NCBI RefSeq assembly: GCF_000337495.1
Contig: NZ_AOIS01000054.1
Coordinates: 89,721 to 129,530 of the forward strand
Direction of reading: 5' to 3'
DNA length: 39,810 nt
DNA from: Haloterrigena salina JCM 13891
GTDB lineage: Archaea; Halobacteriota; Halobacteria; Halobacteriales; Natrialbaceae
A program made the position numbers and the translations under genes. The notes below the pieces were generated by a model, which saw only the letters and a list, made by a program, of their open reading frames with translations, searched no databases and was not told the origin of the DNA. Shown here piece by piece: positions 1-39,810 of this stretch. How positions within the stretch are numbered: position 1 is the first letter of the stretch; each line of letters starts with the position of its first letter.

Positions 1-483
1 CCCCCTCCCCCCGCTGACGCGTTCCCTCCGCTCACCCCCGTTCCGTTTTCCTCGCTGATTCGGCGTTTCGTTCTCCGCGTTCGTCGATCACTTCGTCCCG
101 CTCGACTCGAGTCGAGACGATCCGGATCGGAACCCTATTCGTGATGAGCGATAACGCTCGACGAACCGCTTCCGAACTCGAGTCGCCGAACACACCGGTG
201 TCTCGGGAACGATCCGCTCGCCGAACGCTCGAACGAGGTCGGTAATACGAGATTACTCGCTTCCGAGCGGTCATCGAAAACCGATCGAGATCGTTCAGAA
301 CCGCTGCAGTGGCAGGTAATTCGCTCTTACCGCCGCCCGGGACCAAATATTCGATAATTCAATATCGCACGTATTTATTCGAATGGTTTTGTTTGATTAC
401 AGTCACGAAATAACTATCGTCTGTAAATTTTAAGTATAATAGAAGAGAAAGTTTATGGTGGTAGTGTCTGATTACCTGATTGC
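1..483. other. Intergenic start of window, no gene supported
   Basis: I see no convincing gene here. The first 12 bases are a C-rich run at the window edge. An open frame on the minus strand at 32-346 is basic, Arg-rich and without a recognisable domain, so I treat it as chance. The last 150 bases become AT-rich and hold a weak TATA-like stretch around 427-440 that could serve the gene starting at 484. Confidence 0.6.
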
Positions 484-2283
484 ATGGCACGCGACTCTTC
501 GGTAGCGGACGACGATCGGTGCGTCGGCGAGGACGCGCCGACGATCGACGACGGATCGGACGGATTGCTCCACCGGCGCTCGTACATGAAACTCGCCGGT
601 GCAACGACGGCAGCGGCAGCGACGTTCGGGACGAGCGCCAGCGCCGCTGAGGACTACGAGGTTATCCCCGCGAACGGACAGACCGTCCGGATCGGCCGCG
701 GCGAGACGTTCGAGAACAAGCTGATCGATCTCACGACCGGGAACAGCTTTCTGCTGCTCGTCGAGGGAGCAAACTCCGTAATCCGAAACATCGGATTCGA
801 GGGGCTCTACCGCGGCGACCAGTTCCTGATCTCGATCAGGGCCGATCGGGGCGACGTCCTCTTCGAGAACATCTACATGGGCGACGGCGCGACCAAGGAA
901 GGCGCGGACTTCGTCCACGGACCCGGCGCGGTCTTCATGCACAAGCAAAGCCAGGCGAACCTGACGTTCCGCCGGTGTAACGTGCAAGGATTCCCGAACA
1001 ACGGCTTCTACTGTTCGAACACCGCCTCCGGACCGAGCAGCGTCCACTTCGACACCTGTTTCGGCAAGAACAACGGCGTCACGACGTTCCGCTGTGCGAG
1101 CGGCGACGACGTGATCGAGAACTGCGTCGCGTACAACGACAACACCGACTACGGACAGGGCTACGGCGGCTACACCGAGACGAACGGCCGCCCCGTCTGG
1201 GTCTGGTCGGGCGGCGACGTCACGATTCGCGACTCCCACTTCGCCGACGGTCCCTACCCCTACGCGATGGTCGCCGGCGCCAACGGCTCGGCCGGTCGCG
1301 CCACCTTCGAGAGCGGTGGCTACCGCGGCACGATCCAGCGGGCGAACGGGTCGACCGTCACCGTCGCCGACGCCGTCTCGAGCGATCCCGATCTCTCCGT
1401 TCCCGACGGCGTCCCCACGTCGGCCAAAGCGGCCGCTTCGGGCGACTCGAGCGCTGCCTCGAGCACCGAAGTGAACGCCGAAAACGCCGCCGACGAGGAG
1501 CAACGTTCCCACGTCGTGCTCGTCGACGGCGACGCCTCGGACGTGACGCGCTACGAGTTCGCCGTCGACGGCGCGGTCGAGTCCGCGAACTACGAGGGCG
1601 CGTCGATCGACGTCGGCGACGAGATTACGGACGGGCGCGTCAGCGGCGCCGTCGCCGACTGGAAGGACGCCTTCCGGTTCGACGGCGACCTCGAAGAGCT
1701 CACCGTCGACGGGCCGGGAACGGTCCTGGTCGACGGCGAAGCGGTCGATCCGGCCGATTACGGCGCGGCGCTCCCGCACGTCCTCGAGGTCGCGGGTCGG
1801 GGCGTGCCGACGAGTTTCGAGATTTCGGTCGAGGGCGAGATCGAACTCGACGGGGAAGACGACGCGACGACGATCACGGAGTCGACCGTCCAGAGTTCGG
1901 TCACCGACGGCACCCGGACGTTCCGGTTCTCGGGCGCGGTGACCGACGTGACGATCATCAACGGCGACGCCGACGTCAGCGTCGACGGCGAGGAGATCGA
2001 TCCCGCCGACTACGGCGACCACGAACTGCTCCCCCACGCGGTGGTCATCGACGGGACGACGGCCGACGAACCGAGCGCCTACTCCTTCGAGACCGGCGGC
2101 GCGGTCGTCAAGTCCACCCACAGCGAGGCCACGATCGACGAGGACGACGTGATCGAAGACCGAACCGTCCGCGGCGTCGCCGGCAACTGGGCCGACGCCT
2201 ACTGGTTCGACGGCGACATCGAGGACTTCACCCTGCGCGGTCACGCGACCGTCGACGTGCAGTACAACGTTCGCGAGCAGTAA
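484..2283 (+). CDS. Tat-exported right-handed beta-helix protein with three C-terminal repeat domains
   Basis: A 599-residue secreted protein. Residues about 30-57 hold a twin-arginine signal (HRRSYMKLAGATT, then an Ala-rich hydrophobic stretch ending in ASA), so export is probably folded and via Tat. Residues about 60-300 are rich in short N/G/D turns with beta strands (FENIYMGDGATKEG, FRRCNVQGFPNNGFY), typical of right-handed parallel beta-helix proteins, the fold of polysaccharide lyases and hydrolases. A Ser/Ala linker (about 310-340) leads to three related domains of about 85 residues (about 343-428, 430-514, 516-599), with VDGEAVDPADYG and VDGEEIDPADYG closing the first two. No catalytic residues can be assigned. 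The next gene is a glycosyltransferase, so a role with extracellular polysaccharide is possible but inferred. Met34 (position 583) lies inside the Tat motif and is a poorer start than 484. Confidence 0.85.
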   Translation: MARDSSVADDDRCVGEDAPTIDDGSDGLLHRRSYMKLAGATTAAAATFGTSASAAEDYEVIPANGQTVRIGRGETFENKLIDLTTGNSFLLLVEGANSVIRNIGFEGLYRGDQFLISIRADRGDVLFENIYMGDGATKEGADFVHGPGAVFMHKQSQANLTFRRCNVQGFPNNGFYCSNTASGPSSVHFDTCFGKNNGVTTFRCASGDDVIENCVAYNDNTDYGQGYGGYTETNGRPVWVWSGGDVTIRDSHFADGPYPYAMVAGANGSAGRATFESGGYRGTIQRANGSTVTVADAVSSDPDLSVPDGVPTSAKAAASGDSSAASSTEVNAENAADEEQRSHVVLVDGDASDVTRYEFAVDGAVESANYEGASIDVGDEITDGRVSGAVADWKDAFRFDGDLEELTVDGPGTVLVDGEAVDPADYGAALPHVLEVAGRGVPTSFEISVEGEIELDGEDDATTITESTVQSSVTDGTRTFRFSGAVTDVTIINGDADVSVDGEEIDPADYGDHELLPHAVVIDGTTADEPSAYSFETGGAVVKSTHSEATIDEDDVIEDRTVRGVAGNWADAYWFDGDIEDFTLRGHATVDVQYNVREQ

Positions 2284-2489
2284 TTCACAGCGCCCGGAGA
2301 TCGTTTCGTTCCGGATCGATCGCGCGGGCGGCGGGGCGAGATCGGTCGCCCGCTCGCAGCGCATCGACGGCGGACGGGTGACGATGGAAGTTCATTTTCG
2401 CTGTTGCATTCCGCGTTACTGACCGGTACGTGTCGAGTACGTTCGGTACGAGCAGTATAACAATCCATCTGATAGACTACCGTCGCGGT

Positions 2490-3650
2490 ATGAACATCGG
2501 TTTCTATCACGACGCCGCCGGAACCCGCCACGCCGGCGGAATCGCCGTCTACACGCAGCAGATGGCGGCCGCACTCAGTCGGTCGAACGACGTCTATCTC
2601 TACACGCAGCGCGGAGAGCCCGCGCCGATCGTCCGCGAGTCGGACGTGACCGTCGTCGAGACCCCGTCCTTCGACAGCGACTGGCCGGCCTCGCTCGAGG
2701 AGTCGCTCCCGGTCGGCTCCCAGGACTGGACGAAAGCCCGAATGACGCTGTGGGCCGAGCGAAACGGCGTCATCGACCACATCGACGACACCCTGGACGT
2801 GCTGTTTACCGCCCACTATCTCGACGATCTCCTCCTGTCGAATCTGGTCGACGTGCCGACGGTCTACACGTACCACCGGCTCTCGGATATCGGGATCGGC
2901 GCGAAACTGCAACAGGCGTTCTCCGCGACGGAGCTGATTCTGGCCAACTCGCCGGAGACCGCGGACCGCGTGGAATCGGCGTTCGACGTCGACGTCGAGG
3001 AGATCGTCTATCCGGGCGTCGACACGGACCGGTTCCGGCCCGACGCCGATCCCGTCATCTCGAGTCGCGATCCGATCATCCTCTTCGTCGGCCGACTGGT
3101 CGAAGCGAAGGGGATCGACGAACTGCTCGAGGCGGTCGCCCGACTCGAGGGCGACCAGGAACTTCACGTGGTCGGGCGCGGCGACCGAGAGCGGATCCGC
3201 CGGCGAGCCCGCGACCTCGGAATCGCGGCGTCGGTGGAACTCCACGGCGAAGTTCCCCACCCCGAACTGCCGGGCTACCACGCCGGCGCCGACGTGTTCT
3301 GCCTGCCGAGTCACGACGAGAGCTTCGCGATGGCCAACGTCGAGGCGATGGCCTGCGGGCTGCCGGTCGTGACGACCGACCTCGAGGCGATCCAGACGTA
3401 CCTCGCCAACGGCGACAACGGGCTCCTGTCCCGCGTCGGGGACCCGCAAGACCTGGCCGACAAACTGAAGCTCGTCTTCGAATCGCCGGAGTTGCGGGCG
3501 CGGCTCGGCGAACAGGCCCGGACTGACGCGCAGGCGTTTGCGTGGCGGACGCAGGCCCGTCGGCTCGAGGCGTTCTGTTCCGACGTCCTCGACGTCGAGG
3601 AGGAGATCGAGGAGGTTCGGCCCGACCAGCCGCGCCCGAACACGGTTTGA
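2490..3650 (+). CDS. Glycosyltransferase family 4 protein
   Basis: A 386-residue GT-B glycosyltransferase that would move a sugar from an activated nucleotide donor to a lipid, glycan or protein acceptor on the cytoplasmic side. The N-terminal acceptor domain opens with FYHDAAGTRHAGGIAVYTQQ, the Gly-rich loop of the family. The donor domain starts near residue 195 with ILFVGRLVEAKGIDELLEAV and carries the EX7E motif (E277 and E285, in HDESFAMANVEAMACGLPVV). I chose the ATG at 2490 because the family begins directly with MNIGFYHD and a TATA-like element (about 2452-2459) sits some 35 bp upstream. An in-frame start at 2430 would add 20 atypical residues. It follows the secreted beta-helix gene in the same orientation after about 200 bp. 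Donor and acceptor cannot be read from the sequence. Confidence 0.9.
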   Translation: MNIGFYHDAAGTRHAGGIAVYTQQMAAALSRSNDVYLYTQRGEPAPIVRESDVTVVETPSFDSDWPASLEESLPVGSQDWTKARMTLWAERNGVIDHIDDTLDVLFTAHYLDDLLLSNLVDVPTVYTYHRLSDIGIGAKLQQAFSATELILANSPETADRVESAFDVDVEEIVYPGVDTDRFRPDADPVISSRDPIILFVGRLVEAKGIDELLEAVARLEGDQELHVVGRGDRERIRRRARDLGIAASVELHGEVPHPELPGYHAGADVFCLPSHDESFAMANVEAMACGLPVVTTDLEAIQTYLANGDNGLLSRVGDPQDLADKLKLVFESPELRARLGEQARTDAQAFAWRTQARRLEAFCSDVLDVEEEIEEVRPDQPRPNTV

Positions 3651-3966
3651 ACGGCGACGTCGCGGCTCGTCGAGTGCGACGGACAGCGATAGTAACGAGT
3701 AGTCCCCTCAGGCGACGGCGGGTCGCGCGGATCTCGAGCGGGCGTCGAGATGAGTGTAAAGGTGGCTCCCGCGCCTGAATCGGAAACAGATGCTGGCACG
3801 CGAACTGCTCCGGTACGGATGACGGTCGTCGGGAGCCGTTCGTCCGTTCGAGTGCCGTGAATAAAAGTCCTTCTTACCTGCTATCGCAAGAAATCTTCTC
3901 AACCCCTGTGAGAACCCGCGATCGTCGACGGCTCGCACGGGCGTCGACCCACTCCCGACCGAACAG
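3651..3966. other. Intergenic between convergent genes
   Basis: The glycosyltransferase and the DUF7344 gene converge on this 316-bp stretch. A TATA-like TGAATAAAAG lies near 3849-3858 but no gene follows it convincingly. A 36-codon frame from about 3750 has no support beyond being open. Confidence 0.5.
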
Positions 3967-4563
3967 TCACTCGATCCGCGATAGCTTGCCGTCGACGTTC
4001 CGTTCGCGCCGTCGATTCGACACGGCGTGTGCCACCGAGAGGGCGAAGAAGGCGACGACGACGACACCGGCGAGCCCGAGCGTCGGGACGGCCGACAGCG
4101 GCGGAACGCTAAGGAATGCACCGGTGACGAGTGCCGCACCGACGACGCTCAGGGCCGCGTACCACCGATCCCACCGATCCTGTTGGTGGGTATCCGTGTC
4201 CAGATACATCATCAGCAGGTCGGCGTTGTCCGCCAGCGAGATCAGTCCCCGATCCTGATCGTACTCGACGATACCGGCGTCGTCCATCTTCGGTAGATGC
4301 GTCTGGTAAAGGGCGACGTACACGCGCTTGCGTTGATCGGAGCTGAGCGCGCTGACTTCGGTATCGTTCTCCCAGGCCGCGATCTGTTCGGCGAGTTCGC
4401 CGAGGGTGACCGTATCGTCGGCCTCGAGTAAGTACGCGAGGACTTCGCGCCGACGGCGGTTCTTCAGGAGCTCGAAAATGACGTCTTTCGACAATCGTTG
4501 CTCCTCGTCCGAATCGGCGACCGATGCGATCTCGTCGGGTAGGGACGTATCGATCGACGACAT
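3967..4563 (-). CDS. DUF7344-type winged-helix membrane protein
   Basis: A 198-residue protein of a large haloarchaeal family of membrane-tethered presumed regulators. Residues about 22-130 form a winged-helix-like domain with the family signature: KDVIFELLKNRRRREVLAYL, then LGELAEQIAAWEN, then RKRVYVALYQTHLPKMDDAG and IVEYDQDRGLI. Two hydrophobic helices follow (about 139-160 and 163-182), so the DNA-binding part is cytoplasmic and membrane-anchored. It ends in a basic tail. The promoter side (4564-4735, minus strand) contains a TATA-like CCTTAAGAG far upstream and a repeated TTGGTGT heptamer. It is convergent with the glycosyltransferase gene, and no operon partner is visible. Target genes are unknown. 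Confidence 0.85.
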   Translation of the reverse strand: MSSIDTSLPDEIASVADSDEEQRLSKDVIFELLKNRRRREVLAYLLEADDTVTLGELAEQIAAWENDTEVSALSSDQRKRVYVALYQTHLPKMDDAGIVEYDQDRGLISLADNADLLMMYLDTDTHQQDRWDRWYAALSVVGAALVTGAFLSVPPLSAVPTLGLAGVVVVAFFALSVAHAVSNRRRERNVDGKLSRIE

Positions 4564-5313
4564 TACGATCGACCCCCTGTAGCCGGGATCGCGCTCCGGT
4601 TCGATTCACACTGGTTACCGTACACGAAACGGCTGCCAAACTGTCGAATCGACGGAAGCCGCTGTCTGCTCGGTCGGCAAGTCGCAGTCACGATTGACAC
4701 ACCAAGTTGTACACCAATACTGAAACTCTTAAGGACGGCCACGTTTCGCACCGGCTGCAAAGCAGGTATGGAACGGCTTCGATCGGTCGCCGACGGCGTA
4801 GAGTATCGAAGCGGGGTTGGACGGTTTCGAGAATCGCTCGGCGAGAACAGTATTGGACGATTGTTCGACTGTACCGAGCGCGTACACGCACAACCGTTAC
4901 GGTAGCAGGGGCGTGAGCGGGGTCGAGGGACTGAACTGGGACACGACACTGGGTCGAAACGTTTGGTGCCGGCGACATAAAGGCGAACGACAGTTCGCCG
5001 GCGAAAGCCATATTTACGCGATGAACACGCGATTTACGTCCCGTTCATGAGGGAACGATGACCACATTTCATGTAGCATGTTCACTATGGACACGGTAGG
5101 GCGACGGCGCTACGCGATAGCGCTACGCCCGAACGCGACCGATGGGACACGGTCTCGGCACAGCTCAATCAACGCCACACAGCAGCGTCGGCGGCGATCT
5201 GTCGCTTCTCTCATCTTCTCTCTTTCGAGCGAGGACGGCCAACTCGTAAGTCTGCGTTTCCCGCGAAACCATGTGAACCCCTTACAGTGCCTGCACCGAT
5301 TCTTCCACTACTG
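4564..5313. other. Long intergenic region upstream of TFB
   Basis: About 750 bp between divergent genes with no well-supported gene. It holds a direct repeat of ACACCAA (4699-4705 and 4711-4717, one helical turn apart), a TATA-like CTCTTAAGG near 4727-4735, and a hairpin at 4982-4999 (GGCGAAC/GTTCGCC, 4-nt loop). A 45-codon open frame at 4768-4905 starts about 37 bp after the TATA-like site. Its codon use is mediocre, so I do not call it a gene. Confidence 0.5.
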
Positions 5314-6270
5314 ATGACGCGGTCCATTATCGATCACACCACGAGCGAATCAACCGAGACAGAAACTGGTCTATGTCCGGACTGCGAAACCGATACGATC
5401 GTCCACGACCCGGACCGCGGCGAGCGAGTCTGCGAGGAGTGCGGGCTCGTTCTGACCGAAGATCCGATCGATTACGGCCCCGAATGGCGAGCCTTCAACG
5501 CCCAGGAACACGACGAGCTCTCCCGCGTCGGCGCGCCGCTGACCCAGTCGATGCACGATCGGGGGCTGACGACGACCATCGACTGGCGCAACAAGGACGC
5601 CAACGGTCACTCGATGTCGGCCGACAAACAGGGCCAGCTCCACCGACTCCGCGTCTGGCAGGAACGCATCCGCACGAAAAACGCCGGCGAACGCAACCTG
5701 AAGTACGCGCTCTCGGAAATCGACCGTATGGTCAGCGCGTTAGGCGTTCCAAAGCCCGTTAAAGAGACCGCAAGCGTCATTTACCGACGCGCGCTCGAGC
5801 AGGACCTCATCCGCGGCCGGTCGATCGAGGGCGTCGCCACCAGCGCGCTGTACACGGCCTGTCGGAAGGAAGACATTCCGCGGAGCCTCGAGGAAGTAAC
5901 CTCCGTCTCCCGGGTCGACCAACGGGAGATCGGCCGGACGTATCGGTATATCGCCGACGAACTCGACATCAATCTGGAGCCGACGAATCCGCGCCAGTTC
6001 GTTCCCCGTTTCTGTTCCGAACTCGACGTCGGCAAGGACGTCGAGACGAAGGCCGTCGAAATCATCGACCAAACGACCGAGCAGGGGCTGCACTCGGGAA
6101 AGTCGCCGACCGGCTTCGCCGCCGCCGCCATCTACGCGGCCGGGTTGTTGTGCGACGAGACGATCCCCCAGCGGGCCGTCGCCGACACCGCTCAGACGAC
6201 CGTGGTGACGGTTCGGAACCGGTACCGCGAGCAACTCGAGGCGATCGATCAGCAGCCGGCGACGACGTGA
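5314..6270 (+). CDS. tfb: Transcription initiation factor IIB (TFB)
   Basis: A 318-residue archaeal TFB, the TFIIB homologue that binds TBP and the BRE and recruits RNA polymerase. The N-terminal zinc ribbon has CPDC (C21, C24) and CEEC (C40, C43). The B-reader region follows (DPIDYGPEWRAF). Two cyclin-like repeats cover about 120-205 and 215-310, including GRSIEGVATSALYTACRKED and the matching GFAAAAIYAAGLLCDETIPQ. The ATG at 5314 leaves a normal short N-terminus before the ribbon. An upstream GTG at 5287 is in frame but less likely. Haloarchaea carry several TFBs used for promoter selection, and this is one of that set. It is divergent from the DUF7344 gene, and its long upstream region may be regulatory. 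Confidence 0.95.
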   Translation: MTRSIIDHTTSESTETETGLCPDCETDTIVHDPDRGERVCEECGLVLTEDPIDYGPEWRAFNAQEHDELSRVGAPLTQSMHDRGLTTTIDWRNKDANGHSMSADKQGQLHRLRVWQERIRTKNAGERNLKYALSEIDRMVSALGVPKPVKETASVIYRRALEQDLIRGRSIEGVATSALYTACRKEDIPRSLEEVTSVSRVDQREIGRTYRYIADELDINLEPTNPRQFVPRFCSELDVGKDVETKAVEIIDQTTEQGLHSGKSPTGFAAAAIYAAGLLCDETIPQRAVADTAQTTVVTVRNRYREQLEAIDQQPATT

Positions 6271-6286
6271 TCGGCCGCGGCCGCGG

Positions 6287-6457
6287 TCACATGATCGAGC
6301 GCTCTTCTTCGGGATGGAAGTCCTCCAGCGCGTGGAGGTTCGCGTACGGCACGAACGCGACGAACTCGTCGTCCTCGTCGTAGAGTTCCACGCCGTTCTC
6401 GGTGTGCTCGTACTGCTCGCACTGGATCTGCCCTTCGGGAAGGATTGCGCGATACAT
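6287..6457 (-). CDS. Small conserved acidic haloarchaeal protein (56 aa)
   Basis: A 56-residue acidic protein beginning MYRAILPEGQIQCEQYE and ending in HALEDFHPEEERSIM. The internal segment ELYDEDDEFVAFVPYANLHA alternates acidic and aromatic residues, as in a small beta-rich protein. I chose the ATG at 6457 because a TATA element on the minus strand (CTATATTTG, 6480-6488) lies about 27 bp upstream, the spacing of a leaderless transcript. A longer frame to 6556 would run through that promoter and adds unconserved-looking residues. It converges with tfb with 16 bp between stop codons. I recognise it as a type of small protein found in many haloarchaea but know no function. Confidence 0.75.
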   Translation of the reverse strand: MYRAILPEGQIQCEQYEHTENGVELYDEDDEFVAFVPYANLHALEDFHPEEERSIM

Positions 6458-6479
6458 ACTCCCTAGGACGCCGTCCACC

Positions 6480-6488
6480 CAAATATAG
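6480..6488 (-). promoter_or_regulatory. TATA box of leaderless promoter
   Basis: CTATATTTG on the minus strand, centred about 27 bp before the ATG at 6457. This spacing fits haloarchaeal leaderless transcription and supports the short start of the 56-residue protein. Confidence 0.55.
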
Positions 6489-6616
6489 CTGGGCGGTGGT
6501 TTCGGTCGCGGGGAGCGGATTTCGCGTGTTCTCGCATCCGCCCGCAGCCACGGCAACGAGCCGCTACCGTGGGAATCGTTACAGTGATGACACTACGGTG
6601 TCGAACTGAATTCAGA

Positions 6617-7630
6617 ATGAGTGAGGACACCGAGGTCGACGTCGAAGTCCACGAGGCCGTCACGTACGCGACGCGCGACGCCGGCGAGCTGGGGCTCGAT
6701 CTGTTCGTACCCGCGGTCGACGATCCGCCGCTGGTCGTCTACGTCCACGGCGGCGGCTGGGTCGCCGAGACCCGCGACAACGTTCCGGAGCCGGAGCGGT
6801 ACGCGGCCGAGTGGGAGTGTGCGATCGCCAGCGTGAGCTACCGATTGGCCGCGATTCCCGACGCCCTCGAGGACGGCGTCGAGTTCGCGATCGACCCGGC
6901 GAACGACACGCCGCGGGGCGTCTTCCCCGACCAGTTCGTCGACGTGAAGGCGGCGATCAGGTGGCTGCGAGCGAACGCCGACGAGTACGGTTACGACGCG
7001 ACGGCCGTCGCGGCGTGGGGCGCATCGGCCGGCGGGCACCTGGCCCTCCTCGCGGGAGTCGTCGACGACGTCGAAGCGCTCGCGGGGGACGCCTTCTCGG
7101 AAGCGGACCTCGAGAAGGCGGTCGCTCCCGACGAATCGGGCGCCGTCCAGGCGGTCGTCGACTGGTACGGCGTCGCGGATCTCACGCTGGTCCCAGACGA
7201 TCCGACCAATCCCGCCTCGCTGCTCATCGGCGGCCCGAAATCGGAGCACGAGGCCGCGTTCGCGCAGGCGAGTCCGGTGACCCACGTCTCCGTGGAGACG
7301 CCACCGGTCCTCTGTATGCACGGTCGCGAAGACACGGTGGTTCCGATCGAACACAGCCGCGTCCTGTTCGACGCGCTGGACGAGGCCGGCGTCGACGCGG
7401 CGCTGTACGAACTGCACGACCGCAACCACGTCTGGGTGACCGGCGGCGTCGAGGAGATCGAGTCGGAACGGGTGGCGATGGAGTTGCTGACCGCGGCTCC
7501 GACGCCCGCACAGTCGATCACCGAGACCGTCCACCTCGAGGACGGCGGCTCCGCGACCTCGCTCATCGACGGAACGCCCCCGGCGGGACCGGACGCGATC
7601 GAGCGGTTCCTCGAGCGTACGCTCGAGTGA
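6617..7630 (+). CDS. Alpha/beta hydrolase (carboxylesterase/lipase-like)
   Basis: A 337-residue cytoplasmic serine hydrolase of the HGGG-oxyanion type (BD-FAE / hormone-sensitive-lipase-like group). HGGGW near residue 44 forms the oxyanion hole. The nucleophile elbow is GASAGGH with S137. The acid is likely D239 (HGREDTVVP) and the base H271 (DRNHVWVTGG). These are spaced as in a complete alpha/beta hydrolase, so the enzyme looks intact. No signal peptide is present. I chose the ATG at 6617 (MSEDTEVDVEVHEAVTY). The in-frame start at 6569 would add 16 basic residues of poor composition. It is divergent from the 56-residue protein. The ester or peptide substrate is unknown. Confidence 0.9.
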   Translation: MSEDTEVDVEVHEAVTYATRDAGELGLDLFVPAVDDPPLVVYVHGGGWVAETRDNVPEPERYAAEWECAIASVSYRLAAIPDALEDGVEFAIDPANDTPRGVFPDQFVDVKAAIRWLRANADEYGYDATAVAAWGASAGGHLALLAGVVDDVEALAGDAFSEADLEKAVAPDESGAVQAVVDWYGVADLTLVPDDPTNPASLLIGGPKSEHEAAFAQASPVTHVSVETPPVLCMHGREDTVVPIEHSRVLFDALDEAGVDAALYELHDRNHVWVTGGVEEIESERVAMELLTAAPTPAQSITETVHLEDGGSATSLIDGTPPAGPDAIERFLERTLE

Positions 7631-7712
7631 TTGACCGCCGCGATCCGCGGGAGACGAATTACAGAGAAAATCCGTATCTCGGACGCCATCGAACGGGCCG
7701 TAGCGACTGGAA

Positions 7713-8186
7713 TCACTCCTCGCGTTTACCGTACGTTTCCTCACCCCACCCGTAGTCGGACGCTTCGTCGTTCCGTTCGAGGTAGTCCTCCAGTTCCTCC
7801 TGTACCGCTCGGCCGAGATCGTCTAACTCACCGTCGATCAGTGAAACCGTGCTCGAATCGAGCGACTCAGTCGCGTTTCGCTCCCGCCAGTCGTCCGAAA
7901 TCGTTGGGGCGTCGAAGCGAAGGCGGTCTTCGGTCGGGTCCCAGTAGAAGTCGAACGCTCGGAACAGGCCGAGGTCGCTGATAATTCGAACGTGCTCTTC
8001 ATCGAGATTCGTGTACTCGGTCCACTCGTTGAATCCCTCCTTCCACGCACCCTCCTGAAGCAGGTCTTCGATGTCCTCACGGTAGAAGTCCTCCGACCCG
8101 AGCGTCTCTTCTTGCCACTCGAACTCGCGGGGCATTCCTCGGTTCGAGAGGTCTGGTGGTTCCGGAACCTCGATATCGAGCGCCAT
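7713..8186 (-). CDS. Acidic protein of unknown function
   Basis: A 157-residue, very acidic soluble protein (MALDIEVPEPPDLSNRGMPR at the N-terminus, helical acidic C-terminus with AVQEELEDYLERND). I do not recognise a domain. The middle (RIISDLGLFRAFDFYWDPTE) is hydrophobic enough to suggest a small globular fold. There is no signal peptide or membrane segment. A minus-strand TATA (TTTTATTG, about 8209-8216) sits about 26 bp before the ATG at 8186, giving a leaderless promoter and fixing the start. It is convergent with the hydrolase and in the same orientation as the DUF5789-like gene upstream. This is where accessory, poorly characterised genes begin. Confidence 0.7.
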   Translation of the reverse strand: MALDIEVPEPPDLSNRGMPREFEWQEETLGSEDFYREDIEDLLQEGAWKEGFNEWTEYTNLDEEHVRIISDLGLFRAFDFYWDPTEDRLRFDAPTISDDWRERNATESLDSSTVSLIDGELDDLGRAVQEELEDYLERNDEASDYGWGEETYGKREE

Positions 8187-8208
8187 ACCAGTGGTTTCAC
8201 TGGGAACA

Positions 8209-8216
8209 CAATAAAA
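8209..8216 (-). promoter_or_regulatory. TATA box of leaderless promoter
   Basis: AT-rich element read as TTTTATTG on the minus strand, about 26 bp upstream of the ATG at 8186. Confidence 0.5.
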
Positions 8217-8341
8217 GCCCGTAGCAGTTCCAAACGAGACACCTCTCGCAAGACAATATCTCAGTACTGGATAGCGGGCGTGTATCGGTCACGCTTGGGG
8301 CTTGACAGCAGTCAGTGCACCGATCGCCCGTGATCGTCGGT

Positions 8342-8941
8342 CTATATCCCGAGCCACTCGTCGTTTCGGATCTGGTATCCGTTCGCTCGACAGAACTTCG
8401 CCGCTTCTCGGCGTACCGCCCGGGACGTCGGGAGCGTTTCGTCGTCGCGGAGTCGCTCGACGATCCAGTCGCCGATGGCTCGGATCCCTTCATCGTCGTC
8501 ATCGGCGTCGATCGCTTTGAGTTCCTGGAATGTCTTCTCGTATGCCTTGCGCTGTGTCCAACTGAAATCCGTATTCCGAAGCGTCCCGCTGGCTTCCACG
8601 ACCCGTTTCATGGCCGCGGCGACTGTCGGCCGCTGTACCTGCACACGGACGGCAGCCGGAGAGTCGAACGTCTCCTCGTCCGTCTCCGGTACTAGGTCCT
8701 CGATACTGTAGCTCCCCTCGACCGATTCGATCTCGCGATCGCCGATCGCCGCGGCGACCTCGATCCCCGTCGCCGGGAACGTCAGCTCTTCGAGTTCCGC
8801 CTCGAAATCGGCGAGTTCCTCCGCTTCCACCGGTGGCTCTATTTCGTCCCCGCGCTCCAGTTCCGTGGCGATTTCACGCTCTCGCTGGCGCCTTTCAGCG
8901 TCGTGCGCTTGCTTGTCTCGACCGCGCTTATCGTCTGCCAT
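8342..8941 (-). CDS. DUF5789-like haloarchaeal protein
   Basis: A 199-residue acidic protein. The first 35 residues are a charged helix (KRGRDKQAHDAERRQREREI). Residues about 50-120 resemble the DUF5789 family: FPATGIEVAAAIGDREIE, then a YSIEDLVPETDEETFDSPAA segment that aligns with the family's ET-F-S core, then VQRPTVAAAMKRVVEAS. The C-terminal part (about 125-199) includes RAIGDWIVERLRDDE and RREAAKFCRANGYQ and may be a second small helical domain. It has no membrane segment or signal. No biochemical function is known for DUF5789 proteins. It lies in the same orientation as its two neighbours but with gaps of 155 and 215 bp, so co-transcription is not certain. Confidence 0.75.
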   Translation of the reverse strand: MADDKRGRDKQAHDAERRQREREIATELERGDEIEPPVEAEELADFEAELEELTFPATGIEVAAAIGDREIESVEGSYSIEDLVPETDEETFDSPAAVRVQVQRPTVAAAMKRVVEASGTLRNTDFSWTQRKAYEKTFQELKAIDADDDDEGIRAIGDWIVERLRDDETLPTSRAVRREAAKFCRANGYQIRNDEWLGI

Positions 8942-9156
8942 CCCAGAACGTTGGCTCTCCAGCCGGATAGCTCTGTGGACAGCTGTTGTCTACGGTCACT
9001 CTCGCTCGAGCGTCCCCGAATTCGACCGCCGACGACCGCTCGAGTGACGGACCCACGACTACCGAACCGACACGAACACTCGCGAGCGGCTGCGTCGTGA
9101 GGTGCTGAAAGCGTGAGTACCCGCGCTCGCGGGAGTGGCTGGTTGCGTGGACAGGC

Positions 9157-10089
9157 CTAGCCGTGGACGCCAGTTGTCTCCGGATCAGGTGGGTCCGGTT
9201 CGCCCGTCTCGTCGCGGTGTCCCGCGCCGGGGATCGAGGCGTCCGCGGGGAGGAGCAGCCGTCGTTCGGTGTACTCGAGGCCGTTCTTGCGTTCGGTCTG
9301 CCGGCGCACCGCGAGCCGGTTCTTCGAGAGGTCCAGAGCGGCGTCGATCGTCCGCGAGACGAGCTTCTTCGCGTAGCTCTCGGAGATGCCCGGCTCCCGG
9401 CGACGGATCCAGTGGCGGAGGTCGCTGGCTTTGACGTACTCGGCGATATCCTTGCAGCCGCGTTCCCACGGGTCGTCGCCGACGCTCGGGTCGGTCCGGG
9501 CCTGCCAGAGCTTCGCAGCCAGTCTGGTGGGCAGGGAGTTCGCCGCGGCGCGGCGGCGATCGTCGTCCATCCGGGCGAGTTGCTGGATCGGGAGCAGGTC
9601 GCCGAAGGCCAGCGAGACGTCGCCGCCGCGCTCGAGCGGATCGGCGCTCTCGGGGAGGCGGTAGTAGGCGTTCCCGTCGTCCTTTGCGATGCGCTCGAGG
9701 CGGCCGTCGGCGACGGTGACCGCGCACTCGTCGACGTTGTCGGTCCGGAGGTGGGCCCCCTTCTCGAGTTCGCGGGACTGGAGCTCCGTCACGCGCTCCT
9801 TGTTGGCGGTGGCCTTCTTGCACGCGGCTTCGGCGAGGCCCTCGAGTTCGCTGGTCTCGGTAGCGAGGTCGTCGGCTCGCGTTTCGACGGCCTCGGTCCG
9901 CGCCTGGCAGTCTTCGAGCTGGTCCGCGAGTTCGGCGACGGTGTCGGCGAGTCGGTCGCGATCCCGTTCCAGGTCCTCGATGCGGTCGTCCTTGCGCTCG
10001 AGTTCGGTTTCGAGGGTCTCGAGGCGCTCGCGGAGGCGTTCGAACTCGTCGCTGGAGTTGGTGGGCTCGGGGCTCGAGCCGTCGGTCAT
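9157..10089 (-). CDS. Coiled-coil protein with C-terminal helical (possibly DNA-binding) domain
   Basis: A 310-residue soluble protein. Residues about 15-90 form a long heptad coiled coil (FERLRERLETLETELERKDD and onward), probably for dimerisation. Residues about 105-290 form a charged domain containing DDPWERGCKDIAEYVKASDL, SYAKKLVSRTIDAALDLSKN and LEYTERRLLLP. Proteins of this layout occur in many copies in haloarchaeal genomes and, as far as I recall, often on plasmids or integrated elements. I infer a DNA-associated role from the wing-like C-terminal segment only. The last 25 residues are a Pro/Asp/Glu tail. It is divergent from the PhiH1-type regulator at 10498, a pairing that fits an element-borne regulatory region. 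Confidence 0.8.
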   Translation of the reverse strand: MTDGSSPEPTNSSDEFERLRERLETLETELERKDDRIEDLERDRDRLADTVAELADQLEDCQARTEAVETRADDLATETSELEGLAEAACKKATANKERVTELQSRELEKGAHLRTDNVDECAVTVADGRLERIAKDDGNAYYRLPESADPLERGGDVSLAFGDLLPIQQLARMDDDRRRAAANSLPTRLAAKLWQARTDPSVGDDPWERGCKDIAEYVKASDLRHWIRRREPGISESYAKKLVSRTIDAALDLSKNRLAVRRQTERKNGLEYTERRLLLPADASIPGAGHRDETGEPDPPDPETTGVHG

Positions 10090-10497
10090 CGGCGCTCACC
10101 TCGTGGGATGGTCGGGACTCGAGCTAGTGTTTGCCCGCCCGCGCGTGCGCTCGCGATACGCTGCGAGTGTGCGTGGCGTGAGGAAACAGTCTCGTCGCGG
10201 CCGTCCGAACGGCCGGCTGTGCCGTCATCTGTGGGGTAATCTCTTTGACCCCTCGAGCGTTCGTTTCGCATGGTCGGAAACCTCTGGGTAGAGTGACCCG
10301 ACCCCCGGCGTGCTGGGACACGCCGGACCTTTTAGTCCGAAAGAGCCAGGTCAATAGCCACGTCTCGTTGACTTCCAATATAATTTACTGATTAGTCGTC
10401 AGCCATAGGTGTCGAAGATATGCTGTAGAACTCTAATAGACACATAATGCTCACAACCAGTATGCGTATGGTCAGTGCTTTCGATTTTACGACCAAG
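10090..10497. other. Divergent intergenic region with two overlapping hairpins
   Basis: Control region between the coiled-coil gene (minus) and the winged-helix gene (plus). Hairpin A is 10306-10313/10320-10327 (CCGGCGTG/CACGCCGG, 6-nt loop). Hairpin B is 10325-10329/10336-10340 (CGGAC/GTCCG), sharing three bases with A, so the two cannot form fully together. A TATA-like CAATATAATTTAC lies at about 10375-10387. No further gene is supported here. Confidence 0.5.
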
Positions 10498-10764
10498 ATG
10501 CGTCAAGACGCGGAGTGGATGGTTCGCTCGGACGACAGAATCCTCGAGTTGATACGCGAACACGGGAATTTGACTCCAACAGCCATTGAAGATCTCGGTG
10601 GGCCCACAGCTGGCTACGCTCGAAACCGCTGTCCGATTCTTGCAAAATATGGGCTTCTCAAGCGGATTTCGCGGGGCCTCTACGGTATTACTGACGAGGG
10701 CGAAGCCTATCTGAACGAGGAACTTGATGCCAGTGAGCTCGAGGCAACTACCGAGACTTCATAG
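10498..10764 (+). CDS. PhiH1-repressor-like winged-helix protein
   Basis: An 88-residue winged-helix DNA-binding protein of the type named after the halovirus PhiH1 repressor, abundant in haloarchaea and their mobile elements. From MRQDAEWMVRSDDRILELIR the pattern runs: first helix; EHGNLTPTAIEDLGG (turn and second helix); GYARNRCPILAKYGLLKRIS (recognition helix); and the wing GLYGITDEGEAYLNEELDAS. I prefer the ATG at 10498 because family members begin with MR followed by the W-M-x-x-x-D segment. The in-frame ATG at 10447 would add 17 residues. It likely represses a nearby promoter, with the divergent coiled-coil gene the obvious candidate. It sits at the left edge of the AT-rich island. Confidence 0.85.
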   Translation: MRQDAEWMVRSDDRILELIREHGNLTPTAIEDLGGPTAGYARNRCPILAKYGLLKRISRGLYGITDEGEAYLNEELDASELEATTETS

Positions 10765-11035
10765 CGACTTGCCGACCGATAATTGAGATTCTGTCTCATC
10801 ACTTCAAAACTGTTTGTGAACACGGACCCATTCTTTTCGTCCGTAACATCGGAGAATACTACAACACCAAGTAGAGAAAACAGCATCCCGCTGGGTGGGC
10901 CGTCGCTTAACTGGAGGTGCACATGAAATTCTAGAAAGTGTATGTATTCCGAAAAGTGGGTTTATCGACATCCAATCGAAGAGAGCAAGAGGACAAGGTT
11001 AAAAATATACGTATATTTTATGAATTTCTACCTGC

Positions 11036-12151
11036 CTATACTTGATCCTCTATTTCTAATTCGTCGTCTATTTCAATATATTCCATCATGGAGCTTATTG
11101 TCTCAGAAGCCATTGCAACTGTTACCGCTGCTTCGTGAAGAGACGGTGATCTATTTGGATGGTTAACTTCATTCCTTTTTCTACGTAAATAGTCCAAATT
11201 CGATAAAACATCTGGATCTTCTCCTCTGTCGTTAAATTCACCTTGTAATTTTCCTAAGACAGTTCCCCAGGTATCATCAGCTGCTTCTTCATCTAACTCT
11301 TGCTTATACCATTCGCGTAAAATATACTCAATACTTCTCAGGACCATTATAACACTTGCTGTAGGGCAGTTTGCTGCAAGTGCTGAACATCCTTCGTGCA
11401 AGTCTTGTTTTGTCTGTTCAGGAAGTTCCTCCCACATATTATCTTCAAATAGGTGGTCAGGAGATCGCAATATTTCCTCAATATCTATTATCGGAGCATC
11501 AGAAATCGTGAATCTCCGCTGCTCAGCTAATTCGTATCTTAGAACAGTCCGCCAAGTTTCCACCTTATTCGCTAATCTATTCCCATAGGGAATTGATAGA
11601 GTAGGGAGATCGTCGCTATTATCGTTGTCTTCAGAAGTATTATTTTCATCATTAGTTTCCGAAGACTCATCGTCATCACTTTCAGAAGGATCCTCTTCAG
11701 ATTCAATATATTCTCTTTCAAGTTCGCTTTCAAATGATCTAATATCACTCTTCACTGCAGGGGATGATCCAACTGTATCTAACATATCCCTTACTTCTGA
11801 TAATGCAGATATGACATAGTTGTCTTCTCCAGAATAAACCTGATATCTATTATATCCTGCCTGACGTAAATACTGCAATTTCCAACCGAGGTTAAATGCG
11901 CCGTACAGAGTTAGATGCAGTTCGTCTTTACTCTCTTCTGAACCAGTTCCGGGAGAATCGTCTTCGGGAGATTCCTCGGGAGAACCGTCTTCGGGAGATT
12001 CCTCGGGAGAACCGTCTTCGGGAGATTCCTCGGGAGAATCGTCTTCGGGAGATTCCTCGGGAGAATCGTCTTCGGGAGATTCCTCGGGAGAACCGTCTTC
12101 GGGAGATTTTGAGTCTTCTTTTTCTTCTTCCGAAATGCCTTCATCCGTCAT
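11036..12151 (-). CDS. HEPN-motif (DUF4145-like) protein with acidic tandem-repeat N-terminus
   Basis: A 371-residue acidic protein in strikingly AT-rich DNA. Residues about 16-70 are a 9-residue repeat, SPEDGSPEE / SPEDDSPEE, about six copies, encoded by a 27-bp tandem repeat. Residues about 75-145 form a first domain (LHLTLYGAFNLGWKLQYLRQ). A second acidic Ser/Asn linker covers about 150-185. The C-terminal domain (about 240-360) resembles DUF4145/HEPN helical bundles: SALAANCPTASVIMVLRSIE, later LDYLRRKRNEVNHPNRS. R326-N-E-V-N-H331 matches the Rx4-6H HEPN ribonuclease motif with the common N after R. Many HEPN proteins are RNases of toxin-antitoxin or defence systems, but DUF4145 members are mostly untested, so catalysis is inference. 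It lies 285 bp downstream of a membrane coiled-coil gene in the same direction. No antitoxin is obvious. Confidence 0.75.
   Translation of the reverse strand: MTDEGISEEEKEDSKSPEDGSPEESPEDDSPEESPEDDSPEESPEDGSPEESPEDGSPEESPEDDSPGTGSEESKDELHLTLYGAFNLGWKLQYLRQAGYNRYQVYSGEDNYVISALSEVRDMLDTVGSSPAVKSDIRSFESELEREYIESEEDPSESDDDESSETNDENNTSEDNDNSDDLPTLSIPYGNRLANKVETWRTVLRYELAEQRRFTISDAPIIDIEEILRSPDHLFEDNMWEELPEQTKQDLHEGCSALAANCPTASVIMVLRSIEYILREWYKQELDEEAADDTWGTVLGKLQGEFNDRGEDPDVLSNLDYLRRKRNEVNHPNRSPSLHEAAVTVAMASETISSMMEYIEIDDELEIEDQV
11943..12110. repeat. 27-bp tandem repeat, about six copies
   Basis: Tandem copies of a 27-bp unit (plus strand TTCGGGAGATTCCTCGGGAG followed by AACCGTC or AATCGTC). They encode the 9-residue SPEDDSPEE/SPEDGSPEE repeat of the HEPN protein on the minus strand. 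Units differ only at one or two positions that switch D and G codons, indicating recent copy-number change. Confidence 0.85.
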
Positions 12152-12436
12152 ATGCGAACAACTCTTGAGTGACTGATTAAAATTGGGTTTCTATTATATC
12201 TCTTCAATAGTAGTTTCTATATTCTAAGCCTTACTACATTGGCCGTCAGATCCCCCTCCTAAGCGGATTCGGCAAAGCGGGTTATCGAGGTCCCGTCTGT
12301 GGCTATCAGCGGGGTAGGTCCGTTCTGACGTCCGGTATCGGCCAGCTCAATTTTTCGCGAGCGCGGCGCGCGCTCTGCGCGCCGCGCAATTACCCTGCCC
12401 CCTTAGGGGCAATCTTTGGCGCCCTGATCTATGGGA
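12152..12436. other. Intergenic with strong GC hairpins inside AT-rich island
   Basis: Between two minus-strand genes. It contains a perfect 11-bp stem at 12361-12371/12377-12387 (GCGCGGCGCGC/GCGCGCCGCGC, loop GCTCT) and a second stem at 12396-12401/12406-12411 (TGCCCC/GGGGCA, loop CTTA). They follow the stop of the membrane coiled-coil gene on the minus strand and could end its transcript. The GC-rich block stands out against its AT-rich surroundings. Confidence 0.6.
12361..12387 (-). terminator. Strong hairpin, possible terminator of membrane coiled-coil gene
   Basis: 11-bp perfect GC stem with a 5-nt loop, about 50 bp beyond the stop codon at 12437 in the direction of transcription. Read from the minus strand it follows the TGCCCC/GGGGCA stem and is followed by a TCGCGAAAAA stretch. 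Archaeal termination usually relies on T tracts, so this may instead be an RNA-protecting or processing structure. Confidence 0.35.
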
Positions 12437-13339
12437 TTATCTGGCCTCCGATGCATCTTCGTCTAATGTGATATCCGGCTCGTTAGGTAAGTTCTCGTCT
12501 CCCTCGTTGAGTTGCTCTCTGAGGTGCTTGAATACAAAAATGAGACCACAAGCCCATATCACAAATATAGATGTGGGTTCAATCCACAGTGGGAGTTCTT
12601 GAGCAATAGTAACTTCTGATACTCGGAACAAGTAAGCAACTAGTGGTACACCAACAGAAATAATAATTGTAACTATCGTGATTCGAAGAATCGCCCTGAT
12701 ACGAGAGGGATCTAAGGACTCGTAACGGCTGACAAGCCGTTGACGCTCATCTCGGAGAGATTGAATCTCAGTCATTGTCTGAATCCATCGACGATAGTTC
12801 CGGTTAAACCGTTCTTCAGTATGAATCTGCCATTGGTGTTCTATCTGATGATTGCTTGCCATAATCTCTGAATCTATAGGAGCGGAAGGTGGTGCATTTC
12901 CCATGAATCCAGAAGACGACGTTAATGCTGTCTGAACGTCCTCAAAATGCTCCTGAAGAACATCGTGTTGTTCCTCATTGAGACGATCTACACCGAGATA
13001 TTCCACAAATTCGCGTTGTAGTCTGGAGGGCGTAAGATCGTCTGGGTTGATGTCAAACTCGTTACCGACGTAATCTTCAAGAAATTCGTCTACTTCGTCT
13101 TGTGCTTGCTCACGACGTTGGCTAGCTTCCTCTTGGTCTCGAATCTCCTCAAGTGTGTCTCTAAAATGCTCGTACTGAGTGTTTAAGTTCGTAAGCCGGG
13201 AATCGATTGTCTCAATACGTCGCTCAATCTGTTCTCGTTGAACGTTGAGGTTCGATAGGTTACTCGCGAGCAACGCGGTGAGGATACCAATGAAGACGCT
13301 AGCAGATGTCGCGAGTGCCGTATAGAAACCTGTGATCAT
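12437..13339 (-). CDS. Membrane-anchored coiled-coil protein of unknown function
   Basis: A 300-residue protein with a hydrophobic N-terminal helix (about 4-27, FYTALATSASVFIGILTALL). A long coiled coil follows (about 30-85, QREQIERRIETIDSRLTNLN and onward), then a cytoplasmic or external helical body with a second coil near 190-215. Two more membrane helices lie at about 220-242 (RITIVTIIISVGVPLVAYLF) and 251-272 (PTSIFVIWACGLIFVFKHLR), before an acidic tail. No enzyme motif is visible and I do not recognise the family. Base use is AT-rich like the HEPN gene downstream, and the two may have arrived together. Membrane coiled-coil partners occur in several defence modules, but that role is speculation here. 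Confidence 0.75.
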   Translation of the reverse strand: MITGFYTALATSASVFIGILTALLASNLSNLNVQREQIERRIETIDSRLTNLNTQYEHFRDTLEEIRDQEEASQRREQAQDEVDEFLEDYVGNEFDINPDDLTPSRLQREFVEYLGVDRLNEEQHDVLQEHFEDVQTALTSSSGFMGNAPPSAPIDSEIMASNHQIEHQWQIHTEERFNRNYRRWIQTMTEIQSLRDERQRLVSRYESLDPSRIRAILRITIVTIIISVGVPLVAYLFRVSEVTIAQELPLWIEPTSIFVIWACGLIFVFKHLREQLNEGDENLPNEPDITLDEDASEAR

Positions 13340-13752
13340 TTGTTACTTCCTCTTTTGAAATCCCCTCGTTAACTGTAAATCACCATCGTTTCGTGTGCTT
13401 CAACTGGAGATCCGCTGTGCGGAGGTAGAAATGGGGCGCTGTAATTTTTTGGCGCTGTCGCCTTGGCGACCCCAATACCAAATCAGTAGTCCGTCATGCC
13501 GACAACCTGCCTCGTCGCCAGGTGAGTCAGACTGCGATCACTTGGGCCGACAGTCACGAATTCGACCGAGCGCTACGACGAACGCGTCGAAACCTCGAGA
13601 AACACACTGTAAGCCGAGAGTGACCCGCCTGCTTGATCGCCAGTTGCCACGTTATACGATTTCAGATGGAACTGAGACAGGGAGTCGCTCTTGTATCTAC
13701 GCAACGAACCCAATGCCACAATTCCTATAAAAGTTCTATCTAATCAAGGTAT
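13340..13752. other. Intergenic region upstream of lipoprotein
   Basis: About 410 bp between divergent genes. It has a 6-bp stem at 13457-13470 (GTCGCC/GGCGAC) and a short open stretch around 13520-13620 (WADSHEFDRALRRTRRNLEK in one frame) with no start and no recognised family, possibly decayed coding DNA. The lipoprotein promoter closes the region. Confidence 0.5.
13725..13733 (+). promoter_or_regulatory. TATA box of leaderless promoter
   Basis: CTATAAAAG centred 24 bp before the ATG at 13753, a near-ideal haloarchaeal TATA for a transcript starting at or next to the start codon. Confidence 0.7.
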
Positions 13753-15075
13753 ATGAAACGTCGTGCATATCTCAGTGTGATCTCAGCAGCCACTATTGCC
13801 GGCTGTACCTCCTCAGAGGATCCAAATTCTACGAACGATCCAAATCCCTCAGATAATACGGATTCATCTGAAAATTCGACGGCCTCTGACGATAGTGATG
13901 AAACACGCTCTTTCGACGATTACGTAACTAATGATGGAGTCAAAATCGGTCTCGACGAAATTGAACTGAGCAACTCCATCACACTAGAATCTGAATCGCT
14001 ATTGGACCGTAGTTCGAAAGTTGCCGTTCTTGTTTCTGTGACCGCCAAAAACATCTCAAATGGAACGAGAAATCTCCCAGATAGGGACGAATTCAATCTA
14101 CTTGCAGGAACCGACCAGTTCGATGCGTTTTCCGATCCGTTTAGCAGTGATACGATAGTCGAACCCGTTTCTGGAGAGCTATACTACGGCCAGACCAACG
14201 TTCATCCAGGTGTCGCTGAAGAGGGGTGGATCCTCTTCGAAGTCCCGCGTTCCCTTTCGGAAATCACGATCGCCTGGAGTGATTCCTTTGATGACTCTGA
14301 TCGATACGGATGGACCACTGCAATCGAGCCGGATCAACTCCCAGATCTTCAGGTATCCTCTGTAAGTGTTGCAGAACCAGTTCGGATTGGTGAAAACTCC
14401 GAAGTCGCCGTGTCGATAACCAACGAGGGCGGAACAGCTGGAACATACTCTGCAGACTACGAAATCGATCTTCCCATTGAGTCTGATTCTGGGCAGATCG
14501 AGCAAGAAGTCGCTGCTGGTGACACGGAAATGTGGACGACGACTATCACTCCGAGAGCGATCGGTGACGGTCTCCTCGAGATAGAATCTGAAGAAGTTGC
14601 ACTACGTTTCTCTATCGGGGGTGCACAACACCAATTCGGTGAAACAGTCCAAACCCCATCTCCAGAAAACGCATATATAACAGTCAGCGAGCCAATTCTG
14701 ACGCAGTGGTATGAATATGAGCGGTATGATGGAATGAAGCGTGTAGAATCAGAGTCCAACGAGCAATTCGCAATCGTTCAAATTGAGGCCAAAAATAGAA
14801 CGAATTCATCAGTCAATAGTTTCGGTCGACGTTCGGTTACTCTCTCAAATAGTACAAATGAATATGAAGCCGGTTATTTCGAGGGAATCTCTGGTCCAGT
14901 AAACCCCGTTGACGGGTCTCAACTCAATTCCTTTGGGATCTCACTTTCTGCAGGTGAATCGGAAACCTACGTAGTACTATTTGAAATCCCCGCTGATATC
15001 GGAGTCGACGATCTCGAGTTCTTTGCAGAATGGTCACTTGAATTCATGACAGACACGAAAGCAACTTGGCGGTAG
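13753..15075 (+). CDS. Tat lipoprotein with DUF4352/CARDB-like beta domains
   Basis: A 440-residue lipoprotein. MKRRAYLSVISAATIAGCTS has a twin Arg and a lipobox with C18, followed by a Ser/Asn/Asp-rich linker to about residue 52. Residues about 60-190 form a beta domain (KVAVLVSVTAKNISNGTRNL, then GWILFEVPRSLSEITIAWSD) like the DUF4352/telokin-like domains of secreted proteins. About 200-290 resembles a CARDB adhesion-type module (LPDLQVSSVSVAEPVRIGEN, VAVSITNEGGTAGTYSADYE). About 305-440 repeats the first type (FAIVQIEAKNRTNSSVNSFG, ETYVVLFEIPADIGVDDLEF). It would sit on the outer face of the membrane and bind something through its beta surfaces, with ligand unknown. Codon use is AT-rich, like the rest of the island. 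A strong leaderless promoter precedes it. Confidence 0.85.
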   Translation: MKRRAYLSVISAATIAGCTSSEDPNSTNDPNPSDNTDSSENSTASDDSDETRSFDDYVTNDGVKIGLDEIELSNSITLESESLLDRSSKVAVLVSVTAKNISNGTRNLPDRDEFNLLAGTDQFDAFSDPFSSDTIVEPVSGELYYGQTNVHPGVAEEGWILFEVPRSLSEITIAWSDSFDDSDRYGWTTAIEPDQLPDLQVSSVSVAEPVRIGENSEVAVSITNEGGTAGTYSADYEIDLPIESDSGQIEQEVAAGDTEMWTTTITPRAIGDGLLEIESEEVALRFSIGGAQHQFGETVQTPSPENAYITVSEPILTQWYEYERYDGMKRVESESNEQFAIVQIEAKNRTNSSVNSFGRRSVTLSNSTNEYEAGYFEGISGPVNPVDGSQLNSFGISLSAGESETYVVLFEIPADIGVDDLEFFAEWSLEFMTDTKATWR

Positions 15076-15329
15076 CGACTGAGGAAAACGAAGAGTGTCA
15101 TTGTCAAGCACCACTTGGTAGTACCGTAATTTTCCGGTGTTATTCAGTTGACGATATCTAGTACTCAGATCAGTAGTATTCGTGATCTCGGTTGCAAGAC
15201 CCAGCCTTCATTCTCCCTCTCTTCTGCTCCCGAACGAGCGATGACAGTTCGTAGACATCAGTAGGTTGTCTTGTGGATACCACATAACGTGCCCGGCTAC
15301 GGCTCTCCAGTGACCCCTCGAGACGTATT

Positions 15330-15337
15330 CGACAACT
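15330..15337. repeat. Target site duplication, left copy
   Basis: CGACAACT, identical to 15569-15576 on the other side of the inverted-repeat element. Confidence 0.85.
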
Positions 15338-15568
15338 GGCACTGTCTAGATAAGGAAAACCGCAGGACTGAGAGATGATGAAGTTGTGGCATCAGCTGTG
15401 ACATCACTATCTATAGCCTGATACAACGACACACTGTTCCATGAGCGGCGAAAATCCAGCTGTTTCAGCATACTTCTCACAAAGCGTGACTATATCCGCT
15501 TTCACTACGACGCCGAAGCAGACGCTAAAACGCCGGTAGATACATGAACCGCTTAACTAGACAGTGCC
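15338..15568. mobile_element. 231-bp MITE, probably IS6-family-related
   Basis: The left end reads GGCACTGTCTAGATAAGG and the right end, on the opposite strand, GGCACTGTCTAGTTAAGCGG, matching at 16 of the first 17 positions. The element is bounded by a perfect 8-bp direct repeat CGACAACT. Eight-bp duplications and ends starting GGCACTGT are typical of IS6-family elements. It is too short for a transposase and no transposase fragment is visible, so it would be non-autonomous and moved in trans by a related full-length element elsewhere in the genome. The intact duplication and near-identical ends suggest a fairly recent insertion. Confidence 0.85.
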
Positions 15569-15576
15569 CGACAACT
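15569..15576. repeat. Target site duplication, right copy
   Basis: CGACAACT, directly after the right inverted repeat of the 231-bp element. Confidence 0.85.
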
Positions 15577-15824
15577 ACAAATGTCGAGTTACTACCACGT
15601 CCAACGAGCAGGACTCGCTCGGAGGGCGGGACGTCGAAACAGCGTTCTCGCAGTCCATTCCGGCCGCTACTCCCCCAGAGATGCCGATAACAACGAGCGT
15701 TACAGCAGCTCTAAGAATACTTGTGAGACAGGAAAACGAGAAACTCAGCTAAATTTGGATGGAGCCCGCAAACGTAACTGAACCGAGATACCCCCTTTTT
15801 GCCGTCTGCCCCGAACCCGGTGAC

Positions 15825-16226
15825 ATGGGTGAAGGGGCTGCGGAGAGCGCGGAGATCCTCTTAGTCGAGGACAATCCAGGAGACGTGCGGCTGGTCGAAG
15901 AAGCACTTCAGGGGACCGACAGTACCCTTCACATCACGAGAGACGGAACGGAGGCGCTCGACTTCCTGCACCGACGGAACGAATTCGCCGACGTTCCGCA
16001 CCCGGACATTGTGCTGCTCGACCTGAACCTGCCGCAAGTAGACGGCACGCAGATCCTCGATGAAATTCGGAGCGATCCCGAACTGGAACGGCTTCAAGTG
16101 ACCGTCTTGACCAGCGTGCCCGAGGAATACGCCGCTCCCGAACTGGACGAGCTCGGCGCGAACGACTTTTTCACCAAACCGGCCGATCCTGACGAATTCA
16201 TGGCCCTCGTGCGTCGAGTGATCTAG
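15825..16226 (+). CDS. CheY-like response regulator receiver protein
   Basis: A 133-residue single receiver domain, close to the Rcp1/CheY-like type. The acidic pocket is VEDNPGDVRLVEEAL. The phosphoacceptor is D66 in VLLDLNLPQVDG, the conserved Thr/Ser is in VTVLTSVPEE, and the Lys is in DFFTKPADPDEF. There is no output domain, so it should act by protein contact after phosphorylation by a histidine kinase. The kinase at 20003-22072 is a possible but unproven partner. I chose the ATG at 15825 (MGEGAAESAEILLVEDN). An upstream in-frame ATG at 15759 would add 22 residues unlike the family. It sits just right of the MITE, where GC content returns to the haloarchaeal norm. Confidence 0.9.
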   Translation: MGEGAAESAEILLVEDNPGDVRLVEEALQGTDSTLHITRDGTEALDFLHRRNEFADVPHPDIVLLDLNLPQVDGTQILDEIRSDPELERLQVTVLTSVPEEYAAPELDELGANDFFTKPADPDEFMALVRRVI

Positions 16227-16309
16227 CACTGGACGACAGGACTTCGCTTTCTCGGTCCATCCGAGCACTGCCGCGTACCCTCCCCCGGCTGTAACAATAC
16301 ACGAAACCA

Positions 16310-16318
16310 TTTTATAAA
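16310..16318 (+). promoter_or_regulatory. TATA box of leaderless promoter
   Basis: TTTTATAAA centred about 28 bp before the GTG start at 16342. It supports the GTG start of the HTH protein. Confidence 0.65.
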
Positions 16319-16341
16319 TTACCTTCGTACAATGTTACACC

Positions 16342-17268
16342 GTGCTCCGAGGCAGCGAACTCGAGGCCCTCGCCGCAATCGAACGGGGCGATACGATCGC
16401 CGACCTCGCGGCCAGACTCGAGTACAGCGAGAGCTACGTCTCCCGAGTCGTCGCGGACCTCGCCGCGAAGAACCTGCTCTACGCGGATCGCGACGGCCGC
16501 CGAAAGCGGGTCAGACCCTCCGACACCAAAGCGGTCGCAGTGTACCGGGATCTCGTCCGGCAGTACTCCCACATCGACTTCCCCGAGCTACTGGCCGGGA
16601 AAGCCCTCGAGGTGTGCTACTACCTGGATCGACCGCGAACGGTCGCCGACATCGCCGCGCGGAGCGACAACTACCGCAACACCGTCAACCGCGTGCTCGC
16701 GCGCCTCCGGGACCGCGGGCTCGTCGGCAGCGACAACGGAACCTACAGCTTCAACGGGGACTTCGACCGACTCCACGAGTTCGCCCGCGAACTCGGTCAC
16801 CATCTCCATCGACAGCGACTCGAGGCGGTCGCGCCGAGCGGAACGGTTCTCTGGGGGGACCACGACGAGTTCCTCGCCCAGACCGCGACGGAGATCGACG
16901 CCGACGGCTTTCACGAGACCGGCCTCGCCCGATTCGCGGCCTTCGACCTCCAGTTCCTGCTGCCCGATCGTCGCTACTACTTCTACGCCGACGATCTGGA
17001 ATCGATCCCGCCGGCGGACCTGTGCTGTCACACGCTCCTGATCGACGACGACACTCGCCACCGCTCCTACTGCCTGCTTCTGCTCAGTCGCGTCGACGTC
17101 GACGCGGACGAACTCCGAGATCGGGCGACGACGTACGGACTCGAAGACGAAATCGACGCCCTGTGTCGGTATCTCGAGACCGAGGGCGACACCAAGGGCG
17201 ACCGCCTCCCGGACTGGACCGAATTCCGAGAACTAGCAGCGGACTACGAGGTGACGCTTCCCGCATGA
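16342..17268 (+). CDS. HTH regulator of an HTH-nucleotidyltransferase pair
   Basis: A 308-residue protein with an N-terminal winged helix (ELEALAAIERGDTIADLAAR, then LEYSESYVSRVVADLAAKNL). A second wHTH-like unit lies at about 85-135 (VADIAARSDNYRNTVNRVLA). The mixed C-terminal domain (about 150-308) contains LFGD-like VLWGDHDEFLAQ and LQFLLPDRRYYFYADDLES. In haloarchaea this gene type is commonly followed by an overlapping DUF6036-type nucleotidyltransferase gene. Here the downstream ATG overlaps this stop (ATGA at 17265-17268), preserving the arrangement, although the partner is truncated. By analogy with HEPN/MNT and related pairs it may be a toxin-antitoxin-like regulator, which is inference. 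The GTG start is supported by the TATA at 16310-16318. Confidence 0.8.
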   Translation: MLRGSELEALAAIERGDTIADLAARLEYSESYVSRVVADLAAKNLLYADRDGRRKRVRPSDTKAVAVYRDLVRQYSHIDFPELLAGKALEVCYYLDRPRTVADIAARSDNYRNTVNRVLARLRDRGLVGSDNGTYSFNGDFDRLHEFARELGHHLHRQRLEAVAPSGTVLWGDHDEFLAQTATEIDADGFHETGLARFAAFDLQFLLPDRRYYFYADDLESIPPADLCCHTLLIDDDTRHRSYCLLLLSRVDVDADELRDRATTYGLEDEIDALCRYLETEGDTKGDRLPDWTEFRELAADYEVTLPA

Positions 17269-17417
17269 GACCGACGTTCGGACGCGAATACATCGAAGAC
17301 GAGTTCCGGCGAATCGCCGACGGATTGTCCAATCCGAGTACCGTCTACCTGATCGGCGGCGGCGCGATGTCGCTCCGCGATCTGAAGGCCGCGACGAAGG
17401 AGCTTCTCCCCTCTTGA
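17265..17417 (+). pseudogene. Truncated nucleotidyltransferase (DUF6036-like), N-terminal remnant
   Basis: 50 codons: MRPTFGREYIEDEFRRIADG, then STVYLIGGGAMSLRDLKAAT, then KELLPS and a stop. The GGGAMSLRDLK-T segment is the start of the nucleotidyltransferase fold (GG...motif). In intact relatives it runs on to the metal-binding D-x-D (KDIDLVV), about 150 further residues. Here the sequence diverges exactly at the K of that motif and stops, so the catalytic Asp pair is missing. Downstream (17418-17566) there is no continuation in any frame that I can see. It overlaps the HTH gene by 4 bp, as an intact partner would. A hairpin and a 10-bp direct repeat follow, suggesting a deletion or replacement event. 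Confidence 0.75.
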
Positions 17418-17527
17418 GTAACGAATCAGGCTACTGCTTTACGTAGCCGCAGAGTTCATCCTCTCGATTAAGCTACTGAGCAGAGCCTTTACTCAGCGAG
17501 ATATCGGGTGTTCTAATGTAACGAATC
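17418..17527. repeat. Direct repeat GTAACGAATC spaced 100 bp, with hairpin
   Basis: GTAACGAATC occurs at 17418-17427 and 17518-17527. Just inside is a hairpin at 17429-17434/17443-17448 (GGCTAC/GTAGCC). The pair begins one base after the premature stop of the nucleotidyltransferase remnant and may mark the junction that truncated it. Confidence 0.5.
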
Positions 17528-17566
17528 CCGGAATTCTTTTCACTACAGCGGCCCTGAAGTGGTCTA

Positions 17567-18790
17567 ATGAAAGAGGGATATCTCGTCGACGAGCCCGCGC
17601 CTGGGAAGTACTTGCCCGCCGACAGTGCGGCCAAGCTTCCCGCGGCGAAGTTCTATCTCCCGAACGATCTCCCTCCGGAACTCGATCTTTCCGCAGACGT
17701 GGTTCGGGCACACGGCCGTGCGATGCATTCGTTGGGACGGCTGGACGGGTTTCTCAGTGAAATCGAGGATCCTGATACGGCGCTCGGATTGTTCGTCTTC
17801 AAGGAGGCGGAGCAATCGTCGCAGGTCGAAGGGACACAGGTCACCGTCTCGGATATGCTGCGGAAGGACGCGGACTCGAAGGACGTGCGAGAAGCTCGGA
17901 ATTACGTGCGTGCGCTACAGGAAGCTGCCGACGAGCTCCGCGAAAGCGGTCACTCACGGGAGCATCTCTCGAACGAGGACCTCAAGTCGTTGCACGAGTC
18001 GTTGATGGAATCTGGACGAACGGACGACGAAGACCCCCGCCCGGGCGAGTATCGAGACCAGTACATCTGGATCGAGGAGGATCTTGATTTCGGTCGACAG
18101 ATACGGTTCGTACCGCCGAAGCCGGAGATCGCAACCGGGAAAATGGAGAATTTTGAGGAGTATATGCAGTCGGAGGGAGAGTATCCCGATCTAATTGATA
18201 TCGGCGTTCTCCATTACCAGATCGAAACGATACATCCATTTTTGGACGGGAACGGCCGCGTCGGTCGGTTGCTCATCGTCCTGATGTTACTCGCCGCAGA
18301 CATACTGATGCATCCGCTATTTTACCTGAGCTCCTACATTCGACGAAACAGGCACGAGTACACCGACTTACTGCTGGCGGTCAGCGAAGAGAATTGCTGG
18401 GAAGACTGGTTGTTGTTCTTTTTGCGGGGAATGAGGGAGCAAGCCGACGAGGCGTTTAGTCGAGCGAAGCTGATCTTAGATCTTCGAGATCGGTACGAAC
18501 AGCGATATCGAGACGCGCGCCCCTCCGTCAGGGAACTCATTGATGCGATCTTCGAGGAACCCGTCTTCACTGTCTCGAGAGCCGCTGAATTAACCGACAG
18601 AAGCTATCCGGCTACGAATAGTGCTATCGATCGGTTAGAGAGCGACGGGATAATTCGAGAAACGACAGGAAAGGAGCGATACCGAGAATTCCAAGCCGAA
18701 GAGGTCCTCAACGTACTAAACAAATCTGTGGCCGAAATACCGTCCCCCGGAGAACTCATCTCTGAAACGAATTCCGAGACCGGTCCGTGA
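17567..18790 (+). CDS. Fic family protein (AMPylase), self-inhibited class II type
   Basis: A 407-residue Fic protein. The catalytic loop is HPFLDGNGRVGR (H223-R234), a complete match to HPFx[D/E]GNGRxxR, so transfer of AMP (or a related nucleotide moiety) to a target hydroxyl is expected. The inhibitory helix motif [S/T]xxxE[G/N] lies N-terminal, as S84-S-Q-V-E88-G89, making it class II with built-in control by E88. A Fic_N-like region precedes it (KFYLPNDLPPELDLSADVVR). The C-terminal part (about 330-395) is a winged helix (VFTVSRAAELTDRSYPATNS, IDRLESDGIIRETTGKERYR). This architecture is widespread in bacteria and archaea, and targets are mostly unknown. It stands alone after the truncated nucleotidyltransferase. 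Codon use is less GC-rich than the core genes, consistent with transfer. Confidence 0.92.
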   Translation: MKEGYLVDEPAPGKYLPADSAAKLPAAKFYLPNDLPPELDLSADVVRAHGRAMHSLGRLDGFLSEIEDPDTALGLFVFKEAEQSSQVEGTQVTVSDMLRKDADSKDVREARNYVRALQEAADELRESGHSREHLSNEDLKSLHESLMESGRTDDEDPRPGEYRDQYIWIEEDLDFGRQIRFVPPKPEIATGKMENFEEYMQSEGEYPDLIDIGVLHYQIETIHPFLDGNGRVGRLLIVLMLLAADILMHPLFYLSSYIRRNRHEYTDLLLAVSEENCWEDWLLFFLRGMREQADEAFSRAKLILDLRDRYEQRYRDARPSVRELIDAIFEEPVFTVSRAAELTDRSYPATNSAIDRLESDGIIRETTGKERYREFQAEEVLNVLNKSVAEIPSPGELISETNSETGP

Positions 18791-18863
18791 AACGTATTCT
18801 ACTGTCCCGTACGAAGCTCCCTCGTGGAAATAGCCCGTCTTATATCAAGTGTTAGAATGTCCA

Positions 18864-18971
18864 TCATTCTCGAAAAAGTTCTTCGCCCAACTGAATTTTT
18901 CCCATAGCAACATACGCGTCGTAATTCTCCTTCTCGTCCTCCCGCATTATTTTCCGCGCTAATTGTCCCAT
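18864..18971 (-). CDS. Possible 35-residue protein or gene fragment
   Basis: The ATG at 18971 opens MGQLARKIMREDEKENYDAY, then VAMGKIQLGEELFRE and a stop. The composition is that of a soluble amphipathic helical protein rather than random frame. The frame stays open for 11 codons upstream before a TAA, so it could also be the C-terminal remnant of a longer gene. No promoter or homologue is recognised. It is convergent with the Fic gene and could be a leftover of the same accessory segment. Confidence 0.3.
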   Translation of the reverse strand: MGQLARKIMREDEKENYDAYVAMGKIQLGEELFRE

Positions 18972-19075
18972 CGTTACTGATAGATCCCTAATAGGATAAT
19001 CAACTTAGGCGTTGTCATCAGCATCAAAAGGGTTTGAGACTCTGTATCCAGTTCACCCGGCAAATCGCAGCGAAA

Positions 19076-19843
19076 CTAGGCGGGTGACTCGTCGCCCTCG
19101 TCCTCGAGATCCCCGAAATCGACGGCCGAACCGGCCCCGAGATCGATCTTCCCGCCGGCCGGCGCGCCGCTCTCGAGCACCACCGTCTCCCCGGCCGTCA
19201 TCGAGTCGCCCTTTTCCACCGAAATATCCTCGAGGTCCACCGCCGGGGGAAAGAGCACGTCCACCCGGCTGCCGAAGGCGATGTGCCCCAATCGCTCGCC
19301 GCGATCCATCTCGTCCCCGGGCTCGACGTAGGGGAAGATCCGGCGGGCGAAGGCGCCAGCGATCAGCGTCACTTCGGCGTCGAAGGCCGGTTCGTCGGGC
19401 CTCGAGTGGGGATCCTCGCCGTCGCTCGAGTCGTCCCTCTCCTCGGCGTCGGGCAGATTCGACGACTCGGTCTCACAGCGGACGTGGACCCGCTCGTTGC
19501 GGTCGGACTCCTTCGAGAACGCCGGTCGGTTCGCGCCGGAGACGTGCTCGAGGTCCGTCACCGACGCGTCGAACGGCGAGCGGACGACGTGGACGTGCCA
19601 GACGTTCATGAAGACGCCCAACCGAACGCGGTCGCCTTCCTCGCGGAGCACCGAGACGGTGCCGTCGGCCGGCGAGACGACGCCCGTCGGCGGCGGGGTG
19701 CGGTCCGGATCGCGGAAGAACGCGAGGGTGCCGGCCCCCACCGCGAGGGCGATGAGACTCACCGTCGCGCTGAACAGCAACGCGAACGGCGCGGCGAGCA
19801 AGGCCGGGATCGCGTACTTCCAGGCCCCGGGAGCGAAGTTCAT
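19076..19843 (-). CDS. asd: Archaeal phosphatidylserine/archaetidylserine decarboxylase
   Basis: A 255-residue membrane-associated proenzyme that decarboxylates archaetidylserine to archaetidylethanolamine in polar lipid synthesis. N-terminal hydrophobic helices (about 10-45) are followed by FFRDPDRTPPPTGVVSPADG and the active-site region GVFMNVWHVHVVRSPFDASV. Autocleavage to create the pyruvoyl group should occur at G191-S192 in HIAFGSRVDVLFP. The protein has a roughly 40-residue Ser/Asp/Glu-rich insert (about 118-160) that other members of the short family lack, and a 30-residue acidic tail. I chose the ATG at 19843 (MNFAPGAWKYAIPALLAAPF). A longer frame to 19945 adds residues of no membrane or domain value. 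The adjacent kinase is in the same orientation but 160 bp away. Confidence 0.9.
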   Translation of the reverse strand: MNFAPGAWKYAIPALLAAPFALLFSATVSLIALAVGAGTLAFFRDPDRTPPPTGVVSPADGTVSVLREEGDRVRLGVFMNVWHVHVVRSPFDASVTDLEHVSGANRPAFSKESDRNERVHVRCETESSNLPDAEERDDSSDGEDPHSRPDEPAFDAEVTLIAGAFARRIFPYVEPGDEMDRGERLGHIAFGSRVDVLFPPAVDLEDISVEKGDSMTAGETVVLESGAPAGGKIDLGAGSAVDFGDLEDEGDESPA

Positions 19844-20002
19844 ACGGGCATACACGCGATCGATTCGTATGGCCGTTACGGTGCCCCGCGGCCGCTCCGG
19901 GACGCTATCGCCCGCGTCACCGCCGAGACCCGCCAGTTCGAACACCGTCCGAAACAGTATCGACGCTCTCCCCGAGACGCTCCCGGCGCCGTCCCCGAGC
20001 CG

Positions 20003-22072
20003 CTACGCGTCCGCCTCGGCTCGAGGCAGGGTAAACGAGAACGTCGCCCCCTCGCCGAGCTCCGACTCCACCCAGATCTCGCCGCCGTGGCGCTCGACGA
20101 TGCGCCGGCAGAGCGCGAGCCCGATGCCGGTTCCGTCGTACTCCTCGCGGCTGTGCAGGCGCTGGAACACGCGGAAGATCCGGTCGGCGTCGTCGGGATC
20201 GATCCCGATCCCCTCGTCTTCGACCGAGAACCGCCACATCCGGCCGCACCGTCGGGCCGTGACCGCCACCCGCGGCGGCTCGTCGCCGCTGTACTCGATC
20301 GCGTTCGACAGCAGGTTCTGCAGCAACTGCCGGAGTTGGCTCTCGTCGCCCCGAACGCGGGGCAGCGGGTCGGCGTCGATCTCGGCGTCGGACTCCTCGA
20401 TCATCATCTGCAGATCCGTCAGGACGTCCTCGAGGACCGCGTCCATATCGACGGGTTCGAACGGCTCGCCCTGGGTGTCGATCCGGGAGTACTCGAGGAG
20501 GGCCTCGATCATCTCGCGCATGCGGTCGGCGCCGTCGACGGCGTAGGCGATGAACTCCTCGCCGTCCGAATCGAGGTCGTCGGCGTACCGGTTCTCGACG
20601 AGCGAGAGGTAACTCGAGACCATCCGCAAGGGCTCCTGGAGGTCGTGGCTCGCCGCGTAGGCGAACTGCTCTAAGCGCTCGTTCGAGGCCTCGAGTTCGT
20701 CGACCGTCTCGCCGAGCTGGCGTTCGTAGCGCTGGCGCTCGAGCGCGGTCGCGATGATCGTCGCGGCGCTCTCGAGGAAGTCGACGTCGTGGTCGGCGAA
20801 CTCCCGGGGCTCGCCGTCGTAGACGACGAGGACGCCCCACGGCTCGGCGATCGAGCCGACGGTCGCGCCCACGCCGCTCCGAACGTCGTTGTCGGTCAGA
20901 TGGGCGTCGAAGCGCTCGTCGGCCGCGACGTCTTCGACGACGATCGGATCGTCCGACTCGAGGGTCGCGCCGGCCAGCGACTCGGTGAGCGTCGAGCGAG
21001 CGCACTCGCTGTCGAGCAGGGCCTCGCTGCAGCCGACGGCCTCGCGAACCCGAAAGACGTCGTCGTCGGACCGCGCGGATCCGCCGGCGTCGGCCACGCT
21101 GCCGCCGCGACCGACCGCGTCGTACTCGAAGGCGACGCAGCAGTCGACCTCGAGGGCCGCGCTGATCAGTTCGGTTGCCTTCTCGAGGAGGTCGTCGGCG
21201 TCGCCCTCCTCTAAGGCGTGGCGGCCGAGGTAGGCGATCGACTCGAGCTGGGCGACCTTGGATTTGAGCGTCCGTTCGGCCTCCTTGCGCGGCGAGATGT
21301 CCCGGAAGAGCCCGACGAAGTAGCGGTCGCCCTCGTAGGTGAAGTCGTTGAGCGAGACCCCCAGCGGGACCTCGTGGCCAGCCTTGTGCTGGCCCGGCAA
21401 CTCGACGTACGTCCAGTTCAGATTCCGCTCGCCGGTCTCGAGGTAGTTCTGCAGAGCGTCGAGGTGGGCCTGTCGCAGCCGCGGCGGAATGGTGTTGACC
21501 TTGCTCGAGCCGACGAGTTCGTCCGGGTCGTGGCCGAGAATCCGTTCGACGGCGGGGTTGGCGTACTGGACGTCGCTGTTCGTATCGAGGATGATGATGC
21601 CGTCGGGGAGCGCGTTGGCCAGCGCCTGAAACGTCCGGCCGTAGGTGAGATCCGAGTCGGAAACCGACTCCGTGGCGGTCGGCCGCCGGGTGACGATACC
21701 CGCGAGTTGGGGTCCGTCGTCGGTCTCGCGGACCTCGAGGTGGGCGTCGACGGCGATCGTCGTCTCCGCGTTCGTCCGAATCGAGAACTGCTCCGAGAAC
21801 GGGTCCGCGTCGGCCGCGTCGTCGACCAGCGACTCGAGCGTCGGATCGTCGGCCGCCGTGAGCTCCGAAAACGGCGTGCCGATCAGTTCCGAGCGGTCGA
21901 AGCCGGTCAGCGACGCGAAGGCGTCGGTGGCCGCGGCGATCGTTCCGTCCGCTCCGACGCGAACGGCGGCGACGTCCGCCGCATCGAGCAGGGCACCGGT
22001 ACCGAATACGCTCGAGGACGCCTGGGAGTCCGTATTTCCGGCGGACGGCGCCGACGGAGGGCCCGATTCCAT
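20003..22072 (-). CDS. PAS-PAS-GAF sensor histidine kinase
   Basis: A 689-residue cytoplasmic histidine kinase without membrane helices. PAS 1 covers about 25-130 ([20 protein letters not shown]), PAS 2 about 145-265 ([20 protein letters not shown], then [20 protein letters not shown]) and GAF about 290-455 ([20 protein letters not shown]). HisKA has the phosphoacceptor H476 in [20 protein letters not shown]. The ATPase domain has N box [14 protein letters not shown]1 [13 protein letters not shown] box IFRVFQRLH and G2 [18 protein letters not shown]. All kinase motifs are present, so it should be active. The GAF domain has C-rich [12 protein letters not shown], possibly a ligand or redox pocket (inference). 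The signal is unknown. The receiver protein at 15825 is a candidate partner only by proximity. Confidence 0.93.
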
Positions 22073-22230
22073 TGCCCGTCATTGGCCGGTCCCGATAATA
22101 AGGGCTGGGTTCGCGAGCCGGCCGAGCCCTTGGAAATCTAATCCCTTCGCGCTCGAAACGACCGACGAGTCGATATCGATTCGATCAGGATCGGTCGCAC
22201 CGCCGCCAGCGAGCGGCGGTCGGCATCGGC

Positions 22231-25071
22231 TCAGTCCCAGAACGACTGGGTGCGCGCGTACTCGCGTTCCTTCGAGAGGATGTCGCGGTAGAACTCGTCC
22301 TCGTCCTCCCGGAGCTTGTTGATGATCTGGGCGGCGTTGTGCGGGCCGACGCCGCGGGCCGCCATCGCGACGACGGCCTGCTTGCCGTGGCTCTGGACGA
22401 GACTCGCCGACCGGTAGGCGCGCTCGGTCATCTTCTCCTGTTCCTCGTCTTTCTCCGCGGCGCGGACCGCGTCGACGACCTCGTCGGCCCACGGGTTCAG
22501 TGCCGCGATCCGGGTCGAACCGCACTCGCCGCACTCGGGCTGGTCGGCCACGCGGCGGACCTTCGTCTTCACCTTCCACTCCTTGCAGTGGGTACACAGC
22601 AGGATGATCCGGTCGTTCTGCAGGCGCTCGCGGACCGTGTTGATGACGCTCGCATCGGCGTTCTCCGGTGCCAACAGCTCCTTCCCGCCCGAGGAGCGGC
22701 CGCCCTGCCCGACCGGCGTCCGCCCGCGGTGGGTCACCAGTTCGATCTCGCCCGACTGGATCCCCTCGAGGACCGCGCTCGCCCGCTCGACGTCCAGATC
22801 CTCGTGGAACACCTCGCGGATCGACTCCTGGTACATCGGCGTGTCCTCCAGGGCCGCGAGCAGCCGCTCGTTCGAGAGCCGGCCGGAGCCATTGCTCTGC
22901 CAGCGCTTGAGCGCGCCGAACTTCGCCGAGACCTGCGCCAACCGGAAGGCCAGCGCGTCGGAGTTCTTCAGCCCGAGTTCGACGAGCGCCTCGACGTGGC
23001 CGGGATCGGTCTCCTCGAGCACGCCCACGATGTCGCTGGTCGCGATCGAGTTCGGCACCTCGAGTTCGATCCGGTAGGGATCGGTCTCCAGCCCCACGGA
23101 AGCGCCCGCCTGCTGGCCGAGCAGCGAGGAGAGCACGCGACCGAGCGTCTCGTTGGCCGTGTGGCCGAAGGGGGCGTTCAGGACGACGGTCCGACCCCGG
23201 CGCTCTAAGACGAGCCGGTCGGCCGTCGGCATCGGCGACTCGGCGTCGACCTGGCGCTCGAGTTGCTCGCAGGCCTCGGTCAGGGTGTACTCGTCGCCGG
23301 GATACCGGCCTGACAACTCGCGGCCGACCGCGGCGGCGTCCGCACCAGCCGATAACTGCGGCTCCGCGACGGCCCGAATCTCGCCGACCTCGCCAGCCAC
23401 CGCGGCGGGGACGGGGATCTCCTGGCCGATCCACGACGGCACCTCGCCGGCGGGGTCCTCGATCGGACTGACCTTGACGCGGGCCTCCTCGTCGTCGATC
23501 TCGGCGATGCGCCACATCTCGCCGCGCTGGATGAAGACCTCGCCGGGCTGGGCGAAGTTGACGACGAACCGCTCGTCTAAGGTCCCGATCTGTTGGCCCG
23601 AGGCGATGTCGTGGACCTCGTAGGTCTCCTCGTCGGGGATCATCGAGAGGTTCGAGTAGACGTACTGCCAGGTCCCGCCGGTCGTCTCGAGGCGGTCCTC
23701 GCCCTCGTCGAACCAGACGATCCGGTTGCGGTGGAGCTCCGAGGCGACCTCGCGGACCGTCTCCTCGGGCACGTCGCGGAACGGGTACGCGCGCGTGATC
23801 GTCTCGTAGGCCTCCCGAAAGCGGGTGTCGCCGCGGCTCTGGACGATCCCCGGAATCTGGTTGGCCACGACGTCCAGGCTCCCCTCGTGGATCGCGGCCG
23901 GTTCGACCTCGCCGTCGCGGGCGCGGCGAGCGATCGAAAGCGCCTCGAACGTGTCGTCCGGCCGGGTCGTGACGATGGTCCCGCTCGAGACCTCGTCCTG
24001 TCGGTGCCCCGCCCGTCCGATCCGCTGGAGCAGCCGCGTCACCTGCCGCGGGCTCTTGTACTGGACGACGTGGTCGACCCGGCCGACGTCGATCCCCAGC
24101 TCCATCGAGGACGTACAGAGCAGCCCGTCCAACTCGCCCGCTTTGAACCGGTCCTCGACCTCGATGCGGGCCTCCTTCGAGAGCGAGCCGTGGTGGACGC
24201 CGATCGGGAGGTCGAGCTCGTTGAACCGCGAGCCCAGCGCCTCCGCTGTCTGACGCGTGTTGACGAATATCAAAGACGACTCGTTCTCGGCGACGATATC
24301 GCGGATCAGCCGGACGTGGCTGGCCGTATCCGGTTCGGTCATCAGTTCACCCGCGAGTCGCTCGTCCTCCTCGGTGATCTCCGGATTGCGGACGGCGACG
24401 TCGACGTTGCTCCCGACGTCGATTTCCCGAATCTCGCAGGGACGGCCGCCGGTCAGGAACTGTCCGACCTCCCCCGGATCGCCCACCGTCGCAGAGAGAC
24501 CGATCCGCTGCATGTCGCCCGCGAGGTCGTGCAGCCGCTCGAGGCCGATCGCCAGCTGAGCCCCCCGCTTGGAGGCCGCGAGTTCGTGGACCTCGTCGAT
24601 CACGACGTGGGAAACGTCCTGCAACGCCTCGCGAAGGCGTTCGCCGGTGAGCATCGCCTGGACGGTTTCCGGCGTCGTGACCAGGACGTCCGGAGGGTTC
24701 TCGGCCTGTTTCCCCCGCTGGTACTGGGTCGTGTCGCCGTGGCGGACGTCCACCTCGAGATCTAAGTACTCGCCCCACCACTCGAGGCGCTCGCGCATGT
24801 CGCGGTTGAGCGCCCGCAGCGGAGTGATGTAGAGCGCGCCGAACCCCTCCGGCGGTCCGTCATCCGCAACCAGATGGTCGAAAACGGGCAACATCGCCGT
24901 CTCGGTCTTGCCGCTCCCGGTCGGCGCGATCACGAGCGTGTGCTGGCCGGCCGACAGCGGCGGAATCGCCAGTCGCTGCGGTGCCGTCGGCGTCGAGAAA
25001 CCGCGTTCGGACAGCGCCCCGCGAACGGTCGATCCGAGGTGCGTAAACGCCGCGACGTCGCCCTCACTCAT
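22231..25071 (-). CDS. lhr: Lhr-type ATP-dependent helicase
   Basis: A 946-residue superfamily 2 helicase of the Lhr group (large helicase-related), a 3'-5' DNA/RNA unwinding enzyme linked to repair. Q motif and RecA1: TAPQRLAIPPL, Walker A APTGSGKT (49-56), DEVH box (159-162), SAT in GLSATVGD. RecA2: SLIFVNTRQTAEALGSRF, GIDVGRVDHVVQYKSPRQV and the arginine-finger motif LQRIGRAGHR. The Lhr winged-helix and core domains follow (about 420-800). A zinc-binding pair CTHC and CGECG near 820-845 is conserved in archaeal members. I chose the ATG at 25071; the preceding GTG at 25074 would add only one residue. It stands as a single gene between the kinase and a membrane protein gene. Confidence 0.93.
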   Translation of the reverse strand: MSEGDVAAFTHLGSTVRGALSERGFSTPTAPQRLAIPPLSAGQHTLVIAPTGSGKTETAMLPVFDHLVADDGPPEGFGALYITPLRALNRDMRERLEWWGEYLDLEVDVRHGDTTQYQRGKQAENPPDVLVTTPETVQAMLTGERLREALQDVSHVVIDEVHELAASKRGAQLAIGLERLHDLAGDMQRIGLSATVGDPGEVGQFLTGGRPCEIREIDVGSNVDVAVRNPEITEEDERLAGELMTEPDTASHVRLIRDIVAENESSLIFVNTRQTAEALGSRFNELDLPIGVHHGSLSKEARIEVEDRFKAGELDGLLCTSSMELGIDVGRVDHVVQYKSPRQVTRLLQRIGRAGHRQDEVSSGTIVTTRPDDTFEALSIARRARDGEVEPAAIHEGSLDVVANQIPGIVQSRGDTRFREAYETITRAYPFRDVPEETVREVASELHRNRIVWFDEGEDRLETTGGTWQYVYSNLSMIPDEETYEVHDIASGQQIGTLDERFVVNFAQPGEVFIQRGEMWRIAEIDDEEARVKVSPIEDPAGEVPSWIGQEIPVPAAVAGEVGEIRAVAEPQLSAGADAAAVGRELSGRYPGDEYTLTEACEQLERQVDAESPMPTADRLVLERRGRTVVLNAPFGHTANETLGRVLSSLLGQQAGASVGLETDPYRIELEVPNSIATSDIVGVLEETDPGHVEALVELGLKNSDALAFRLAQVSAKFGALKRWQSNGSGRLSNERLLAALEDTPMYQESIREVFHEDLDVERASAVLEGIQSGEIELVTHRGRTPVGQGGRSSGGKELLAPENADASVINTVRERLQNDRIILLCTHCKEWKVKTKVRRVADQPECGECGSTRIAALNPWADEVVDAVRAAEKDEEQEKMTERAYRSASLVQSHGKQAVVAMAARGVGPHNAAQIINKLREDEDEFYRDILSKEREYARTQSFWD

Positions 25072-25221
25072 CACTGCGCGCTAGGAGAGAGACCCGGATA
25101 AGCACCACGTTCCCGGTAGGACCGGCTGGCGTTTCGAGGGCCGATCGAGGGACTCGAGCATCTCGCACAAATCTGATCGCGGAGACGACGCGCTCTGCGT
25201 TCGGCACACCGACGAACACCG

Positions 25222-25845
25222 CTACTCCTCGTCGGCGTCCGATTCGTCCGTCTCTGACAGCTCCGACTCGTCCGTCCCCGACTCCTCCGTCTCCGATTCC
25301 TCAGCGTCCGCTTCTTCGCCATCCACATCGTCAACCAGTTCCTCGACGTCCTCGTCGACCGCCATCTCGCCCGGTTCGGCCGGTTTGTCCTGGATCTCTT
25401 CGCTGGTTCCCGAGGAGACCTTGGTTGGCGACGGCTCGTCGGCGAGGTCGGCGTTGACGTCCGACTCGTCGATCGGTGCGGCGTCGCCGGTATCGGCGAA
25501 CTCCGCGCCGCTGTCGGCCCCCTCGGAACCCTCGCCGTCGTCGGACCCGCGGACGCCGATCGGAATCGGCTGTGACTCCGTGGGCACGGCCGCAGCGACT
25601 CGCTCCTCGACCGCGTCCGGGACGGTGGCCGCGGTCCGATCGCGAACCGTCTCGAGCGACGCGTCGACGCCCCCATCGTCGCCCGACGAGCGAAGTCGGG
25701 AGACGGCGTACGCGACGGCGGCGGCCCCGGCGGCGACGAACAGGAACGTTCGGACGGGCGACTCACTCGAGGAGGAGTCGGTCGCGTCCGGTGGCGATTC
25801 ACGCGTCGATGGGTCGGTCTCGCCGGCGGCGGATCGAAAGCGCAT
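25222..25845 (-). CDS. Haloarchaeal single-pass membrane protein with acidic tail
   Basis: A 207-residue protein: an N-terminal Ser/Asp-rich cytoplasmic or external stretch, one membrane helix at about 31-48 (TFLFVAAGAAAVAYAVSRLR), then a long acidic, Ser/Glu-rich tail with no fold visible. The last 40 residues are a TEES/DES low-complexity run. Such proteins are common in haloarchaea with unknown function. I chose the ATG at 25845 (MRFRSAAGETDPST). An in-frame start at 25911 would add 22 residues and shift nothing functional. It is divergent from the PGF-CTERM surface protein gene. Confidence 0.65.
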   Translation of the reverse strand: MRFRSAAGETDPSTRESPPDATDSSSSESPVRTFLFVAAGAAAVAYAVSRLRSSGDDGGVDASLETVRDRTAATVPDAVEERVAAAVPTESQPIPIGVRGSDDGEGSEGADSGAEFADTGDAAPIDESDVNADLADEPSPTKVSSGTSEEIQDKPAEPGEMAVDEDVEELVDDVDGEEADAEESETEESGTDESELSETDESDADEE

Positions 25846-26182
25846 CGGACGGCGTACGGACTCGATCCCGAAGTCGGTTCGGCCCGCGGACGCAAGCGGA
25901 CCCGGAATCACCGTAGCCGTATCGCCCGTCTCGGCGGCTGCAACGGCGTGTAAACCACCGGCTACCGATCGGTAGTTGACACGTATACATTCCTAACGTT
26001 CAGGTACGGGATTCATATAAAAACCGATGACTGTGGAAGTCGGGGTCGATGACACAACCCTGTTCACACGCACCACGGCGGTCCCGCTCGAGGCCTCGAG
26101 CGGGCGAATCGTCGGCGTTCGGAGACGCGACTAACAAACCAGCGATGGCGATGGCGATCGCGACTCGCGCGGAGGGCGACGC
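25846..26182. other. Divergent promoter region with perfect 22-bp palindrome
   Basis: A TATA (CATATAAAAA, about 26012-26021) points toward the surface protein gene and leaves a leader of about 135 nt. In that leader lies the perfect palindrome CCCGCTCGAGGCCTCGAGCG+GG at 26083-26104. No further gene is supported. Confidence 0.5.
26083..26104. promoter_or_regulatory. Perfect 22-bp palindrome in leader
   Basis: Both halves read CCCGCTCGAGG, with no loop. It sits between the TATA at about 26012 and the ATG at 26183. It could bind a dimeric regulator or form an RNA stem. CTCGAG is frequent in this genome, which weakens the case. Confidence 0.4.
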
Positions 26183-27190
26183 ATGATGCCGTCGCGAAAC
26201 GCCGTCGCCGCCGGGCTGGTCGCACTTCTGCTGGTCGGCTCGCTCGGCGCGGTCGGGATGATCGCTGCGGCGAGCGGCGCTCCCGCGGCGGACGCGACGG
26301 CCGGCGCGAACGCACAGGAAGACGACACGGCGCAAAACGTCTCGGAAGAGGCGTACGTCGAGCCGGCGCCCGAGGAAGGCGAACTGTACTACGAAGCCAG
26401 CAACGGAGACTGGGTCAGCTACGTCAACCCGCGGGACGAGTACCGGTCGCCGTACCTCGGCGACGGCTCCGGAAAGATCGGCGTGACGCTGCTCAACGAG
26501 GCGGGCGAGCCGATCGTCGGCGAGACGGTTCCCAACACCACCATCACGATCCCGACCGGCGAGACGGTGTCGTGGCACTCCCACGCCGATCCGATAACCG
26601 TCCGGCTTCCGCTGACCGAGCACTACGATCGACCGCTCGACGCCGACCAGTTCGGCACGACCGACGACCTCCCGCAGGGCGACGGCTACATGGACTCCCA
26701 CACCATCGAGATGCACGGCCACCCCGAGGACGCGACGATCGAGTACGGCGAGGCGCGAGTCAGCGGCGAGCACGCCGACAAGATCGAGGTCGTCGGCTAC
26801 ATCCAGAAGGCCCACGACACGTGGGAGACGGACATCGACCCGCTCGAAGCCGCCGAGCCCTACGAGGAAGCCGGGGGCGGCTGGACCTACGAACCCAACG
26901 GCTCGCACGGCCAGGTCATCGTCGTCCTCCAGCTCGATAGCGACGTGACGGGTGCCGACGGCGGCTCCGCCGTGGACGACGGTACGAACGACAGCGACGG
27001 CATCAATGCGACCGACGGCGAGAATACCAGCGATCCCGCCAACGAGACCGAAACGTCGCCCGCGGACGAGACGAACGGCGACGACGGGAACGATGACGAC
27101 GGGAGCAGCGAGATGCCCGGGTTCGGCGTCCCCGCAGTCGTCGTCGCACTGACGGTCGCAGCGCTCGTCGCCGCCCGGCGGACGGGCTGA
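26183..27190 (+). CDS. Secreted PGF-CTERM surface protein, His-containing beta domain
   Basis: A 335-residue exported protein (ATG at 26183, with a second ATG directly after). The Sec-type signal is residues 1-33 (AAGLVALLLVGSLGAVGMIA, cleavage near APAADA). The mature domain (about 60-255) has beta character with TITIPTGETVSWHSHADPIT, GYMDSHTIEMHGHPEDATIE and NGSHGQVIVVLQLD. The clustered His residues could bind a metal, fitting the SCO and P19 genes nearby (inference). A Thr/Asp/Asn-rich linker with several N-x-S/T sites for N-glycosylation leads to the tail EMPGFGVPAVVVALTVAALV with a terminal ARR. This is a PGF-CTERM signal, processed by archaeosortase A and lipid-anchored in haloarchaea. 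It is the first plus-strand gene of the envelope cluster. Confidence 0.85.
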   Translation: MMPSRNAVAAGLVALLLVGSLGAVGMIAAASGAPAADATAGANAQEDDTAQNVSEEAYVEPAPEEGELYYEASNGDWVSYVNPRDEYRSPYLGDGSGKIGVTLLNEAGEPIVGETVPNTTITIPTGETVSWHSHADPITVRLPLTEHYDRPLDADQFGTTDDLPQGDGYMDSHTIEMHGHPEDATIEYGEARVSGEHADKIEVVGYIQKAHDTWETDIDPLEAAEPYEEAGGGWTYEPNGSHGQVIVVLQLDSDVTGADGGSAVDDGTNDSDGINATDGENTSDPANETETSPADETNGDDGNDDDGSSEMPGFGVPAVVVALTVAALVAARRTG

Positions 27191-27254
27191 CGCCGCCCGT
27201 TCCGATCGACACCCAACCAGTGCGATTTTGACGGTGCGCTCGAGAGTAGGGGAC

Positions 27255-27473
27255 ATGACAGCTCCGAACGACTCGGACGACCCGCAGGTACCGATCGTCT
27301 GCCCCGAGTGCGAGACGACCTCCCGCGTGTCGCTGGCAGACGTCGCCGACGCGGTCGAGCGACACAATGCGCAGCTCCACGGCGGCGAGGACGTGGCGAC
27401 CGTCGATCCCGACATCGCCGACCGTATCGCCGATCTGGCCGCCGACGATCTCGGATTGCTCGAGGAGCCGTAA
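27255..27473 (+). CDS. Small conserved haloarchaeal protein with single CxxC
   Basis: A 72-residue acidic protein: MTAPNDSDDPQVPIVCPECE, then TTSRVSLADVADAVERHNAQ, then an acidic helical C-terminus. CPEC is half a zinc ribbon, so metal binding would need dimerisation or another partner. The ATG at 27255 is preferred over 27228, which would add nine basic residues. It resembles small haloarchaeal CPxC proteins of unknown role. It follows the surface protein gene by 64 bp in the same orientation. Confidence 0.75.
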   Translation: MTAPNDSDDPQVPIVCPECETTSRVSLADVADAVERHNAQLHGGEDVATVDPDIADRIADLAADDLGLLEEP

Positions 27474-27481
27474 TCCAGCGG

Positions 27482-27619
27482 CTACCGTCCCAAAAGACTG
27501 CGCAGGCGCTCGAGCAGCGAATCGGACTGCGACGTCGCGGACGAGTCGTCCCGTTTCGTCACGATTCCTTCTTCGTCGGGCGAGTCGTCCAATCGAACGT
27601 CGGGTCGTTTGGAGTCCAT
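27482..27619 (-). CDS. Possible 45-residue acidic protein
   Basis: A complete frame from ATG at 27619: MDSKRPDVRLDDSPDEEGIV, then TKRDDSSATSQSDSLLERLR, then SLLGR and stop. Codon choice is haloarchaeal (GAC, TCG, CTC, GAC dominant). The acidic stretch ending in a short amphipathic helix is typical of small haloarchaeal proteins. It fills the gap between the CxxC protein and ccdA. No homologue is recognised. Confidence 0.45.
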   Translation of the reverse strand: MDSKRPDVRLDDSPDEEGIVTKRDDSSATSQSDSLLERLRSLLGR

Positions 27620-27709
27620 CCTTCCTAGGGAGGGCCACGAGCGCAACGACGGCTAGCCTTGCGTGTGAATGGGGACGGCGAAGACGAACGCTTGGGACCA
27701 CGTCGGCCG

Positions 27710-28408
27710 CTACCACGGCACAGCCGGCAACGAAATGACGTCGAGGACGACGACGGCGAGGAACAACTGGCCGACTCCGGCGACGACCATGACGACGCCC
27801 GCGAGTCGCTCGAGCAGTCTGCTATACGCGGCCAGTCGGCCAGCACTGGCGATCAGACCCATCCCCGTCGCGACGGTCAGCGAAACCATCAACACGACGA
27901 TACTGCCGACGTAGGTGCCGACGACCAGCGCCGCCGAGACCGGCGGAAGCGAGAGCGCCTGTGCGATGACGCCGATAAAAAACGGCGCCACGCAGCCCGC
28001 CGCCGCCAGCGCGTAGCCCGCACCGAAGATCGCGAACCCGAGCACGCTCGAGCGGCGTTTCGGTAACGCTACCGAGAGTGAGGGCGCCCGATCGAAGATG
28101 ATCAACACCCCGAACGCGATCAGGATCGCGCCGACGATCGGTTCGAAAAGAACGATCCCCGAGAGCCGCGAGTGGCCGATCCAGTAGGCGGCGACCAGAA
28201 GCGCGGCGAACGTCCCGAGGACGCCGAGCCCGGCCACGAGACCGCGGACGAGTGCGCCGGACAGGGACGCCTCGTCGCCCTCCGTCTGACTCACGTAAAA
28301 GCCGACGTACCCCGGTAAGAGGGGGTACGAACACGGCGAGAAGAACGTCGCGATCCCGGCGGTCAGCGCGAAGGCGAGCGGCGTGAGTAGCGACGCGTCG
28401 GGGATCAT
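27710..28408 (-). CDS. ccdA: CcdA-type cytochrome c biogenesis / thiol-disulfide transporter
   Basis: A 232-residue membrane protein with six predicted helices, moving electrons from cytoplasmic thioredoxin to extracytoplasmic thiol proteins. The two conserved cysteines are present: C26 in FFSPCSYPLLPGYVGF and C139 in ALAAAGCVAPFFIG. I chose the ATG at 28408 (MIPDASLLTPLAFALTAGIA), which overlaps the TlpA stop codon by four bases (ATGA), a mark of translational coupling. The longer frame to 28492 would begin inside the TlpA gene with an arginine-rich stretch. As last gene of the SCO-TlpA-CcdA operon it would supply reductant to the TlpA-like protein and perhaps to SCO. Confidence 0.92.
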   Translation of the reverse strand: MIPDASLLTPLAFALTAGIATFFSPCSYPLLPGYVGFYVSQTEGDEASLSGALVRGLVAGLGVLGTFAALLVAAYWIGHSRLSGIVLFEPIVGAILIAFGVLIIFDRAPSLSVALPKRRSSVLGFAIFGAGYALAAAGCVAPFFIGVIAQALSLPPVSAALVVGTYVGSIVVLMVSLTVATGMGLIASAGRLAAYSRLLERLAGVVMVVAGVGQLFLAVVVLDVISLPAVPW

Positions 28409-28959
28409 GCCGATTCGACGTCGCTTTCCGCGATTGCCTGTTCGATCCCGTCGACGAGTTTGTCGGCGCTCTTGGTCCCAGTACTGGACCACTGAACGAC
28501 ACCACCGTCGTCGAGGGCGACGGCCCGAGGCACGCCGCCGGGGTATTCCGAAGAGAGTTCAGCCGAGGGATCGATCCCCACCGTCCAGCTCCCGCCGTGT
28601 TCGTCCCACCAGTCGGCCAGTTCCGACTCGGAGATCGACTCGTTGGTGACCGAACAGAACAGGACCTCGTCGCCGAACTGCGCGGCGGCCTCGCTGAGCG
28701 CCGGCATCTGTTCGATACAGGGCCCACACCAGGTGCCGAAGAAATCGACAAACGTCACACGACCCAGATCGGGGACCGAAACCGTTCCGGCGTCGCTCCC
28801 GGGCGCGTCGATTGTCTCGATCTCGATCGGTTCGCGCGAGTCGTCCTCGTTCTGGTTGAGGAGGCGATCGACCGACGGGAGCCCGTACACCGCCGCGGCG
28901 CCGCCACCGACGACTACGCCCGCGCTACCCAGTCCAGCGAGGAGTTCTCGCCGGCGCAT
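28405..28959 (-). CDS. TlpA-like thioredoxin-fold protein, Tat-exported
   Basis: A 184-residue membrane-anchored thiol oxidoreductase. MRRRELLAGLGSAGVVVGGG is a Tat-type signal anchor. The thioredoxin fold starts near residue 45 and has the active site WCGPC (C78, C81) in VDFFGTWCGPCIEQMPALSE, and the cis-Pro loop GGVPRAVALDDGG. It would reduce disulfides in cytochrome c or copper-binding proteins outside the membrane, itself recharged by CcdA. Upstream, the SCO stop codon TGA is followed by GG and this ATG. A GTG at 28965 overlaps that stop and is an alternative start adding two residues. The tight packing shows a single operon with SCO and ccdA. Confidence 0.9.
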   Translation of the reverse strand: MRRRELLAGLGSAGVVVGGGAAAVYGLPSVDRLLNQNEDDSREPIEIETIDAPGSDAGTVSVPDLGRVTFVDFFGTWCGPCIEQMPALSEAAAQFGDEVLFCSVTNESISESELADWWDEHGGSWTVGIDPSAELSSEYPGGVPRAVALDDGGVVQWSSTGTKSADKLVDGIEQAIAESDVESA

Positions 28960-28961
28960 CC

Positions 28962-29786
28962 TCACTCCACCCCGACGACTGTGCCGACGTCCTCGAGGAG
29001 CTGTTCCTTGGTCACGGCCATTTCTGACTGGACGGCTTTCGGATAGGCGCGCTCGACGTAGCCGTCCTCGTTGACGAGCGTGATCCGTTTGCTGTGGATG
29101 ATTTGGGTGTGGCCGGCGTGGGCGCCGTCGTCGTGGCTCTCGTTTCCGCTGTGGCTCTCGTTTCCGCTGTGGCTCTCATTGCCGCTGTGGCCGCCATCGT
29201 CGTGACTCTCGTTGCCGCCGTGACCGTCGTCCTCGGAGCTTTCGTTGCCGTCGTCCGATTCGTCGGCGGTCGTGATCGGCATGCCGAACTTCTCTTCCAT
29301 GATCTGTTTTGCTTCCTCGTTGGTTTCGGGCCGGAGGAAGTGGAAGTTGTCGGCCTCGTAGTCGAGGTGCTGTCCCTCGGCGTGGTCCTTCAACGCCTCG
29401 GCGGTGTCGTTTTTGGGGTCGAACGTGAACGCAAGCAGGGCGATATCGTCCGCGTAGTCGCGCTCGGCGGCGTCTTCCTGGACCCACTGCAGCCGCGTCA
29501 ACAGCGCCGGACAGACGCCGTCCGGACACGAGGTGTAGAAGTACGTCAGCAGGAAGGGCCGTTCGCCGACGAAGTCCTCGAGCGAGACGGTCGTTCCGGC
29601 GATCGGGTCGGGAATCGAAAACGACGGGAACTCGTCGCCGTGGCTCGGATAGCTGGGATCGGACGGATGATCGTCGGCCGGTGGGAGGGCCGTGTTGCTG
29701 TTTCCGAGACCCAAACTGTTGAGACAGCCGGCGATACCCGCGAAACCTGCGACTCCGAGTGATCCGAGATACGTCCGCCGTTCCAT
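28962..29786 (-). CDS. SCO1/SenC-family copper chaperone, Tat lipoprotein, with His-rich insert
   Basis: A 274-residue lipoprotein (MERRTYLGSLGVAGFAGIAG, lipobox C21) with a thioredoxin-like SCO domain. The family delivers copper to the CuA site of cytochrome oxidase or acts as a thiol reductase. The copper-binding Cys pair is C87 and C92 in YTSCPDGVCPAL, spaced CX4C rather than the usual CX3C. The conserved His is probably H231 in QIIHSKRITL. Just before it is an insert of about 50 residues (about 173-226) with GNESH repeats and some ten His, encoded by 18-bp repeats. Extra His could store or channel copper, which is inference. I chose the ATG at 29786, directly starting the Tat motif. First gene of a SCO-tlpA-ccdA operon, divergent from the P19-like gene. 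Confidence 0.9.
   Translation of the reverse strand: MERRTYLGSLGVAGFAGIAGCLNSLGLGNSNTALPPADDHPSDPSYPSHGDEFPSFSIPDPIAGTTVSLEDFVGERPFLLTYFYTSCPDGVCPALLTRLQWVQEDAAERDYADDIALLAFTFDPKNDTAEALKDHAEGQHLDYEADNFHFLRPETNEEAKQIMEEKFGMPITTADESDDGNESSEDDGHGGNESHDDGGHSGNESHSGNESHSGNESHDDGAHAGHTQIIHSKRITLVNEDGYVERAYPKAVQSEMAVTKEQLLEDVGTVVGVE
29112..29200. repeat. 18-bp tandem repeats encoding GNESH units
   Basis: Plus-strand copies of GTGGCTCTCGTTTCCGCT and variants, about four units. They encode the His-rich HSGNES repeat of the SCO protein on the minus strand. Confidence 0.75.
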
Positions 29787-29956
29787 ACGAGGGACGTAGC
29801 AGCGCGCGATCAAAGGTTCGTTGGTTCACTCACCGAATACGGCGCGCAACGATACGGATCGACACGGATCAACGCGGCACGCCGGCGGCGACTCGACCGA
29901 CGCCGACGGGCTGATCGACAGCGGCGGACGACAGTGACGAGTTGACCGTTACGCGC

Positions 29957-29982
29957 GTATAAAATAGAGTACTTAGAGTACT
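29957..29982 (+). promoter_or_regulatory. TATA box followed by tandem TAGAGTACT operator-like repeat
   Basis: GTATAAAAT at 29957-29965 is followed at once by two adjoining copies of TAGAGTACT (29965-29973, 29974-29982), each containing the palindrome AGTACT. The repeat covers the zone between TATA and the expected transcription start, a classic place for a repressor. It lies between the SCO operon and the P19-like gene, so it could respond to metal. The leader to the ATG at 30059 would be about 70 nt. Confidence 0.5.
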
Positions 29983-30058
29983 ATCGAAGAATCTCGAGTC
30001 CGCGATTCGAGGGGTGAACCAACAGGGGTTTTGCGGCTGCCGCTCCAAGACGCGGACG

Positions 30059-31165
30059 ATGAACCGTCGGGCCTTTCTCCGTGGTACGGCCGTCGCCGGT
30101 ACCGCCGCGTTCGCCGGCTGTCTCGAGCGTCTGGGTTTCGAAGAGGAGTCGGCGTGGGACAACCCACCGCTCGTGGAGGATCGCCCCGACGCGGTCTACC
30201 TGCCCTCCAGCAAGGAGGAGATGGGCCACTACGGTCGCGCGAGCGACGACGAGTACGCCGTCGAACTCTCCTATACGATACCCCACCGGTTCTGGACCGT
30301 CTCCGGCGACACTCAGCGGATCGACGTGGACACCGACGACAGCATGCACCTCATGCTGACCGTCTGGGACGAGGAGACGGACACCATCCTTCCGGTGAAT
30401 ACCGACCTCGAGCTCCGGCGCGACGACGGCTCGGTCGTCGAACAGCTGACGCCGTGGTCGATGCTCTCCCAACGGATGGGGACCCACTACGGCGACAACA
30501 TCACGCTACCCGAGGAAGGCACCTACACCGCCCGCGTGCGGGTCGGTCCCGTCACGACCGAGCGGACCGGCGCGTTCGAGGGTCGGTTCGAGGAGACGAG
30601 CACGCTCGAGATCGAGTTCGAGTTCGAGCGCTCGGACATTCACGACCTCGAGTTCAATATGGTCGACGAGGAGCGGCGGGGCGCCCGCGAGGCCCACGAA
30701 CTGATGGACCCCAGCGGACACGACCACGGCGGGCACGACGAGCACGGCCCCGGACACGCCCCGACCTCCGACGGACCGCCGGTCGCGGACCTGCCCGGCA
30801 ACCGGCTCGGGACCGAACGCAGCGCGGACGCGAAGATCACCGCGATCCGAGCGAACGCCGATCGTGTGGCCGGCGACGGCGACTATCTCGTCGTCTGTCC
30901 CCGAACGCCGTACAACGACGTGACCCTCCCGTCCGCGACGCTGAGCGCCACGGTCGAGCGCGGCGGAACGACCGTCCTCGAGGGCGAGTCGCTCGCGGAG
31001 ACGATCGATCCAGCGTTCGGCCACCACTACGGACTGGCTCTCGAGCGCCTCGAGAGCGGCGACGAACTCACCGTTGCCGTCGACCGTCCGCCACAGATAG
31101 CGCGCCACGACGGCTACGAAACCGCGTTTTTCGACTTCGAAGACGTGCAGTATACCGTGTCCTGA
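30059..31165 (+). CDS. P19/Tp34-like metal-binding Tat lipoprotein with His-rich loop
   Basis: A 368-residue lipoprotein: MNRRAFLRGTAVAGTAAFAG with lipobox C21. Residues about 45-200 match the P19/Tp34 fold of extracytoplasmic iron/copper-binding proteins: YTIPHRFWTVSGDTQRID, then SMHLMLTVWDEETDTILPVN with H97, then QRMGTHYGDNITLPEEGTYT with H143, then RVRVGPVTTERTGAFEGRFE. A His-rich loop HDHGGHDEHGPGH (221-233) links to a second beta domain (about 245-368). In bacteria P19 proteins work in ferrous-iron uptake loci that also encode thioredoxin-like proteins. Here the divergent neighbours are SCO, TlpA and CcdA, which suggests a similar metal-plus-thiol module. The ATG at 30059 is set by the Tat motif. 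Metal identity is not deducible. Confidence 0.85.
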   Translation: MNRRAFLRGTAVAGTAAFAGCLERLGFEEESAWDNPPLVEDRPDAVYLPSSKEEMGHYGRASDDEYAVELSYTIPHRFWTVSGDTQRIDVDTDDSMHLMLTVWDEETDTILPVNTDLELRRDDGSVVEQLTPWSMLSQRMGTHYGDNITLPEEGTYTARVRVGPVTTERTGAFEGRFEETSTLEIEFEFERSDIHDLEFNMVDEERRGAREAHELMDPSGHDHGGHDEHGPGHAPTSDGPPVADLPGNRLGTERSADAKITAIRANADRVAGDGDYLVVCPRTPYNDVTLPSATLSATVERGGTTVLEGESLAETIDPAFGHHYGLALERLESGDELTVAVDRPPQIARHDGYETAFFDFEDVQYTVS

Positions 31166-31277
31166 CGCGATCAGTGGACGAAGCGACTGCGGCCCGTTCC
31201 GAACTGTTCAGTTCGTGTAAACTCGATCCTACAGTAGTGAAACGATTCAAATCCGACGCTGAGCGAACGTACGGTTG

Positions 31278-31287
31278 GTATAACTAT
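31278..31287 (+). promoter_or_regulatory. TATA box of small zinc-ribbon gene
   Basis: GGTATAACTA about 32 bp before the ATG at 31314. Confidence 0.5.
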
Positions 31288-31313
31288 GCGGAATTCTCCC
31301 CAATCTCGAATGC

Positions 31314-31490
31314 ATGTCCCAGTCAAACCGCTCAGAGATGCGTATCGGTTGTCCCGAGTGCGAGGCAACGGTCAACGCATCCGTTCCCCCTGGGCCGGGA
31401 ATCCACGACGATCGCACCACGAACCGACTGCAAGGTCGGGAGACGGCCTGTCGGAACTGCGGTCACGAACTCGAACTCTACTACTACTGA
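31314..31490 (+). CDS. Small zinc-ribbon protein (58 aa)
   Basis: A 58-residue protein: MSQSNRSEMRIGCPECEATV, then NASVPPGPGIHDDRTTNRLQ, then GRETACRNCGHELELYYY. CPEC and CRNC, 34 residues apart, form a complete four-Cys zinc ribbon, and the C-terminal EL-EL-YYY strand closes it. Haloarchaea have many such small CPxCG proteins, some affecting motility, biofilm or transcription. This one's role is unknown. A TATA at 31278-31287 gives a nearly leaderless promoter. Its stop lies 65 bp before the first origin recognition box, so it borders the origin and may be conserved there. Confidence 0.75.
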   Translation: MSQSNRSEMRIGCPECEATVNASVPPGPGIHDDRTTNRLQGRETACRNCGHELELYYY

Positions 31491-31555
31491 ACGGCGACGA
31501 CGTCGATCGGCGTCCCCACACCGGTAGTCGTCCCTCGATATTCTCGAGAACCCAC

Positions 31556-31994
31556 ACACCACGTTTCCGGTGAAATAACACGCCGCTGAACGATCGATTC
31601 TCGAGGCAGTGCCGCGCTGCGGGCAGCCTCGCAGTGACACACCACGTTTCCGGTGAAGGTGGGACGGTGGGGCACGAGGACGGTACTGAGGAGATGGATG
31701 GACGGAAGATCGTAACACCCCTCACGGACACACCACGTTTCCGGTGAACGCAGGTCCAGTGAACAATCGAGTAGCAAATCTCGATGTCGCTGTCCGCTCG
31801 AGCAGTACGGTCTCGAGCCAACTCGGATCGATTGGTTAGTTCAAGAACGGGTATTCCATTTGTTTGCGTATTGTAACCATATATCGTGATAGCAGAACAT
31901 ACTGCCAGCGCGCGCACACCACGTTTCCGGTGAAACGCGATGAGAAGGGACGGGGGGAAGAAAGTGGAGACACACACACCACGTTTCCGGTGAA
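31556..31994 (-). repeat. Left ORB cluster: five 19-bp origin recognition boxes
   Basis: Five identical copies of ACACCACGTTTCCGGTGAA (plus strand) at 31556-31574, 31639-31657, 31730-31748, 31916-31934 and 31976-31994, that is TTCACCGGAAACGTGGTGT on the minus strand. Spacing is irregular (83, 91, 186, 60 bp), which separates this from a CRISPR array. Orc1/Cdc6 should bind each box. Confidence 0.9.
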
Positions 31995-32743
31995 AGAGGG
32001 TTCGAAGAAGGGGGAAGAACGCAATGTTTCGGAGAGAGGAAGAATAGAACGAATAGTCTAAGAGACGAGGAAATGGAGTTTGTTCAGGTGATATCTCTGG
32101 ATATTCGCACATTGATTCTCACTCAGAAGAGAATTCAGACAAGATTTGGAAGTCATTCCAAGAACCCCTGTTGCCACAGCTTCCTCTTCCGCTCTATCAA
32201 CAAGTATAATACACTGCACAGAAAAAAGTCCATTGAGTCAAAACAAGACTAAGAGAGTCGACGTTAGTCGACAACCGTTCTTTCACCGGAAATCCTTTTA
32301 TTGTTCTCTCTCTTCGGTCAGAAGATATCTCTGAAGCATCGATAGAGCCCTTCGTACGGTTCACTTCGGCTTCTTTCTCGGTGCAGTCCCTCTCCAGTCT
32401 TTTCTCGAGCCGTGTTGCAATCCACCGATCTGACTCTAACAGACATCCCGATCGGAAAGCGACACGTACTCGAGGGGAGCGGGAGTGACGAACATTCTAT
32501 TCTCCCAGTATAATGGACATACTACCGTTGATACGCCGATATTCCGATCGCTCTACTCCGCTCCTCTCCGTCGCACGTTCGACACCACACCGGGTTTCCG
32601 ATGAATACTAACCCCCGTTTCAACTGGAACCCCATCCCCCGATTTTCCCCGTTCACCGGAAACGTGGTGTGTGTGTCTTCGCCCGCCGATTCCGCTACCC
32701 TAACTATTATATAATCGCTTGAAACACTCTCTTTCCGCCATAA

Positions 32744-32764
32744 TTCACCGCCCTGAGCGGTGAA
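32744..32764. promoter_or_regulatory. Inverted repeat of ORB half-site upstream of orc1
   Basis: TTCACCGC-CCTGA-GCGGTGAA: a perfect 8-bp inverted repeat whose arms start like the ORB (TTCACCG). It lies just upstream of the orc1 TATA and may bind Orc1 or another dimeric regulator. Confidence 0.45.
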
Positions 32765-32781
32765 CCCACCTCGAGTCCAAA

Positions 32782-32789
32782 CAATAAAG
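32782..32789 (+). promoter_or_regulatory. orc1 TATA element with ORB over the start site
   Basis: CAATAAAG about 35 bp before the orc1 ATG at 32821. The expected transcription start, about 25 bp on, falls inside or at the edge of the ORB at 32794-32812. Confidence 0.5.
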
Positions 32790-32820
32790 ACGTTTCACCG
32801 GAAACGTGGTGTCTACGATC

Positions 32821-34026
32821 ATGTCGAGTTCCGGCGACGACCTGTTTACCCGTGACGACCCTATCTTCGAGAACAAGGAGCTACTCGAGATCAACCACCT
32901 CCCGGAGGAGGGGCGGATCGTCGGCCGGGACGACGAGATCGCCGATCTCGCCAACGCCGTCAACCCGGCGATCTTCGGACAGAGTCCGAGCAACCTGCTT
33001 ATCTACGGGAAGACGGGCACCGGCAAATCCCTCTGTGCGAAACACATCTCCGAACGGTTGGTCCGCGTCGCGACGGAGGAAGGCGTCACCGCGGAGTTCG
33101 CCTACGTCGACTGCGCCCAGGACAGCACGGAGACGCAGGCGGTCCAGACGATCGCCCACTCCCTGAACGATTCCGACCGGACCGACATCAAGATCCCCGA
33201 TAAGGGGCTCAGCACGTCGACCTACTACAAGCGCCTCTGGACGGTGCTGGACTCCCAGTACGAGGTCGTCCTCATCATCCTGGACGAGGTCGACAAGCTC
33301 GACGACGACGGCATCCTCATGCAACTCTCGCGCGCGGGTGAGGCCGGCAAACTCGATGACTGCAAGATCGGCGTTATCGGAATCAGCAACAAGATCAAGT
33401 ACAAGGACCGGATGGACGAGCGGGTCAAGTCCAGTCTCTGTGAGCGGGAGTTCGTCTTCCCGCCCTACGACGCCAACCAGCTCCGGGACATCATGCAGGC
33501 TCGCAGCGACGCGTTCAAGGACGGCGTCCTCGAGCCCTCGGTCATCCCCCGGGCCGCGGCGCTGGCGGCCCGGGAACACGGCGACGCGCGGAAGGCGATC
33601 GACATCCTCCGCTACGCCGGCGAGATCGCCCAATCGAACGGCAGCGAAACGGTTCGCGAGGAGTACGTCGTTCAGGCCCGCGAACGGGCCGAGACCGACC
33701 GGTTCCGGGAACTCATCCGGGGGTCGACGCCCCACTCCCGGTACGTCCTGCAAGCCCTTGCAGTTCTCGCGCTCAACACGCCCGACGAGGACGGCTTTCG
33801 GACGACCAGGATCTTCGACGTCTACGAGGAGATCTGTCGTCAGGAGGGGTCGGACACCCTTTCCCTGCGTCGCGTCCGCGACCTCCTGAAAGAACACGCG
33901 TTCCTCGACATCATCGAGCAGTCTCGCCAGAGCGGCGGCAGCGCCGAGGGAAGCTACACCGAACACCAACTGCTCGAGGATCCGGACGTCGTCCGGAAGG
34001 TGCTCGTCGAGACCGACGACGCGTAA
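32821..34026 (+). CDS. orc1: Orc1/Cdc6 replication initiator
   Basis: A 401-residue AAA+ initiator that binds ORBs and opens the origin. N-terminal IFENKELLEINHLPEEGRIV binds near the ORB. Walker A is GKTGTGKS (63-70) and Walker B LIILDEVDKLDDDG (D155, E156). Sensor 1 is in GVIGISNKIKYKDRM, and the sensor 2/lid region HGDARKAIDILRYAGEIAQS follows. The C-terminal winged helix covers about 300-395 (RTTRIFDVYEEICRQEGSDT, SLRRVRDLLKEHAFLDIIEQ). All motifs are intact. The ATG at 32821 gives MSSSGDDLFTRDDPIFENKE, the usual start of the family. A GTG at 32806 is in frame but lies inside the ORB. The ORB 8 bp before the start suggests autoregulation. It belongs to the multi-copy haloarchaeal Orc family, and which origin it serves is inferred from adjacency. 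Confidence 0.97.
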   Translation: MSSSGDDLFTRDDPIFENKELLEINHLPEEGRIVGRDDEIADLANAVNPAIFGQSPSNLLIYGKTGTGKSLCAKHISERLVRVATEEGVTAEFAYVDCAQDSTETQAVQTIAHSLNDSDRTDIKIPDKGLSTSTYYKRLWTVLDSQYEVVLIILDEVDKLDDDGILMQLSRAGEAGKLDDCKIGVIGISNKIKYKDRMDERVKSSLCEREFVFPPYDANQLRDIMQARSDAFKDGVLEPSVIPRAAALAAREHGDARKAIDILRYAGEIAQSNGSETVREEYVVQARERAETDRFRELIRGSTPHSRYVLQALAVLALNTPDEDGFRTTRIFDVYEEICRQEGSDTLSLRRVRDLLKEHAFLDIIEQSRQSGGSAEGSYTEHQLLEDPDVVRKVLVETDDA

Positions 34027-34082
34027 TCGTCTCCTCGCGACGCCCCGACGTCCGCTGCCAGTCAGACCGGCTGCCCGGCTGT

Positions 34083-34168
34083 TTCAGTGGAAACCCGGTG
34101 TCTGCTCCGATGGCGAGCCGCGTCGGATTCAGTGGAAACGCGGTGTGTTTTCAACGGAAACCCGGTGT
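34083..34168 (+). repeat. Three variant ORBs downstream of orc1
   Basis: TTCAGTGGAAACCCGGTGT at 34083-34101, TTCAGTGGAAACGCGGTGT at 34128-34146 and TTCAACGGAAACCCGGTGT at 34150-34168. They keep the GGAAAC and GGTGT blocks of the main ORB but differ in the middle (AGT or AAC for ACC; CC or GC for GT). They share the orientation of the right cluster. Confidence 0.85.
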
Positions 34169-34176
34169 CTCCGCGC

Positions 34177-35373
34177 TCACTGAACGTTATCCCCGGTCTC
34201 CCAGCCGCGCGGCGACTCGTTCAGTCGCTCGGCGCCGTCCTCGGTGACGACGACCAGGTCCTCGATCCGGACGCCGAACTCGCCCTCGAGGTAGATCCCC
34301 GGTTCGACGGAGAAGACCATCCCGGGCTCGAGTTCCCGGTCGTTGTCCGCGACGATGTAGGGCGGTTCGTGGACCTCGAGGCCGACGCCGTGACCGGTTC
34401 GGTGGACGAATTCGTCGCCGTAGCCCGCGTCCTCGATGACCGATCGCGCCGCTCGATCGACCGCGCCGGCGGTCGCGCCGGGCTCGACGACCTCGACGGC
34501 GGCTCGTTGTGCCTCGCGGACGACTTCGTGCACCCGCTCGTACCGATCGTACTTGTCCGCGGGCTCGTCGCCGACGACGATCGTACGCGTCTGGTCGCCG
34601 GGGTAGCGGCCGGTTCCGTCCTCGAGGTCGGCGTCGACGAACGCGCCGAAGTCCAGCACGATCGGATCGCCGCGTTCGATCTCCCGGTCGCCGCTGTGGT
34701 GGTGGGGTCGGGCGCCGTTCGGTCCCGACGCGACGATCGTCTCGAACGCCGGATCGCCGCCGCCGTACTCGGCGAGCAGCCGCTCGATCTCGCTCGCCAG
34801 CGCCGCCTCCGTCCGCCCGACCAGGTCGGTCCCGCGCGAGCGGATCTCGAGCGAGACGCGGTCCGCGATTTCTCCGGCCCGCCGGAGCGCCTCGAGTTCG
34901 ACGTCGTCCTTCCGGAGCCGGAGGTCCTCGAGGACGCGACTGGCGAGGTCGAACGTCGCCGCCGGCGCACATTCCCGCAGATCCTGCGTGAACGTCGCCC
35001 ACATGCGGTCGTCGACGAGGATCGTCGGCGCGTCGTCGCCCTGCGACGAGCCGGGATCCCCGTCGCCCGCCGGCAGCAGTTCCGCCAACACTGCTTCGAT
35101 CTCCTCGAGCGGGTCGTCATCGTCGTCCCACAGCCGTACCGCCAGCGTTTCGATCGGCAGCGTCCGAAGCTGGGCGTCGTACATCGTCGGCGCGACGACG
35201 ACCGGATCGCCGACCCGCGGGACGAACAGCAACAGGTGGCGTTCCGACGGCGATTCCTCGAAGCCGGTCAGGTAGGTGAGATTCGGGCCCGGAACGAGGA
35301 CGGCCAGCGCGGCGTCGGTGCGCTCGAGTCGGCGCTGACACGCCTCGAGACGGCGTTCGAACGGGGATCGCAT
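34177..35373 (-). CDS. pepQ: M24-family Xaa-Pro aminopeptidase/dipeptidase
   Basis: A 398-residue cytoplasmic metallopeptidase with the creatinase/prolidase layout, cleaving peptides next to proline. The N-terminal domain is about 1-150 (LVPGPNLTYLTGFEESPSER). The C-terminal pita-bread domain contains the five metal ligands: D241 (VLDFGAF), D260 (GDQTRT), H328 (RTGHGVGLEVHEP), E357 (SVEPGIY) and E371 (VRIEDLVVV). All are present, so a dinuclear centre is expected. Length and start (ATG at 35373, MRSPFERRLEACQRRLERTD) are normal for haloarchaeal members. Whether it prefers Xaa-Pro dipeptides (PepQ) or longer peptides (PepP) is uncertain. It is convergent with orc1, with the variant ORBs between the two genes. 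Confidence 0.92.
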   Translation of the reverse strand: MRSPFERRLEACQRRLERTDAALAVLVPGPNLTYLTGFEESPSERHLLLFVPRVGDPVVVAPTMYDAQLRTLPIETLAVRLWDDDDDPLEEIEAVLAELLPAGDGDPGSSQGDDAPTILVDDRMWATFTQDLRECAPAATFDLASRVLEDLRLRKDDVELEALRRAGEIADRVSLEIRSRGTDLVGRTEAALASEIERLLAEYGGGDPAFETIVASGPNGARPHHHSGDREIERGDPIVLDFGAFVDADLEDGTGRYPGDQTRTIVVGDEPADKYDRYERVHEVVREAQRAAVEVVEPGATAGAVDRAARSVIEDAGYGDEFVHRTGHGVGLEVHEPPYIVADNDRELEPGMVFSVEPGIYLEGEFGVRIEDLVVVTEDGAERLNESPRGWETGDNVQ

Positions 35374-35603
35374 ACGCGAGAATTCGGTCGGCCGGGGAAA
35401 GAACGTTCGGTCGGAACGGCGACCTCGGTCTCCAACCGGCGCTCTCGAGACGGGGGAGCGACGCGAATCGATACCGGCCGCGATCGGCCCGAAACCGCCG
35501 TGCAGCGCCCGTCAACGGATACCGATAGGTAGCAGCGCGTATATGGCTTCCATGCGGTTGCAGGCCGCGGACCGACCCGCGACGAGGTTGTCAATAGCAG
35601 CGA

Positions 35604-37364
35604 ATGCGATTTACCGATGCGCGGTTGCCGTCGACGCATCCGAGCAATCGTCAGTTACGGGCCGACGGATACGGCCGTTCGACTGCGGATTCGCGATCTG
35701 ACGGGTCCGTCTGTCCCGGTTCTCTGATTGTCGTCTCGAACCGCCAGCCGTACCGCCACGAGTACGATTCGGAGGCCGAAGACTCCGGTGGCGGCGACCG
35801 ATCGACCGATACGTCGTCGATTACGGTCGACGAGCCGACGGGCGGCCTGACAGCCGGTCTCGATCCCGTTGTCCAGGCCTCCGAGGGGACCTGGATCGCC
35901 TGGGGGGACGGCGAGGCCGACTTCGACGTCGCCGACGACGACGGCTGTATCGGGGTGCCGCCGGGTGACGAGTCGTACACCCTCCAGCGGATCGATCTCT
36001 CGGAGGAGGCCGTCGACTCCTACTACTACGGGTTCAGCAATCGCGTGCTCTGGCCGCTCTGTCACGGCTTCGTCGATCTCGTCGAGAACCGATCGAACGA
36101 TTTCGAGTGGTACCGGACGGTCAACGAGCGCTTCGCCGATGCGGTGGCCGAACACGCCGAGCCCGACTCGGTCGTCTGGGTGCAGGACTATCACTTCGGC
36201 CTCGCGCCGCGGATGATCCGGGAGTCGGTTCCCCGTTCGACGACCGTCGCCCAGTTCTGGCACATTCCGTGGCCGACGCCGGCCTCGTTCCAGCACTGCC
36301 CGGGCGGGCGGGCGATCCTCGAGGGTCTGCTCGGCAACGACCTGCTCGGCTTTCACATCGACCGCTACGTCGAACGGTTCCTCGACTGCGTCGAGCGATA
36401 CTTACCCGGGGCCGACGTCGATCGGACCCAGCGAACCGTCGCCTACGGCGGGGGGACGACGCGGATCGTCGCGACGCCCATGGGCGTCGACGCGCCGACT
36501 CACGATGAGAACGCGCGGGCGGTCGACTCGGACCAGCTCTCGTCGCTGTTCGACCGCTACGACATCTCCCGCGAGAACGTCATCGGGCTCGGCGTCGATC
36601 GCCTCGATTACTCGAAGGGGATCCCCGAACGGCTGGCCGCGATCGAACGGCTCCTCGAGCGCAATCCGGGGTGGCACGGCGAGTTTACGTTCCTCCAGAC
36701 GGCGACGCCGTCCCGGACCGACATCGACGCCTACCAGCGCCACGGCGACCTCGTCAGGAGCGAAGTGACGCGGATCAACCGGCGGTTCGGAACCGACGAC
36801 TGGGAGCCGATCGTCTACACCGAAGACTACCTCTCGAACGAGGAACTGTCCGGGCTCTACCGCCGCGCTGACCTAATGGTCGTGAGCCCCCTGGTCGACG
36901 GGATGAACCTGGTCGCCCAGGAGTACGTCGCCGCGAGCGTCGACGGGGACGGTGTGCTCGTCCTGAGCGAGGGAACCGGAGCCCACGATCGGCTCGGGTC
37001 GCACGCGCTGACGATCGATCCGACCGACGTCGACGGCTTCGCATCGCAACTCGAGGCGGCGGTTACGATGGCGCCCCGCGAGGGCCAACACCGGATGAAC
37101 ACGCTCCGAAACCGTGTCTTCGACGGTGACCTCGAGTGGTGGATGGAGACCCAGTTCGACTGGATTCGCCGGGTTCACGCCGACAAGCGACGCGACGGCG
37201 GGAATCGCGGTTCCGGATCCGACTCCGATCCCGATCGCGGTCCCGGTTCCGACGCCGGTTCGGATACCGACGCGGGCCGGAGCACCGACCGCGCCGGCGA
37301 CTCGCGATCTGAGTCCCGGTCGAGTTCGGACGGGGACACGAACGAACCGCCGTCGACAGTGTGA
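35604..37364 (+). CDS. otsA: Trehalose-6-phosphate synthase (GT20)
   Basis: A 586-residue GT-B enzyme joining a nucleotide-activated glucose to glucose-6-phosphate to make trehalose-6-phosphate, an osmoprotectant route. Motifs: IVVSNRQPY near residue 43, PTGGLTAGLDPV, WVQDYHFGLAPRMIR, AQFWHIPWPTP, GLGVDRLDYSKGIPERLAAI, SPLVDGMNLVAQEYVAAS. The catalytic core ends near 525. The last 60 residues are a Ser/Asp/Arg-rich, unfolded tail, longer than in bacterial OtsA. About 38 residues precede the fold, and no better start is available than the ATG at 35604. A TATA-like CGTATATGG lies near 35538. The stop is followed after three bases by the otsB ATG, so the two form one operon. Confidence 0.94.
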   Translation: MRFTDARLPSTHPSNRQLRADGYGRSTADSRSDGSVCPGSLIVVSNRQPYRHEYDSEAEDSGGGDRSTDTSSITVDEPTGGLTAGLDPVVQASEGTWIAWGDGEADFDVADDDGCIGVPPGDESYTLQRIDLSEEAVDSYYYGFSNRVLWPLCHGFVDLVENRSNDFEWYRTVNERFADAVAEHAEPDSVVWVQDYHFGLAPRMIRESVPRSTTVAQFWHIPWPTPASFQHCPGGRAILEGLLGNDLLGFHIDRYVERFLDCVERYLPGADVDRTQRTVAYGGGTTRIVATPMGVDAPTHDENARAVDSDQLSSLFDRYDISRENVIGLGVDRLDYSKGIPERLAAIERLLERNPGWHGEFTFLQTATPSRTDIDAYQRHGDLVRSEVTRINRRFGTDDWEPIVYTEDYLSNEELSGLYRRADLMVVSPLVDGMNLVAQEYVAASVDGDGVLVLSEGTGAHDRLGSHALTIDPTDVDGFASQLEAAVTMAPREGQHRMNTLRNRVFDGDLEWWMETQFDWIRRVHADKRRDGGNRGSGSDSDPDRGPGSDAGSDTDAGRSTDRAGDSRSESRSSSDGDTNEPPSTV

Positions 37365-37367
37365 TCG

Positions 37368-38252
37368 ATGTCGGACGAAACCCTTCCGCGTCCGGTTGAC
37401 GAGGCGCGGGACCGGATCCGGTCGCGACTCGCCGCCGGCTCGAGGCTGTGTTGCTGTCTGGACTTCGACGGCACGCTCGCCCCGATCGTCGAGGACCCCG
37501 ACGCGGCGGCGCCGACGGCGGAAAACGAAGCGGCGGTCGCGTCGCTGTCGGCCGATCCTGCGGTCTCGACGGCGATCGTCAGCGGCCGCGCGCTGGCCGA
37601 CGTTCGCGACCGCATCGACGGCCCGTCGATCTACGCCGGAAACCACGGGCTCGAACTCGAGCGAAACGACTCGCTCGCCGTCCACCCGGTCGCGCGCAAA
37701 CGCGCCGCGCGCATCGACGAGGTGTGCGGAATCCTCGAGTCGGTGCTCGAGCCGATCCCGAACGCCCGAATCGAAAACAAGCGATTGACCGGGACGGTCC
37801 ACTACCGATCCGTGCCGCCGGCGATGCGGCCGATCGTCCAGCGGCGGACGCACGCGGTCGTCGACCGGTTCGGCGGCGACGCCCTCGAGGTGTCCTCCGG
37901 GAAGCGCATCCTCGAGATCGGACCGTCGATCCCGTGGGGGAAGGGGAACGCGGTCGCGTTGATCGCGGCTGATATGCCGCCGGGAGCCGTCCCGATCTAT
38001 ATCGGCGACGACGTGACCGACGAATCGGCGTTCCGGACCGTCGAATCCGACGGGATCGGGATTCGCGTCGGCGGCGACGAGCCGTCGGCCGCCTCCTATC
38101 GGCTCGACTCGCCCGACGCCGTCGCTCGGTTCCTCGAGTGGCTCGAATCGATCGCGACCGAAACGCTCGAGTGGACCGGGTCGCAAGCGAGTGCCCCGGC
38201 CGGAGCCGCGATCGCGGCCGACGGGTCGACGGATGATTACTCCGAGTCCTAA
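37368..38252 (+). CDS. otsB: Trehalose-6-phosphate phosphatase
   Basis: A 294-residue HAD-family phosphatase removing phosphate from trehalose-6-phosphate. HAD motif I is LDFDGTLAPI (D32 nucleophile, D34), motif II AIVSGRALADVR, and the cap contact NHGLELE follows. Motif III is around GPSIPWGKGNAV (K) and motif IV YIGDDVTDESAF. The N-terminus is slightly extended and Arg-rich, and about 40 low-complexity residues end the protein. It is the second gene of the otsAB operon, three bases after otsA, so the two products are made together and complete trehalose synthesis. Confidence 0.94.
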   Translation: MSDETLPRPVDEARDRIRSRLAAGSRLCCCLDFDGTLAPIVEDPDAAAPTAENEAAVASLSADPAVSTAIVSGRALADVRDRIDGPSIYAGNHGLELERNDSLAVHPVARKRAARIDEVCGILESVLEPIPNARIENKRLTGTVHYRSVPPAMRPIVQRRTHAVVDRFGGDALEVSSGKRILEIGPSIPWGKGNAVALIAADMPPGAVPIYIGDDVTDESAFRTVESDGIGIRVGGDEPSAASYRLDSPDAVARFLEWLESIATETLEWTGSQASAPAGAAIAADGSTDDYSES

Positions 38253-38319
38253 GCGATATCGAGAACACGTCCGTCCGCGTTCGCTACCACGGTGACGCCG
38301 GCCAGCGTTCTCCGGCTTC

Positions 38320-38343
38320 ACCGGCCGATTACCGCCGGCCGGT
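38320..38343. other. Hairpin after otsB
   Basis: ACCGGCCG/CGGCCGGT with an 8-nt loop, about 70 bp past the otsB stop. A possible transcript-end structure, without a T tract. Confidence 0.35.
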
Positions 38344-38529
38344 CTCGAGATCGCCGTCGGTCGCGACGCCGATACGAAAATCGTTTAGCCTGTCACTACT
38401 GAGTGACTCCGATCGATTATTCGAGGCTATCTCTCGTTTTCAATACCTTTCCTGACGTATAACCCAATCGATCAAGCCGAAAGTATTAGTTACCACTGGA
38501 AATATAGTTCCTACCGAGAGTGAACGATA

Positions 38530-38883
38530 GTGAAACTGCGTCAACCTACTGATTTCCTGATCCTTGAGGCGCTCGAGGAGAAAGGCCGGAACGTCGCAAC
38601 GAATCTCGCCGAACACACGGGGAAGAGCCGCAAAAACATCAATACTCGGTTGCCAGTACTCGAAGATTACGGGCTGGTTCGCAAGATCGGTCCGGCCGAG
38701 CGGTCCGGACTGTACGAGATTACGTCGGCAGGCAAGGCGGCGCTCGTCTATCGCGACCAGTACGACGAGGTTGACGACTTCGAGTCGCTCATCGAAGGGC
38801 CCAGCGCCGCCGGGGTCGACGACAACGGGGACCTGCAGGCGAGTTTCGTCCGCGGCGAGGACGAGAGCGACGACGACGAGTAA
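38530..38883 (+). CDS. PhiH1-repressor-like winged-helix protein
   Basis: A 117-residue regulator starting at GTG 38530 (MKLRQPTDFLILEALEEKGR). The winged helix runs over about 1-75: NVATNLAEHTGKSRKNINTR is the helix-turn-helix, LPVLEDYGLVRKIGP the recognition and following strand, SGLYEITSAGKAALVY the wing. The C-terminal 40 residues are acidic and flexible. No membrane or ligand domain is seen. GTG is chosen because the family begins at the M/V-K-L-R-x-P-T-D pattern and no ATG fits. It stands alone after otsAB, with AT-rich promoter DNA before it (38395-38529). Targets are unknown. Confidence 0.88.
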   Translation: MKLRQPTDFLILEALEEKGRNVATNLAEHTGKSRKNINTRLPVLEDYGLVRKIGPAERSGLYEITSAGKAALVYRDQYDEVDDFESLIEGPSAAGVDDNGDLQASFVRGEDESDDDE

Positions 38884-39036
38884 TCCGTTTCTGCCTCGAT
38901 CCGTTCGGACGATCCGCCGCGAAGCCGCGAGTAGCGTGACGTTGTGTCGCCGGCCGGCCGCCGATAGCGCCGATGGGCCGATCTCGAGGACGGCCGGAGC
39001 TGTCCTTCGACTCCCGCGTTCCGCTGTGCTCCTCGC

Positions 39037-39783
39037 TTATCCGAGTCCGATACCGCTGTACGCGGCGAGTTCGCGTCGCGCGCACGCGGAGAATTCCAGA
39101 CTGAGTTTTCGCGGTCGATCCGCCGGCTCCGGATACGGACGCCCGCACGCCGAGCGTTCGACGTCGGCGTCGCCGTTCCAGGCGTAACTGCTCACCATCG
39201 GCGTCGCGACGATCGCGCCGCCGTGCCGGAAGGAGACGCCGTGTTCGTGATCCAGCCCGAGCGCGTGGCCGATCTCGTGGACGAGCACCTGTATCGAGCG
39301 CGTCGCCGGCTCGTTCGGCACGATACCCCGCTCGGCGTCCGCCGCCGGCGTCGAGAGCAGGTCGTCGAACGACGCGAGCGAGGCGAGGTGTCGGGCGCCG
39401 CCGACCGACGCGACGTGCGGGAGCCCGTATCCGGTCGGCGTCCGTCGCATCTGGCCGTCCGTGACGAGCAGGTTGACGTCGGCGACGGGGGTGACCGCGG
39501 GCGCTCCCACCGCGCCCGCCGCGAGCATCAGCGGCCACTCCCCGTGGCTCGTGACGCGCGCCCCGTTTTCGGTCGAGACGTCGACGGTGCCGCCGATCGA
39601 GCACTCGAGCGTCCAGTACTCGAGATCGAAGATCCGCTCGAGGTACCCCCGAAGCCGCTCGGCGACGCCGTCGTACTCCGCGGCGCCGCTCGAGAGCCAG
39701 ACGCGGATATCGAGGGTCTCGACCGGCTCTCGAGTCGTATACGCGAGCGTTCCGACCGAGGTAAGCGAGCCGACGGCCCCGAG
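39037..39783 (-). CDS. Metzincin-type zinc metalloprotease, N-terminus cut by contig end
   Basis: About 248 residues of a metalloprotease. HEIGHALGLDHEHG is the metzincin HExxHxxGxxH motif. A Met-turn candidate follows in VATPMVSSYAWN. It resembles haloarchaeal matrixin/adamalysin-like (M10/M12) proteins. The visible N-terminus, LGAVGSLTSVGTLAYTTREP, may be the end of a signal or membrane anchor. The real start is missing: from 39784 on the sequence is sequencing adapter, and the residues MYKRQ that seem to open the frame are adapter-coded. Six or more cysteines, including DVERSACGRPYPEP, suggest disulfides and export. It is convergent with the winged-helix gene. Confidence 0.85.
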   Translation of the reverse strand, partial: LGAVGSLTSVGTLAYTTREPVETLDIRVWLSSGAAEYDGVAERLRGYLERIFDLEYWTLECSIGGTVDVSTENGARVTSHGEWPLMLAAGAVGAPAVTPVADVNLLVTDGQMRRTPTGYGLPHVASVGGARHLASLASFDDLLSTPAADAERGIVPNEPATRSIQVLVHEIGHALGLDHEHGVSFRHGGAIVATPMVSSYAWNGDADVERSACGRPYPEPADRPRKLSLEFSACARRELAAYSGIGLG

Positions 39784-39810
39784 CTGTCTCTTATACACAT
39801 CTCTGAGCGG
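39784..39810. other. Nextera transposon adapter, sequencing artefact
   Basis: The last 27 bases start with CTGTCTCTTATACACATCT, the reverse complement of the Tn5 mosaic end, followed by CTGAGCGG, which matches the older Nextera primer tail. They are not part of the genome and mark the physical contig end. Confidence 0.97.

Follow-up and report, generated by a model that had tools for sequence, protein, structure and literature searches.

The segment at 15338-15568 has inverted ends, lies between direct repeats and encodes no protein, and raises the question of what it is, how it came to its present site and which enzyme would move it. The window, meaning the whole 39,810-nucleotide stretch of DNA that was analysed, corresponds to G000:C54:89721-129530 in a genome of 4.84 Mb in total. 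The segment occupies an intergenic site: one gene ends at 15075, and a response-regulator gene begins at 15759. Its arms, GGCACTGTCTAGATAAG and CTTAACTAGACAGTGCC, form 17-bp inverted ends that are complementary at 16 of 17 positions, and the 8-mer CGACAACT is present flush with both arms. The features of the locus are the following.

15330-15337, no strand: left copy of the target duplication (TSD) CGACAACT, read from the sequence and present as a single copy in the unoccupied site of four congeners
15338-15568, no strand: non-coding IS6-type MITE of 231 bp, recognised from TSD-bearing copies, unoccupied sites and the lack of a consistent frame
15338-15354, plus strand: left terminal inverted repeat GGCACTGTCTAGATAAG; full-length IS6 elements such as L039, L050 and L134 have exactly this 17-mer at their left end
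15552-15568, minus strand: right terminal inverted repeat, reading inward GGCACTGTCTAGTTAAG; full-length IS6 elements such as L036, L063 and L142 have exactly this 17-mer at one end
15569-15576, no strand: right TSD copy CGACAACT, read from the sequence and supported by the unoccupied sites

Concerning the insertion itself, each flank (15080-15337 and 15569-15760) served as a separate query against 125 Natrialbaceae genomes. With a single 8-mer between them, the two flanks were then aligned as one sequence to the flank matches. Four congeneric genomes (G002, G003, G004 and G005; 74-87% identity) showed unbroken homology through the junction. These unoccupied sites contain a single CGGCAACT or TGACAACT/CGACAACT-like 8-mer, whereas the window contains the element with CGACAACT on either side. 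The unbroken flank homology and the single 8-mer in the four congeners therefore indicate that the MITE inserted in the lineage of the window, and that the 8-mer is its TSD. The comparison shows one insertion, later than the split from the four compared congeners, that duplicated 8 bp of the target. The preliminary description had claimed a 231-bp MITE with inverted ends and a perfect 8-bp duplication, and had proposed a search for the empty site in related strains. The element matched exactly at 15338-15568, 18 copies of the family carry perfect 8-bp TSDs, and the four congeneric genomes without the element, with one 8-mer copy each, provide the empty site.

We then consider the distribution of the element. 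BLAST identified relatives in 27 of 125 Natrialbaceae genomes. With a family profile based on sequence only and built from 29 copies, matches were obtained in 40 of 391 sampled Halobacteria genomes, 35 belonging to the same family and five to two other families of the order. A pattern scan of genome contigs ran to at least 119 stretches, and the search of a phage collection gave only a 23-bp chance match. Among the non-identical copies with two ends (n=35), 33 are 229-233 bp in length. A perfect 8-bp duplication was found in 18 of the 35, and all 18 differ in sequence. As a control, left and right flanks were paired between different copies, which gave no perfect 8-bp match in 1190 pairings. 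TSDs are decayed or missing in many relatives, as expected for old or recombined copies. The Haladaptatus copies make up a second subfamily; one of these (L144) matched the Natrialbaceae interior profile after removal of its ends (E 3e-8), and BLAST linked the remaining ones to L144. Similarity to the MITE interior was weak in L048 and L073 from Halorussus. A 201-bp element from Halocatena pleomorpha (L059:540-740), counted among the 35 two-ended copies, has exact 17-bp ends and is flanked on both sides by AACTAGAC, which is itself part of the end sequence. It has little beyond the ends in common with the 231-bp family, its interior being unrelated, and perhaps represents another IS6-type MITE family. 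As for neighbouring genes, a Fic/DOC protein gene with Fic_N and Fic domains is present near the insertion in the window (17567-18790, plus strand), and a MITE copy on pHTUR02 of H. turkmenica adjoins a death-on-curing toxin gene.

In its own genome, the family is represented by the complete copy at 15338-15568, a full-length copy that has decayed (C57:271639-271871) and two partial copies at C6:1491-1653 and C57:222412-222574. MITE relics directly adjoin IS6-type right ends at G000:C57:271639-271933 (L166) and C57:222391-222574 (L159), which suggests that IS6 elements and the MITE tend to land in or next to each other.

The MITE contains no IS6 transposase frame and is thus not an autonomous member of the IS6 family. 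On the other hand, IS6-type transposase matches occur at seven places in the same genome. One of these, C19:21160-21901, is a complete 742-bp IS6 element with the ends GGCACCGTCTAGTTAGC and GGCACTGTCTAGTTTAG, flanked on both sides by the duplication CTACTGAA. Its transposase frame is uninterrupted and encodes a protein of 224 amino acids from ATG. The protein scored 200 bits against the NCBIfam IS6 transposase model NF033587 (cut-off 125), matched PF13610, and contains EKWFHTLKMR, which fits the signature E--F---K-R of archaeal IS6 transposases described by Harmer and Hall (PMC6807381). Over its full length, the element is 86.9% identical to an element of H. turkmenica annotated as ISHtu2.

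The ends of this intact IS6 element are a near match to the 17-bp ends of the MITE, with three and one differences. Exact 17-mers of the MITE occur at one end of IS6-type elements, 731-747 bp long, from other haloarchaea; several of these elements have 8-bp TSDs. The exact GGCACTGTCTAGATAAG end was found on L039, L050 (with a broken frame) and L134, and the exact GGCACTGTCTAGTTAAG end on L036, L063, L087 and L142, in both cases with 8-bp duplications. With ends that match an IS6-family element and a TSD of 8 bp as in IS6 copies, the element is an IS6-type MITE. The link to IS6 drawn earlier from the ends and the 8-bp duplication was borne out: full-length IS6 elements whose ends are of this type and whose duplications measure 8 bp occur both in this genome and across haloarchaea. 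A full-length element sharing the ends had been named as the support to look for; the 742-bp element has similar ends, and the exact 17-mers are located on IS6 elements elsewhere. The absence of any other copy and of any IS with matching ends had been named as grounds for rejection; both exist. We also noticed an 835-bp segment in Haloferax larsenii (L075, minus strand from 17) with IS6-type ends and the 8-bp duplication TTTGTCAC. It comprises a 745-bp IS6 reading and about 90 bp with a second end, with N beside the 745-bp end, and either a nested event or an artefact of assembly could account for it.

We consider 15338-15568 to be a MITE with ISHtu2-type (archaeal IS6-family) ends that inserted once with an 8-bp duplication and is most likely moved by an IS6 transposase supplied from elsewhere, and give this reading a probability of roughly 0.95. 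The MITE would move when its 17-bp ends are recognised by an IS6 transposase produced from another element, for example C19:21160-21901. If the transposase forms replicative cointegrates like other IS6 enzymes, the simple insertion would be the resolved end product. Early studies found that IS6 elements give only replicon fusions (PMC7986276); should this be valid in archaea, the simple insertion would have been left after cointegrate resolution.

Could the MITE instead have no lineage of its own and have arisen from an ISHtu2-like IS6 element by decay and internal deletion? Its ends and TSD length, common to IS6 elements, agree with such an origin, but the interior does not. MITE and IS6 sequences diverge right after the first 17-20 bp. 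An interior profile, trimmed by 24 bp per end, found nothing in 21 IS6 elements apart from one match at E 1.3, and a tblastn search of MITE interiors with IS6 transposase gave nothing significant. In addition, many genomes contain this interior again in elements of 230-232 bp. As the ends alone are common to both, no IS6 element examined would yield the MITE by simple deletion, and we regard this origin as improbable. The IS6 parentage proposed in the preliminary description holds for the ends. The interior also bears on another alternative, in which the segment is a conserved gene for a non-coding RNA, or a regulatory element, with accidental inverted ends. Interior blocks are indeed conserved across several genera, and the whole MITE folds better than shuffles (z -4.3). 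However, nearly all copies fold at the level of shuffles when the terminal repeats are removed, and the consensus fold of the alignment is essentially the terminal helix plus two weak short stems, with a covariation term of -0.12. The best Rfam match, sR18 snoRNA, reached 14.6 bits where the gathering score is 45, which is chance level. Moreover, the site is occupied in one lineage, while in four others the element is absent and one 8-mer is present. An RNA or regulatory origin is therefore highly improbable.

That the inverted and direct repeats met by chance has nothing in its favour beyond their shortness, and we give this explanation practically no weight. We scanned the window for exact 8-bp repeats flush with inverted ends matching at 13 or more of 17 positions, at a spacing of 60-1500 bp. 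The MITE, scoring 16/17, was the sole site, and 30 mononucleotide shuffles of the window gave a total of one match at ≥13/17 in the same scan. The arrangement also recurs in other genomes with different TSDs, and the unoccupied sites in congeners refute coincidence.

Returning to the MITE moved by an IS6 transposase, it is conceivable, although we consider it rather unlikely, that the 231-bp elements form an ancient non-autonomous lineage evolving on its own, which exploits many different IS6 elements across haloarchaeal families and whose interior is under selection, for example in transposase binding or in promoting synapsis. As to coding, the longest open stretches change frame and strand between copies, and no frame is open throughout. 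Constancy of length was considered as possible evidence of selection: the average difference between copies is 0.61 bp, but ordinary intergenic flanks are also nearly constant (differences of 1-4 bp over 320), and the MITE has no fewer gaps per substitution (0.21 versus 0.13). We therefore make no claim of selection from length. A scan for sigma-70-type promoters, with a model unsuited to archaea, found none.

Among known systems, ISHtu2 and other archaeal IS6 elements (ISfinder; PMC6807381, PMC7986276) have the same GGCACTGTCTAG-type terminal repeats and 8-bp TSD, whereas the MITE has no transposase and no DNA in common with them beyond the ends. The IS6 MITEs in ISfinder are two, MITEBth2 and MITEHarch3 (PMC6807381), and measure 227 and 336 bp, figures given for the pair jointly (PMC7986276). 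MITEHarch3 resembles the present element in being non-autonomous and filed under IS6, a likeness of description (PMC6807381). Non-autonomous IS6-type elements in haloarchaea had been called little described, which is correct in degree, but ISfinder already lists MITEHarch3. We take the ISHarch elements to be haloarchaeal, and with MITEHarch3 in ISfinder, IS6-type MITEs are already known as a kind, haloarchaea included. The ISHarch elements, whose name prefix is that of MITEHarch3, are archaeal (PMC6807381). Searches of a library of open-access papers gave none on the 231-bp family, and one elsewhere is possible. The 231-bp element is a well-supported new IS6-type MITE, its family being set beside MITEHarch3 by description only. 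Harmer and Hall found no experimental data on archaeal IS6 elements (PMC6807381). The MITE has clean borders and inserted recently; unoccupied sites and a family-wide alignment are available, and its own genome supplies a candidate partner. Together with the IS6 element on C19, it would make up a minimal pair of substrate and enzyme for the question whether archaeal IS6 elements transpose replicatively like IS26-type elements. According to PMC10264941, ISH2, MITEHsal1 and MITEHsal2 of Halobacterium are likewise haloarchaeal MITEs, but the parent named for ISH2 is another element, ISH8. The MITEs of Haloquadratum walsbyi, as presented in PMC3119063, have only terminal bases and TSD length in common with the transposon and are considered to move in trans, and the 231-bp MITE displays the same pattern of likeness to a transposon at the ends only.
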